DNA of 64,000 bases from assembly GCA_949751835.1 (NCBI GenBank), contig CATKHK010000009.1, forward strand, positions 496,001 through 560,000, written 5' to 3'. The translations under genes were made by a program, and so were the position numbers. This DNA comes from Blepharisma japonicum (lineage: Eukaryota > Ciliophora > Heterotrichea > Heterotrichida > Blepharismidae). The notes under the pieces were generated by a model. It worked only from the letters and a program-made list of their open reading frames with translations. It was not told the origin of the DNA and did no database searches. Positions 1-64,000 of this stretch are shown piece after piece; position 1 is the first letter of the stretch; the number at the start of each line of letters is the position of its first letter.

Positions 1-71
1 TGTAAAATATTGCAGTACAGGTAAGTCCTCAATTTGTGAAGTATACAAAAAACAAGTATGTGCTTGAATAA

Positions 72-305
72 ACCCCTCATATAAAATCACCTATTAATAA
101 TAAGGTAAATACAATCCGAATTATTTTCAATGAGTTTTTATCTGAAGAAGTGTTCGGATTATTTTCATTTGATCTCTCATCCATTGATATAAAAGCAATC
201 AGCATCACCTTAATTGAAAATGGTAATTATAGGGGAAACTCATTACTGTTTAATTACAATAAAAATGAAAAAATTAATTCAGATAAATTAATTAAAATTT
301 ATTAA
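72..305 (+). CDS. possible 3' end of a gene that begins left of the window
   Basis: An open frame of about 77 codons runs from just after a TAA at 69-71 to a TAA at 303-305. Its composition looks protein-like, with an alternating hydrophobic stretch around FGLFSFDLSS and IDIKAISITLIE, unlike the low-complexity A/T text that follows. No ATG opens it, and I could not find a clean 15- or 16-nt intron joining it to the other open frame at 2-94. It may be a last exon or chance. No family is recognised. Confidence 0.27.
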   Translation, partial: TPHIKSPINNKVNTIRIIFNEFLSEEVFGLFSFDLSSIDIKAISITLIENGNYRGNSLLFNYNKNEKINSDKLIKIY

Positions 306-352
306 ATTTCAGTAAAACCTTTATTTAAATTAAATATCTGAAATCCTAATAA

Positions 353-1517
353 TTAATTAGTTTTTTTATTTTTTAAACTTTGTTCTCTTACTTCTAAATC
401 CATATATGTCCCATCTTTGTAAGTCCTATATTTGTAAACTAGTCTCAAATAGCAATAAAATGCCAATGATCCAACAAACCATAGCATCCATGGCAAAATG
501 ACATACCAATGTACAGATTCTTCAAGCCTATTTCCAGCATTATGCCTAAATTTCCAGCTTAAAATAACTTCACAACAAAGCATCATTCACGCAGTCCATC
601 TATATTGAGCAAAAATCTGTTTTTCTGCTCTTAAATGCTCTCCCCAAGTTCTTACATCATCATATGCTTCTCTAAATCCTAACCCTCCTATTGCCAGCCA
701 TATAACCAGCCTTATAATATTTAGCTTATTCGATGGTGGAAGCCACAAAGAATTCGGCACTGTAAATCCAGTGACAAAATTTAAAGATACAAATAAAATA
801 ACTAAAAAGACCCCTTGAAACTGTCTATGTTGTGTCCATGCTTTTCATTCTCTAATAGATTTAGTGTTTTTTCTGCCAAATCAGTCATATTCCATTGAAT
901 TACAATATCTGATTAGGCTCATCCCAATCCATATGCCAAGAGTATTGGCTACCAAAACGTCTAATATTAAAGAATCCCACCAGCATTCTGCGAAATTTGG
1001 TCTAATGTTTTTTAATGATAATTCTATAAGCTCATCTAAAACACTCCATATATGAAGAATATAGTAATCTCTTAAAAGTAATGCAGCAGCAAGCCAGTTG
1101 AAGAAGTGGGCCAAAACATAAAAATCTGAAAGCTTGTATATGTTTTCAAAGGTAAACTCACAGCTTCTATCGTAATTTTCTGTGCGCATTTCAAGCTCTT
1201 TATTGAGAGAAGGATCGATATAGCCGAATAATGCTCTTGCATCCTTTTCAGTTTGAAAAAGGAGAAACACTAACAGTCCTATATAAAGAAGCCCAAGTCT
1301 TGCACCAACTCTGCAATAAACATCTCGGACTCTTTTAAAAGGGCTATTATAAGGTTTAAGTGAGCTTTGGGCGAGGAAAACCAAACAGACCCCAATAAGC
1401 CCTGCTTTAATATTCCATTCCTAATTCAGCACTTACTGTTGATTCTGAGCTATAATAGAGACCACAAAGCACATAACTAATAGTCAAAAAGAAAAGCAAT
1501 TGACTACCGTATTCCAT
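353..1517 (-). CDS. PTDSS1: phosphatidylserine synthase, base-exchange type (PSS1/PSS2 family)
   Basis: This enzyme exchanges serine for the head group of phosphatidylcholine or phosphatidylethanolamine, in the ER membrane. The frame reads through TGA (Trp) at 881-883, 845-847 and 587-589 and gives about 382 residues after removal of a 16-nt intron at 1421-1436. Family hallmarks are LLVFLLFQT followed by DARALFGYIDP, the segment YVLAHFFNWL, and the signature ECWWDSLILDVL then NTLGIWIGM. Several membrane helices are visible, starting with a hydrophobic segment at residues 6-25. The ATG at 1515-1517 lies directly against a TATAA motif. The gene diverges from the HMG-box gene across only 48 bp. 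Length is slightly below animal PSS1, and I cannot separate PSS1 from PSS2 specificity. Confidence 0.88.
1421..1436 (-). other. 16-nt spliceosomal intron in the PSS gene
   Basis: On the minus strand the intron reads GTAAGTGCTGAATTAG. Its last three bases are an in-frame TAG, so splicing is needed to join the first 27 codons to the rest. It lies between codons (phase 0). An A sits five bases before the final G, as in the five 15-nt introns of this window. Confidence 0.8.
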
Positions 1518-1565
1518 TTATAAATAAAAATTCATCAAAATTTTCTTTCTAGTAATTTATTATAA
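1518..1565. promoter_or_regulatory. 48-bp divergent promoter with TATAA at both ends
   Basis: Only 48 bp separate the start codons of the phosphatidylserine synthase (minus) and the HMG-box gene (plus). A TTATAA motif abuts the minus-strand ATG and TATAA abuts the plus-strand ATG. Any promoter elements and 5' leaders for both genes must fit here, so leaders must be only a few bases long. The motif role is inference from its recurrence next to other start codons in the window. Confidence 0.5.
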
Positions 1566-2228
1566 ATGGACAGCGTCTCCAAAAGAATTGTAACATATAA
1601 ATAGATAGTGGAGCTTGTGAGGAAAACTTCAAAATTCTTCAGTGATCTTGCTGACCAGCTTTCTCAAATAAGAGTAAAAAGACAAAGGTCCAAGAAAAAG
1701 CATAATAAATCAGGGTTCTATTTATTCTTAGGAGAACAAATAAAGCAGCTAAAAGGAGACAATGAAGAAGAATCACTTGAAAATATCGCGGAGTTGAAAA
1801 AAGTCATAACAAATAGCTGAAATGAATTAAGCAATTCAGAAAAGAAGAAATGAAGAAAAAAAGCCCAAGAAGAAAAAGAGCAGGCGATATCGCTTGAGGA
1901 CACTGGGAATAATGGAAAAGAGCTTATAGATTTGAAAAGCTTATCATCGATAGAAAGCGAAAGCGAAAGCAGCAGTGATAGTGATAGTGATAGCGACAGT
2001 GAAGTCAGCGAAGATGAAAAGAAAAAGAAAAAGAAAAAAGATAAGAAAAAAAACAAGAAAAAAGACGGGAAAAAAGACGGGAAAAAAGACAAGAAAAAAG
2101 ACAAGAAAAAAGATAAGAAAAAAGATAAAGGCAAAAAGAAGAAGAAAAAAGATAAAAAAGGAAAAAAGAAGTCAAAATCAGACAGCGAAGATGAAGGAAA
2201 GCCAAAGAAAAAGCATAAGAAATCTTAA
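1566..2228 (+). CDS. HMG-box-like protein with acidic-serine and lysine-repeat tail
   Basis: A probable chromatin protein of about 215 residues. Exon 1 is eight codons (ATG at 1566), followed by a 15-nt intron at 1590-1604. Residues about 30-90 resemble an HMG box: basic KRQRSKKK, then SGFYLFLGEQIKQL, a middle helix, and ITNSWNELSNSEKKKW with a helix after it. The Trp codons at 1818-1820 and 1851-1853 are TGA. Behind the box come a Ser/Asp/Glu-rich block of SDSD type and a long run of DKKK-type repeats ending KHKKS. HMG boxes bend DNA and such tails commonly modulate DNA or histone binding. The box is divergent, so the family call is moderate. Confidence 0.62.
1590..1604 (+). other. 15-nt intron in the HMG-box gene
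   Basis: The intron reads GTAACATATAAATAG and follows codon 8 in phase 0. Retained, it would end the protein after 12 residues at its own TAG. The conserved A is at position 10. Confidence 0.78.
2026..2190 (+). repeat. imperfect tandem repeats encoding DKKK
   Basis: A purine-rich tract of about 160 bp made mainly of the 12-mer GACAAGAAAAAA or GATAAGAAAAAA and its GGG variants, encoding repeated Asp-Lys-Lys-Lys units in the HMG-box protein tail. The repeat keeps the frame, so copy-number changes would lengthen or shorten the basic tail without disrupting it. Confidence 0.8.
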
Positions 2229-2379
2229 TCTACTCGTTATTTGACTTAAATATGCAAAATTTTCTTATGGACTGTTTAAGAATCTATTATCAATACATCT
2301 TTGCAAAATTCCTTCATTTTAATTTTTTCCAAAATATTATAAGATTAAAATGTTTACAGCTTATTATTTATTATTCAAA

Positions 2380-2799
2380 TTATTGTATTATACAAAACTT
2401 GCACGTATCGGGCGACTCAAAACCATTATTATATGTTGAACATTTTCCAGACTTCGTTGACAAAGCAGACTTCTTTAGCTTCTCATTTAATAACTCATCA
2501 CATTTCTTATTTTCTTCAACAATAACAGCTACTATCTGCCTTCCCAAATCTCTATCTGTATCGTGCATAACGTGAGAAGATACATCAAAATTTATTTCCT
2601 CGCTAAAAATATCATTTTTCATCGTTCCAAACCTCTCAGATTTTCTTCGATTATCTATCTTCCGTTTCCCACCTTCATTTTCCTCTAAGTTTTCTTCCAA
2701 ATCTTCATTATTTGCCTTCATTGATCTACAAACCCATCTTAAATTCTTTCTTTCACAATTTAGCATATATTTTTCTTCAAGAACTGCATTAAAATCCAT
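2380..2799 (-). CDS. small unknown protein with C-terminal CaaX-like motif
   Basis: A 139-residue protein with ATG at 2797-2799 and a TAA stop. It is charged throughout, with an acidic Glu/Asn stretch around residues 32-45 and a basic KRKIDNRRKSER segment after it. It ends KFCIIQ, so its last four residues CIIQ fit a CaaX prenylation box. That would put it on a membrane after farnesylation, which is inference. No catalytic or binding domain is recognised. It lies alone between the HMG-box and Rieske genes. Codon use is normal for the window, but short AT-rich frames can be chance, so confidence is moderate. Confidence 0.52.
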   Translation of the reverse strand: MDFNAVLEEKYMLNCERKNLRWVCRSMKANNEDLEENLEENEGGKRKIDNRRKSERFGTMKNDIFSEEINFDVSSHVMHDTDRDLGRQIVAVIVEENKKCDELLNEKLKKSALSTKSGKCSTYNNGFESPDTCKFCIIQ

Positions 2800-2861
2800 T
2801 CGTAAAATTATGATGCTTTTACTAAGTTAAACCATTGTGAAAACATGATGGCCATTAATAA

Positions 2862-3626
2862 ATGTTAAGTAGAGCTACTAAACTCTGTCAACTAGTTAGA
2901 GTTCCCAGAGCAGCATTTGCCGATGAATGGTTCAGAGGAAATAGGTTCAGTGAAGACGGCGCCCCTTTTTTTGAAACCCCAACAAGGCCTGGAAATTTCA
3001 GAGATGTAATGGACTTCAAATTAAAGCTTGATAATTGGTTTGACGAGGCCCGTGAATTCAACGAAGAAGAATGGGAAGTTAAAAAGGCTCAGCTTTATAT
3101 TGCAAATTGTATGGGAAATATCATGTGGGTCACCGGCTTCCAATATGCAGCAAGCGCGTGGGCACAAATCATTACAGGTTGGGTAAGATACTTCCCAGAC
3201 AAGTATATGGAATTCGACATAGGAGAATTGCCTCCTGGTGAAGTCATGCAAATTTCTTGGCATGGTGTACCATTATTTATTAGAAGACTTACCAAAGAAG
3301 AAATGGATGACGAAGGGAGAACTCCTCCACATACACTTATGGATACCGCACATCAAGTCAGAATTACTGACGCTCCAAACTCAAAAGTAATGGTTCTCAA
3401 CGCTAGATGCACACATTTAGGCTGTATCCCTATTCCATATATTGGGAAATATAAAGGGTGGACTTGTATGTGCCACGGCAGTATTTTTGATAAGTGGGGA
3501 AGAGTCAGACAAGGGCCTGCACTAGAAAACTTAAGATATCAAAACCATTCCTTATATGGGAACATCCTTTGTGTAGATCAGCTACGCTATAACTATGAAC
3601 CCAGAAGGATATGGATCGTTCAATAA
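2862..3626 (+). CDS. UQCRFS1: Rieske iron-sulfur subunit of the cytochrome bc1 complex
   Basis: This subunit of mitochondrial complex III carries the 2Fe-2S cluster that accepts electrons from ubiquinol and passes them to cytochrome c1. The cluster ligands are plain: CTHLGC (box 1) and CMCHGSIFD (box 2) near residues 185-210, followed by GPALENL, the family's GPAP equivalent. The N-terminus LSRATKLCQLVRVPRAAF is basic and Ser/Thr-rich as in mitochondrial targeting peptides, and a moderately hydrophobic segment around residues 85-108 can be the membrane anchor. At 254 residues the length is typical. All of its roughly ten Trp codons are TGG, none TGA. The ATG is preceded by TTAATAA. Confidence 0.95.
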   Translation: MLSRATKLCQLVRVPRAAFADEWFRGNRFSEDGAPFFETPTRPGNFRDVMDFKLKLDNWFDEAREFNEEEWEVKKAQLYIANCMGNIMWVTGFQYAASAWAQIITGWVRYFPDKYMEFDIGELPPGEVMQISWHGVPLFIRRLTKEEMDDEGRTPPHTLMDTAHQVRITDAPNSKVMVLNARCTHLGCIPIPYIGKYKGWTCMCHGSIFDKWGRVRQGPALENLRYQNHSLYGNILCVDQLRYNYEPRRIWIVQ

Positions 3627-3685
3627 ATAATGGGTTTCTAGATAGAAATGATAACTTTTAGCTCTTAATGATAATTTGAATAATA

Positions 3686-4336
3686 ATGGCAGGAGTTCTT
3701 GGCTCAGCTACACCAACAGCAAAGTTTAAGCTTGTGTTTTTAGGGGACATTTATACTGGAAAGACTTCAATCATCAACCGCTTTATGAATGATACATTTG
3801 ACGCAAATTATCAAGCTACAATTGGCATTGATTTCTTATCAAAAACAATATATCATGAAAACCAGGCTATCAGACTGCAGTTATGGGATACTGCAGGACA
3901 AGAGAGATTTCGAAGCTTAATTCCAAATTATATAAGAGATTCGTCAGTCGCTATCATCGTTTTTGATGTCACCAATAAACAAACATTTTTAAGTATTGAC
4001 AGATGGGTTCAAGATGTCAGAAACGAAAGAGGAAAAGAAGCATTAATAGTAATCGCAGGGAATAAAATGGATAAGGTCGAAGAAAGAATTGTCAGCTATG
4101 AAGAAGCTTCAGAAAAAGCAAAAGCTCATGAAGGACTATATGTGGAAACGAGCGCCAAAACGGGAGATAATATAAGCCAACTTTTTAAGCAGATTGCGAC
4201 GGCATTGACGATTGGGAAACCGACAGTCACAGCTCAGCCGAATACACCAGAACAAAGGATTATACTGACAAACCCACCGCAAAATCAAAATAATGAAGTA
4301 GCAAAGGCTCAAGATAAGAAAAATTGTGCATGCTAA
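3686..4336 (+). CDS. RAB6: Rab6-family small GTPase
   Basis: Rab6 proteins direct retrograde traffic through the Golgi. The 216-residue protein has the switch GTPase motifs in order: P-loop GDIYTGKTS near residue 20, effector region [30 protein letters not shown] and ETSAKTG. The segment TIGIDFLSKT and LIPNYIRDS are characteristic of Rab6. The C-terminal CAC provides two cysteines for geranylgeranylation. Compared with the usual Rab6 P-loop (GEQSVGKTS) the variable positions differ, but the GxxxxGK[TS] core is intact, so nucleotide binding should be normal. It starts 60 bp after the Rieske stop, on the same strand. Confidence 0.93.
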   Translation: MAGVLGSATPTAKFKLVFLGDIYTGKTSIINRFMNDTFDANYQATIGIDFLSKTIYHENQAIRLQLWDTAGQERFRSLIPNYIRDSSVAIIVFDVTNKQTFLSIDRWVQDVRNERGKEALIVIAGNKMDKVEERIVSYEEASEKAKAHEGLYVETSAKTGDNISQLFKQIATALTIGKPTVTAQPNTPEQRIILTNPPQNQNNEVAKAQDKKNCAC

Positions 4337-4408
4337 ACATAAAGTTATTTGAAAATAATTTTAATTAAGGAATTTTTTAAATATTCATTAAGTTATTTAA
4401 AATAAATA

Positions 4409-4630
4409 ATGATCGAGCTATGAATTATTATTCTCATTTTATTAGGTATAATCTCAGCAATATCCTTCTCTATCTGAGTTTACTTGAAAATTTTCAAACC
4501 AAAGCCTCTCCCTGAGCTTACTGCGCAGCTTTTATATGGATCTGAAATGGGAGATATTGAGCTAACTTCTTTTTCTGTTAATTCTCATGCAGAACCAAGG
4601 TATTCAACTTTACATTTTTCAAGAAAATAA
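4409..4630 (+). CDS. 73-residue single-pass membrane protein
   Basis: The frame starts with ATG at 4409 and reads through two TGA codons as Trp to TAA at 4628-4630. The N-terminal part is a clear hydrophobic helix, LWIIILILLGIISAISFSIW, followed by YLKIFKPKP and a polar tail of about 40 residues rich in Glu, Ser and Thr. The positive charge after the helix suggests that the tail faces the cytosol, which is inference. Under the standard code the frame would break after four codons, so automatic annotation would miss it. No family is recognised. It lies 72 bp after Rab6 and is convergent with the next gene, 12 bp away. Confidence 0.6.
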
Positions 4631-4642
4631 TTAAAAAGCAGA

Positions 4643-5158
4643 TTACGGTGATAAATTTGAATCAATATCATTATGTAAAAACGCCCTTAAACTTTTAATT
4701 GTCATTTTGCCGTCCTCAGAATTTTCTTCTGCTCTATGAATAATCCTTCTTGCTTCTTCTTCTCCTGATAAATTTTCTCCCAAAATTTCTGCAAGTTGCA
4801 TTAAGTCTTGAGTTTCTATAAACCCAGTCCCTCTCATGTCCATTAATCGAAAACTTTGCGCTAAAGCTTTTTCAAAGACGTCTGGCTTAGATATTGCATC
4901 TTCTAATGTTGATATAAATGTATCGAAATCGCATTCTGATGAGCCATTTAAAAAAGTTTTTGTTTCTGCTGCTTGAGGCTCTACAGAGTATTCTGATGGA
5001 GAAATTTCTTGCTTGTTTGCTTTAGCTGACTCTATGGTTTTAATTAAGTTATTGATACTCTCAATAGTGATTTTGCCTTCAGAGTTCGGGGAAAATTTTT
5101 TAAATGAGTTTTCGAGCTCTGCTTTTTGATAGTCTGTGAAATGAAATCCAGGTTCCAT
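4643..5158 (-). CDS. degenerate EF-hand (calmodulin/centrin-like) protein
   Basis: A 171-residue protein whose start I set at MEPGFHFTDYQ (5156-5158), because the codon further upstream is TTG. It has the helix-loop-helix layout of calmodulin relatives: residues 10-35 (SPNSEGKITIESI), a central region with CDFDTFISTLED, then QSFRLMDMRGTGFIETQDL and a last hand around NSEDGKMTIKSL. None of the loops holds the full set of acidic calcium ligands, so calcium binding is doubtful. Such proteins often act as structural members of cytoskeletal or ciliary complexes. Specific orthology is not recognised. Confidence 0.72.
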   Translation of the reverse strand: MEPGFHFTDYQKAELENSFKKFSPNSEGKITIESINNLIKTIESAKANKQEISPSEYSVEPQAAETKTFLNGSSECDFDTFISTLEDAISKPDVFEKALAQSFRLMDMRGTGFIETQDLMQLAEILGENLSGEEEARRIIHRAEENSEDGKMTIKSLRAFLHNDIDSNLSP

Positions 5159-5280
5159 TTTATTCAAATGCAATTAAGGTATTCTTAAAATAAAAAGTTT
5201 TAAAACATTTAAGCAAAATCTTGAAATTAGAGTTTTATATTATATAAATTACACAAAATTTATAATAAATATAAATTTAT

Positions 5281-6198
5281 TTACCACAATGACGTATCTT
5301 TAAGGTAGACATTTTGAAACCAGCTAATTGTATAAGGCCTCGAGACGATGCTTAAAGGAACCCAAAGATATTTGTTATTCTTGTTATAAGCTCCAATTAC
5401 ATACACTCCAAGCCAAACCTTGTTATTTGGATCTTTCCATACACCCCATACAGTTACAGCATCATAAAACATAGTGGTGTTAGTTGGATTATAAATTCCA
5501 TTACTATAAATGGTAGTTCCTCCACAGCACATATCGTAATCCATTGGGATACTTACTAAGCCAAGCCCATATGAATTTAATGCATTTGATATTCCTGCAT
5601 ATGGATTTGCTGCAGTTGTAAAATTGCCAGCCATATAAATTGTCCAGACATAAGGATTGTAGCTAGTTGTATTAACAGAGTTCAAATAAGTTGTATTGCA
5701 AGCTTTAGTCATATCCATACTATCTGCCCAATTAGTGTTATCAAAAAAGTAATTGGAAGTACTTACCAAATCCAAGGCTTCATGGAAATTATATCTCATT
5801 GAGCCGGATTTTGAAGTGGGATCACAGTTTATTCCATTTCCACTTGAAAGAACAGCTTTTTCAATTGAGTAAAAGCTTATCCATCTATTGTAGTTTATAT
5901 TGCTGACTCCTTTTGATCTTGCTTCCATAAGCCACCATAAGAAAGTTGCTGCCATAGAATTCGCATAAGCCCAGCTTGAGGAAGGCCAAAGAGAAGCTGT
6001 AGACTGATAGAGAGGCATTTCATCCCAGCGTATTTGGCCTGCAGCTCTAGTGGTGTCTAAGAAAACTGCGTAGCAATTTGTCTTGCCTGTACAAACCCCA
6101 GTGTAAGAGCTGCCTTGTAGACCTCTGATGGGAGGGAGAAAGCCATCATCTGCTTTAATTAGAGAGACGAAGAAGAGAGAGAGGATTAATTTCATCAT
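5281..6198 (-). CDS. secreted papain-like protein, probably a pseudoprotease
   Basis: The 305-residue product begins MMKLILSLFFVSLIKA, a clear signal peptide. What follows resembles the C1 (papain) fold: IRWDEMPLYQS, then PSSSWAYANSMAATFLWW in the place of the active-site helix, SGSMRYNFHEALDLV, and the pair LVSIPMDYDM and YSNGIYNPT then FYDAVTVWGV before a closing aromatic strand. The papain active-site Cys corresponds to Ser (SSSWAYA against GSCWAF), the His to Asp (YDAV against NHAV), and the NSWG motif is absent. Several N-glycosylation sequons (NTT, NFT) are present. All its many Trp codons are TGG. An unrelated secreted aromatic-rich protein remains possible. Confidence 0.5.
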   Translation of the reverse strand: MMKLILSLFFVSLIKADDGFLPPIRGLQGSSYTGVCTGKTNCYAVFLDTTRAAGQIRWDEMPLYQSTASLWPSSSWAYANSMAATFLWWLMEARSKGVSNINYNRWISFYSIEKAVLSSGNGINCDPTSKSGSMRYNFHEALDLVSTSNYFFDNTNWADSMDMTKACNTTYLNSVNTTSYNPYVWTIYMAGNFTTAANPYAGISNALNSYGLGLVSIPMDYDMCCGGTTIYSNGIYNPTNTTMFYDAVTVWGVWKDPNNKVWLGVYVIGAYNKNNKYLWVPLSIVSRPYTISWFQNVYLKDTSLW

Positions 6199-6783
6199 TC
6201 GAAGATTTATTTCCTCATCCGAAGATCGGCCTTAAATAGAAAAGATACATATCTGGAGGGATTTTGGATCGGCCGTATCCTGAAGTCTGAGAGTAGGAAA
6301 AGTTGATTAAATTAGTAGCTTTAAGGCAGAGAAAAGGAGAGAGCAGTGATAATAAATGATAGAAAAGTTTATAAGAGTGATTAGATAGATGGCAGGGGTT
6401 GAAAATGAGATAAATTAGGAAATATTTTGGAAAATTAAAATAATAAAAGAATAAAGAAAAATATATAGGAATATTGTCTTTGGATTGCTTTTAAGGCTTA
6501 TAGAAATAATAAGAAGTCCCAAAGCGACGAATATTAAGGTTTTATATGATAAAAAGAATGTTAAAATTATGTGAAAAGAAATGGATTTTTTGAAAACTTG
6601 GAAAATATTCAAGACACCCTAAATAAATAATATTGACGTTTTGTTTTAGTACAGTAACATTTCTGAAGAGCAAATAATGTATAATGTTTAATTTTTCTAA
6701 TATTATATGTAATTCTCATTAATCATGCACTTCAAAATTTTAAAAAATTACCTCCTTTGAACTTATTTATTTCTAGCAAAGAT
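6199..6783. other. intergenic region, no gene supported
   Basis: About 585 bp upstream of both flanking minus-strand genes' outer ends. It contains two copies of GATCGGCC (6224-6231 and 6267-6274) and a repeated CGAAGAT near the secreted-protein start. A 65-codon hydrophobic minus frame at 6415-6612 has no ATG and looks like chance. Otherwise it is plain AT-rich sequence. Confidence 0.6.
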
Positions 6784-7770
6784 TTAATTTTCAGGCCTGA
6801 TTTTTACTCCTAAGCAGAAATAATAAAAGATATTGGCAAGCAGTCTCCCCGTTCTGAAATCCTCTATAGCAGGATTATACTCTGACATATCCATAAGCGT
6901 CACTTTTCTATTTTTTCCACTCACAAACCCAAATTCAATCGCTTCTTCAGCTGTAAACCCTCCGTCTACACTAGGGCAGCTTACTCCTGGACAATAAGCG
7001 CTATTAATTGCATCCACCTCAAATGAAATAAAAATTCTATGTTTCTCATCAAATTCCCCAATTAGCTCTTCCAGTACTTGTCCTGCCTGTGTTAAAGATC
7101 CTCTTATAGATGATTGGGGTGCTATAACTTTTCTTCTAATACTTGACAGCCAAATAATTCTTCCACCTTTAGAATTAACATAATCCACATGAGATTGTGC
7201 ACATTGGGAACCTTGTGAGCCAAACTCTATGAATTTTCCACCCAATTCTGCAAAAACTGGATCGTCTAATAAGAGGCGAAAAGCACAGCCTGAGTGGATT
7301 CGGCCTTCATCATCAAGATTTCTTACGTCAAGGTGGGAGTCTATGTTGATTATAACAGGAATGAAGCTGTTGGCTTGACAGTAGGTCAGAAAGCCTTTAG
7401 AGTCTGGCCATCCTTGGTCTTTACCACCTCCTATCACAAAAAGATTAGGCTGGCTGGGATCTTGGAGAATGGTTTCTACTTGCTGTTGCAACTCTTGATG
7501 GGCCTCTTCTAAAGTAAGTCCTTGAATATTCCCTGAATCTCCAACCTTAAATTCTTGTAAGCTAATTTCCAGCTCAGGATTTACAACTGGTCCAAGATTA
7601 TATATAAATCTTCTCAGTACATCAGGCCCTCTTTCAGTTCCCACCCTTCCTCCATTTCTAGCCACCCCTTCATCATATGGAAATCCTAAAAAGCAAACAT
7701 TCCCTGTATTTCCTTTTGTAATTATTGTGCCAAGTTTCGGATCATCTCTTTTAAATAAAGGAGTCGACAT
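6784..7770 (-). CDS. arginase/agmatinase/formiminoglutamase-family protein with altered metal ligands
   Basis: Ureohydrolase enzymes use two manganese ions to hydrolyse guanidino or formimino groups. This 328-residue protein has the whole fold: FLGFPYDEGVARNGGRVGTERGP near the start, then FVIGGGKDQGWPD, IINIDSHLDVR, the loop IHSGCAFR, FISFEVDAINSAYCPGVSCP and VDGGFTAEEA. The DxHxD ligands are intact. However, the usual GGGH histidine is Lys and the first Asp of SFDxD is Glu, so the metal site may be changed or lost. It may be a formiminoglutamase-like enzyme with unusual chemistry or a non-catalytic relative. TTATAATAA lies just before the ATG. Confidence 0.8.
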   Translation of the reverse strand: MSTPLFKRDDPKLGTIITKGNTGNVCFLGFPYDEGVARNGGRVGTERGPDVLRRFIYNLGPVVNPELEISLQEFKVGDSGNIQGLTLEEAHQELQQQVETILQDPSQPNLFVIGGGKDQGWPDSKGFLTYCQANSFIPVIINIDSHLDVRNLDDEGRIHSGCAFRLLLDDPVFAELGGKFIEFGSQGSQCAQSHVDYVNSKGGRIIWLSSIRRKVIAPQSSIRGSLTQAGQVLEELIGEFDEKHRIFISFEVDAINSAYCPGVSCPSVDGGFTAEEAIEFGFVSGKNRKVTLMDMSEYNPAIEDFRTGRLLANIFYYFCLGVKIRPEN

Positions 7771-7794
7771 TTATTATAAGATAAATTATTACCA

Positions 7795-8655
7795 TTATAT
7801 CTTCAAAGACTTAAATGAAGAAAATAGTTTCCTGCTGTCTTCAAAAAACACTGACAAAAGTGGCCCAAAATCCTCTGTGACTGCATATCCTTTGTCTCGG
7901 CTTTGGTCTTTTTTGCATCTTCAAGTTTCTTCTGCATAAGATGCGACATTTGTAAGATTTTTTTGAGTCTATATAAAAAATACCTTATCTTTTAAACTGT
8001 TAGGAATTTTGGAAAAATCAATAAGATATGCCGGGTGGATGTTGAATCTTTGGGGTGATTTTTCTTCAATATTTATATTGAGGATTTTAAGCTTATCATA
8101 GGCAGGTTTTGATAAAGTTACAGCTTGGTCTATAAATAGTTTTGTATTTTCCAGCTTTAAATTATTGGGATTCATTCTCATTAATGAGTTGATTCTTTTC
8201 CATTTTGCCTCTTCTTCAAGCTTTTGCTGCTTCATGCTTTCATTGATTTTTATTTCTTCGTCTTTTTTAAGTTTTTTGTTCTCATTGAAGAGTTTTAGCT
8301 CAGTTTTGCAATTAATCATAATGTCGTCAAGCATTTCTAAGCTGGCATTAACCAATGTAGGGTGATCACAGTAGGTTTCTTTCATTATATTTTTTAATTG
8401 ACTCGAAAAGTCTTCTAATAAATTTAATACTCTGGTATTTGAAGACTCTGAGATGAAATTTGATGAAAGTTTTAATTGAAGATCAGGAAAATCGGGGCAT
8501 TTAATTTTACTTTTTTTAGCTGGCTGAAGCATAGGTATTGGCTTGTTTATCGCTACTTCGTTCGGATATCGTTTTGAAGGAGGTAGGTGCTCTTCCGGGA
8601 CTGTTCGTTTTCGACGAAAATGCAAGCCTTCTTCATGACAGTCTTCATATTCCAT
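7795..8655 (-). CDS. unknown basic protein, two exons
   Basis: A 281-residue protein in two exons. Exon 1 covers 224 codons from ATG at 8653-8655. A 15-nt intron (7969-7983) follows in phase 0, and exon 2 adds 57 codons to TAA at 7795-7797. The start is polar with basic clusters (FRRKRT, KKSKIK) that could serve as nuclear localisation signals. Residues about 60-150 are predicted helical, with a charged KKLKKDEEIKINE stretch. Exon 2 ends in a hydrophobic and aromatic segment around FGPLLSVFFED and contains one TGA Trp. No family is recognised. The stop lies 24 bp before the start of the downstream arginase-like gene. Confidence 0.68.
7969..7983 (-). other. 15-nt intron in the gene at 7795-8655
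   Basis: On the minus strand it reads GTATTTTTTATATAG, phase 0, with the conserved A at position 10. Retention would stop the protein at its TAG after four extra residues. The downstream frame stays open for 57 codons, which supports splicing. Confidence 0.75.
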
Positions 8656-8696
8656 TTTAAATATAAATACCCCGCTATAGCATTAAAATTTATTGA

Positions 8697-9377
8697 TTAA
8701 GAGCGTTGGATGTCAAAAACTTGAATATCATCTCCTTCACACACCAAAATTGAAGATGGCAGTCTGCTTTTATGTGTCCTAGGCACTAAATCTAAGTTTT
8801 TTATATTAAATTTCTCTTGTATTTCTTTTCTTATTTTTTTCCCAGGATCGTTATCCTGCATTGAGTCTATCGATATACTAAGTGGTGTCATTTTAATTTC
8901 ATGCAATTTCGAAAAATCCTTAAAAGATCTCTCAATTTCTCTTTTTTTGGGAGTTTTTGATTTGTAGTCTTTATAGGACGGAATATGTGTGTCTGATTCA
9001 GGCTCTAAAAAGTCACTAACGAAGTTAAGCTTTGCTTTACGAAGACTTTGGCTTAGTTTTTCTTTTAAAGGGGATGGAGTTTTCAAGATATCTTGAAGGC
9101 TTAGTTGCATACGAACTGGCTGGGTTTGGTTTAAGTCTTGTTTTTGTGTTAGAGCTGAGTGTGATCGTATTTTTAAATCAGGGCTAGATTCTGCGGATTT
9201 TTTAGAAGAAAAATCAGAGCTTATTTTTGGTCTAGGTGGAGTTTTTAAAGTTTGAGATAAAGGCTGTTTAGAGTTAGCTCTTGGGATTTCAGACTTTAAT
9301 AAATCCTCAAGACGAAGAGTTACACCTTTAACAGGACGTGGGGATGGATTTCGATATGGTTTTTGAATAAATGACAT
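8697..9377 (-). CDS. unknown basic, proline/serine-rich protein with repeated short motif
   Basis: A 226-residue, mostly disordered basic protein. Two related short motifs stand out: LRLEDLLKSEIP near residues 21-32 and LSLQDILKTPSP near residues 92-103, both of the pattern LxL[EQ]D[LI]LK[ST]. Many SP and TP sites (TPPRP, SPDL, TPSP, TPKK) suggest phosphorylation by proline-directed kinases. The C-terminal 50 residues, around IQEKFNIKNLDLVPRTHKSR, look more ordered. No family is recognised. It follows the gene at 9507-10403 on the same strand. Confidence 0.62.
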   Translation of the reverse strand: MSFIQKPYRNPSPRPVKGVTLRLEDLLKSEIPRANSKQPLSQTLKTPPRPKISSDFSSKKSAESSPDLKIRSHSALTQKQDLNQTQPVRMQLSLQDILKTPSPLKEKLSQSLRKAKLNFVSDFLEPESDTHIPSYKDYKSKTPKKREIERSFKDFSKLHEIKMTPLSISIDSMQDNDPGKKIRKEIQEKFNIKNLDLVPRTHKSRLPSSILVCEGDDIQVFDIQRS

Positions 9378-9506
9378 CTTGCAAATTTACTAAATTTATC
9401 AATAATGCAAAAATTATTATTTAAAATATAGAGAATTTTAGATTTTAAATAATTTTTATCATAGAGACCGCTTTAATTATATTTATTTACTTCTATTTTT
9501 TAAGGA

Positions 9507-10403
9507 TTATTTATGTGTTTTAGACTTCGACTTTGACTTAGGCCTTCTTGTTTCAAATTCAGGCTCGGATTCATAATCAAGCTCATTTTTCTCACCCTCT
9601 TCATCTTCTAATAAATCTTCCTTCATAGCATTAGACACATTTTGGAAAAATTCAAGCTCAAACTCACCATCCAAAATTACCCTTTCAAAATACTCATTTT
9701 TGCCAGCATCGCATTTATCTACATCTCCTTTAAAAGACTCATCAACTAAGTACCTATCTTCTAACCTATTTTTTGATTCTGCCATTCTCTTATTAAAATC
9801 TTCTAAAACTTCATCGAGTACTGAATTTTCTATTGGATTTTTGTATTTAATTTTTCCATTAGTCACAGAAAAACTAATAATATTAAACCCCCACAGCAAA
9901 TCTATCGATTTTTGGAAAATTCTGGCATTAAACCCTTCAAGTGATTCTTCTATTTCTTCACCTTGTAAATCCTTATATTTAATATCAATATTTTTATATC
10001 GATAGACTTCAGCCTGTATATTTGGAAAAGATGGGCATTCTTCTAGCTGATAATCTCTTTCCTGGCTGATTTTTTTTATTAAAGGATTTATATAAACTTT
10101 GTAGTCTGATTCAGTCCCTATGTAGTCGCTCCATTTATTAGGTTCTAGGTTCTTGTGAATAACCATGGCAGAGAGATCAAAGCCTATTTGTGTAGCTGCA
10201 AGGCATGGCAATTTATTGTAGGCTGCGGTCATCAATAGGGATGGGATATAATATTCTTTGCATTTTCTGGAGATATTAGGGAGTCTGTTACTTTCAATTT
10301 GCAGGGTTCTTTGATCACTGTCATCAAGAATGGTTACGAGCTTTTTGACTGTTGGCTTCAGCTGCATTGATAGTCTCTCTGAAAACTTTTTAAGATGAGC
10401 CAT
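9507..10403 (-). CDS. peptide deformylase-fold protein lacking the catalytic HExxH motif
   Basis: Peptide deformylases remove formyl groups from new mitochondrial or plastid proteins through a metal bound by one Cys and two His. This 298-residue protein keeps the layout: LPCLAATQIGFDLSAMVI corresponds to motif 1 (GxGLAAxQ), KVYINPLIKKIS follows, LEECPSFP corresponds to motif 2 (EGCLS, Cys kept), and NARIFQKSIDLLWG corresponds to motif 3 (QHExDHLxG). In motif 3 the His, Glu and second His are Lys, Ser and Leu, so metal binding and catalysis should be lost. The last 60 residues are an acidic then Lys/Ser-rich tail. A non-catalytic structural or regulatory role is inferred. Confidence 0.68.
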   Translation of the reverse strand: MAHLKKFSERLSMQLKPTVKKLVTILDDSDQRTLQIESNRLPNISRKCKEYYIPSLLMTAAYNKLPCLAATQIGFDLSAMVIHKNLEPNKWSDYIGTESDYKVYINPLIKKISQERDYQLEECPSFPNIQAEVYRYKNIDIKYKDLQGEEIEESLEGFNARIFQKSIDLLWGFNIISFSVTNGKIKYKNPIENSVLDEVLEDFNKRMAESKNRLEDRYLVDESFKGDVDKCDAGKNEYFERVILDGEFELEFFQNVSNAMKEDLLEDEEGEKNELDYESEPEFETRRPKSKSKSKTHK

Positions 10404-10587
10404 AATATAATTTATACCATGCTAAAAAATCAGGAAATTTAATAGTAAAAATTGCTTAGATTATTATTTAAGAAATAATTTCTTCTTACCTTTGCTTCTT
10501 TTTTAGAAGGCTCAATTTTATTAAATGTTTTAATATTAATAAACCACTCATATAAACGGGGTTATAGATTAAATATAGTAATTTTTA

Positions 10588-12312
10588 ATGGAGACTTATC
10601 AAGATATATTCAGCTATATTTATGATTCTTTAGTGCAAGAGCTTAGCAGCTACCAAACAGGAAAGATTGGAGAATTAGTAAAAGAAAACTTTAATTTATC
10701 TAAAGAAAAAATTCAAGTGATAAACCCTGACTCAATTGTTTCAGAAGTATTCTATCAACACAAAAATCAAGCTCTGATACTTTATTATTCTTTATCATTT
10801 GTAATATTTAGTGAATCTAATCCTTTTACAATTGAAGATGCCTCAAAGTGCATAGGATGTCTTATATATATTATTCAACATACAAATCAAGTAAATTTGC
10901 AAGAGTCAGTAGATAACTTAGTATTTTCTATTATCAAAAGTGTTATAAACTCCAAAGAAACAAATGATCTTATCAGCTGGATATTAAAATTAAGAGAAAT
11001 TGCCCATCTTTTCCAATCTTACAACAGTGAATCAGATGAAGCATTAATTAGATTTAGAATTTCTTCAAATTTACTTGAATTATTAAAAAACAGAAATAAA
11101 GATTCAATTCTTAACGGATTAAAAGACTTAGCAAAATTAAAGAAAAATGGCATTTTTATAGAAAACCAAGAAAATAATTTTATTAATCTTGCTTGTGAGT
11201 GAATTGAAGAGACTAATGATTTTTATGGACTAAAAGAATTCATTGGACAAGTAATTAGATCCGATATTGAAGGGGCACGGATTATGCTAGGTATTATCAA
11301 AAATTTTGATATGCAAGGAGATACAAAAGAAAAAGTGGAGAGTTTTATTGAAAAATATGGTTTCATTCCTTCAGAAGAAGAAAAAAATTTAGATGAATTT
11401 AATGTTCTTCCGCTAGTATCAAACAAGAAATACTTAGAGATTATAGGAGAGCCAATTTATGCTTGAAGCCGTGGCCCATTAACAACATCAATTCACAAAG
11501 GAATTCTCCGATTGCCTGGACTTAAAGATATAAAAGTAGCAATAAAGTCCATAAGCCATCCCGACAAGCGAGAACTCAAAAGAAGTGAGCCTGAGGCTGA
11601 TTTTCTTAAAAAATTGTCAAGAAAACACTCAGCATTTCCCATATTTTATGGTGATTTTTATGATAACATTGATCAAAAGCATAGATATAACATAGTAATG
11701 GAGCTCTTCAACAAAGGAAATCTATATGATGATATTACAGAAAGGAAAGCAATTCGCAAGTTGTATACTGACAATGAATACTCAAAAATCCTTATAACTT
11801 TACTAGACTCTATAGCTTTTCTTCACACAAATAACATTTTCCACAGAGACCTCAAGCCTCAAAATCTCCTTTTCAATGAAGCTGGAGAAATAAAGCTCAT
11901 CGATTTCAACGTCTCTGAAGTAATGGAGATGCCAACCATTGACATAACATCAAGAGAAGAATCAATTAGAGGTACAGTTAACTATATGTCTCCAGAAATT
12001 CGTGAGGCTTTTAATGAGGCTTCTTTTGGCGTGGAACGAAAACCATTAACCAACTTATCAAAATCTGATATATATTCTTTAGGGCTAATATTACTTGAAA
12101 TGAGGACCTTAGGGGATATTAAAGATGTGAATTTAAAAAATGATGAAGCAAGAAATAAATTGAGAAGTTTAATAAATGAAATTAGACCTATAGGGCAGAT
12201 GAATTTGAAGGAGTTGATAGAAAATATGCTAAAGGAAGATTTTAAAGAAAGAATTAGCTCTAAAGCGGCACTTAGCTATATTTATGAAGGTTCAACAGAG
12301 GCTGTTGTTTAA
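10588..12312 (+). CDS. divergent protein kinase with N-terminal helical region
   Basis: The 574-residue protein reads through TGA (Trp) at 11200-11202 and 11464-11466. Residues 1-290 are helical and match no family I know. The C-terminal 270 residues are a protein kinase domain: KVAIKSI (ATP-anchoring Lys), IVMELFNKGNL (hinge), FHRDLKPQNLLF (catalytic loop), LIDFNVSE in the place of DFG, RGTVNYMSPEIR (activation end) and SDIYSLGLILLEM. The glycine-rich loop is not recognisable and DFG is DFN, so magnesium binding and activity may be unusual, although the catalytic Asp and Asn remain. Its substrate is unknown. Confidence 0.75.
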
Positions 12313-12487
12313 ATTGAATAATTAATTATTTGATTATTAGTTGTAGAATTTGATTTGATAGTTAGTCAAACTATCTAATCAGAGAGTAAGCTCATTCAAC
12401 AATAAATTTAATTTTTCTATCTTATTAATATGAAGCTAAAGATTGATTCCTATTAAATTTACTTTCCTTGCAATTTAAAATAAATTA

Positions 12488-13951
12488 TTAATCAACTGCA
12501 ATTGACTGATAAAACGCTTCATAGCTGATGCCATTTTCTATGTAAATTCTGTACCTCTTCATAATCAATTCTATTTCTTTATTTGTAGAATATATTCCAA
12601 TTTTTTCTAATGCAATTTTCATGTCAGAAATTGAGATTATCCCATCGGAATCACTATCGATAGCTTGAAACGCATTTTTTAAATAAGTTTCAGGAAATTT
12701 TTCTAACTCTATACCTTCTTCAGCAATTTTCTTTTCACCTTCTATTATTAATTTAAAAATGTTTGATAATATTTCTATGCACAAAGGGCTGAGTCCGTTA
12801 TTTATAACAGATATTCGTTCATAATCGCCATTTAATGGTCTTAGTAAATTATCTAACCCTTCTTCTTCTAGCTTTATATTATCATTCCCAAATTTCTTGA
12901 AAATTCTTACTAAATCATCTTCTTCTGCTTCAATTTTTAGTTCTTTTAGGAACCTGTCAAACTCTGGCATACTAATTTCAAGCTCTTCGTATTTATCTAG
13001 CACTTTAAATAAAAAATCAATTGAAAACTCTTTAAACATAAATAAAGATTCTCGGTAATTTTCTGTGTTCATTTCTAAATTTAACTGCAGGAGAAAATAA
13101 TTTAATACTTTTTGGTTAATTTCGGATAATTCTTGATCATTTTCCAAGCCTTCGTCTTTTCTTTCTTCATTAATGCTATTTAGATCTGCCTGAGAGCTTT
13201 CTTCCAGTTTTTCAGAATTTTCTTGAAGTTCAATATCTTCTTCTCCAGTGGTGAGAGTTTCCTGAGCATTAATTTCCATTTTTTCTGAATGCTCAGTATT
13301 TAACTCAACTATTTCAGCTTTATTACTAGACCTAAAAGGTGTCAATATTTCATAAAACTTTTCAAAGTTAATAGTTTTTTCTTTTTCTCTCTTAATTCTA
13401 CGAAAAAATTCCTCAAAACTTTTCCTGTTAATTATTATTCCATTGTTTTTTAAAAATCTAAATAAATCTGCTGAATCAATAAATCCTTTGTTTTCTTTAT
13501 CTATAGTTAAAAATGCGACATGAATTGAAAAATCTGCTAAATTTTCTAATTCCATTTTAATGTTTTCAATTTTTCTATTCAAATCGATTTCTTTTCTAAT
13601 CAAAGTTTGAAACCCAAATCTTGAATGTTTATCTAGCTTATAAGAATGGCTGAGGTTTTGATTCAAACAATTTTGTTTCAATTTTTTATTAGTAGCAGGC
13701 ATAATTAATGCTAGGAAATCTTTTGAAGTAAGATGTGAATTAGCTCCATAGCTATATTGTTTTATCAACAAATAAAAATCATCAAAAGAAGCTTTGAGAT
13801 CTTTTATCAAGCTACAATGATAAAAATCATTCGGAGTGATTACTCCATAACTTTGTGGAATCATGTCAAGGAGATTATAAGGATTGAAATTTCTATCTTT
13901 ACAAAGAAATTCCCTGCATATTTCAATATCAGATTCTCCTTCATAAATCAT
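12488..13951 (-). CDS. multi-EF-hand protein
   Basis: A 487-residue acidic protein with several EF-hand units. One is close to canonical: AIDSDSDGIISISDMKIAL near residue 435, holding Asp/Ser/Asp ligands and a central Gly. Others are degenerate, including DKENKGFIDSADLFRFL near residue 152, KFGNDNIKLEEEGL and the final NGISYEAFYQSI. A Glu-rich linker around residues 215-275 separates two lobes. At least one site should bind calcium. The layout resembles ciliate cytoskeletal and centrin-like EF-hand proteins, but no orthologue is clear. It has no TGA codon in frame. Confidence 0.75.
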   Translation of the reverse strand: MIYEGESDIEICREFLCKDRNFNPYNLLDMIPQSYGVITPNDFYHCSLIKDLKASFDDFYLLIKQYSYGANSHLTSKDFLALIMPATNKKLKQNCLNQNLSHSYKLDKHSRFGFQTLIRKEIDLNRKIENIKMELENLADFSIHVAFLTIDKENKGFIDSADLFRFLKNNGIIINRKSFEEFFRRIKREKEKTINFEKFYEILTPFRSSNKAEIVELNTEHSEKMEINAQETLTTGEEDIELQENSEKLEESSQADLNSINEERKDEGLENDQELSEINQKVLNYFLLQLNLEMNTENYRESLFMFKEFSIDFLFKVLDKYEELEISMPEFDRFLKELKIEAEEDDLVRIFKKFGNDNIKLEEEGLDNLLRPLNGDYERISVINNGLSPLCIEILSNIFKLIIEGEKKIAEEGIELEKFPETYLKNAFQAIDSDSDGIISISDMKIALEKIGIYSTNKEIELIMKRYRIYIENGISYEAFYQSIAVD

Positions 13952-14127
13952 CGAAATTAAAGAGCACAGTAGATTTCTTCAGTCTTTATTGATCATCAAT
14001 TAATCTGATTAAGCTGGAAAATATGAAGTTAATTTTTCTTTATTTCCTTATACAACTCTATACCGTTTTATTAATATTTTAATCGATTTATTAGACCACA
14101 ATATTATCTCAATTAAAATTCTTAAAA

Positions 14128-14853
14128 TTACGAAACATAATAAGTCAAGTTATCATCCCCAATAAACAAAAATCCATACCTTACCAGATCGCCAAGCACT
14201 TCATCTAAATTTTTGATTTTTCTCTTCACAAGAGTCTCAATTTTATACCTATCTAACCCAATATAATCTTTAGAGTTTTCCTTGATCGCTCTCACAACTT
14301 CAGCTTGATCTTCATTTAAATTCGAATAATCATTTTGGCTTGAGCCAGCATTATTAAATCTGCTTGATAAATCAGCCATAACGTTATCAGCTGCTTGTGA
14401 AGGTGTATGCAAAATACCATTTCTAACCAAATAGCATCATAGCACTTTGACATAATGATAATGAACTTGATCATAGGTATTTACATTAGAAATTGACTGC
14501 ACTATGCATTTTACCTCATCACCAAGCTTTCTTAAGGCTCCAATTATATGCACATATCCATTTTCTATATATGTATAATCACTCAAAGCTTTGGGGCGGG
14601 TTGAATCTCCTTTGGTGTAGATAATTCCTTGAATACCGTCATTGTTATCTTCAAATTCAAGCTTTATAATATTATGGGTTTCTTGGTAATTTGTAATGCG
14701 GCAAACGATTTCGATTATTTCTACTAACTCGTTGTTAAGCTTGAAAGGCTCGCCTTGCTTGATCATATCATTTACAAGCTTAAGATTGACTGGGGTAAAG
14801 GTGAATCGTTTAGATTCTGTTGTTTGTGGCTTGTAGGGAGGTGAAAATTCCAT
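14128..14853 (-). CDS. RPA2: replication protein A 32-kDa subunit
   Basis: RPA32 is the middle subunit of the trimer that coats single-stranded DNA in replication, repair and recombination. The 241-residue protein has a short N-terminus, one OB fold starting FTFTPVNLKLVNDM and running through VEIIEIVCRIT, DSTRPKAL, GYVHIIGALRKLG and VHYHYVKV, and a C-terminal winged helix from NEDQAEVVRAI to FLFIGDDNLTYYV. A TGA at 14437-14439 encodes the Trp joining the OB fold and the linker, so under the standard code the gene would look broken. The start MEFSPPYKP is chosen because the upstream codons offer only TTG. Confidence 0.9.
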
Positions 14854-15013
14854 TTTCCAAGTATGCAATTATATTGCAAAAGAAAAATAGCTATTTTGTA
14901 CTGTTTCAGCATAAATTTTATAAGTTTATTAAAAGATTATTAGAAAATAGCAAGAAATTATAATAAATTCTAATTGGGGATAATTAGACTTCTTTTTATA
15001 TCTATAATAAAAG

Positions 15014-15337
15014 ATGTCTGAGTCAGTCATAAACAGGAAACAATTCCAGCAGCTTTACAGAAAAGATTTCGCAATTGAGCCAATGGCTGAAGACTTGATT
15101 CTAAAAATTGGTGAAGATTTCTTTTATAGATTAACTGATATGGCTACAGATGCAGCAGCTGCAAGAGATGGCGGAAATATCGAAATTGAGGATTTTAAGA
15201 TAATTTTAGAAAAATATTGGGATATCAGGGTCCCAGAATTTGAAAGAGAAGATTCCTTGAGACCTACTAGAAGAAATGCTTCAAGAAAAGGCAGAGAAGA
15301 GAAAGCTAGAAAAGCTTATAACACAAGAGCAAAATAA
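15014..15337 (+). CDS. TAF12: TFIID subunit 12 (histone-fold protein)
   Basis: TAF12 pairs with TAF4 in TFIID and is shared with SAGA. The 107-residue protein is almost only the histone fold: NRKQFQQLYRKDF, then AEDLILKIGEDFFYRLTDMA (the long central helix), IEIEDFKIILEKYWDIRVPEF (the family's LERxWNMxIPGF region), and a basic tail ending YNTRAK. The fold and the IPGF-like motif agree with TAF12 rather than other histone-fold proteins. The protein is short because it lacks the N-terminal extension of animal TAF12. TATAATAAAAG precedes the ATG. Confidence 0.87.
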   Translation: MSESVINRKQFQQLYRKDFAIEPMAEDLILKIGEDFFYRLTDMATDAAAARDGGNIEIEDFKIILEKYWDIRVPEFEREDSLRPTRRNASRKGREEKARKAYNTRAK

Positions 15338-16038
15338 AATATGTGTAAGCAAGATTTCATGGATAAATCGTTAATATATTAAGCGGTTGGAATTTTCTGT
15401 AATTATGCAATTGGATTGACTATTACTTATGGAAAATAACATCTTTAATAAAATAAAGTAACCAAGTTTTAATTTTTCTAAAATATGCATTAAACTATCT
15501 AGAAGGACTCTAGACTATTAGGAAAATTAAATAAAAACATGCAACTAATTGAAACCCTTTTGATAGTTAGATAGGCCAAAATTAAAAAAATTTACTTAAA
15601 GAATTCTCTTTAGCAATATCACGATTGCCAATGATATTATGAAGACGGTAGAAGGAGCTATTTAGATCTTTGCTTTATAGAATGGTATTTTTATAGGCTT
15701 TAGTGAAAGATAATTAAATATGTATTCTAGCTTTTGCTCCTTGAGCGATTTGAATTATTAAAAAAACCTGCCTTGAGGAAATTCTCATAGTGATATAGCA
15801 AAATTAAAAGCACTCATTTATAAATTATAAATATTAAATTTTAAGTGGCTTCTTTACAAAAATCTGATTTTTATACAAATTGGGTTTTGATATTTTGATT
15901 GTCTCAGAAAAATTCTATAACTCAAATTGATTTCCTTTGTAAATTGATAATATATAATTAGTTCATATTTTAACGAAATATAATATATATATTAAGCAAC
16001 GTTATTTCTTGCTCAACACTTGCATCTTCAATCTCAAT
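15338..16038. other. intergenic region between convergent genes, nothing recognised
   Basis: About 700 bp between TAF12 and the basic protein at 16039, which point towards each other. Only short ATG frames occur and all end quickly at TAA or TAG. I see no tRNA, snRNA or repeat I can name. Confidence 0.6.
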
Positions 16039-16917
16039 TTAATTACGAAAATGCATTCTTGGTGAGACTAATTTTATAGGCCTTTTAGTTGTTTCTGGCA
16101 TTTGGTACACATCTCCAAAGGACATTTCTCTAGGATCATCAGGCATATTTAAGCAGTCAGTGTCAAGGATCAGCCTTTTAATCCTATCATAAGCTTCCTT
16201 ATTGTTTTGGCCTTGGCTTACTTTTACCTTACTTGGGCTTATTTCATACCCTGAAATTTCCCCGCTTTGTGGCAATGCTGTGCTTTCACTCCCACAGCTT
16301 TCGGATTCGCTGAATTGCAAGTTTTTCTTTTGTGAAGAAATTGTATCAAAAGAGAAACAAGGAGTCCTAATTTCCCTTTTGAAATTGAAAGCTACAATGG
16401 ATTTTATTTTTGACCTTGATATACCTGATTCTTTACTGGGATTTGTAATCTCAATTGGAACTGGGATTTTGGGTTTTATTGGCTGTTTCACACCACTAGG
16501 TAAAATTCGTTTGGAAGCGTGAAAAATTAGGTTTGGTTTTACGTTGCTTAGTATAGCTTCAGAATTACAGTGATTCATACTTCTGGTAGATCTACACTGG
16601 CTTCTTTGAGAATCAGGTGCAATCAAGAAAGGACATTTTTCATCGACAGGGAGGGGCAAGTTTGGGAGTTGTAAGCCTGCTGTAGATGCTCTAGGAGTAC
16701 TTCGCTTAGATGGACAAATAGGGCGAAGAGTGGGGATACTTGATCCATCCAGTCTTATATTTTGAAATGGATCTTGAACCGGAGACTGATTGGTACTCAA
16801 AAAACTGTTTTTAGGCGAGCTGAGCTCAGATATAGAAAGTTGCCGCTTATTAGGTTGAGAACGCTCAAGATCCCTAGCCCTTATTTTTATTCTTGGTGGC
16901 ATCAAGTTTCTCTTCAT
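16039..16917 (-). CDS. unknown basic, serine-rich protein
   Basis: A 292-residue protein without predicted helices of length, rich in Ser, Pro, Arg and Lys. It begins MKRNLMPPRIKIRARD. Many SP and TP sites (SSPKNSF, QSPVQDP, STPRAST) suggest regulated phosphorylation. The middle has PIKPKIPVPIEITNPSKES, and the C-terminal third, from KEAYDRIKRLILDTDCL to FGDVYQMPETTKRPIKLV, looks the most conserved. No domain is recognised. It resembles the other disordered basic proteins in this window in composition, but I see no sequence repeat shared with them. Confidence 0.6.
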   Translation of the reverse strand: MKRNLMPPRIKIRARDLERSQPNKRQLSISELSSPKNSFLSTNQSPVQDPFQNIRLDGSSIPTLRPICPSKRSTPRASTAGLQLPNLPLPVDEKCPFLIAPDSQRSQCRSTRSMNHCNSEAILSNVKPNLIFHASKRILPSGVKQPIKPKIPVPIEITNPSKESGISRSKIKSIVAFNFKREIRTPCFSFDTISSQKKNLQFSESESCGSESTALPQSGEISGYEISPSKVKVSQGQNNKEAYDRIKRLILDTDCLNMPDDPREMSFGDVYQMPETTKRPIKLVSPRMHFRN

Positions 16918-17778
16918 TATATTAAATTTATTACAAATAGAAAATTAAATTGCTTTTCTTTAAATATACCATGTTTTGGCAAGATTTTTGGAAAATAATG
17001 GGAATTGGTTGCTTGTTCTCATTCATTAATTGTTTTATTTTTTATTATGGCTCGCATTAAATTGTTTCTTGGTTATTTCTAAATCTTTTATTTTTGGCTT
17101 AACAATAGCAAATTACATCTTTAATTTTTTTAATTATGTGGCACAGAATATGGAATAATTTTTATGGCATCTTAAGGCTTTACCTGGATTAGATAATTTT
17201 GTAAAGAGTTATTATAAATTTAGCATCATTATTTATTTCATCTATTTATTTATTTAACAACTAATATATGCAGCTTTTTCAGAAGCTTAGCTATAAAAAT
17301 AGTTAAGATTTTAAATTCTTTACTGTTAAAATCTTCATAACTTGAAAAATTTCAATCCTAATAGTCTTTTATTCGTAATTTTGATTTCAGCTATTTATTT
17401 AAACTTTATTGCTCTTTCCTCAGCTATATGTAAGTGTTTTCCATTTTTGGGATTTTTTATAATCTTATGGACTTCAATAAATTTTAGAAATAATTCAAAA
17501 TTTAAACATATAAGATCTGCAAAATAAACTTCATGAGCTAAAATCTTAAAATTTGATGTGATAATTAACCATTCTAGTATTATTAAGCTGAACTAATAGC
17601 TAAAAAAGATTCTGTTAGCAATCTATCTAATTTTTATGAAAAATAATATGCATTTATGCGAGTTATATATAACAACGGTCTCATCAAAAATTATGTTAGC
17701 AAAGCTGCATTATAGAATAAATTTAAAAAAATCCAGAGAAGTTACATCCATTATGCATTATTATAAATAAATCCAATA
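16918..17778. other. intergenic region between divergent genes, nothing recognised
   Basis: About 860 bp between the basic-protein gene (minus) and the CDPK gene (plus), so it holds both promoters. It is strongly AT-rich. A 61-codon frame at 17342-17527 starts with TTG, is hydrophobic by chance of T-richness, and is not supported. ATTATAAATAAATCC lies shortly before the CDPK ATG. Confidence 0.55.
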
Positions 17779-19311
17779 ATGGGCTGCTGTGCTGCCAAAC
17801 ATTCCCCAACTTCTCCACAAACAGTTGTGGCTGGTAGTCTGACAATTCCAAATAGAGAAGCATCAATAGATGCTTCTATCCAATCCTCAAAATCTCAAAA
17901 TAATGACGCTTTATACATAATAACAGACGGTGAAATTTAAGTAGATATCCACAAATATTACGATTTACAAAAAGTCCTCGGTAAAGGCTTCTACGGAGTT
18001 GTCAAATTAGGAGTCAGCAAGCTTGGAAATCATCAAAAATACGCTATTAAGAGCTTAAATAAAGAAAAAATAAAAAAAGACATCCAATCTTTACAAAGGG
18101 AATTGACGATCCTCAAAACAAGCGATCATCCTAATATAATCAAGTTTTACGAAGTATTTGAAGATGAAAACTTTATACATATTGTCATGGAGTATTGCTC
18201 CGGAGGAGAACTCTTTGACAAAATCAATAAGAAAACGAGATTCACTGAAAGAGAATCAGCACATGCGTCTTATAAAATGTTTTATGCTATTAATCATCTC
18301 CATACTGGAAATATTGCACATAGAGATCTGAAGCCAGAAAACTGTCTATTTGACTCTAATAAAGAAGATGCGGAGTTAAAATTAGTAGATTTTGGCCTTG
18401 CCAGTAGATTTTCAGGAATGACTATGAAAACAATGGTTGGGACTGCTTTATATGTTGCTCCTGAAGTGTTAGGAGGAAAATATGGCCCTGAATGTGATGT
18501 CTGAAGCTTAGGCGTCATCACTTATACCATGATCGCGGGCTATCAACCTTTTAGAGGAGAAACCAACAAAGAAGTATTCAAAAGTATCAGAAAAGCCAAT
18601 ATTTCTATGAAAGAGCCTGAGTTTGAACGAATCTCTAAAGAATTCAAAGACTTCATCAGACGAGTTCTATGCCCAGATCCTAACAAACGTATAACTGCCG
18701 CCGAAGCTTTAAGACACCCCTGGTTTACTCTTATGGGCGCTAACAGACTAAAGCCTTTAGATATGAACGTCATATCACGCCTCAGAAGTTTTACTTCAAC
18801 CCATCGGCTAAAGGTAGAAGCAATCAGAATCATCATAAAATTCATGAATTTTAAAGAAATTTCATTTGTCCTTGATAATTTCAAAGTATTAGATACTGAG
18901 CTTACCGGCTTTATAACTGTACAAGGACTTGAACAAAGCCTAAGAGCTGCAAATGTAGAAATAACAGCTAGCGAATTGAACAATATTTTTATGCAGGTTG
19001 ACCTGAATAGTAATGGAAAAATAAATTATACAGAATTTGTTATTGCCACTTTAGATCCTGCTATTATGATGAAAGAAGAAAATTTAATGGCTGCATATAA
19101 AACTTTTGATATTGTAATTTTTATATAGGATGAAGTAGGATATTTTACAGCTTCACAAGTAAAAAGAGTCATTGATAAATCAGGAAGAATGATTACAGAG
19201 CACGATCTTGAAGAAATGATGAACCTAAATTGGTTAAAACAGCGTGGAAAAGTCGACTATGAGGATTTCGTCAAGCTATTTGATATGAATCCTACAAGCG
19301 CTCGCGCATAG
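17779..19311 (+). CDS. calcium-dependent protein kinase (CDPK)
   Basis: CDPKs join a Ser/Thr kinase to a calmodulin-like regulator. The protein is 500 residues in three exons, with introns at 17930-17944 and 19114-19128. MGCCAAKHS is a strong myristoylation and palmitoylation start. The kinase domain has LGKGFYGVVKLG, YAIKSL, HRDLKPENCLFD, VDFGLAS, GTALYVAPEVL and DVWSLGVITY, whose Trp is TGA at 18502-18504. After a junction segment (RLKVEAIRIIIKF) come EF-hands: LDTELTGFITVQGL (weak), VDLNSNGKINYTEF (good), one split by intron 2 (FDIDEVGYFTASQV, weak) and a last weak hand. It ends at TAG 19309-19311. Confidence 0.93.
17930..17944 (+). other. 15-nt intron 1 of the CDPK gene
   Basis: It reads GTGAAATTTAAGTAG, with the unusual donor GTG and the conserved A at position 10. 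It is in phase 1, splitting the Asp codon just before the kinase domain. Retained, it stops the protein at TAA after about 52 residues. Confidence 0.8.
19114..19128 (+). other. 15-nt intron 2 of the CDPK gene
   Basis: It reads GTAATTTTTATATAG, phase 0, conserved A at position 10. It lies at the start of the third EF-hand loop. If it were retained the kinase would lose its last two EF-hands. Confidence 0.82.
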
Positions 19312-19384
19312 AACCGGATAAGTGATTTTTTTAAATGATTAATCATATTTTTTAGAGATTTTGTTTATAAAATTTATAAGTTAA

Positions 19385-20965
19385 ATGTCGTATTCAAAAG
19401 CTGGGAAAAAGACTCAAAGACCTCAGCCAATTAGAAACAGAGCAGCTCCACCTCTAGAACAATTTCAGCTTAACGACAACTATGATTTGCAAAGATGAAA
19501 TGTTATTAACATGCAATATAACTCCTTATTCAGAGAAAAGCCAGAAAACCCTAATAAATCCAGCCTATCTCCAAACTCTTCTTTTTCTAAATCTCTTGAT
19601 AGGTCAGCTAAACGCTTTGATAATCTTCCAAAACCTACTTCTGAAGAACTCAAAGCAAGATATTACCATATTCCTCAATTGGTGGTAGAGAATGGAGAAT
19701 TTAATGATCTCCCTCAACCAAAATTCATTCTTGAAGAAGCAGAACGAAAGGTCGCCAAAAAGACTGAAGGGATCGACCAAAATAGTTTGCCTTATGAGGT
19801 ATATCTGAGAAGAATGGTTCAAGAAATCCATTTAATAAAGCTAGAAGATAAAGAAAATCAATGAAAAAATGAACTAGGCCAAGCTGAAGAAGCACTCGGA
19901 CGGGTTAAAGAAAGAAAAGAAGAGCTTGAAAATTTAGTGAAAAACAGACAAGCCCACAAACTTATTGAATCTGAAGGAAGCAAAGAGATATCAAAGCTGC
20001 TTGAATTAAAAGCAAAAGTCCAAAATGATATCGAAAAAATTGATGAAGCTAAAGGAATATTAAATAGCGAAGTAGACAATTTGCATAAAGAACTAGAAGA
20101 TCTCTCAGATCAATTTTCTCATAGAGAAGCCCATTTATCTGATCAAATAGACGCCATAAGCAAAAGATTGACTATGAGTGATAATGAAAGGATTGAAAAT
20201 ATGGCTAAAGAAAAAACACTTCTATTAGCCAAACAAAATGAATTAGTTATACGAAAACAAGAAGTTTATGAAAAATGAGAACAAGAAAATAAACAGCTTG
20301 TTGCGATTTATGAACAAACTGAAGATAAAAAAGCTATTATTACTCAAGAACTGCAAGAATTGCAGAAACAGAAAGATAAACTTGAAGCGGAGAGAGAAGA
20401 ATTTGAAAGAGAAAACGCAAAATTTGAAGAGGAAATGCAGATTATTGCAAATAATCAACACACTTTAATTTTACATAATAAATTTCAAGAAAAAGCCAAT
20501 AATCCAGAGCTCGCCCAAAAAATAAATGAAACAGTCCAAAAAGCAGCTGGGATGATATTAGAAATCATTAAAGAAAACAATTATATAAGTCCATCTCAGA
20601 TCTCATCAGCTCTTTATACAGAAGAAAGTAAAAATGAAACTGCTATTTCTAGCAAACAAAGCATTTTGAAAGATACTCTTCTGCAACTAAAGCTTAAGCA
20701 AGACTCCCGTATGGAGGAAATTGATAAAAACAGCAGTGAACAGGCGTCTGTACTAAATTCAAGAATTGAAGAAGAAAAAGCCAAACGATCAAGATCTCCA
20801 TCACCCATTTCTAGAACCCCAAAAACTCCAATAAATGAAGGAAAAACTACTGCGTCTTTGAGACTTAATAATTTATCTCAAAGGATTAATAATTCTGTGT
20901 CAAAAAGCCTGAACTCCACATTTAATATGAAGATCAACCGATCAATGATTAATCTTGATCTCTAA
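19385..20965 (+). CDS. coiled-coil protein
   Basis: A 526-residue protein reading through TGA (Trp) at 19496-19498, 19862-19864 and 20276-20278. Residues 1-125 are basic and Pro/Ser-rich and include YNSLFREKPENPNKSS and a KPTSEELKARYYHIPQL block. Residues about 135-370 form long coiled coils (KNELGQAEEALGRVKERKEEL onwards). The last part has a helical IIKENNYISPSQI region and a tail with RSRSPSPISRTPKTP, a likely phosphorylation site cluster. Such proteins in ciliates are usually cytoskeletal or basal-body parts, which is inference here. It starts 74 bp after the CDPK stop. Confidence 0.78.
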
Positions 20966-20992
20966 ATTTTTAATATAGACCTATTATAATAT

Positions 20993-21691
20993 ATGGAAAT
21001 CACTATTACTGATCCTGATGATTACACACAAAGGCCAAGAATCTTTAGTCTTAATAGCATTGATACTAAAAAATCCACAAAATCTCTAAATATTCATCTG
21101 CCCAGTCCTAAAGGTAGCCTATCAAGCTATTCTCGCATTAGTTTATTTTCACCAAAAACACCGAAATCAACAAGAATCAAGTATAAGAATAAATCACATG
21201 GAAAAATAGATTTTCATACTAAAGAATTTTACGACAAAAACTTTTCACCTAAAAGTGTCGATTCTGAAATTATCAAAAATGTTTTGGCCAAGACTTCTCA
21301 TCCTACAACCGCCAATATTTTAGAAATGAATCGACAAAAATTATATGAGAAACCTGCGCTGCCGAAAATTAAAAAGGACCATATTAAGCTTCCACAGAAC
21401 CCAGTGGAACCTTCTAAAACTATAGATGCTGATGGATATTTAACTAAAATCCACAGCGCTGGAAGTTTAAATAAGCTAAAATATATGGTACGAGCAACAG
21501 AGTCAGATTTATCTTCAAAAATTGATGATTTAAAGAAACTAACAAAAGCTGATCTGCAGGAGTTTAAAGAAATAAGAGCAAGAAGATGAAATCGCACGAA
21601 GTTTAGAGATTTTGAAAATGAATTAACTGGCAAAGAAATTTACAATATTTTAAAAAGACTGAAAAATCAACTTAAAAAGTTTGCTTATTAG
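20993..21691 (+). CDS. unknown basic protein
   Basis: A 232-residue basic protein. It starts 27 bp after the stop of the coiled-coil gene, on the same strand, and reads through one TGA at 21587-21589 to TAG at 21689-21691. Residues 20-75 are Ser- and Lys-rich with SPKTPKST and SPKGS sites. The C-terminal third is helical and basic, with SKIDDLKKLTKADLQEFKEI followed by a final segment ending LKKFAY. No family is recognised. The closeness to the upstream gene leaves almost no room for a promoter, so the pair could share a transcript, although ciliate genes are normally monocistronic. Confidence 0.66.
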
Positions 21692-21730
21692 CTGTCGATA
21701 TCTAATTAAAATCATGTTTATAACTGCTTA

Positions 21731-22273
21731 TTAATTAGCTTGAGGTTTTTGTGTATACTTTGCTTTTCCAATATCAAATGGCAAATATCCATGCTTATAC
21801 ATGTGTGCGATTTGTCTTCTCATCGTCGCAATAAACAGCACAACAAAATAGATAACTAATATAGGCCAAAAAACCATGATATCAAAAGCATCAATGAAAG
21901 TGCAAATAATAGCAACCCCAGTCCCAATTACAGTGCTTCGCCAAAAATTGAATTCTCCTAATTTCCTTATAAATGGTTTATACTCATCTGATTCTCTTAT
22001 CGGCAGCACTGGATTATCAAAATCCTCGTCTTCCATATCTGAGCTTATTGGAGTCAAGAATCCTAAGAACAAATTGAGTATAAAAATAGCCAAACAATAA
22101 GAAACTACATAATAGCCTATATAAATGATACCTCCTCTTACTGCAACTCGCAGTGTATATAAAAATAGAAGAGAAACAGCGAAAATTCACCTTTTACCAA
22201 TATGAGGAATGGCTTTGTCTCGATAAGTTTGCAGGCGTAGCCAGAGTTTATGTCTGAGACCTGAGTTTTCCAT
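21731..22273 (-). CDS. RER1: Rer1 family ER-retrieval receptor
   Basis: Rer1 sits in the early Golgi and returns ER membrane proteins by recognising their transmembrane segments. The full protein is 180 residues from ATG at 22271-22273, with one TGA Trp at 22187-22189 in KRWIFA, where Rer1 proteins have a conserved Trp. Four membrane segments are visible: WIFAVSLLFLYTLRVAV, YYVVSYCLAIFILNLFLGFL, STVIGTGVAIICTFIDAF and FWPILVIYFVVLFIATM. Hallmarks are FLTPISSD, EFNFWRS, FWPILVIYF, TMRRQIAHM and YLPFDIGKAKY. Read with the standard code the first 60 residues would be lost. Confidence 0.93.
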
Positions 22274-22314
22274 ATATAAACTTATAAGTTAATTAGCTAA
22301 ATTTGTTGTTAAGG

Positions 22315-22635
22315 TTACTTATGGCGTAATCTCTGCATGACTGCTCTCATGTATTCTCTTTTGCGCATACCTCTTCTGTGAGTTCCAACCCTTCTCTTTG
22401 CAACTTTGAGGGCTTTCTTTTCATCTTTGGTGCTGCCAGCCTGTAAAAGTTCAAGAATTTTTCTTTCATAAGGTGCAAACCCAGAGACATCTCTGATCAC
22501 AGTTCTTACGAGCTCAGTGCGTTTGCTGAGCTTCCCTTTTCTGTTAGAAGGTCTTGCCTTTTTCTCAAGTTTAGTCACAACATGACCTTTGGTGAGTTGC
22601 TTAGCCTTCTTAGGTTGCCTTCCAGGTTTAGCCAT
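22315..22635 (-). CDS. RPL36: 60S ribosomal protein eL36
   Basis: A component of the large cytosolic ribosomal subunit. The 106-residue protein is highly basic. It has the family core from LVRTVIRDVSGFAPYERKIL to LLQAGSTKDEKKALKVAKRR followed by VGTHRRGMRKREYMRAV, and the usual N-terminal basic stretch around KKARPSNRKGK. The length is typical. TATATATA lies directly before the ATG. No Trp is present. Confidence 0.95.
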   Translation of the reverse strand: MAKPGRQPKKAKQLTKGHVVTKLEKKARPSNRKGKLSKRTELVRTVIRDVSGFAPYERKILELLQAGSTKDEKKALKVAKRRVGTHRRGMRKREYMRAVMQRLRHK

Positions 22636-22737
22636 TATATATAATATCCTGACCTTTCATTTCTTATAACACAACTTTATTCAGAAATACTTATATTTTT
22701 ATCTCGTTATGATTTATAATTCAAATTTAAAGAATTA

Positions 22738-23349
22738 TTACTTTCCGCAGCAGCCTTTTTTGGCTTTTGGCTCAGCTGTTTTTTGGACCCTTATACTTCC
22801 AGTTGTCCCTAAAGCTTCACCTAGCCTTTTATCTTTAATTTCTTTGGCGATATGATAAAATGTTTCATTGACATTAATATTTGTCTTAGCACTGGCTTCA
22901 AAGAACTTAATCCCAAGCTCCCTCGCTAAAGCTTCGCCTTGCTCAGTGCTGATTTTCTTATCAGGTCTATCACATTTATTTCCAATAAGAACCTTAGCGA
23001 CGTTTTCATTAGCGTGCATTTTGATTTGCTGAACCCAGTTACGGATGTTATTAAAGGACTTTTCATCAGTACAGTCATAGGCAAGAATAATTCCCATGGC
23101 TCCTTTATAATAAGTTTGAGTGATAGTCCGAAAACGCTCTTGTCCTGCAGTATCCCAGATCTGAAGTTTAATGGTTTTGCCTTCAATATCGATTGTTTTT
23201 AGTTTGAAATCTATTCCAATTGTTGTAAGATGAGATGCTGTAAAATTGTCATCAGAAAAACGAAGCAAAAAGCAGGTTTTACCTACACCTGAGTCTCCAA
23301 TGATCAACAGTTTTATTAGGTAGTCGTATTGTGCTGCACTCCTAGCCAT
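22738..23349 (-). CDS. RAB8: Rab8/Rab1-family small GTPase
   Basis: This family directs secretory traffic to the plasma membrane and cilium. The 203-residue protein has [19 protein letters not shown] (P-loop), the effector stretch [37 protein letters not shown] and EASAKTN. The [21 protein letters not shown] region is typical of Rab8, Rab10 and Rab13, although Rab1 is close. The tail KKGCCGK holds two cysteines for prenylation. All catalytic residues, including the Gln of AGQ, are present. TTATAAAAATAT precedes the ATG. Confidence 0.92.
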
Positions 23350-23417
23350 ATATTTTTATAAGACACTGAATTTTTAGTTACAAATAAAGGATTATTTATT
23401 AAGCAACCATGGGGAGA

Positions 23418-24029
23418 TTAAAAGTTATCATTTTTTGGATGCAGGCGCTTTGGAGGAAGCATAGGTGCATCTAGTGATATCCGTTTCCTCTTTAGATTGC
23501 TGAAACTGACTGCTTCTAGTGCACTAGGCAGTGAATATTTTTTTGAAGATGAATTTCTTTGGCTTGCAGATGGTGTTACCCCATATGAGCTTCTTGAAAG
23601 CATTGAAAGTTTCCTCCCCTCATACAAAAACTCTCTGTTTTCCTTGCTGCAGTCTGGAGTTGGCCCTTTGCTAGTCAAATATGTACTATCCTTGCTGCAC
23701 TGTGAGAAATCCTTTCTTTTTTCTTTATATGTAGTTGATCCTGTCTCATGGTAATCTTTAATTTCTTTTGAATCTTCTATAAACTTAACGGGCTTTTTAA
23801 TGCTTCTACTTAAACTTTGCCGCATTCCAGATGGAGTTTTTGCTCTGGTTTTAGGCTTTTCTGTATCAGCATTTCCAGATAGAAAAATCCTCCTTTGCGA
23901 CTGTGTTTCTTTTCGTTTCTTGGAAAGTTTAAAAATAATTTCTTCGTTTCTTTTAACCAATTCTTTGTCTCTACCTTTCTCTTTAATAGTAAATCTGCTA
24001 ACTGGCATTTTGAATTTAATTATTTTCAT
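23418..24029 (-). CDS. unknown basic protein
   Basis: A 203-residue basic protein with no recognisable domain. It may start at M1 or at MPVSRFTIKEKG seven codons later. It has basic clusters (KLSKKRKETQSQRR, LKRKRIS) that could act as nuclear localisation signals, many Ser/Thr residues and a TPSGMRQSLSRS segment that looks like a kinase site. Intergenic distances are short on both sides. It has no TGA in frame and contains no Trp. Confidence 0.58.
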   Translation of the reverse strand: MKIIKFKMPVSRFTIKEKGRDKELVKRNEEIIFKLSKKRKETQSQRRIFLSGNADTEKPKTRAKTPSGMRQSLSRSIKKPVKFIEDSKEIKDYHETGSTTYKEKRKDFSQCSKDSTYLTSKGPTPDCSKENREFLYEGRKLSMLSRSSYGVTPSASQRNSSSKKYSLPSALEAVSFSNLKRKRISLDAPMLPPKRLHPKNDNF

Positions 24030-24146
24030 ATCCCGCTATATGAGATCTGACATTACCTATTTCTGAAGAAAATGGGACATATAAATATTACTTATTCAAT
24101 TTTATTTCATTTAGTTATTATTGCATTTTTTATAATAAATATTAAC

Positions 24147-24698
24147 ATGATCAAAATATTTGGACCAAAAGCTTCTAAGCGTGACGAAGAAGAAAAGAAA
24201 GAAGAAGGAGGAGCCAGACGCAGAACTGCCGGCGAAATCCGACTCCAAAAAGAGCTGGGTGAGCTAGATCTTCCAAGAAACGTAAGAATTACCTTCCCAA
24301 ATGACAATGACATCATGAATTTTGTTATTGACTTGACTGTAGACGACAATAGTTCACTGTGGTATGGAGCTTCTTATAACTTCACTTTTACAGTCCCAAT
24401 AGCTTACCCTCATGAGCCTCCACGTGTCCATTGCAACACCAAGATTTATCACCCAAATATTGACCTTAGAGGGAATGTTTGTCTAAATATTTTGAGAGGT
24501 GACTGAAAGCCAGTCCTTTGCATCAGCGCTGTCATTTTGGGACTCAATTTCTTGTTTTTAGAGCCAAATCCGAATGACCCACTGAATCAACAAGCAGCAG
24601 AGCTGATGAGAAATAATATTGAGAGATTTAATGATAACGTAAGAAGATCATTAAGAGGAGGTGCAGTTGATGGAGAGCAGTATCCAAGACTTCTATAG
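24147..24698 (+). CDS. UBE2M: NEDD8-conjugating enzyme UBC12
   Basis: UBC12 receives NEDD8 from its E1 and passes it to cullins. I place the start at MIKIFG (24147), matching the MIKLF start of UBE2M, rather than at the upstream ATG at 24072 that would add 25 hydrophobic residues. The protein is 183 residues. After a short N-terminal docking tail come RLQKELGELDLP, YPHEPPRVHC, IYHPNIDLRGNVCLNILRGD with the active-site Cys, then Trp encoded by TGA at 24504-24506, KPVLCISAV, FLFLEPNPNDPLN and a C-terminal RRSLRGG. The TGA falls on the invariant Trp after the catalytic Cys, a strong case for UGA=Trp. Confidence 0.94.
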
Positions 24699-25127
24699 AT
24701 AAGTCAATTTATTTTAGTATTAATAATAGCATTTTAATCTCGTATAAAATTCCTGAAGTTGAATTAAAGATTATGAGTAATATTGGTTTATAATTTGTAA
24801 GAAATAACTGGGCTGAACAAGAAATCCTATAAATAGAATTATAGAAAAAATAGATATTCCTATTTTTTTTAGTTTTAGTATTTTATTTAAGTCTTAATGA
24901 TTATTAAGGGTTATCACACTAGATAATTTTTACAAAAAATTTAAATCATACTATATTCAAAAAATTATATAAAAAATAGAATTAATTATCTATTATAAAG
25001 GCAATCTTTGTAAACTGAAATTTTTTTAAAATCCCCAAAACCTAATATCCTAATAAATTTAATTTTATTATTATCCCATATTTTTTGATACCATAATTAG
25101 TTAGGCATTAATCATGCACTAATAATT
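24699..25127. other. intergenic region, nothing recognised
   Basis: About 430 bp of A/T-rich DNA between UBE2M and the copine gene, both plus strand. It contains several A and T runs. No frame, repeat or RNA gene is supported. Confidence 0.6.
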
Positions 25128-26786
25128 ATGGATCAAAAACTAAGCTCCAGAGTCCAATTATTCATAAGTGCAAGAAATCTTAAAGACCTTGACGTCTGAA
25201 GTAAAAGTGATCCAATCTGTGTAGTTTCAATGCACGATAATAACAATTCTTCACCTATAGAAGTAGGCAGGACCGAAATAATTCAGAATAATCTCAACCC
25301 AAACTGAATCACTTCAATTCAACTAGACTATTATTTTGAAGTGCAGCAACACCTAACTTTTACTGTATATGACTGTGATGGCAGCTCATATGAGCATATT
25401 GGAAGTTTTGAAACTACTCTTGGATATCTCGTAGGCAAAGGTACAGCTGTCGAAGACTTACATGGAAAGCATAAGCATCATCATCGTAACGAGAAACCTA
25501 CAGGAAAAATTATTATTCGAGCTGAAGAAGTCAAATTCTCAAGAGACATGATATTTTTCCAATTATGTGCGCATCACGTTGACAAAATGGACACATTCGG
25601 AAAAAGTGACCCATATCTTCACATATATAGAATGAGAGATGACGGACAATGGATTAAAGTCTATTCTACTGAAGTCATTAAAAAAACCTTAGATCCGATA
25701 TGAAAGCCTTTTGAAATTTCAAGCGAAAAGCTCTGTGGAGGAGATGAGCATAAACCTCTAAGAATTGAGTGCTGGGACTGAGATAGCAACTCTTCAGATG
25801 ACTTAATAGGCCATTGCAATACTACACTAGCCGATTTGCTTCAGCCACATTTCCAAATAGATATAGTTAATCCGAAAAAACAAGCAAAAAAGAAATACAA
25901 AAATTCAGGAGTTTTAGAAGTTATGCAGGTCGCTAAAAAGAAGGTATATTCTTTTATTGACTATTTGAGAGGTGGGACTCAGTTTACTATGATGGTGGCG
26001 ATTGATTTTACAGGCAGCAATGGGGACTATACGATGCCGAATTCTTTGCATTATTTGAGCAATACTGCTCAAAATGAATATGAAAGAGCTATATGGGGTG
26101 TTGGAAGTATTCTTGACAACTATGATAATAGCAAAATGTACCCAGTTTTTGGTTTCGGAGGTAAACCGGACTGAATTGGACATGTAGATCACTGCTTTCC
26201 TCTCAACGGTAATCCCCAGAATCCCTTTATCCCCAGCATACAAGGAATAGTTCAAGCTTACCATCAAGCACTTCCACGAGTTCAGCTCTCAGGCCCAACT
26301 CTTTTTCAACACGTCATAAGAAATGCAATGAATATTGCTCAAATGACACCTCCAGGGCAATTTTACCATGTATTATTGCTTATGACAGATGGAGAAATCC
26401 ACGATATGGATATAACGCTTTCACTTGTGGTCCAAGCTTCTACATTACCTTTAAGTATCATTATTGTTGGTCTTGGCAATGAAGATTTCAGGAACATGGA
26501 AATTCTTGACTCTGATACTGGGCTTCTAAGGGATCGTGAAGGAAGACAAGCTTCAAGAGATATTGTGCAGTTTGTGCCTTTTCGAAAGTATGGTGGCAAT
26601 CCTTACTTACTAGCTCAAGAAGTGCTTGCTGAGATACCTAAGCAGATTTCCGAATATATGCAAAGGATTGGGCATGTTCCTATTCTTCCTGAAGAAATGC
26701 CTCTAGAAATGATGATGCCAATTTCTTCCACTCCTCCACCTCCACCACCTCCAGAAGGCAGCGCTCCTTCTATTGAGGAATCTTAG
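25128..26786 (+). CDS. CPNE: copine
   Basis: Copines are calcium-dependent phospholipid-binding proteins that move to membranes on calcium signals. The 552-residue protein has two C2 domains and a copine-type vWA domain. C2A includes RVQLFISARNLKDLDVWSKS and the LNPNW motif (TGA at 25305-25307). C2B includes HHVDKMDTFGKSDPYL and LDPIWKPFE (TGA at 25701-25703). The vWA domain has VAIDFTGSNGD as metal site, YPVFGFGGKP, FPLNGN, LLLMTDGEIHDM and IIIVGLGNEDF. The tail is Pro-rich (PPPPPPPEG). There are about six in-frame TGA codons, and the standard code would give at least three fragments. Confidence 0.94.
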
Positions 26787-26855
26787 TTTAATTTTCTTAT
26801 TATAAATCTCTAAAAATTAGCAAAAATCCATGAAATCGGTCTGTTTATTGATAAG

Positions 26856-27059
26856 TTACTTCAATCTTCTAGCTTCTCTTTCACTTTCCAACAAAGCAAG
26901 CATATCTCCTTCTTTAACAGGGCCTTTTACATTTCTCACAAGGGTTCTCCCACTTTCATCACCATGAAGAACAACACGGACTTGTGTAATTCCACCTCGT
27001 GATCCTGTCCTTCCAAGTAATTTTTGTACGGTGGCAAGAATGTGAGTTTGTTCTTCCAT
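26856..27059 (-). CDS. RPS28: 40S ribosomal protein eS28
   Basis: A 67-residue small-subunit protein near the mRNA exit. It keeps the family core [40 protein letters not shown] and the ending [12 protein letters not shown]. Length is typical (62-69 in most eukaryotes). The ATG is preceded by TTAATAA. Confidence 0.95.
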
Positions 27060-27144
27060 TATTTATTAACTACCCATTAATCTCATTTCGGACTTTAAAC
27101 AATATAAAAGGTATAGGAATTATTTATTAGTTAATTTTTAGCGT

Positions 27145-27660
27145 TTATGTGCAAAAAGATCTTCTGATTTTGGCTGGGACTTTGTCAATAGGTGTTTCTT
27201 GAAAAGTGATATCAGGACCTGCTTTATGCTTTCCATAAGGAGATCGAGGGAATAAGGGCACTTTCATTGTAGTGACTGACACTGATTTCTGTCGATTGAC
27301 AAGATCAATTTTTAAGGAATCTTTCAATATTTTGTAAGGAATCGCAAAGCGGAACAGCTTTGAGCTGTGGTTTGTGCTTTGGTCAAAAGTAGAGCCATGC
27401 CGTGACGGATTGATTGTATTTTTTATTAAGTTTACTGTCATCAGATATGGGGAAATTTTGTTTTTTATTGAAGGCAATTTCATGTCTTTTTTAGGTTTAT
27501 TGGCAATAATTTCTTGGGAGGCTGATTTAGTATGACTTATTAATTGTTTTTGGGGCTGTTTAGGTATCCGCTTGCGTTTTCAGGTTTGAGCTTGTAGAAT
27601 ATTTTCAATATCGCTTGAGCTTTGAGTAAGCTGCTCTGGGTTAACAGTTTTCATTTCCAT
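27145..27660 (-). CDS. unknown small basic protein
   Basis: A 171-residue basic protein that starts at MEMKTVNPEQLTQSSSD (ATG 27658-27660) and reads through a TGA in the sequence QTWKRKRIPKQ near 27580. It has a basic stretch around KRKRIPKQPQKQ and a C-terminal part with FPRSPYGKHKAGPD and DKVPAKIRRSFCT. No domain is recognised. If TGA were a stop, only a 112-residue fragment would be visible, with an internal Met as apparent start. Confidence 0.55.
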
Positions 27661-28627
27661 TTTAGAAAGAAAGTTGCAACGTTTGAGGTCTAAAAATATT
27701 AATAATTATAAATGTTAAATTCAAAAAGTCAAAGTTAGCAACTTTAATTAAATTATGAGGAAATGCAGAGATAAGCTATAGTGAAATGTCTTTGTTTATC
27801 TTTGAAATTAAATTATAAATTTCATATATGGAGCAATTAATAATTGTCATTCACTGGAATATCTCATACAAGCTCGAATAAGAAGGTTAAGAAGGTTATC
27901 AATCATGAGAAGACTTTATTATAAAAGAAAAATAGTTGTCTATGAAAAAATACATAACTTCTTTGCATAGTTTGAAATTATCATATTGGAGCTAATCAGT
28001 CCCAAGTCCAAGAGAAATTATTTTTCATTCTACCAAAAAATTTGAGAATTCAAAAACTATGATATTATATTATGGCAATAGCTTTTCACAGTATAAAAAA
28101 GCCTGAGTCTATAAATTTGCGTTGCAATTAAAAATTAGAATGCTCGCCCGCATTTCATTACTTTCCTAAGAAATTGAATATTTAAATCGAATTCAATTTA
28201 TACCTCAAATGGATTTAAAATATTATATTAATCTTTTCATAAGACTTAAGCAATTTTAATAAAAATTGTAAATTATAATAAAAGAAAAATGGTCTTTTTC
28301 TTTCTAAAACTAATTATTTTAGATCTTCAGATCTGAATAGACGATCCTCCTATCCAAATAAACTTTAGAGTCTATACTTTTAAAACTATTTTCCATAACA
28401 GTTAAAGCTTCATATTAAATACTCGAGAAAACTAAACGGATGATCCCAATATGACAGCTTCCATTTTGTATTTTTTAGAAAGCTTTTCCTATTGGAATTT
28501 AATTTTGCATAACAGTTTTGCATACTTGTTCCTTTAATTTCTTTAGACATTTTCAGACATTTTAGGTCTGTCGGTTTATAAATCATTAATTTTTAGCCAT
28601 AATAGGAGAGTTATTAATAAAAGAATT
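27661..28627. other. longest gene-free stretch of the window
   Basis: About 970 bp between divergent genes. It is AT-rich with short frames only, the longest ATG frame I find having about 20 codons (MAIAFHSI... near 28073). A near-perfect palindrome AGATCTTCAGATCT lies near 28321. It should hold the promoters of both flanking genes, but I recognise no element or RNA gene. Confidence 0.55.
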
Positions 28628-30361
28628 ATGTCGAAAAAGGCAAAAACATTAAGACAATCTCATATAAAATTGGAAGATCTCCCTCAAGACATCCTAGTGA
28701 AGATATATTCAGATTTCTTAGACTTTAGTGATTGAGGAAGAATAGCTTGCTCTTGCAGCTGACAGTGAAATATTATAGAGACATGCTGATCAACAGTTCG
28801 CTGTCTCAATTTCTATAGTCTTCCTCTTATGAGATCATCGGATTTCAAAACTGTCATAAAAAAATGCACTCGGTTAAAGAAACTCAGATTAGATTGTACT
28901 TATTTAGACTTAAGCTCTCTTGCTTACATTCCTACGGGACTTGAAGAGTTTAGACTTGAATCTTTGGATCGGCTTATAAGCGACCCTAACTTTTTACCCG
29001 TTCTAGAGAGATTTCAGTTTCTAAATGTCTTAAAACTCTCAGTATTTAACAAATCTTTAGGCTTCAAGATAGTGCAAGACCAATGGCTTAATTTTTTTTC
29101 GACTACAAATATAGCTTCTTTTGAAATCGAAAATATCCCGATAGTCCCTTTTAACCAGCTGAAAAATGTTCCTGGTTTCAGCATGGACTTAATTGAAAAT
29201 TTTCTTGGGCTTAAAAAACTAAAAATTTGGAATTCCATGGTACTAAAATTTCCTTCAGGCTTGGAAAAGTTAAAGATTACATCAAGTCAAGATTCCAAAT
29301 TAAATTGTCTCGCACTAAACGATATGACTTTTAAAATCCTAGAAAATTCTTGCTCAAGAATTAAAAAGCTGAAAATCGTTGACTCTAAAACCAGGATAAA
29401 TGAGAATGATGCCTTAACCAATGCGTCTATAGCATTAATATGCAAAAAATGGAATAAAATAAAACATTTGTGGCTGACTTCTTTATCTGAGGTAGGGGTC
29501 AATTATGTTGACGAAAATTCAATTTTAGACTTATTTAATTCATGCTGTGATATGCAGACATTAGGTCTTGATAATTTTAAGCAGCTTTCTGACATTTGTG
29601 TAGAGGTATTATGCAATAAAAGCCCAAATTTAGAAACATTATCACTCTCTTTTACTCGTATTTCCGATTCATCTCTAATTCATATTTCTTCACTTAAAAA
29701 ACTTCAATATTTAAGCTTAAGGAACTGTAAAAAATTATCCGAACCAGGATTAATTGAGCTGCTCTGCAATCTACCAGAACTTGAAGCTCTTAATTTGTCA
29801 GCGACATCTAATATCACTGATGAAGTGATATCTGTGCTGTCTAGTAATTGCAGGAATCTTAAGCAGCTAGTATTGAATGATGCAAGGATAACCACTCTTG
29901 AAAATATTTCAAATATGGCAAAACTCAGCGATTTATCATTAGTTAATTGTAAAGGCTTAAATAATTCAGAAAATTTCAGAATATTAGTGAGGCTGCAAAA
30001 CCTTTGTAATCTTACCATTGTTGGGTCTAAATTTTTGGTGCATGATGATTTTGCGTTTTTAATGGATGGAATAGGGAGAAATTTAAGAAAGCTTAGGCTT
30101 GATGGCTGCCAAAACCTTAGTGACCAAAGCTTTCTTAAAATTGCCCAAACAGGTAAAAGAGTCAGAATACTTATTATGAAAAATATTGTTCTTACCAATC
30201 AAATTCTGGGGTATCTTGGATTAATGTGGTCGAACTTAAAACAAATTTCTGTGTCTAATCTGCTGTCAAATGGGCAAAATAAAGAAATTACCCACCATGG
30301 CCATGAGTTTAGAGTAGTGCTGGAAGTCAATGGAGAGACCTTATATTTTTCATCATCATAA
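28628..30361 (+). CDS. F-box and leucine-rich-repeat protein
   Basis: F-box/LRR proteins are substrate receptors of SCF ubiquitin ligases. The 577-residue protein begins with an F-box near residues 15-60: LEDLPQDILVKIYSDFLDFS, then W and RIACSCSWQWN, where several Trp codons are TGA (for example 28733-28735). The rest is amphipathic leucine-rich repeats of the cysteine-containing FBXL kind, such as LETLSLSFTRISDSSLIHI, LQYLSLRNCKKLSEPGLIEL and LEALNLSATSNITDEVI. Roughly twelve or more repeats are visible. The F-box would bind Skp1; the substrate is unknown. Standard-code annotation would lose the F-box and start at an internal ATG at 28829. Confidence 0.87.
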
Positions 30362-30641
30362 ATGCCCTATAAATAGTAAATTTAAATAGTAAATAATAAA
30401 TTATTTAGTAATGATGGAGTTTTTAAGACTCAAAGCATATGAATTCAAAAAATTCCGCAATTACTATCAAGCTCAATTTTTTTTGAGAATTTTGGAAAAT
30501 TATTTCACGTGGTAGATTTCGAATTAATTGTTGAAATCAATAGTTTAGCAGTTTGCCTTGATTTATATAAATTAAATTATCATTTTCTTTATTACTTTAA
30601 TTATAATAGCCTAAAATATTTTTCTTTCGTATAGAATTAAA
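30362..30641. other. short intergenic region
   Basis: Some 280 bp between two plus-strand genes. No open frame or repeat is supported. TATAGAATTAAA lies directly before the TIPRL start. Confidence 0.5.
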
Positions 30642-31508
30642 ATGGATATTTATCGTGCTGGGGAATGGGATATTCATGCTTTGCAAGGGAGAATGCTTGG
30701 ATCAGAAGAATTAGATGCTCTTAGTAATCAGCTAGGCATAAAGATCCCAGACTGCGTTTTTGGTAACAGTATTGTATCTTTCCAAAATCCCACTTCAGGT
30801 TTTATATATGAATTTTCTGCTAATAAAGCTCTTGAAATGTGTGGATTCGAAGCAAGAGCCCAAAAACTCTACACAGAAGGCGAGCTTAAATTTGACCACA
30901 TAAATGTGATTCCTAATGAAGTCCAAGTCTCAATGGCATCTAAATGGGCAGCAAAAACAATCCCAAGGGATACAGCTTTTGCAACCCCTCATAGCCCTCA
31001 AGTGCCTGCAGAAATATGCAGCCGCGGAAGAGATTGGACATATTCATCTCCATATAAAGGGACAGTCAAAGGAATTAATGGAAATCCGATTCCTGAGACT
31101 ATAAAAATTGCAATTACAGATGAATCTATCCCTTATCATATGCTAGGAATGGAAAATCCGATCTTATGGGCACATGAGGTGATATTTTTTGAAGATGAGC
31201 TTGATGACAATGGGCAGTCAAAATTCCATATCAGGGTTAGAGCAATGCAGGACTGCTTTTATGCGCTTATTAGAAGCTATTTAAGAGTAGATCATGTTGT
31301 TGTAAGAATTATGGACACAAGAGTATTTCATCAGTTTGACCAGAGGAAAATATTAAGAGAATTCCAAATGAGAGAAGCATCATATGATGAACTAAGAGCA
31401 AGAGGGTTTAATTTCCCTCCACAATGGGCTATTGATCCTAGAGAGAGTGACTTAATATATGAAAGATTGCCAGTAATTGGAATTTTCAGGGATGAAATCA
31501 CTTATTAA
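30642..31508 (+). CDS. TIPRL: TIP41-like protein, PP2A-type phosphatase regulator
   Basis: TIPRL/Tip41 binds catalytic subunits of PP2A, PP4 and PP6 and links them to TOR signalling. The 288-residue protein has the family landmarks: an N-terminal GEWDIHALQGRML, IVSFQNPTSGFIYEFSA, RDWTYSSPYKGT, the central HEVIFFEDELDDNGQSKF and the block IRVRAMQDCFYALIRSYLRV followed by VVRIMDTRVFH and REFQMREASYDEL. Length matches human TIPRL (272). Trp codons are all TGG. Confidence 0.93.
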   Translation: MDIYRAGEWDIHALQGRMLGSEELDALSNQLGIKIPDCVFGNSIVSFQNPTSGFIYEFSANKALEMCGFEARAQKLYTEGELKFDHINVIPNEVQVSMASKWAAKTIPRDTAFATPHSPQVPAEICSRGRDWTYSSPYKGTVKGINGNPIPETIKIAITDESIPYHMLGMENPILWAHEVIFFEDELDDNGQSKFHIRVRAMQDCFYALIRSYLRVDHVVVRIMDTRVFHQFDQRKILREFQMREASYDELRARGFNFPPQWAIDPRESDLIYERLPVIGIFRDEITY

Positions 31509-31661
31509 CAAAATTTATAATTCTTATTTTCTAAATGATATAATATTAACATTTTGCAATAACTTTAGCAATTTTCTATTGCTACTTAACTTAGTATATA
31601 AGTCTGGTGAAATCGTAATATAATAAATATTTTGCCTAAATTGATTAAACTATTAGCCATT

Positions 31662-32438
31662 TTAAGCGTTAGCAACTGGCTTAGCAGTCTTAGCTCCTCT
31701 CAGTCTTCCAGTTCTTCTAGCTGCAATAAGTCCGACCTTTTGTCCAGGTGGTGCGCTTCTCTTAACAGTGCTAGGATGTCCAATGTGTTGATGATTTCCA
31801 CCTCCATGTGGATGTTCTACAGGGTTCATGGCCACACCTCTAACCTTTGGCCAGCAATTTCTTTTGACTCTGTATTTATGGTAAGCTCTTCCAGCCTTCA
31901 TGATTGGTTTTTCGTTTCTTCCGCCTCCAGCGACAATTCCAATCATAGCTCTGCATGAGGAATCAACAGTTTTTCTTGCTCCACTTGGAAGTCTAATTCT
32001 GGTCTTGGTTCCATCATCAGATTGTCCGATAACAGCGCAGGCAGTCCCTGAAGTTCTTCCAATCGTTCCTCTGTCTCCATATCTCCCTTCAAGATTGCAA
32101 ACTTCGGTACCTTCTGGCATTTGTGAGAGTGGAAGGACATTGCCAACAGTGAGTTGAGCGTCTTGGCCACAATAAATGTATTGGCCTGAGTACATCCCTT
32201 CTGTTGCAATAAAAGTTTCAATATGTTGACGATAACGATATGGATCTCTGAAAACTACTCTCGCTAATGGTGCACCACGACCTGGGTCATGAATAATTTC
32301 TTTTACTACTCCTCTGATATAGCCATTTCGTTCTGAATAATCTAAAGCTCTAAATTTAGGGACACCTTTGCGGTGGGCTACGTGGGCTTTGAAAATTGCC
32401 GCACCTCCTTTACGTTGAGCTCTGATTCTGCGACCCAT
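31662..32438 (-). CDS. RPL8: 60S ribosomal protein uL2
   Basis: uL2 supports the peptidyl transferase centre. The 258-residue protein has the eukaryotic form [35 protein letters not shown], the loop [23 protein letters not shown], and the conserved [20 protein letters not shown], whose Trp is TGG. The full length and ending are typical. TATAAAAT precedes the ATG. It is convergent with TIPRL. Confidence 0.97.
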
Positions 32439-32506
32439 ATTTTATAGCCACTGATAGATGTTAATATGGAAATGGATAAGTTTGGATTATTTATCAATAG
32501 ATTAAG

Positions 32507-35500
32507 CTAATATCGAGCTTTACAGCGGATTTTTAAAATTTCTTGGTCTTTTAGTGTGAGAATTTCATTAAATTCATATTCACGGGTTTGGATGAATCTC
32601 CGTTTGTTTTCAAGCTCGATAAGCAATTCATCGATTAAGTCACATTTGTGGGAAAGCTCAGATTCAAGCTCTTGTCTGAGGTTTTGTTCTTCGTAGAGAG
32701 CTTGAAGCAGGTCTTGCTGAGAGGATCGAGATATATTGGGAAGGTATTTGGAGTGGTTAAGAAGTTTTGCTTGAAGGGATGGCTTGTTTTGTTTATATTC
32801 TTTTATTAATTCTTGTGTGTATTTAGTTTGGGATTCTAGTTCTTCTAAGGTTAGTTTTTCTTTAATTTTAGGACTTGAAGATAAATTTTCTGAGTAGCTG
32901 AGACGGCTTTCTTTTTTTGGGCTATCCCTCTTTCTTCTGTCACCATTTTGACTATTAGAAGCAATTTTATAAAAATCTAGCTGTTTCCTTAAATTTTGGA
33001 GCTCTTTTTCATAGTCTTCTACACTTTTTATTAAATATCTCTTTTCAATTGTGAGAGACTCAATTGTTTGCATATATGCATCTTCTTTCTGAGACCACTT
33101 TTTAGGAGTTTCTCTCTTTACAATATCATCTTTGCTACTCAAAACATCAAATATTTTTTTAATTGCTTCTTTTGGTGGGATATCTCCTATTTTCTCTCTA
33201 GGATTTTGCTTAACGTGGTTATAAAGCTCGATTAAAGATTGTTTCCATTCATCACAGTCTTCACGAAATATTTTAATTGTGTCTCTTAGATTTGCATTTT
33301 CCTCTTCTAATATCTTTAAAGCCTCGCTAAGTTGAGAGTTTTCACCCTTTAAGAGTTTAACTATGTCTTCCAATGAAATTTCTTGAAGTAAAGCTTGATT
33401 TATTGAATTTTGCAGCTCTGAGTTCTCTTTAGATTCTTCAAGATTTGCTAGTGGAATATTTGAAAGCAAACTAGATGCTTTAGATTGAAAAATTGATTTT
33501 CCATTGGTATTTATTTGTTTATTATTTTCATCAGAAAATGCTTTCAATTTTATTTTTTCTGTGGCTGAAGGAATATTTAATTTTGTTTTTTCTCCATTTC
33601 TTGGATCTTCAAGCTGATTTAATGCTGAGCCTTTTGAATACAGCTTTTGACCAGTATATGACGAAAATGATTCAGTTCCAAAAGCTGTCATGCAAGATTT
33701 GGGACTACTTTTTGGTTTACTTAAGCTTTCATGGATCTCTGATATATTCATAGATTGTGATCTTTCATCATTAATATGCTGAAAAGTGATGCTAAATTTT
33801 TCACTATCTTTCAGTTTCTTATATTCTTCAATAAGAATATTAATAAAAGTATCGGTATCTCTAATATCAGAAAATGATATCTGATGCTTAATATCAAAGT
33901 CTGCGCTTCATTTTTCAAATTTTTCTTTTATATTCCCCATTACATTTTTAATCTCATCGGCTTCTTCAGTCTGTGATTCCTTTTCTAGAAAAGATTTTGC
34001 TTTGAATTTCTTTAATTGTTCTTCAAGATCTTTAATTTGGTTATAAAGTATTTCTTTTTCATGCGTTAACTGAGAATTTAATATTTGAAACTTTGCTTTT
34101 TCTTCATTTAGTTTTGCGCACTCTTTTTGAGAGTTTTCATAATCATTTATTAGTGAAGAATATCTCTTTTCAAAGTCATCAAATCTGGCCATGTATTCTT
34201 TGAGGTGTTTATCTTCTAAGTTATGTGAAGCTGATGACTCTTTTAATGATTTGAAATTACTTTCTGAGGTGATGAGCTCGTTTTGTAACTTTGCAATTTC
34301 GTTTTTAAGATGCTCGATTATTTCCATATCTGCTTTATTTTTTTCTTTAATTTCTTCATTTTCTCTTCTTAATTCGAAATTTTCGGTTTCTACTTGTTCA
34401 ATTCCGACATTTTTCTTGAATCTGCTAATTATATTGTCTTTTAATTGAATTTTGTAATCCAAATTCACAATTTCATTTTTCATTCTTTGACTAATTTTGA
34501 TTAGATTTTCTATAGCCTCTTCTTTTTCTTGCAAAATTCTTGCTTGAGACTCTACGTGTTGAGAAAATTTTTCAGTTTCTCTGTAAACTTCTGATTTACG
34601 AGCAGTTACATTGCTTTCAATTTCCTTTGATTTTTTGTTCAATTGTTTTTTCTTTGAGTATTTTTTTTCGTTTTCTTTTATTTCCAAATTTTTAATAGTT
34701 TCAAAGTTTTTGTTTAACTCTCCTTCTAATTCATCAATTTTTTTGGTTTTTTCTGATACTTTTATAGATTCTTCATTCAATTTTAGCATAATTTCGTTAT
34801 TATTGTCTAAAAGTTTCTTTAATTGCTCTTTTGTTTTTTCATGATTTGATTTTTCTTTAGAAAAATGCTCAGCAAGCTCTTTTTTTGTTTCGTGTTCTTT
34901 TTTTAATCTCCCAGCTACTTCTCTAATTCTATAATTTAGCTGGTCTTTAAGTTCTGTTATTTCTTTGATTTGACTGGAACTTCTATCAGAAAGCTCTTTA
35001 ATGCATTCATTGAGCTCTAAAGTTTGATCTTCATATGCTGTCTCAATCCTTTCAATGCTTTCATTTCTAATTTTTTTCCATTCATTACCTTCATATCCCT
35101 CTTTTGATATCCTTTTTATTTCATTGTTTATAATTTTTTCATTTGCTAAAAGCTTATTTAGTTTTTTGATTTCTGAATTAAGCTTAATGCATTCAATATC
35201 CTTAATAATTTTTTCATTCTGATATGATTCATTGTTGATTTTTCAAGAATCAAGCATTGATGATTGAATAAATTCAAGCTGCTCATTAATTTTACAGTCA
35301 ATGATTTCTGATATATTAAAATTTATTTTGGCAATTTCATCTTCTCCCAGCTGTGCTTTAGTCAATAATTGAAGCAAATGGTCGCGAAGATCATATATTT
35401 CGCCTTTCTTGTTCTTAATAATCTTAAGTTCCGATTCTAAGTACTGATTTTTTAATGAGTATTCATTGCAAATTTGCTTTAAATATGTTACTTCTTCATC

Positions 35501-36088
35501 TATATCAATTTTATGGTTTTTTTGAAAATTAAATCCATCTGATCTTGATTTTATTTCATCTGAGGTTTTCGTTAAAATTTCTTTTAAATTACTATTTTCT
35601 TCTTCTATTTCATTTAACTTATATTGAAGGCTTTCAATTTCTTTCATTAATTCTTTAATTTCATTATTTTTACCTTGTATTTCTGACTCAAAAGTAGATT
35701 TAGATGCTTTAAATAATTCATCTAGTTCAGGAATTTGAGTATCTTTTTGTGATAAAGTATTTCTCAAAATCTCAATTTCATATTCCTTTTCTTTAAGAAT
35801 TTTATGATACTTATTTCTTGAAAGAAGCCTTAATTCAGCTTCTAACTGAGCTACAGTATTGTCTCTTATTTTTGTAATAGACCTAATGAGTTCGAAATTT
35901 TGCCTTGGTTTTAAAGGTTCCAAAAATATGTATCCGTATTTCCTTCACAGTCTAGATGCGTTTTCTAAATTTCCTGAGGTAAGAGATTTATACAAGTTTT
36001 GGGACTCTTCAAGACTAATCGAAATATCAGGCATGCATTCTCTTATAGGACTTCCTGAACGCTGAGCTTGGTCAACCACTTTGTTCAT
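32507..36088 (-). CDS. 1,193-residue coiled-coil protein
   Basis: One continuous frame reads through TGA (Trp) at 35945-35947, 35243-35245 and 33908-33910, from ATG at 36086-36088 to TAG at 32507-32509. It would look like three separate genes with the standard code. Residues 1-70 are mixed. Then long coiled coils rich in Glu, Lys, Leu and Asn run nearly to the end, interrupted around residues 730-850 by a polar region with SMNISEIHESLSKPKSS. No enzymatic domain is seen. Its neighbours encode cilium and basal-body proteins, which fits a cytoskeletal role, but coiled coils alone do not prove function. Confidence 0.85.
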
Positions 36089-36193
36089 GCTAATTTATAA
36101 CTCCATTATTACTCTTAAAATTTTAATAATTAATATTTATTAACGATATATATTTACTGTTTTAGGTTATTTTATATAACTTTTTCATTTACA

Positions 36194-37771
36194 TTATGGC
36201 TTATTTATTTGACTCTTTGCTGAGCTTCTTCTTGACTTTTTTAGTGTTTCTTCTAATACAAGCGATTCGTCTAAGCCTACTAAGTCTTTCAATTCGATTT
36301 CTTCCTCTGGAGTAATCTTAATAGATTTCGCTACCTCAGGAGCTTTATTAACAATTATTGCCATACTCTCTCTTTTTACCTCGGACAAAAATTCTGGAAT
36401 TTTTTCTTTATGGGAAATAACGTCTTGAAGTGTTTGTCTTACGTCATTCCTTATTTTTCTTAAATTCTCTATAAAATCATCAGAAACTACAATTTCTTCT
36501 GGATTTTCATTTTCTGTTAAAAATACGCCTGATCTTGTCGACTTGTGTATACCAGTCGCCATTTTTTTAGCCCATATCTTGATTTTGTTAGTAGTTTTAT
36601 ATAATTTCAATCTTTTTGCTTCAAGTTCTTCTATTCTTTTCTTTACTTTCAAAATTTCAGTTCTTTTTTTTTCTTCTTCATTTGTTTTGGATTTTGGCTC
36701 GCTCTCTTCTTTGTTTAAAATATCTATTTTTACTTGTAACCCCTCAATTTTTTGTTTATAGCCTGTGCAGTCTGTTTCTTTTTGCTTTACCGAAACTAGA
36801 AGTTCTTGATATGAAGTTTCTTTGGTTAAAAATCTTTCTACCATAGTTTCAATATCTTTAAGCCCAGTCGAAATTTTCATTTTTATAAAAGCCTCTTCAA
36901 GAATTTTTCACTTTTCGTGCTGTTTTTGAAATTGAAAAGACATTAAGTTATACCACATCCTATGGATAAGACATTTTTCTCTCAGTCTCACAGAATGGGC
37001 ACATTGGTCATCAATAATTGCTTTTTCAAGATATTCTTCTTGTCTTTTTTTATTTTCCTCTTTTTTGATTAAAGAGAGTTCTCTGTTTTTTAAGTCTTTT
37101 TCAGCATTATTTATAGCATTCAATCTTTCTTGGCTTTCATAATTAAGATTTGATTGGAATTTTGTCAAGGCAAAACGACTTTGAAGTTTAGCTTCTTTGG
37201 ATTTTAAACTTTTATCAAATTCTAATTTCAAAACAGAGCTTTGAGACTGCAAAGTAGCTTTGAAATTTAAACTCTTTTTTTCAAGATAAAATAAAGCAGA
37301 TTTCATTCTGTCTATTATGTGTAAGTAAATTTGTTTATTTTTCTCTTCTTCGTCTTGCTGCTTTTTGGTTCATTCAATTCTACTTTCAAGTTTTTCTGAA
37401 TTTTTTAAAGTTTCATCAACGTGGCTTTGCTTTTTGACTTTTAGCTCAGCTAAGTTATTTAGCTCTCTTCTCATAACAGACAAGACTTTATCTTCTTTTA
37501 AAAACGATTGTTTGCTCTTATCTAATCTTTTTCTAAGTAAAATTAGTCTAGCTGAAGCTTCAGTTTTTTCTTGGCTTGGAAGAAAACATCTGACCTTCGG
37601 TATCGAATACGAAATGTCAAGTAATTGCCCAGACTCATGATTATTCATAAAAACCTTGATTTTTCTTTCTGTAGTCGAAGATATTGAAGTTTTATTTAAA
37701 GCCGTATTTGCCCTCCTCTGAGATGTTCTTTTGACTGAAGAAGATCGTTTATGTGCCGGCGATATTTCCAT
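36194..37771 (-). CDS. outer dynein arm docking complex-like coiled-coil protein (CCDC151/ODAD3 type)
   Basis: A 525-residue protein reading through TGA at 37370-37372 and 36908-36910. Residues 1-55 are basic and Ser-rich (AHKRSSSVKRTSQRR). A coiled coil follows from about residue 70 to 330. The segment EEAFIKMKISTGLKDIETMV followed by ERFLTKE resembles the conserved AFxKIKxATGxxDxxEVVxRF region of docking-complex subunits (CCDC151, CCDC63, CCDC114), which fix outer dynein arms on doublet microtubules. The last third is charged and ends AKSQINKP. The exact subunit is uncertain. The gene is divergent from CCDC81 across 88 bp. Confidence 0.6.
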
Positions 37772-37859
37772 TAAGAATAATAAGCTAAGATAATAATAAT
37801 TTGAATACTCCTTTTACTTTTAATCAAAAAACCTGCTTCATATTATCAAATAACTGAAG
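37772..37859. promoter_or_regulatory. 88-bp divergent promoter region of two ciliary genes
   Basis: The start codons of the docking-complex-like gene (minus) and CCDC81 (plus) are only 88 bp apart. Both products are predicted to be ciliary, so a shared bidirectional promoter would allow co-expression during ciliogenesis. No specific transcription factor site is recognised; the sequence is AT-rich. Confidence 0.4.
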
Positions 37860-38711
37860 ATGAACATGGATAACTTAATAGCGTATATATTAAGCAACCC
37901 AGGCAGATATCCTGGAAGTCATCTTTGTCCTCAGCCAAGGTCAAGTCAGTCCGTCAAGCCATTAGAGCCCGCCTCACAAATGCAGCTGATATGGAAGGCT
38001 ACAGTTGAGTACATCCATGAAAAAATATTAGAAGGCAAAGGAGTCAACATAAAAGGGTTTGGAGCTTTTACCTTTGACATAGAGACGAAGCTTGCACCAG
38101 TTACAGCTATAAACCCTACAAGTGGTGAAATAGACGATCAAAGGCTTGATCGCAAGCACTTACATAAAAACCGTCCAGTTTTTATTCCTGACCCATCCTT
38201 ACAAAGTGTTTTATTAAGATATCACGGAAAAAATCAGGTCGAAAAACCTGCAAGCCAACGGTCGGTTTTCCAAAGAGGATTCCAAATGATATTTTGTAAC
38301 CCTGTCCCTATCGCCCAAGCGTGTTATATAGATAAAAATGTAGTTGTAGATACTCATAGAGCGATATTTTCTGCTATAAAAGAATTGGCAACTGCTGGAA
38401 GGTCAATTACAATTCCCTTTAACTTTGCTGTGATTATTATAAGCAATTTAACGCTAGAAACGAGATTTAACCAGAATTTTGCACATAATACGAACAGCAA
38501 GTATTATGAAGCGAAAATGAGGAAATCTGATGTACCGTGTGCAACATTCTGGCAGACAACGTCACAGGATAAATGGAGATCATCAGCTCTTTCGTCATTG
38601 TGGTCAAAACCAGACAGAAGAGAAGTTCAGACTATGAATGAAAAAACTTTAGCCTTAAAAATCATGAGTTTAGATCTAGCAAGCTCTGTGAGACCAAAAA
38701 CAACTCTTTAA
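37860..38711 (+). CDS. CCDC81: CCDC81-type protein with HU-like domains
   Basis: CCDC81 family proteins carry eukaryotic forms of the bacterial HU/IHF DNA-binding fold and locate to centrosomes and basal bodies. The 283-residue protein shows the first HU-like domain at residues 38-130, with QLIWKATVEYIHEKILEGKG, then VNIKGFGAFTFDI, and NRPVFIPDPSL. A second domain-like region follows with FQMIFCNPVPIAQAC, VVVDTHRAIFSAI and SITIPFNFAVIII. The tail has SLWSKPDRREVQT. The frame is intact under both codes. It is flanked on both sides by genes for ciliary proteins. Confidence 0.78.
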   Translation: MNMDNLIAYILSNPGRYPGSHLCPQPRSSQSVKPLEPASQMQLIWKATVEYIHEKILEGKGVNIKGFGAFTFDIETKLAPVTAINPTSGEIDDQRLDRKHLHKNRPVFIPDPSLQSVLLRYHGKNQVEKPASQRSVFQRGFQMIFCNPVPIAQACYIDKNVVVDTHRAIFSAIKELATAGRSITIPFNFAVIIISNLTLETRFNQNFAHNTNSKYYEAKMRKSDVPCATFWQTTSQDKWRSSALSSLWSKPDRREVQTMNEKTLALKIMSLDLASSVRPKTTL

Positions 38712-38805
38712 TATGCTTGATTAATCGAATTATCTTAATGATAAAGTTACTTGATAGTAAAATAGACAAATGCTTAAGTTTTTATAATAAAATTAATGTA
38801 AATTT

Positions 38806-41133
38806 CTAGATGTTGCTTCTATCATTATTTGGACATCCTTGAGTCAAAATATGATTTTTCCAACCTTCAATGCCTGGCTCTACATCTTCGTGGCATAAAG
38901 GACATCTTGTCGCAATTTTCGGTGGTTTCGCTGCATAGCATGACTGCTCTTCGACATGCTGCTCAAATTCATCAATATGGATTGCTTCTTTACACCTTGG
39001 ACATTGCGACATTACACTTTTTAGCTCGCATTCTTTCAATAAATGGCTATTTAAATCAAAGATTTCTATAACCTGGTTACAATATTGGCAAGAAACTAAC
39101 ATAGGGCAATCTTTTCAATAGTGGATATCCAAATTGTCCTCATTAGCAAAAATCGTATCTTTTTTGCCACAGAATTGACATAGTGGCAAAGTAGCTGGAG
39201 GGTTTGTGGGCTTTCTCTTAGGAGCACTAATAGGCTGCTGCCTCTGTGGAGGCTGGGAAATCATTGCATTAGGAGCGTTTCCTCCATCAATATTCTGCAT
39301 TCCTTTCTCCAACATTTCTTGCTGTGCTGGTCTTAAATCTGACAAATAAGGCTGCAGTTTTTGTCCTACACATGCATAAATCGTCATAAGTAAATTAAAA
39401 GCTGCATTTCTTACATCTTGATTAGTATTTTTAAATCCATTCAGTGCATACTCAGCTACAGGCTGAAACGGGACATAGGAGTTATCAATTTGGAACTCTT
39501 TTACAATATTATCTAGCAAATTGAGTCTCCCAATTATATGCTTTTGAGACGTTGATTTATCTTTCATAGGCTTCAAAATGCTTTGCACAGCTGGGCCTAC
39601 CCCTACTATGTCACTTCTTGTAAGTGTTATAAAGGTTTGTTCAGCGTTTTCTCTTACTCTTGCATTATTATCACCAATTTTATCTAGAAGTGAGCTAAGG
39701 ATGCTTTGTATATGTTCAGGGACATCACCTCTTACAACTGCACGTGTAGGTACGATGCTGTTAAGGAGAGTATTTATAAGGCCCATTGATTTTAAAGATA
39801 CTTGGGCGACTTTGTCACTTACTGTGTATCTTACAGCTCCTAGTACTCCTGAATAAATGTTTGAGTTATCAGAACCTCCGAAAATCTGGCTTGAAGATCC
39901 TTGGGAAACTTCATTTTGGATTATCCCAAGACCATCCTCTCGAAACTGCCATGCTTTAGAAAAAATTCTTCTGCAAAGATCCTCGCCTAATATAGGGAGC
40001 AACGGATCTGCAAATTTAGACTGTTGGACCCCTAAAGGTTCAGGAGGGTTATCAAGGTTCGGAGGCAAATTTTCTTCTTCTTCGCTTCCAAAAATTTGTC
40101 CTGGAGCTCTACCATTGCTCATAGTAGGGATTACTTGCTCATCGTGAGATACTTTAGATTTGGGCTCAGGCAAGAGCTGATTATTTCTTCGTTCAAAAGG
40201 ATCATAGTTGGGCATATCGTCTATCTGCTGAGGAGGTGGAAATTGAGAAGGCTGAGGTCTTGATGAAGGACGGCCTCCTATACCTAAAGGCTGAGGACCA
40301 CCTGAAAACAGTCTATGTGAGCTCTGTTGTACTGGTGCAAAATACGTATCAGGCATTGGAGGTAAAACGGCATTTCTCATTCTTTCTATTTCAATTTTCA
40401 AAATTTTGGCACCATCATAGTCTTCACTTGAAATTGCATTTCTTTTTCTGTCTTCTAACATTAAAAGTTCATATCCTACAGACTTTAGTCTTTCGATAGC
40501 ATCTTTAATTCGTTTAGCTTCATCAAAGTCCTCGTTTTCAATAGCTCTATCTTTAGCTGAATATAATTGTTTAAGCCTGTCATTAGTAGCTGAATCAAAT
40601 TCCATTTCATTTTCAAGCCTAGGCTGAATTCCTTTTGATGGTCCTTTAATGCTTCCAAGATCTTCACCTAAACAATTAATAGCAATTAGACCAACTTGGT
40701 TGAAAATATTATACTTGTTAGTATGACACTTGTTTAAAGAGACCTTTAGAAATAAAGCTTGGGAATCAATATAAACTGATTTTAGCTCTCGTGCCTGAAA
40801 TCCTGATTTTTCATTGTTGTCTAATGAAAGATATCCAAGACGATTTCATTTGAAATTTTCTAATGGGGGGATTGAGCTAGGATTTTCAGGCAAATATGTG
40901 AAGAGTTCAATCCTTGTAGCGATTTTTGACTGGTGTGATAAAAATTGAAGCTGCTGGATCCGAACTGCAGTGATAAATTGTAAAATAATTATTTGAGGAA
41001 AATCTTGAAATCGGGCTGATTGCCAGCCTGTGCTGTGTGGTCCATGGTTTAATAGTTGTGTTACCGGAAATTCATTATCTTCGCTGCTACAAAATACAAT
41101 GCGGAATTTAAGTTTAGAGAGTTGGCTGCTCAT
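38806..41133 (-). CDS. CEP104: CEP104 (FAP256) ciliary tip protein
   Basis: CEP104 caps the growing ends of ciliary microtubules. The 775-residue protein reads through TGA at 40846-40848 and 39115-39117. Order of parts: an N-terminal jelly-roll with NHGPHSTGWQSARFQDFPQI and the block RLGYLSLDNN, KSGFQARELKSVYIDS and NKYNIFNQVGLIAIN; helices with KDRAIENEDFDEAKRIKDAI; a Pro-rich linker; a TOG domain (about residues 360-590, VRENAEQTFITLTR, DVRNAAFNLLMTIY); and four Cys-rich fingers (CQFCGKK, CQYCNQV, CPRCKEA, CPLCHED). I set the start at MSSQLSKLKFRI, since the upstream codon is GTG. Standard annotation would give at least three pieces. Confidence 0.93.
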
Positions 41134-41214
41134 TTTATTTAAAAATAAAGTTAAGGTCACGTTTAACAGTTACAGATAATAATGCAATAGATATAATATA
41201 ATAATTCTGAAAAC

Positions 41215-41823
41215 ATGGAAAGAATTGTCGATTACACAATAAAAATTACTCTGTTAGGAGACAATAAAACTGGAAAATCATGCCTAATGAAATCATATGC
41301 AGGTAAAGGCTTTTGTGAAGGTTATAATAGTACTATTGGTATTAATTTTAAGCAAAAAATGATTGATTTCGAAGGAAAAATGATTAGTCTGCAGTTATGA
41401 GATAGCACAGGATTACTAAGATTCAAATTGATGGCTCACACATTTTATAGGGGCTCACATGTGTGTGCGATATTGATTGACTTAACAAATCGATCTACAT
41501 TAGATAATATCAGAAATTATGTAAAAGAAATTGAATATCAACTTCCAGAAACGAAAATTTTGCTAATGGGAAATAAGGTTGATTTAATCAATAATAGAAT
41601 GATTAATTATGATGAAGTAAAAAGGCTTTCAGATGAGTTAGGAATAATGTATATAGAAATATCTGTTAAAATGAACTATAATGTTAATCAAGCATTTAAA
41701 ATTTTACTTAGAAACATTTTCAACGAGATTCGAAACTCAAAAATTATATATCATCCTGTAGTTACACCAAGCAAATATGATATGAAGATGCGAAAAAGAT
41801 ATGATAAATGGCTTATAACATAA
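41215..41823 (+). CDS. atypical Rab-like small GTPase
   Basis: A 202-residue Ras-superfamily protein reading through TGA at 41398-41400, which supplies the Trp of the WDTAGQ motif. The P-loop GDNKTGKSC, the effector-side STIGINFKQK, GNKVD and the EISVKMN motif are present. The third motif reads WDSTGLLRF: the catalytic Gln is Leu, the equivalent of Ras Q61L, and the Ala is Thr. SAK is SVK. The C-terminus ends KWLIT without cysteines, so Rab-type prenylation is not possible. GTP binding is likely, but hydrolysis should be slow. The partner is unknown. It starts 81 bp from CEP104, in divergent orientation. Confidence 0.82.
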
Positions 41824-41930
41824 GAATAAAGTTTGTAAGTAAGTTGCTAGATATTAGTAAATTATTAAGGCCTATTTAAATGTTATAAGATTGATGATAA
41901 TATATATCTATGATTATGATGAAATATTAA

Positions 41931-43199
41931 TTATCTTCTGTGTTTCTTTTCTTTATGTTTATGTCTTTTAGGGCTTTCTCTATTTCTATACTTAGACTCA
42001 GGCGATTTCCTTTCTTTCGATCTTTTCCTGCTTCTATGTGGGCTGCTTTTCCTTTTCTCCTCTGGACTTCTGCTTCTTTTTCTCTTGATTTCTTCTTCTT
42101 TTACAGTTTCCTCAATCTCCATCTTGCTTTCATCTTTAGCAGTCTGGTTTTCTGCTTCAAAAACCTGATAATCAGGCACTTCTTTTTGTTCAGCCTGTTC
42201 TATTTTTAAGCAAAGCTCCAATCCGCTATTGCTATCTAGCTCTTCAACAGGCTGGGTCAATGAATTATGAGGAATCGGATGATCTAGATGTTGGATATCC
42301 ACAAAGCTTACATCAGCCCTTCTAAGCCACTTTACACTGATAAACTCACTTGAGCCTCATATATCATTTTTCTTATGAATGATAGGTGACATCATAACGC
42401 CACAGCCATGAAATTGTCCAGCAGCACTATTAACAAAAATAACTATAACATTTTTGCCCGGCTGAAAGCTTGAATTTAGCTTAAATGAGTTATCTGGCGG
42501 GATAGGGTAGGTTGAGGTCTTTAAAGAGGTTTCAAGGGTTTGAGGGTTATAGACTTGCAATAAGAAATATTTAGCTGATTCTAGAAATTCAGTAATCCCT
42601 GCAGATTTGTCTCTGACTTCTCTCAGCTTGTCTTCAATACTTAGTAGGAATTTTTGTAGCTGTTTATCACTGATAATTTCTAAATCTTTGCTGCAGGCTG
42701 GACATTTTGTAGTAAAACAAGTTTGACAAGCTGTATATCCACAGCACGCTGTGATGTATGGATTTTTCAGAATTTTGTTACATAGCTGGCAAGCTAAAAT
42801 ACTTGGGAGTTTTCCAGTGATAATTATTTTTGCTAGTTTTGACGAAACTGTTTCTTCTTCTCTTGGCTTTATTGTTGGATTATTTTGTGCTGGGCCGGCT
42901 TCTGCAGGAATAATAGGTATAGGTGTTGGTATGGCGCTTGACACTCTTTTCCCAATAATATAAGTCCCTGCTGGTATTAGTTCATTTTCTTCTTTATATT
43001 CTTCTTCATTTGTACTATGCAATAATGATAAACTGTAATTTTGGTTCGGGCCTTTTTTCTTCTGAGTCCCATCATCTTTTAGCTTTTTTATTTCAGCGAT
43101 TTTGTCTTTAAGCTCTCTTACAGAGATTTCTGCACCTTCAATAGGAATGATACATCTTTCCTTTTCACTTTTAAACCTAAAGAAAATTGCAGCACTCAT
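41931..43199 (-). CDS. DWNN-RING-YTH fusion protein (RBBP6/Mpe1-like with m6A-reader domain)
   Basis: RBBP6/Mpe1 belongs to the mRNA cleavage and polyadenylation factor; YTH domains bind N6-methyladenosine in RNA. This 422-residue protein begins with a DWNN ubiquitin-like domain (AAIFFRFKSEK, IPIEGAEISVRELKDKI, ENELIPAGTYIIGKRV). A RING/U-box-like domain follows (CQLCNKILKNP, CCGYTACQTC, CPACSKD). Residues about 200-330 match a YTH domain: SAKYFLLQVYNPQTLETSLK, NVIVIFVNSAAGQFHGCGVM, then IW with Trp as TGA (42357-42359), SEFISVKWLRRADVSF and VEELDSNSGLELCL. The usual CCHC knuckle is missing. An Arg/Ser-rich tail follows. Confidence 0.85.
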
Positions 43200-43239
43200 C
43201 TATTTAATATTCATATTTTAATTTAAAGGTTTTGCCAAG

Positions 43240-44142
43240 TTATTTATCCTTCATTGATTTTTCTAAGAATGCTCGAATTGACTCTGTGGTGCTCATAATA
43301 ATAGCGACGTTAGGGGTATGAAATAATATCCTTGCCAAAGAGCCTTGAAACAAGGCTAAAAATCCTTCATTGTTTAAAATTAACCAAATTCCATGAAACA
43401 TATTTTTGTATTTAAAAAGCTTTACCTCTGAATTTTGGCTTGCTCTTACACATTGCATCCTAACTTTTGCCATATCAAGCGGATTTGTGATTACAGAGGA
43501 AATCGATCCTGCTGCTGCAGAGCATAATAAGCTGGGCCAAAAGCTAATTTCTTTCTGCGGCCCAACAGCCCAATACTTAAACTTCTCATAAAACATAAAA
43601 TAAAGTGCTGAAAAAGGCCCAAAAGAGCATACTGTGGCTCCATATGCTCTATAAATCCCTCTTAGTCCTTCTGTCTTGAGTATTATTTTAAAAGCGTCAA
43701 TACCTCCTTTGTAGTTATAAATATTCAAATTGCTTTGAACTTGAAGCCTCTCTTTGACGACATCTATAGGAACGAAGATTGCACATGATACAGTTTCAGC
43801 AAAAATTCCTGAACAAAAATGGGCTCAAAAAGTGCTTTTTTGTGCAGCTTCAGACTGTAGTAATTTTTTCTTAGCAAATTCATAAGCTGACATATAGACG
43901 CAAACCCCAGGAGCAGATCCTGCAGACGCTATAAAAAAGCCTCGATAAAGACCTCGCACTCCTTCTTCTGCCAGAGTTTTACTTACAGTTGACCTTATTG
44001 TAATCTTTTGGTTGGCTAATGAAGCTTGTTGGACTTGAAGTTTTGCTTTAAGAGTATCTATTGGGTGGACAAATAATCGAGAAAGACTTCCTGATATTAT
44101 GCTCGAAAGAGAAGTGATTAGAATAGGATATTGGTCTGACAT
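43240..44142 (-). CDS. mitochondrial carrier family (SLC25) transporter
   Basis: A 300-residue inner-membrane carrier reading through TGA at 43825-43827. The three repeats each carry the signature PxDxxK/R: VHPIDTLKAKLQ, VPIDVVKERLQVQ and NPLDMAKVRMQ. Each also has the matching GLYRGF, GIYRAYG or ALFQGS segment. Length is typical for the family. The substrate cannot be assigned from the motifs that I can see. It lies between the YTH-fusion gene and a gene-free stretch, all well separated. Confidence 0.9.
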
Positions 44143-44555
44143 GTTCTATTAGTTGACTAAATAATAATAAAGTAACAAATAAGTAACAAAGTTTTTTTAA
44201 TGAGTTTAGTTTGATTAAAAATTTATATCAATAAAATTATTGGAGTAAAATTAATCATTTATAATCTGATTCCGGATTTTTTGAGTAATTATTGCAATTT
44301 TAAGTAATTTTAATAGTAAATATTAGCGAGTAATTTAATAAATTAACCTATTAACACTTATTTCCAGAAATTTTGAAGCCATGCATCGCAAAAGTTTTTC
44401 ATTTCCGACTCATTTTTTAAGGATTAGGTTTCAAAAATAAGTCTTTTCATAAGAAAATAAAAATAATTTCTTCCACAAAATAATTGATGAATGAGTAATT
44501 GATATTTGAATATATTGATGCATATTTATGTTTCATATGGTTTTAATCTTATAAA
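44143..44555. other. intergenic region between divergent genes
   Basis: About 410 bp between the carrier (minus) and eIF2beta (plus). AT-rich, with no gene, repeat or RNA I can support. CTTATAAA lies directly before the eIF2beta ATG. Confidence 0.55.
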
Positions 44556-45161
44556 ATGGCAGACGAAGAATCAGACGAGATAGACTTCTCTAAGATGAAA
44601 AAGAAGAAAAAGGCAAAGCCAGGCCCAGCCCCTGCAAAGAAAGAAGCAAACCTTGTTCAAGATGCTGATAACAAATACGATGAAATGCTTGCACGCATTT
44701 TCGAAAGACTAAGGAAACAAAAAGGAGTCGTTGGCAACATTGATAATCAGCGCTGTGTTGTTAAGCAGCCAGAAGTAGTCAAAATTGGCTCAAAGAAAAC
44801 CGGCTGGGTCAATTTCCAAGATATCTGTGACATGCTTAAGCGTCCATCAGATCACATGTCCCGATTCTTCTTCGTAGAACTTGGTACAGATGGTAGCATC
44901 ACCCAAGACCAGCAACTTATATTTAAAGGCAGATATCTGGAAAAACAAATAGAATTTTTACTAAAAAAATACATTACCGAGTACGTTCTCTGTCAAAACT
45001 GCAAGAGCATGCAAACCACCCTAACAAAAGATTCAAGTATCAGAATGTTTACCATGAAGTGTGAAAAATGCGAATGTACCCGAAGTGTCCAGCCTATTAA
45101 AGAAGGATATCATCATCAGACCAAAGCAGATAGAAAGAAAGCGAAGAATATGGCTAATTAA
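44556..45161 (+). CDS. EIF2S2: translation initiation factor eIF2 subunit beta
   Basis: eIF2beta helps eIF2 carry initiator tRNA and interact with eIF5 and eIF2B. The 201-residue protein is short compared with animal eIF2beta (about 330) because it has one N-terminal Lys block (KMKKKKKAK) rather than three. The core includes DNKYDEMLARIFERLRKQKG, VVKQPEVVKIGSKKTGWVNF, RPSDHMSRFFFVELGTDGS and the zinc ribbon CQNC...CEKCEC, followed by the usual basic tail. The loss of lysine blocks may weaken contacts with eIF5. Confidence 0.93.
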   Translation: MADEESDEIDFSKMKKKKKAKPGPAPAKKEANLVQDADNKYDEMLARIFERLRKQKGVVGNIDNQRCVVKQPEVVKIGSKKTGWVNFQDICDMLKRPSDHMSRFFFVELGTDGSITQDQQLIFKGRYLEKQIEFLLKKYITEYVLCQNCKSMQTTLTKDSSIRMFTMKCEKCECTRSVQPIKEGYHHQTKADRKKAKNMAN

Positions 45162-45189
45162 TTTCTTATTTAGAATAGTGCTATAAATA

Positions 45190-46473
45190 TTATGATAAGC
45201 CTGTAAATGCGTAACTTGCTGAGGAGACCCCTAAAAGAATAAGCAAAACACTCCAAAGAGATATAGAAATGACTACTGGGTAGTTATTAGAAACATTTCA
45301 ATACACCAAGGTAGGGATAATAATGTCAAAAAGTATTACTGTTGTTCCTCCTATCACTTTGTAGTATGTAAATGGGATTGAGAAAAAGTATGCGCAAACT
45401 CCGAGATGGATACATATGAGTAATTTAATAAAAAAATAAGAGGTAGGGTTAAAGCTAATGCATGGAAATATGTCTACCACCATCATAGCGAATTGATGCA
45501 GGTTTATAACTGTGTTTACTGTCAATATTATGATAAATAGCATTTTTGCGATAATTAAAAGCCAATTTGCTTCAGAGCTTAAGCTTTCAGCGATACTATT
45601 GTAATAATAAAATAAAAATAAAATTGAAAATAAAATGCAGCTAAAACCAAACTGAGCATACTTCATGCTTTCTGTTGCTGCATAAGTACTTTTTTTAAAG
45701 TTTTCATAAGCCATTGGAATAGTAAATAAAACATGAAAGGTATAAACAGCCACTGTAGCACTGTCAGCAAATCCTTCATTTATCGTTATAGGTTTAGATT
45801 CTGTCAGCATCTCAAGGATTCCTTCAATATAAAATGGAATTTGCACCAATACAATTGACGTCAAATAAAAAAACGAAACCCAGCAGACCACTGAAAAATA
45901 TTTTATAATAGTTTTCTGTTTAAATATCCCTAAGGCCAGGACTATTACGACCAGGCAAAAGTTCAGAAGCATCTGATAGTAATTATTTTCAATCTGATAT
46001 CTACTAATAGTAAATAAGATTTCCTTAAAAAATCCAGCTGCAAATGCTTGATTAGAACACAATAGTCCAAAAATGCTTAACCCTAAACAGATTTTCATAA
46101 ATCTCTTTGTCCTTTTTCCATAAAGATGACAAATCATTGTCATTAAGTTTGATTCATGAGTAGAATTCAGACCCCACCTAATCACATCTTGAAAATACAC
46201 AAAAGTCAGCCCTGTAGTCGTAAAAATTATTGATCCAAGGATTAATCCACACTCTCTAAATAAAAAGTCCAAACAATAAAACCCTGCCCCTATGCATCCT
46301 GAGCTTAAAAGACTGATTTCTGCTTTTCTTGAAGAAGAAAATAAGCATGAAAAAATTCTTTGTCTGCATGACACATTTGGAGTGGTTTTTATCTCCTCGT
46401 GGTCTGTCGAGGCAGACTCAGCTTGATCAGCATATAAAGGTTGTGTTAAGTCCGAAACTTTTATAAGGGACAT
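45190..46473 (-). CDS. amino acid transporter (AAAP family)
   Basis: A 427-residue polytopic membrane protein with about eleven hydrophobic segments. It starts with a 55-residue polar, cytosolic part. The first helix (LLSSGCIGAGFYCLDFLF) matches the first AAAP helix with its unwound Gly region. Later segments include VAVYTFHVLFTIPMAYENF, typical of helix 6 to 7 in this family, and YAQFGFSCILFSILFLFYYY. Reading TGA (45298-45300) as Trp adds about 35 residues including a last helix (YPVVISISLWSVLLILLGVS) and moves the stop to 45190. The substrate is not known. It is convergent with eIF2beta at 28 bp. Confidence 0.8.
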
Positions 46474-47094
46474 TAATATGAAATATATAAAAAGAGGCAG
46501 TAATTGGAAAAATAAAATTTTTCAGAAGAATTATAAAATAAGAAATTTGTGGGATCAAGATTTTGATGATAAGTTAGGAATACTGAAATATTGGATGATT
46601 GATGGAATAAAAAAAAATGATGTTGTGGATTTATAAAGATTTAGGTTGATAATAAAAGAATGGATATTAGGCTGATTTACATATAAAATATTTTTTATTA
46701 TTTAATCATTTTTATTTCTTTTGATTCATTTATCTAATAATCTTAAATTTAGTGTCATCATCTTACTCTCCTAAGTTTATAGCTAATTTTATTGATTATT
46801 GGCAAATGAAAATTAAAGTTTGACTTTTAAGTTTGAGAGGTAAATTCGTTTACTGAACCTTCACTATGCCTTTTTCTTGATAAAACACTCAATAGAAAGC
46901 ATTTTTGTATAGAAAGATTTCTCGAATAAATAGTATTTTTGCTCATTTAAGATAATTGTCATACTAAAGCTTTCAATAGATTTTCTACCTTATCAAAGCT
47001 TCCAATTATTTAATTATTCAAAAAATACAATTTTTTTTCAGTTTCACTTATTTACCATTCCTATTGATATGTTCTGACTTCCTCTATTATAAAA
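46474..47094. other. intergenic region between divergent genes
   Basis: About 620 bp between the transporter (minus) and the vWA protein (plus). No frame, repeat or RNA gene is supported. CTATTATAAAA directly precedes the vWA gene's ATG. Confidence 0.55.
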
Positions 47095-48567
47095 ATGGGA
47101 AACAAAGCAAGCTCAACTCTTTCAGATATATTAGATGGTGGCTATAGCGATGACGAAAAAATAGAAATTAATCAAGAAGAAACCAAATCCTCTGTAGCAT
47201 CCACTTCTAATCCTCAAAGATTGCAGCTATCAATGAAAGCAGCTCTAAGCTATCTTCAACTAAATAGTTCGGTAACGCAAGAACTACCTTGCTCTTTTTC
47301 AATGCAAGCTTTGGAATCATTACCAACTGAAGGAGGAGTACGACAAGGGATTGATATTGTATGTGTTATTGATGTAAGTGGAAGCATGCAAGGAGATAAG
47401 ATTGAGTTAACAAAAAAAACATTAGAGTTCATGGTAGGCAAGCTAGAAGCAAAGGATCGTATGAGCTTAATTCTATTTAGTAGCTCAGTAAGAAGGATAC
47501 TTCCACTAATCAAAATGACAGAAGCAGGTAAGCATAAGGCTTTATCAAGAATAGCTGATATTCAAGCTGGAGGCGGGACAGAACTTGTTGAAGGTTTAGA
47601 TCATGGCCTAAAAGTAATTGAAGATAGAAGGATTGTCAATCAAATAACCTCTATTATTCTACTTACCGATGGACAAGATAATAATGGCTCAACCGCCTTA
47701 GATCGTGCTAAAGCCAGGGTTGATTCTGCCAGAACCAAAAACTATTCAATTCATACATTTGGTTATGGCTCTGACCATGATGCAAGACTTTTAAATGCCA
47801 TTTCTGAATGGAGAAACGGAGGGTTCTATTATATTGAAAAAAATGACTCAATCCCAATGGCTTTTTCTAATTGTCTTGGAGAGCTCATGTCAACTGTCGC
47901 TGATCAAATCCAAGTTAGATTCCAAACTCAAGCTGCCGATATTCCATTTGCCCTTACTAAGGTATACTCAGAAAGCGGCGATTCTGTATTTTCAATGCCT
48001 CCTGTCCTTACAGGCGACAAAAAAGAAGCAATTTTTGTATTAAATTTCCCTCCTTGTCAACAGCAAGTGCCAGAAGGTCATACAATTAGCCCTGTCAAAG
48101 GTTTTATTACATATAAACAAATTCAGACAGGTGAAACTGTAGAAGAAGAATGCACAATTAATATCCCAATTTTTAATGAAAGTGCTCAAATAGACTCTAT
48201 TGAGCTTGATGAAGACGTAATGGTCAACTTTTATAGAGTTAAAGCAGCAGCTATATTGAAAGAAGCAGCAGAGTTCGGGGAAAGATCTGATATGGAAGGA
48301 GCTAGGAACTTGTTACAAAGAGGAGCAGATGAACTGAGAAATTCAGTTGTGGCAGGCAATGAAATTGTGAAATTGCTGATAAGCGACTTGGATGGAGCAA
48401 AAGCAAGATTTGTAGACTATCAAGCTTATGAATATGGAGGAAGAGCTGAAATAAAAAGCAAGGCAAGAGGACATTGGAACAAAAGAGCACAAAACGCAGA
48501 GTGTTATATGAATAGCTGCCAAAAAGCTATGAATTTTTCTTCTCAAGAGCATTTTAGCAACCATTAA
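47095..48567 (+). CDS. von Willebrand factor A domain protein, likely myristoylated
   Basis: A 490-residue protein with MGNKASS at its start, a good N-myristoylation site, followed by an acidic stretch. The vWA domain begins near residue 85, with DIVCVIDVSGSMQGDKIEL (complete DxSxS metal site), ILFSSSVRRILPL, the T of GGGTELVEGL and ILLTDGQDNNGS. The second half resembles the domain that follows vWA in WAV3-type E3 proteins, with INIPIFNES and helices EDVMVNFYRVKAAAILKEAA and DMEGARNLLQRGADEL. No RING is present. A membrane-linked adaptor role is inferred. Its few Trp codons are TGG. Confidence 0.85.
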   Translation: MGNKASSTLSDILDGGYSDDEKIEINQEETKSSVASTSNPQRLQLSMKAALSYLQLNSSVTQELPCSFSMQALESLPTEGGVRQGIDIVCVIDVSGSMQGDKIELTKKTLEFMVGKLEAKDRMSLILFSSSVRRILPLIKMTEAGKHKALSRIADIQAGGGTELVEGLDHGLKVIEDRRIVNQITSIILLTDGQDNNGSTALDRAKARVDSARTKNYSIHTFGYGSDHDARLLNAISEWRNGGFYYIEKNDSIPMAFSNCLGELMSTVADQIQVRFQTQAADIPFALTKVYSESGDSVFSMPPVLTGDKKEAIFVLNFPPCQQQVPEGHTISPVKGFITYKQIQTGETVEEECTINIPIFNESAQIDSIELDEDVMVNFYRVKAAAILKEAAEFGERSDMEGARNLLQRGADELRNSVVAGNEIVKLLISDLDGAKARFVDYQAYEYGGRAEIKSKARGHWNKRAQNAECYMNSCQKAMNFSSQEHFSNH

Positions 48568-48618
48568 AATAGCAAAAATTAATAAAAATTCTTTGGTAAA
48601 TGACTCCACTTAAAATAA

Positions 48619-49209
48619 TTAATCTTTTATCCTCAAAACTTTATATACCTTCTCTACAAGTAAATCTTTGTAATATGATAGGTTATTATGTGTTGCGTAT
48701 GACATAAAAGTGTCTGATATTATACATAAAATTGAACTAACTATCAGTCGATACTTCATAGATACTAAATAAAAGCAAATAAAAGATGCTGGGAACCAAT
48801 ATAAAGATCCACCTATGAAAACAGGTAGGAAGTCTCGCTGCAGCTTCTTTTCAAGTGGAGTGTCAGATCTCTCAAAAACGTTTGTTCATGTCATAAACAT
48901 TGCAATTTCAAAAGGTCCGAATAAAAGCATATCCAGACCTGTTTTTATCAAAGCTTTAGAAGCAGTCATTTGGTGTCCTACCAATCGATCTAATAGATGA
49001 AGCCAATAATATCCTTCTATAATAGTATCAAAAACCCCATATGTGTTTACTACAAGTGATCTTCTAATACTAAATGAGTGCTTTTCGACAAAAACCTGTG
49101 CAATGCCATCTCCAACCCAGCCCATAAAAACAGCAGTCATGAGCTGGGTTTTAAATGGTTGTAATTCGAGAAGTTTATTGTATGCAATCCAAGCTCGAAT
49201 TAATACCAT
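48619..49209 (-). CDS. Mpv17/PMP22 family membrane protein
   Basis: The 196-residue protein belongs to the Mpv17, PXMP2 and Sym1 family of organellar (mitochondrial or peroxisomal) channels. The start resembles WxxYxxxLxxxPxxTxxxxxGxLxxxGD: RAWIAYNKLLELQPFKTQL then GWVGDGIAQVFVE. The centre has LLDRLVG and LIKTGLDMLLFGPFEIAMFM. The TGA at 48886-48888 encodes Trp and opens a C-terminal half with LYWFPASFICFYLVSMKYRL, which matches the WPxxQxxNFxxVPxxYR signature. About four hydrophobic segments are present. The standard code would cut the protein to 108 residues. Confidence 0.86.
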
Positions 49210-49275
49210 ATTCTATTGGAAATTTTGCGATATTTAAGTATAACACAATTAAAGCTTATTATAATTTATCCTGCT

Positions 49276-50385
49276 TTAAACCTTAGTTTTAGCTCTTTTG
49301 ATATGCAGTCCTTTGCTTTCTGACAAATATTTCAAATAAGGTTCATTATAAAATTGTGAAATGTCGTCTGGCTGAGTTGAGGCTTCTTGAGTTTTCTCAG
49401 TCGACGTGTCAGGTTTTTGTTGGAACTCTTTCGAGTTTTCAAAAGTTTTCAAATATCTTTTGCCAGGGCTTGTTGATTTTGGCCTCGATAATTTTCATCC
49501 AGTAACCCCTGTCCTATACACTGGTGTTTCTACAGGTTTTTGTTTACTTAAATCAAATCTTCTTTTCATCTGTATAAACTTCGAGTTAAAAGCTTCTAAA
49601 TCAATGAAATTTTGGTCATGCTCACTAGGAAAATCTTTTTGCTGTGTAATAAGCCCTCTTGGCCTAGCATATGTATGAATAATATATTTATTATAAGCCT
49701 CTGGGTTTGGGTACAAAGTTTCATCAATCACAATAGTCTGCTCTGATTTCTTGATGTTAGATAATATTGGAGATGGCGATGTAAAATTTTCTGGAGGCTT
49801 ATAGTCAAACCTCTCGTTAGATTTACTTGTAGGGCGTGTGATAATTTGATTGATAATACTATTAGATATACGTGTATCTTTAGAGGTAGAATAAATCAAT
49901 GGTAATGGTACATCTTTGCATGATTCTAAAGGAGAAAGCTGAGGGATAGGAGCTCGCTTGGAAAGGATACCAATTTGCCCATTTGTGATGCCAAGGTATT
50001 TAATAGAATAGCAAGGAGATTGAATTTCTTTATTAAATTCAGGCTTGAAAACTTCAGTTTTTTGGTCTTCTGAGTATTGGTAAAGTTGGTTATATTTGAA
50101 GTTCTCGTCAGAAAAATCGTTATTGAGCTTCAAGAGCTTGTCCTCATATTCTGCTAAGTTTGTGGTTTGAGGACGAGTTTTAAGAGGATTTGCAGTTGAT
50201 GCTCTTTGTTTTATCCGTTGCCGATTGGTAGGAGATGCTGTTTTAGGGGGATTAATTCTTAAAAATTTGTGCCAGCCTTCAGGAACTGAGCTTTCCCATC
50301 TGAATCTAGAGCCTTCTTGCTTGGCTTCTTCTTCGCTTGCTTTTCGCTTTGCAGAAGCTTGAGTTATGAGTTTTGGGTTATTCAT
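49276..50385 (-). CDS. unknown basic protein
   Basis: A 369-residue protein with ATG at 50383-50385, reading through TGA at 49495-49497 to TAA at 49276-49278. It is Lys- and Ser-rich and mostly disordered. Notable parts are WESSVPEGWHKFLRINPPKT near residue 30, PKTASPTNRQRIKQR, and PVYRTGVTG with a Trp directly after it, close to residue 295. It contains several aromatic-Pro motifs and a basic C-terminal tail (GLHIKRAKTKV). No domain is recognised. The distribution of NNDFSDENFKYNQLYQYSED suggests short coiled elements only. Confidence 0.62.
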
Positions 50386-50780
50386 TAAAAATTTACTTGA
50401 AAATGAAAATCAAGGAGCATTAAAATTTTTTTGATATTAAAAGTATTGTAGTTAGATTTTTTAAAAGGAATTCAAATTTGATTTTATTAGAAAATAATGA
50501 ATTTAAGATTGCAACTCCAAAATTTATTTATAATATTGTTAATGATTAAGCTCTCTCTGAATACTCACTGCAAAATATATATGTTATAATATTTTAGATT
50601 ACTTGATGGTTTAAACAGCATTTATAATTTTCTTTATTATCGAGATCCTTAATATTTTATCTATTATCTCTTTTTCTGTAGTGTCTATCTAAAATTTATT
50701 AATATATCAATGCTTCAGCTTATTTTCAAAATCTCTCATAAAACTTCTTAAATTTCCATTTCTTTGGTATTGATTAATTT
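50386..50780. other. intergenic region between divergent genes
   Basis: About 395 bp of AT-rich DNA between the unknown gene at 49276-50385 and the J-protein gene. No frame or repeat is supported. Confidence 0.55.
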
Positions 50781-51614
50781 ATGATAAGGACCTTACTAAA
50801 GAGATCATTTGCCTCCAAGGTAGACTATTACCAAATCTTAGGAATTGAGCCATCCGCTAAACCAGCCGAAGTAAAGCAAGCTTATAGAGAATTAGCCAAA
50901 AAGTTCCACCCTGATATCGCAAAAGGCCCTACATCTCAAGACAAATTCAGGTTGATAACAGAGGCGTACACTGTCCTTCACAACTTAGAGACCAGGACCA
51001 CATACGATCTCACCAAAGGCAGCAAGGACGAAATCAAGTCAATTTTAGAAAAAAGAAAAGACCATCTCAACCTTGGTGCTGCAATCCCCAACTACCAGCC
51101 TCATGAATACGGCTACAAGCGTCTCAAAGAGCTCGCCGAAGAAAGAAAACAATATAACATTGACAAGTTCTATAACTTCCGTGGTGGAGTCCCACAAAAA
51201 GGAATGGAAGCAGTCAGAGGAAATGCTATAGGCAGGCCTGGTGAAAGAGCTAATGCATCCACTATAAACAATTACGCGAAAGACTGGCAAGCTATCCCTA
51301 GAGATGCTGATTATGTAGGGGAAACTGAAGCCCAGTCATTCAAAATATATAAAGAGATGGATTATCATATTGCTTCTAAAAGAAAACCTTATATGCCAGC
51401 TGAAATTGATTATACGCTGACTCAGTTTCCAGTTATTAAAAGCTATGTGCTGTTTTGGAGTATCTTTGCAATATTCTTCGGAGGTATTTATTTCAGTGAT
51501 GAGATTTTTAAGGCAGAAAATAGACTGAAGATTGAGAAACTGAAAGAAGTTGCCAAGCATGGAGGCGAAAAAATTCAATTGGCAGGGCTTAAAGGTGCAG
51601 CGTTTAAAGCTTAA
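50781..51614 (+). CDS. mitochondrial-type DnaJ (HSP40) protein
   Basis: A 277-residue J protein. The N-terminus MIRTLLKRSFASK is a good mitochondrial targeting peptide. The J domain follows at residues about 14-80: DYYQILGIEPSAKPAEVKQA, YRELAKKFHPDIAKG with the HPD motif that activates Hsp70, and the end FRLITEAYTVL. The rest lacks the Gly/Phe and zinc domains and is mostly helical. A hydrophobic segment near residue 225 (VLFWSIFAIFFGGIYF) could anchor it in the inner membrane. It is convergent with the dynein gene. Confidence 0.85.
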   Translation: MIRTLLKRSFASKVDYYQILGIEPSAKPAEVKQAYRELAKKFHPDIAKGPTSQDKFRLITEAYTVLHNLETRTTYDLTKGSKDEIKSILEKRKDHLNLGAAIPNYQPHEYGYKRLKELAEERKQYNIDKFYNFRGGVPQKGMEAVRGNAIGRPGERANASTINNYAKDWQAIPRDADYVGETEAQSFKIYKEMDYHIASKRKPYMPAEIDYTLTQFPVIKSYVLFWSIFAIFFGGIYFSDEIFKAENRLKIEKLKEVAKHGGEKIQLAGLKGAAFKA

Positions 51615-51675
51615 GTTAAGACAGTGTTGTCTCTGAGATTAATAGCTAGGATATATGAGAAATTTTAATATATAA

Positions 51676-54600
51676 TTAGTCGTCGAGCTGAGTAAATAAA
51701 GCAGTTCCTCGCTTAGCCCAATGGGTGTTTTTATATAATGAAGGCAGCAAAACTGGCATAATGAAGTTTGTAGAATGCCCAGTCGTAGAAAGTATGCCTG
51801 CTCTTGTAAGGGTTCGATACATTGGGCATTCATAAATAAAATCATTTTTAGCTTTTCTTTCAGATTTTACCTCTGGTTTTAGTCATAGCTAAATAAAACT
51901 TACAATTGGTAATTGAGAATATAGCATTCTTGGCAAGCATTCAACTAATCCAGTACCATCCCACATTGCGGCTTCTAAATAAAGCCCATCAACGTAAGCT
52001 CCTAGTTGAGGTGCCTCTTGGACTGTATTTTTTATAATATCAAAAGAAAATGTTAAGGAATCTATTGAGTTTTTGCTGAGTCTTGCAAATTCTTGCAAAA
52101 TCGACGTTAAAAAGGACTGAGTAAAAAAGAACCCTGAAATCCAAAACACAGCTGGCCTTCCTTCAGATATCCAAGAATTAAAAAACTGGATCCTTTTATT
52201 TAAATCTTCAACCCATGATACTAGATTTTTGTTTGTTGGGTATGAAATTTGTTTCCATTTTTTGGGGATCTGGTTTTTCAGCATACTTTCTCCTAGCGAT
52301 TCCTGCTCAGCTGTAATTAAAATAGTCCCATCGTGGGCTTTTTTTAACTCTTGAAGAGATTTCATTATACATTCAAGCAGATTATTATATCTAGCCACTT
52401 CTTGTAAGAGAACAGTATTTAAGGTATCATTATAGCTCATTGGGTATTGTTTTTCTATTTCTTCTATATTGAATTTCTTGTTCAGCTTATTTATGATTTT
52501 TTCCGATAAGGATAACAATTGTTCTTTTTTCGCTTCAAATGTAGACTCTACTGCTCTTGGCTTTAAGGATAATAAACGGTTGCATAGGTCATAGGCTTCA
52601 TTTCTTGATCTTGATATTTCAGCATTTGGATGAAGCCCAAAAACTTCGGGACTTTCCATTTCAGGAAAAGTCCTAATGTGGTCTATAATAAATTCTAGAG
52701 AACTAAGCTCTGAAGGAAGATGATACCCATCTACAATATCAGTTAAACTGAAATTGCGGTCACCTAAAATTCCAGGCTTATAAAATGATGTAAGGATTTC
52801 TTTCAGCAGTCTTCGGTCTCAGTCATCAGTAACTCGTCCTCCATAATTGCACTCAGCAGTTAAATGTATCAATGCTTCGTATGGAATATTATCACTATTG
52901 TTGATCATAAGCATAAGCTGCCTTGAAGATATCCGAAGGTCACTTTCATTGAATTCATATGGGATGTTAAATCCAATAGCTCCATATTTTGTACGCTCTT
53001 TTATAACGCAATGGAAAAAACAAAGCCCAAAAAATAATTTTCCTCATATATTAGGCTTTGCTGAGGAAAAATAAAATTGGCTCTCTTCTTTAGACGCAGA
53101 GATTCCTTGGTAAGTATTAACCATACTGTCAAGTAAACCATTAGGAGATTGGCTTCTTGCCTTTATACACCTATGAAGCAAATTAGAAGGAAAATCTGAT
53201 GTAGGAGTACTTGTAAGAATTAACCTAAAACTTGGGTTGATAGGGACTGTTGATCTTTCATTTTCAACTTGCAGCTTGTCTATTAAACTGTCTAAGGTTG
53301 GAAGTCATGATATTGCTAAATGGCAGTTCTGAAGAAGCACCCAATTTCCTGTTTGTGTGGACTCTTTAATCGCTTTTTGAGCTCTATCTCCTTGTCCTTT
53401 TCCAAGAGACAGTGTAGTTAAGTAGATAGCATGTTCAGTTGTATATCTTTTTATTAATGCTTGGGGGTCATTACCGCTGCTGAGGATAAAAATTAAGGGC
53501 TTTAAAGGAGAAGTTTCGTTATAAGCGTTTTGGAAGCTAAATAATGGTGGATGCAAATAGCTTTCTCCTAAAACTGTTTTTATAAAAGCTTTAATAGCCA
53601 CTCCTAGTGATTCTGGCTTGACTGCTCTTAATATCAAAAGTTTCATGAAATCAGGCTGCTCTTTATAAGGATAAGGAATTTGCTTAGAAAATTCTTCAAA
53701 GCTAGGTATAAATGTCCAGTTATTGTCAGAATTTACAAAATTTCTTCATGCATCGCTATGTTTCAACAAATGCTCTTCAAATCCTTCAACTTTTTCAGAC
53801 AGTTGGCAGACTTCTCGCCATTGCTTATCACTAATAAACTCCAGAGGACTTTCTTTGACCTCAGCGATTTTCCACATTCCAGTTAAGAAAAATCTCCACT
53901 GCCAAGGATTTATTTCTCCATTATGTGTCATAATCCTAACAGCCATTAAAAATACAAATAAAAATTTATCCTCTTCACACAATGATGAGCATATCGTCTG
54001 ATACAATTTTTCTCTGAATTTCAAGACTATATGCTTAACTCTATCATGGATTTCTTTCGCTTTTTCAGCTTCACTTAGAGCCTTTTTAAACAGCGCTAAA
54101 AATCAATCCATCGAGAACTGATACATTGGGTCTAAATTTGCTAAATCAGCTACACAGAAATATAAAACTGAGCTTAGAGCAGCAGCAGGCTCATAGTTTG
54201 CTTGAAATTGCTGAATTTTGTGTTCTGATTGTTTAGCAGTTGTAAGCTTCCTTTCTACTTCTTCAGACATTTTTTTTGACTCTGTTAAAGAGTTTATGAG
54301 TTCTTCATTATCAAGAATGGCGTCTCCACCAGATTGTAGCATTTCAAGGATTTTATCTTCAAAAGCTTGCATGTTCTTCATATATTCTGCAGACTGGATT
54401 ATAAGTCTGTTTCTTTCTTCTGTGTCTCGAGGAATCTCTTTTCTACAGACAAATGCTAAAAGCTGCTCACTGAGGCCTTCTTCAGTGATAGTGAAATTAA
54501 GAATTGTGACTTTTGTAGAAGTTTCAGGGGTATAATGAGGATTTGGGAGGTTAGTTAGCATGTATAAGGCAAAACCTTCATCATATTGCTTAGTAACTTC

Positions 54601-57600
54601 TCCTATTTTTATAGACTTCATCCCATCTTCCATAAATACTTGCTTTTGTAGCACAGGCTCCAAAATTGGATCAAGTGTTTCTCCTGTGTCTTCGATAATC
54701 AAAGAAGCTCCTAAAAACAGCGCATTTTCTAATACAGATAAAAAGTCTTCAGACCCAACTTTTACCCTTAAAAGCTTATTATCTCCTTGGTATACCATTT
54801 TCCTAAGCCACTTAGCCGCTTGCCCTTGTGGATCAATAATTAAAGGCCAATTTGTAGAATGGTTCAAAATTATTGCATTTTCAATTGACACTTTATCAGA
54901 TGGAAGCCCATGAATCGTCCAATTTTGTATTTTGATAGGATCGCCTACAGTTTCTATAAGCGAAAAATTCTTAGAGCAATCTATAAAAGCTGAAGATTGT
55001 ACATAAGGAATTCATTTAGCAGTAATTAATTGATCTCTATAATTTCACATAAACGGTCCCATATACGACACAACCCCAGCAGACAATAAAATATCCCCTA
55101 ACAAATTTTTCATATCATTAGACAAAGCGTCTACTTTTTGTCCCCATCTTTCTCTTTCACCTCCTAGTTTTTCTATCAATTTGACAGCTCTTTCTTTTTT
55201 AATTTCACAGAGCTGAATTTCATTCTGCAAGGCTTCTTTTTCTTGATTTTGTATCATAAGCTTTTCTTTAAGCTCCTTTATATACATTTCCACTCTGTCT
55301 AATTTCTCTTGTTTTTCTTTAAGTAAAAGCAGTTTTTCTTTCATGGTCTCTTTGGCTAGTTTTAAAGCTTCTTGCTTAGGCTTTACTTCATTATTTACGT
55401 GGTAGAAGTTGTACATAGCCCTTATTCATTTACAGAGACCTTCTGCTGCGCTTGAAGCATTTTTGACCATACTTGGCTGGAATTTGGGATTGTCCATATA
55501 TTCTGTAAGAGGGTTAATAGCAGTATCTGTGAGAGCATCTCTATTGAATTTTTTCAGTTTTTTAATAAATTTGGGATTATTCAGCATTCTTTTGCCTGTC
55601 TCAAAATAGTCAAGAATATAATTATTCTTATCACTTGTATCTTTTACCCTTGTCGGCGACTCCCCACACATAATAGCAAGAGCTTCAAGAGTTAGTCTAA
55701 TCGGATCTGGAGGATGCTGCATTGTTTTAACCAAATTCAGATCTTCTCTTTTCAACGTATCCAATGCTTTAATCGCACTTTCTAGCTCAGGCAAAGCAAT
55801 CGCTAATGCTTCTTCACATTCTTTTTTAATCCTTTCAGCTTTTGCAGCTTGCTCTTGTGATGCCTGTTGTTCAGACTCCACAATGATTCTTGTCTGGTCA
55901 GCGTCTTCATTTTCTTTTTGTATTTGTTGAACAATCTGTTCAGCAGCTACCGTTTTTTGCTCAAGTATTGGCTTCAATGCAATTAAATCCTCTCTTAATT
56001 TTTCTACATGCTGCTGAGCCTGGTTAAGCTGATAAATACCTTGCGAGTATTTATTTTTTAGTTTTATAGTGGTTTCTTCTTTGATTCGGAAGAGGTTTTT
56101 GAGGTTGTTTAGGAGCTGGAGATAGTGTGTAGGGGTGACGTAGTTGTATCGCCTGTATTCTTGTAAGTACTCTTGAGAGAGTTCTCTTACTGATTGATGG
56201 AAATATACACATACTTTGGAAGCGTTTTTTAGACCTTGTGTATATCCAGAAAATCCTTCTTCTTCCATAAAGTGAGCAGCAACATCAGATAATGCTTCAG
56301 ATGGCCACTCACTAAACCAGTCAATAGTACAGCAGTTAACCAAAGATGGAAACTGCCTTAATCTTGATTTCAAAGTATCCCCTACTGGAGACATACAAAG
56401 TACAATATGCAAATTCTTTTTAACTAGCTCTAAAAATGCTTCCCATTTCTGCTGCTCATTTTTCAAGCTAAATGCTCTGTTTTGTCTCATTTTATCAGTC
56501 AGTCCTTGCATTTCATCATTTGTAAATAAATTCGGGACTTGCCCAGAATTAAGTAAATTATTGATGCTTTCCAAAAAACTTTCCTGAATAATTTCATTAT
56601 CCCTCAATATAAAAACCACATGTTTGCACTCTACCCCTGATATATTGATCAGTTGTTTTAGATCAGCCGACCAGTCAGAAAACCCATAAGATTTCGTTAA
56701 TTTAATTTGGAAAACTCTATATTCCAGCACAAAAGAGCACAATTTCGTCAAACTTTGTCTACCACTGCCACCAACACCTATAAGTAGCAAGTTTCCACAG
56801 TTTCAAGTCAAAACTCTGCTTATTCTTGTTATATGTCTTACTGCAAAATCAAATAGCACTAAATTCATTTTAGCAGTCGTGGCACTGTTGTAGTCTTCTA
56901 AAGAGTTTTCAAGAGAATCTTTAAGCCTTTTTATATTTGATACTTCTTGGTATATTTTATCATCAAGAAAGCTGCAAAATATTGGTTCTGCTTCTATTAC
57001 ATTATCATAATACACCTTAAAGCCTAAATTTAGATTTCTTTTTACCAAAGACATAAACTTCCTACGGTCATCATCATTAATTAAACGGTCAGAAAAGGCT
57101 CGTAAACACTCATGGACCCAAATTTTATAGAGAGTTTCTACTTTATATAGCTTTTGAGGAGGTGCAGCTGTAATCCCTTTGACCACATTCATAAGGTCTC
57201 TTATGTTGAATGTGTAGTGAGATTTCATAGGTGTTGGAGGCAAAGTTTGTAAAGTTTCAAGGTAAACTTTTATGCTTGCGTTAGCTATTTGGGGAATTGA
57301 GTCTGTGATAACTCTGGCGTATTCGTTAAGACTGCTGGAGAGGGCTGTACTTATTATGGTAAATAAAGAATTTGTGTCATAATTTGAAAAATTTATCAGA
57401 ATGAAGTGGGAAGAAAACCTGGATGATATGTGGTTTCTTCCTCCTCCGGGGTGTCCCATTATGCCGATATATGTTAAATCTTCAAGAACTTTGAGTTCAA
57501 GGGTTTTTCTGTCATAAAGCTCAGTTCTGTCTATTGCTTGGCGCAGAACTTCTATTGCAGGCTGGGCTCCATATGAATCTTTAGATGGCATATTCAAGTC

Positions 57601-60600
57601 ATCAATAATTAGAAGGCCGTTTTTGCCTACTTCAGGGCCAAAGTGGCCTTTTTTTCGTTTAACAAGCTTAGACTCTATAAACTCCTGAGACTGGTCTGAG
57701 CTACTTCTGGCGCTAAAAATAGTTGACCCAATCATATTAGCTTTTTCATTTAATTTTTCTGTATATGCTTTAATTATCACACTTTTCCCTGTCCCAGTTT
57801 CCCCGGTAATCAAAATATGTATTTTCCTTGGTATCAGTTCATTTAATAAATAATCATAAGATAAAGTAAACACTGTTGGCACCAAAACATTTTTTTCTTC
57901 TTTAAGCATAAGGGTTGACAGCAAATTTTTCCATGGGATCCATCTTTTTTCATTTTTATTATAATAAGAATCACATAGATTTGAAGGGAGCCCTACGTAT
58001 CCTCAGTTAACCATTTCGGCTCTAAGTTTTTCAGATAGTAGTTTTTTGCCATCTTCATCACAAGTTCCACCTAGGCTTCATACTATTGCTAAGGTCGCTA
58101 GATTTGCTAAGTGCTCTTCATCCTTTTGCTGTTTTTCTCTTGATGCAATGCTAGCTGTGACCTCTTGTTTTATGCTTGCACTTCTGATTGTTTTTCTTTT
58201 TGAGGATAAATTGATTAGATTTCCTTCAATTTCTTCATTTTTTTTCTGGTCGAGCTTTTCTTGCTCTTTTCTTCTTTCTTCTTGTATATCTTGATCATGC
58301 TGAATTCGAGATTTTCCACCCCTGATCAGTAAAGATTCAAAAATCTTTAAAAAGCTTGAAACTACACAAGAGGATGTGCTTTGTATGGGCTGTCTAGATT
58401 TTAGTTCAGTTTTCCAGAACTCTAAGCAAGGCAATAAGAGTTTTTCAAAGGTCAATTCAAAAAAATCTGCATAAGAATTGGTATCATATCCAAGTGGAAG
58501 ACTATTTAGCCATCTTTTAATTAAAGAATGAGGTCCAAGTGTTTCATTTGGATCCATATAAACCATCCCACATCTGCTAACAGTAGCAGGGCTGGCTTGT
58601 GAGAGATCATCAACTTCAAAAAGAAGCCTCATGGTTGGCGTCAATTTAATTATTTCTCCACTGCTCAAGCACAATTTTTTATTATCGTCTAGTACAGTGT
58701 TCATATTTTCAATCCAAATTACATCTACAGGTCCATCTAATACAATTCACTGATGCTCATCAGTAGTATTTTCTGAGTAATTCCTAATATATCTAGCTAG
58801 TATTCCATCATTTCAATCATGAGTATCTGGGTCAGGGCTTCCATAAAGCTGTTCTAATGTTAAACCTTTAGGGTTTATATAGCCAATTGTTATGCTTTCT
58901 TTTAATTTGACTGATTTTGTTAATGCTTTGATCACTGAACTTTTTCCTGCCATAGTTGAGCCAACTATCATAACTCCATGCCGAATTTGTAAAGCGTTAT
59001 AAAGCTGAACTACCTTTTGTGAAAATTCTGGCTTATTGATAAACCCTAGCTCCATTATTGCTATATTTATTCTGTCTGTAATATTTGCATTTTCTACAAT
59101 TTTGTCTTCAAAATTAGGAAATAGATCATGCAGTATACCCTGGAAAAGTGGCCTATCCTGAGCTGTGAATTTCGGATAATTCGACTCTGATATCGCTTTC
59201 ATGATTAATTTTTCTTCATATTCATCAGGGCTTATCTGTTTATGATAGCCAGCAGCTCTAATTACTGTGGTGACAGCTCTCATTCCATAATCATAATGAT
59301 GCTGAGTGCTTAATTGTTCACTTGATAATTTCAAACTATTCACAAGCTTTACTGCGAGCGGTCTTGCAGCTCGAAACCCATACGAGTATAAATAAATTTC
59401 AGCAATCATTGCATAGTCAGGGATCATCATTGCGACTGGCCGAAATAGCGCTTTTAAGTTATCAGGCAGCTGAGATCTCCCAGCATAATCTGGATTCATA
59501 GTAATAAAGACTGCACAGCTGTGGTCTAATGATATTAATTCTTCATCAAGTACAAATACCTGTGCTTTTCTTTGTACAGCCATTTGTATACTTAAGATTT
59601 GTTCTGCAATTACAGATAAGACTTCTAGCTCAATTCTGTTAAATTCATCAAAACAAGCCCAAGCTCCACAATAGCAAAGCCCAGTAAAAAATTTGGCCAT
59701 ATAGACGTGATCAAGCCTATCTGAACAATTGAAGACTACGCATTTTTTTGCCATGCTTTTTGCGAGATCTTTGGTGGTTTCAGTTTTTCCTGTGCCTGCA
59801 GGACCCTCTGGAGCACCTCCTAAGCTCATGTGGAGGGCACACATCAGGGTTCGATAACATCTGTCTGTTAATGGGGTTATAACTAAACGGCTTTGAACTC
59901 CAAGATATTCATAGCCATAGTCTCTTTGTGTGTCAAGCATTTTTACTTCGATAAAATTGTTGTTGAGATAATAGCGAAGGTGGCAGTTTCATTGGAATTC
60001 TTCAATACTGATGACTTTATTTTCAATCAAATTTTGTATAATATCTTTACAATGTACATCCAATACAACTAAAGTTCCAAGTGTCATCCTAGCAGTTGCT
60101 GGAAGATCGCTTCTAACCAATTCTACTAAAATATCTAGCCTCTGCTCTTTTTCTCTCAAAGCATAAGCCAATTTTCGGGTAATTATAGCTTTTTCTACAT
60201 CAGATGTTCATAGCATCATACTGCATGCATGAATGATCTGACTCGGCCATTTTTCAGTCCACCCTTTAAGGTCATCTTGAGAATAATCCTGCACACTGTC
60301 AACCAAAATCATTTTTAATGATTTTCTCATTTCTTGCTCCACTTCAAGCAATCAGCACTCAATATTTTTAAGCTCTTCCCCTTCATATAAAGCTATAGGA
60401 TTACAAAAATTCACTATTTCATCTTCAGGCGAGTCCATACCAATGATAAAATTTTCATTGATAATTAAAGACCGTATCCCTTCAAAACATTTGACAATAT
60501 ATTTTTGTACAGAAGGAATGTCACGGGAGTTGGATAAAATTACAAGAAGTTCATCATTTGATAAGAAATAAAACCTTGGGAAGGTTTTTCTCTTGGAGTT

Positions 60601-63600
60601 CAAGTAATCTTTTAAAGATTTTAAGATAGCATCAAGGGAATCATTTGCATATTTGAGCTGTTCAAGGAGTTTTAGATGAGAAAGGCAGGTTTCAAGGACA
60701 TGAGGGTTTGAGTGGACTGAAATCATAAGGTTTTCTCATTGAGAGTTGATGCTTTTAAATCTCAATGCAGCATTTGGTAGCTGCTTTGAAATATCTTTAC
60801 TTAAAAAAATAGGCTGTAAATATTGCCAATTTTTTTGTAGCTTTTCCCATTCGTCAAGAACGTCTTGTATCCTTAATAGATTATTTTTTCATACCAATAT
60901 TTCCTTTTCCATAAATGGAATATATGGTGAAGAGCACATAGAAATAGTTTTCATTATTTGCTCATCTAGCATTTCCCAGATCCCTTCATTATTTACCAGT
61001 ATATAGCTTCCTTTAAAAGGCATTATTTGCAAGTTCACATTATCCCAATCGCTTTCCATTTTAGCTTTAGCGTTTTCTAAAGACTGCTCTCTTGTAGCCT
61101 GTTCAGAGATTTCTTCAATTAATTCTTGATGCTTCATAATTCCATTCTCAATAGCCCATTCTAGTGAAAAATTAAGCTGCCTTGAAAGCTGCAGACCAGC
61201 CCTTTTTTCTAAATCAGCCCAATGTCTATCTCGGAGCCCAGGATTGCTTAAATGTCTGATAATCGGCAAGTATGGCTTAAATTCATTGACATTTTTCAGA
61301 AGTTCTTGGGTAAGCTTTAATGCTTGTGGGTGTTCTTTAAATACAGTCCTTTCCATTTGCAGTACTTCTTTCAATATTGTTGAGAGTTCTGTGCTTATAG
61401 CTTCTCTGTCAAGCTCATTCATATGCCCTTTATACCATTTTGGAGAATGGTAAAAGAAGTCTCTTATATGGAATCACAGCTTACAGTAAGGATTAAATTC
61501 TTTTTTGACCTGTTCAAGCTGTTTAAAATCAGTGGGTTTCGCCCCTACCAGGCCTTCTCTAAAGTTGATAACTTTAGTTTTCTCATTGACGTTCTGAATA
61601 CGATTTTTAAGTATCCCGAACAAGTAGGAATAGTCTTCAAATTTCATGATATCATCAGCTTTTTTCAGTTCTTTTAGCTCCTCTTCTATTTGGTCAATTT
61701 TTTCGAGCATGCTTGTCTGGTCTTTTATCAGCTGCTGGGCAAAAACTCCTTGATTTTTTGCTATTGATTTCATGCAGGAATCCTTCATTGTTTCCAGCTG
61801 ATTTCTGTAGCCATAACAGTTTCACATTTGTTTGAACATTTCTCATGGGATTTGTCGAAGATACCCTTCAAGGACTTCTATGTCTGTAAATAAAATTTCA
61901 AATTCCTGCTTAATGAAATCAAGTCTTGCTGGGAGCTGGACGTTAAGAAAAGTCCTCATCCCATCAAGCTCTTCTAGGTTTCTAGGTTCGTGTCCTATCA
62001 CTTGTATGCTTTCTTCATGGAGTTCTTGTAGCCCATTCATTCGTTTTTGGACATCTTCTTCTATTAATGATAATAAGACGTCTACACATCGCCGGATTTT
62101 TTCTAGAATTTCTTCTTTTGTGTTCGCCACTTTTATGCTCCATACTCCAAGTTTTAATATCCCTGAGTCTAAGAATTCTCCGATTTCTATTTCAGTTCGC
62201 TTCATTTTAAAAATTTCGTCTTCAATGGCGTCTACATTTAAATCTTTACTGAACCGTTTTCTTACTTTATGAGGATCTAAAGAAATGCAATAAGAGTATG
62301 GTTCTAAAATTACTTCAAAACAATGCAAAATATATAACTGCTTTTTTAGAGCAATACTTATATTATCCATCATTTTGTGGTGCTTTTTTTGGTTTATTTC
62401 AAAAATATGCAGAGAATTGTGGGATCGGACTGGCCCAGTTAAGGTTGTTTCTAGTGTAGGGAGTAATGAGAGATCTTGAATCACAGTATTTAATACATCC
62501 ATAATATTTTCTTGCAAATCAATTCCATTCGGCTCTATTGAAAATTTGTGGTCACTTATAATAAGTTCACATTTAATGCACCCTTTAGATTTTCCTTTAA
62601 TTTTTCTAAAAATTCTGAATTCTTCTCCTTTTAAGTCTTCAAAATTGTCAGAAAGCAGATCTAAAGACTCACTTAATCTCTTTAAAAATAAATTAAAAGA
62701 ATTCAGCATCACATCTCTCAATTTATTTTCTATTTGTGTATTTAAAACTGATAACAGCCGTTGCATAAGCTGTATAAACTCAAAAGGAAGACATTCCTCC
62801 AAATCTAAATGCTGCTGCTCATATGCCCTGGCCTGAATTTTGTCTTCATTTCTTTTCATTCTTTGTAAATTTGCTTGATTTATGATGTCCTGGACATCAT
62901 ATTGTGCATCGAACATCACATTTCTGGCTTCTTTTAAAAATTTTATAGATTCTAGCTTGTGAGCTCTTACGAATTTTTCTAATTTAAGAGGCTTGGTCTG
63001 GATTTTTGGAAATAGGAGCAAGGGTCCAAGTTCAAGCAGTTGGGTATTGATTTTGTTAAGAATTGTTATGTGATCAGGGAATGATTGGTGCAAAAGTCCA
63101 TTCATTGAGCCCAGTAGCTTTAAGAAGTTTTTAGGCTTTGGCAGAGGCTGTGATGCAGATGATGAAATATAAGGAAGTTTAGATGGAGGAACTAACTTGC
63201 TAGGAGGAAGGATCCCTGAAAGGAGTTCTTGTTTTTGTGTGTTGTATGGGAGGTCAGCTTCAAAATCCATTTGTTTTGAAGCAAAAGTTCAAGTTTCTTC
63301 GATTTCTCTAACTAGGGAAAAAATTTGTTCTCTTGGGATTTGTCTTCTTTTAGAATAAAAATAAATTACAATTTCAGGAAGTTTTTTAAGATAATCTTCT
63401 TTATATTCGCTGCAGCTTGCAAATCCTTTTTTCTTGAATTCTGCAGACTCATCAATAAGATGAGTCCTTTCTTTTTTCCAGAGATATCGTCTTGGCTGAT
63501 GCCTTATCTCAAGGTCAATCAAAGCATAAAACAATGGATTTCTCAGCTGAAATTTATTTTTCTTCGAAAACCCTTGCAAAAATTGTACAATTTTTTTAAG

Positions 63601-64000
63601 CATTCTCAGCGGCATATCTGGAGAATCTTTTTTAGAAATTTGGACCATATAGTTAAATCTCAGCACCTTTTCAGCATTTTCTCTATGCCTTCACGCTTCA
63701 TCAATCCTTTTTTCATAATCTTCTTCATTATCATAAGGAAATCTCAAATTAATTCTTGAAACTCTTTTAATTTTCCCAGATGGCCATATAATGATAAACC
63801 TATCATTTTCTACGTCATATTCCTGCACAATGCAATCTCTTCATTCATATGTTCCATCAGCAAAAAATCATTTAGAATGTGCATGGACCAAGCCATCCTT
63901 ACTTTCAATTTTTAGCTGTTCTAATAGCTTTCTAGGGGTTTCTGGATCCAATATAGGGTCATATAGTTCTAGCGGTAGAAATTTGGTCATTTCACATATA
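51676..64000 (-). CDS. axonemal dynein heavy chain, start at or beyond the right edge
   Basis: One frame spans about 12.3 kb with 26 TGA (Trp) codons and one 15-nt intron, giving at least 4,099 residues if ATG 63988-63990 is the start; the frame is still open at the edge. Order from the N-terminus: tail and linker, AAA1 P-loop [10 protein letters not shown] (about residue 1,400), AAA2 [10 protein letters not shown] (1,680), AAA3 [10 protein letters not shown] (2,065), AAA4 [10 protein letters not shown] (2,405), stalk coiled coils with the microtubule-binding tip near 55.4-56.0 kb ([12 protein letters not shown], Trp TGA at 55426), AAA5, AAA6 and the C-terminal domain ending [10 protein letters not shown] and ALFTQLDD. 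The size and short tail suit a single-headed inner-arm dynein. Confidence 0.96.
51889..51903 (-). other. 15-nt intron near the 3' end of the dynein gene
   Basis: On the minus strand it reads GTAAGTTTTATTTAG, phase 0, conserved A at position 10. Splicing joins QLPI to [11 protein letters not shown], matching the LPVIWLKP motif of dynein C-termini. Retention would remove the last 70 residues or so. Confidence 0.88.

Follow-up and report, generated by a model that had tools for sequence, protein, structure and literature searches.

A DWNN-RING-YTH gene in Blepharisma japonicum and an RBBP6/Mpe1 that looks split between two genes

In the ciliate Blepharisma japonicum, a real and unusual single-frame gene joins an N-terminal DWNN domain to a RING finger of the CC..CG type, a YTH domain and a tail rich in Arg and Ser, all of which had been proposed for this frame in a sequence-only reading of the same DNA. 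Domain searches of the genome suggest that RBBP6/Mpe1 is divided between this gene and a second one, and that two proteins of the presumed 3'-end set carry a YTH domain. This combination constitutes the stronger finding, whereas the coupling of m6A to poly(A)-site choice, which had been put forward for the protein, is better treated as hypothetical.

The coding frame and its genomic setting

The gene lies on the minus strand of the window, by which the whole 64,000-nucleotide stretch analysed is meant (Table 1). Read with TGA as Trp (translation table 4), it runs for 422 codons from position 43199 down to a TAA and contains only one TGA; the probability of a TAA/TAG-free run of this length is about 8e-11 given the local base composition. 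Past Met1 the frame encodes no further Met until residue 269, and no stop, so that it offers the YTH half no separate start. The RING and the YTH are connected by a linker of about 40 residues, and the identical frame was recovered from the genome assembly (45.2 Mb, 224 contigs). When the UGA=Trp translation was run against Pfam, as had been proposed, the DWNN and the YTH both scored far over their cut-offs.

Within the assembly, a search for a second copy of the whole protein returned the self-match alone at E <=0.001 (10 candidates scored). Among viral contigs 8 stretches fitted a search pattern and among bacterial and archaeal genome contigs 55 did so, with none confirmed in either collection; as these collections are viral, bacterial and archaeal only, the absence of relatives from them is uninformative on other ciliates.

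Table 1. Features of the DWNN-RING-YTH gene (positions in the window) and of related genes (contig and positions in the assembly)
Feature	Location	Strand	Basis
Whole coding frame, 422 codons + TAA, TGA as Trp	41931..43199	-	Translation; no Met at 2-268
DWNN ubiquitin-like domain, residues 5-86	42942..43187	-	Pfam 1.2e-16; Mpe1 UBL 2.3e-6 (phmmer vs PDB chains)
RING finger, C137-C169, eight Cys	42693..42791	-	Cys spacing; Pfam RING models below cut-off
YTH domain, residues 209-330, m6A site apparently eroded	42210..42575	-	Pfam 5.6e-17; Foldseek; residue table
Tyr231, first cage Trp position (YTHDC1 W377)	42507..42509	-	Alignments
TGA codon = Trp281, second cage Trp position (YTHDC1 W428)	42357..42359	-	Translation and alignment
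Basic Arg/Ser/Lys tail, residues 372-422	41934..42086	-	Read off translation
P0004, RBBP6/Mpe1-like, 196 aa: zinc knuckle, sensing region, RING, no DWNN	C4:320741-321328		Pfam and phmmer
P0003, CPSF30-YTH: CCCH fingers and YTH	C48:308150-309052		Pfam and phmmer
P0006, METTL3-like MT-A70 domain then ZZ fingers, probable 16-nt intron after first ZZ pieces	C15:420767-424306	-	
WTAP-model matches over cut-off (provisional)	C18:372528-372992; C109:101511-101975; C1:103732-104193		

The use of TGA for Trp is seen at conserved sites, namely Trp165 of an MT-A70 protein, within its DPPW motif, Trp223 of CPSF30, which aligns with a Trp of solved YTH domains, and Trp281 of the DWNN-RING-YTH chain; CPSF30 has one more TGA, Trp16, which falls opposite a Lys of CPSF4 and is no proof of the code. 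In the MT-A70/ZZ gene a 16-nt GT..AG string stands where the frame changes. Of six contig ends examined one carries a long TGTTAGGG run, and another contig starts with a piece of the complement. For Blepharisma stoltei, UGA as Trp, introns mostly of 15 and 16 bp and, as telomeric repeats, permutations of CCCTAACA are described in passages of a published study (PMC9942806).

Other genes of the window were observed in passing. They comprise a CEP104-like protein in a single frame (38809-41133, minus strand) with the N-terminal, TOG and zinc-finger domains and a UVR motif, a protein in which the two eukaryotic HU domains of the CCDC81 type are both present (37860-38708, plus strand), and an open frame that, with UGA read as Trp, spans 4033 codons and reaches nearly to the window end (51892-63990, minus strand).

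RBBP6/Mpe1 modules in two genes

The DWNN was detected with 61.1 bits against a Pfam cut-off of 26 and, together with the match of the N-terminus to the UBL of Mpe1, ties the chain to RBBP6/Mpe1 of the 3'-end machinery, as had been claimed. It is the single DWNN match in the genome (one of one candidate scored in 45.2 Mb), and no further match was found in the assembly at E <=10. The DWNN and YTH models were silent in 14 control genomes, a weak control since those named are bacteria and archaea. Passages of Pugh and others describe the DWNN solely from the RBBP6 family, and its form with knuckle and RING from all complete eukaryotic genomes analysed by then (Pugh et al., 2006; PMC1360078).

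In Mpe1, the joint mutation of F9, D45, R76 and P78 blocks assembly, according to passages of the study concerned (PMC9380774). At this Mpe1-Ysh1 interface, F9 and R76 are kept in the DWNN as F9 and R85, and D45 and P78 are changed to N54 and S87, the P78/S87 pairing being a one-residue extension past the printed phmmer alignment; the predicted contact with CPSF73 would thus retain two of the four Mpe1 residues, as judged from the alignment. CPSF73 itself, the DWNN target, is encoded in the genome (3.2e-206 to the CPSF3 chain 6v4x_H).

The zinc knuckle of RBBP6 had been called missing. It is indeed absent from the DWNN-RING-YTH chain, in which Pfam finds no zf-CCHC match and phmmer aligns Mpe1 at the UBL and not over the knuckle or the pre-mRNA-sensing region; a simple loss, however, does not describe the genome, where a knuckle, a sensing region and a RING matching Mpe1 are found in P0004. 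A zf-CCHC_2 search of the assembly gave nine matches at E <=1 from 10 candidates, of which P0004 was the one over the cut-off (35.4 bits, cut-off 27; CCHC residues C33, C36, H41 and C46); this loose search also gave below-cut-off matches in 3 of 14 control genomes. Besides the CCHC knuckle, P0004 contains the segment RLKRPSGIPTTFL and a RING, and it aligns to Mpe1 (4.3e-20) over two stretches that take in knuckle, sensing region and RING. It also matches the RBBP6 knuckle structure 2ysa (9.3e-11) and the RBBP6 RING (1.1e-7), the latter not exclusively, since BRE1B is reached at 1.9e-7. P68 and F104 of P0004 sit at P215 and W257 of Mpe1, of which P215 contacts RNA of the poly(A) signal, and W257 is conserved as an aromatic residue (passages of PMC9380774). 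P0004 has a stop codon two codons upstream of its Met and gives no DWNN match in Pfam. Elsewhere among eukaryotes, DWNN, zinc knuckle, sensing region and RING share a single chain. The RBBP6/Mpe1 modules of this genome are spread over two chains, each with a RING, and RBBP6/Mpe1 looks split between two genes.

The RING of the DWNN chain is less telling of descent. Its eight Cys (C137, C140, C152, C153, C158, C161, C166 and C169) include the motif CC-G-x3-C-x2-C, a spacing that is also that of the RBBP6 RING; the Pfam RING models, placed within residues 130-173, stay below cut-off (best E 0.038). A one-to-one BLAST comparison with the P0004 RING gave 2e-5. Yet when residues 125-205 were searched against the genome, eight other loci came up and P0004 did not (9 of 9 candidates scored, counting the self-match). 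P0004 ranked seventh by phmmer and by BLAST alike, behind six other RING frames, in a set made up of P0004 and the loci picked by earlier RING searches, a composition that favours the matches of those searches. The top phmmer neighbour in the genome is of the Sina type (43 bits, cut-off 29.3), and among the PDB chains RBBP6 RINGs appear at 0.057 and 0.089, level with those of TRAF5 and RING2. Fission with fusion to another RING would be as likely as duplication with complementary loss. A split by the latter route with a shared RBBP6 RING is not supported, because in that set six RING frames of the genome outrank the P0004 RING.

The YTH domain and the m6A setting

The absence of a YTH fold at residues 200-330, which would have spoken against the proposed architecture, was checked for, and both Pfam (62.2 bits, cut-off 22.1) and Foldseek find YTH. 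By phmmer against PDB chains, the C-terminal half matches YTHDC2, CPSF30 and YTHDC1. AlphaFold models of modest quality (3- and 4-row alignments) reached a mean pLDDT of 70 (YTH part) and 61 (full length); in the full-length model most of the DWNN and RING regions have low confidence, and they are uninformative. The best Foldseek E to a solved YTH was 9.1e-10 with the YTH-only model and 2.0e-9 with the full-length one. The best 50 rows of either model were YTH chains, those of the YTH-only model all at E <1e-7 and with Mmi1 filling the first eight, and YTHDC1 leads for the full-length model; the entries 4r3h and 4r3i bear neutral titles and are listed elsewhere as YTHDC1.

As described in passages of a review, the cage of YTHDC1 consists of W377, W428 and L439, with polar contacts by S378, N363 and N367; W428 makes the methyl-pi contact, both cage Trps are strictly conserved in YTH readers, and the N1 contact is Asn, Asp or His (PMC6356822). 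The same source relates the m6A blindness of Mmi1 to an Ala at the N1 contact and to negatively charged surroundings of the pocket (PMC6356822).

The equivalent residues were taken from an alignment with three solved references (YTHDC2, AtCPSF30 and YTHDF3), for which both MAFFT modes agree at the eight columns read; an alignment of the three Blepharisma YTH sequences alone gave poor loops and was not used for this purpose. The N1 contact N367 has become Thr221 (N, N and D in the references) and the S378 position P232 (S, A and C). The first cage Trp, W377, is Tyr231, as had been suspected, and the second, W428, is kept as Trp281, which agrees with the claim that the TGA at 42357 encodes a cage Trp. 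The N363 position holds Tyr and is uninformative, since the references have S, N and Y. The Lys that follows FIM/FVV/FII is Q215 and the Arg of SRD is Gln, both positions being assumed here to contact RNA. At L439, the third cage position, the alignment has a gap and phmmer sets F286; because the L439 column is also gapped in YTHDF3 and in P0002, another YTH protein of the genome, and the Arg column in P0002, those changes weigh little. In all, four m6A/RNA contact positions common to the three references (Lys, Asn/Asp, Trp and Arg) are altered in this YTH, and where YTH m6A readers combine two cage Trps with an Asn, Asp or His at the N1 contact, it has Y231, W281 and T221. Its net charge, compared over fragments of 127-140 residues, is -2 (pI 6.2), against +1 in P0003, +4 in P0002 and +3, +5 and +6 in the references. 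The YTH of the DWNN-RING-YTH chain has thus probably lost most m6A contacts and with them standard m6A reading; m6A reading by it is doubtful, and Thr221 with Tyr231 could permit weak m6A binding. Of the claim that the protein is an m6A reader, the YTH fold stands, and the reading itself is weakened by the four altered positions and the net negative domain.

The assembly holds three YTH matches over cut-off (three of three candidates scored in 45.2 Mb). P0002, encoded on contig C19, is of the YTHDF-like kind, matching YTHDF3 at 2.3e-37, and keeps the K, D, W and W of the site. P0003 is CPSF30-YTH: its CCCH fingers match CPSF4 chains (2.2e-27), and its YTH matches a CCCH-type Toxoplasma protein, 7ng2, at 3.7e-18 and AtCPSF30 at 2.1e-17. 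The reader had been thought to sit on a different subunit instead of CPSF30, and it had been advised to check whether CPSF30 lacks a YTH; since CPSF30 carries one here, the DWNN-linked YTH is an addition and not an alternative, and two presumed 3'-end subunits bear the domain. Pfam finds no CCCH fingers in the DWNN-RING-YTH chain, and its YTH shares 21% identity with that of P0003 over 154 columns. P0003 has Ala at N367 and Phe at W428 and keeps the first cage Trp, so the YTH domains of both presumed 3'-end subunits appear altered at key positions, that of DWNN-RING-YTH more so. In a passage of a review that cites Toxoplasma CPSF4 work, Tetrahymena is placed among the species whose poly(A) proteins have no YTH, an entry against which a CPSF30-YTH in a ciliate is noteworthy (PMC9778586).

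Two MT-A70 proteins were found (two of two candidates, and the same at E <=10), both closer to METTL3 than to METTL14. P0005 matches 7f4l at 2e-85, which we take to be Tetrahymena MTA1, a DNA 6mA enzyme, and P0006, with ZZ fingers in the same protein, matches METTL3 at 1.8e-39. No METTL14-type partner was found at E <=10, a search in which introns or the loose first pass could hide one. The WTAP model gave 3 of 16 scored candidates over its cut-off and below-cut-off matches in 3 of 14 controls; the matches are provisional because they are coiled coils. The trio may represent an expanded WTAP family. RNA m6A in this ciliate is plausible.

Known systems and explanations

The architecture had been presented as undescribed, and no published DWNN and YTH combination was found in the open-licence literature, so that an earlier description may exist elsewhere. 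For RBBP6 with YTH, the sole relevant paper by title and passages was a Toxoplasma study (PMC8354455). By title, nothing listed in that literature dealt with YTH m6A readers of ciliate protists, a query on the architecture leading to a dinoflagellate review, and nothing was on point for RBBP6, Mpe1 or DWNN in Tetrahymena. According to passages of the Toxoplasma study, subunits of CPSF and CstF co-purified with YTH1, which is CPSF30-YTH. YTH2, a YTH protein that has no fingers, brought down a RING-type protein resembling RBBP6 in its N-terminal region (6 and 8 peptides), CFIm25 (2 and 3 peptides) and an RRM protein, but no CPSF subunit of those given for YTH1, and the authors leave the part played by YTH2 open (PMC8354455).

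In its domains the Blepharisma protein resembles this Toxoplasma pair (PMC8354455), in that a CCCH-less YTH is tied to RBBP6 beside a CPSF30-YTH, but here in one chain and not two proteins; by analogy, a fused chain in an alveolate other than Toxoplasma would be consistent with YTH2 and the RBBP6 homologue being physically paired. Like RBBP6/Mpe1 it has a DWNN at its N-terminus, in which two of the four CPSF73-contact positions are identical, and a RING in the chain, with knuckle, sensing region and another RING in the genome; unlike RBBP6/Mpe1, it leaves knuckle and sensing region to another gene, has gained a YTH and bears a RING that is not clearly that of RBBP6. As in the CPSF30-YTH of plants and apicomplexans, the YTH is on a presumed subunit of CPF, the cleavage and polyadenylation factor, though on a different one and without CCCH fingers. 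Mmi1 of S. pombe, which is not known to carry a DWNN or RING, shares a YTH fold with a lost N1 contact. Mmi1 nevertheless keeps both Trps (passages of PMC6356822).

From the observed domain make-up, division of modules, YTH proteins and residue changes, we infer, with about even confidence, that the gene is the ubiquitin-like half of a divided RBBP6/Mpe1, an activator of CPSF73, with an eroded YTH; its CPF membership, its partnership with P0004 and the task of the YTH are the inferential parts. The DWNN would dock on CPSF73, P0004 would detect the poly(A) signal on the polymerase module, and the YTH with the basic tail would add a contact to RNA or to 3'-end factors, as Toxoplasma YTH2 may do with the RBBP6 homologue. 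The DWNN and YTH scores within one frame, the single DWNN, the separate P0004, CPSF30-YTH, the presence of CPSF73, the kept F9 and R76 and the recovery of an RBBP6 homologue and CFIm25 with Toxoplasma YTH2 (PMC8354455) count for this explanation, and the changed m6A contacts and the acidic domain for its eroded-reader step, Mmi1 having likewise lost the N1 contact and having negative charge around its pocket (PMC6356822). Against it count the D45 to N and P78 to S changes at the Mpe1 interface, a RING that is not nearest to P0004 and for which RBBP6 RINGs are no better than TRAF5 or RING2, the reliance on one genome, and a Toxoplasma link that is co-purification in another phylum. The fuller form, in which the DWNN half of the split protein is a second YTH-bearing 3'-end subunit whose YTH has turned from an m6A reader into another RNA or protein contact, is advanced only tentatively.

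Were the YTH a working m6A reader, the protein would couple m6A directly to poly(A)-site choice beside CPSF30-YTH. The sound fold, the kept Trp281, equivalent of the methyl-pi W428 (passages of PMC6356822), and the RNA m6A suggested by the site-keeping P0002, the METTL3-matching MT-A70 protein and the three WTAP-model matches are in keeping with this; given Q215 for Lys, T221 for Asn/Asp, Y231 for Trp, Gln for the flanking Arg, a third cage position that is gapped or F286, the charge of -2 against +3, +5 and +6, and no METTL14-type partner found where both MT-A70 proteins are nearer METTL3, it is rather unlikely. An RNA-directed ubiquitin ligase outside CPF, with the DWNN as ubiquitin-like part, the RING recruiting an E2 and the YTH picking an RNA or RNP target, would agree with the eight-Cys RING, whose nearest genome matches are other RINGs (Sina-type best), and with the lack of knuckle and sensing region in the chain. 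It is unlikely in view of the report of DWNN only from the RBBP6 family (passages of PMC1360078, 2006) and of the partly kept CPSF73 contact; moreover, with no DWNN in P0004, CPF either uses the DWNN-RING-YTH chain or has no DWNN. Finally, the fusion might be an artefact in which two adjacent genes were read as one frame, an intron was overlooked or the assembly is wrong. Tiny introns could mask boundaries, as the probable 16-nt intron in another gene illustrates, and the frame contains GT..AG strings of 15 nt (2), 16 nt (6) and 17 nt (5), among them one of 16 nt (near residue 118) and two of 17 nt (near 133 and 151) between DWNN and YTH. Such an artefact is nonetheless very improbable: the frame is single and stop-free, Met-free over 2-268 and with its RING-YTH linker of some 40 residues, the two 15-nt strings lie in the DWNN and after the YTH, removal of one 16- or 17-nt string throws the YTH out of frame, and the assembly carries the same frame.

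RBBP6/Mpe1 couples RNA sensing to the activation of an endonuclease, and a natural split of this protein, in a genome that has its DWNN, knuckle, sensing region and RING, would test which of its modules need to be in one chain. If the YTH is orthologous to Toxoplasma YTH2, the fusion would explain the co-purification in Toxoplasma, and the link between YTH and RBBP6 would be older than Apicomplexa. With two presumed 3'-end proteins whose YTH sites appear eroded, and a YTHDF-like protein in which the main contacts are retained, the genome raises the question of whether the YTH domains of 3'-end proteins need m6A.
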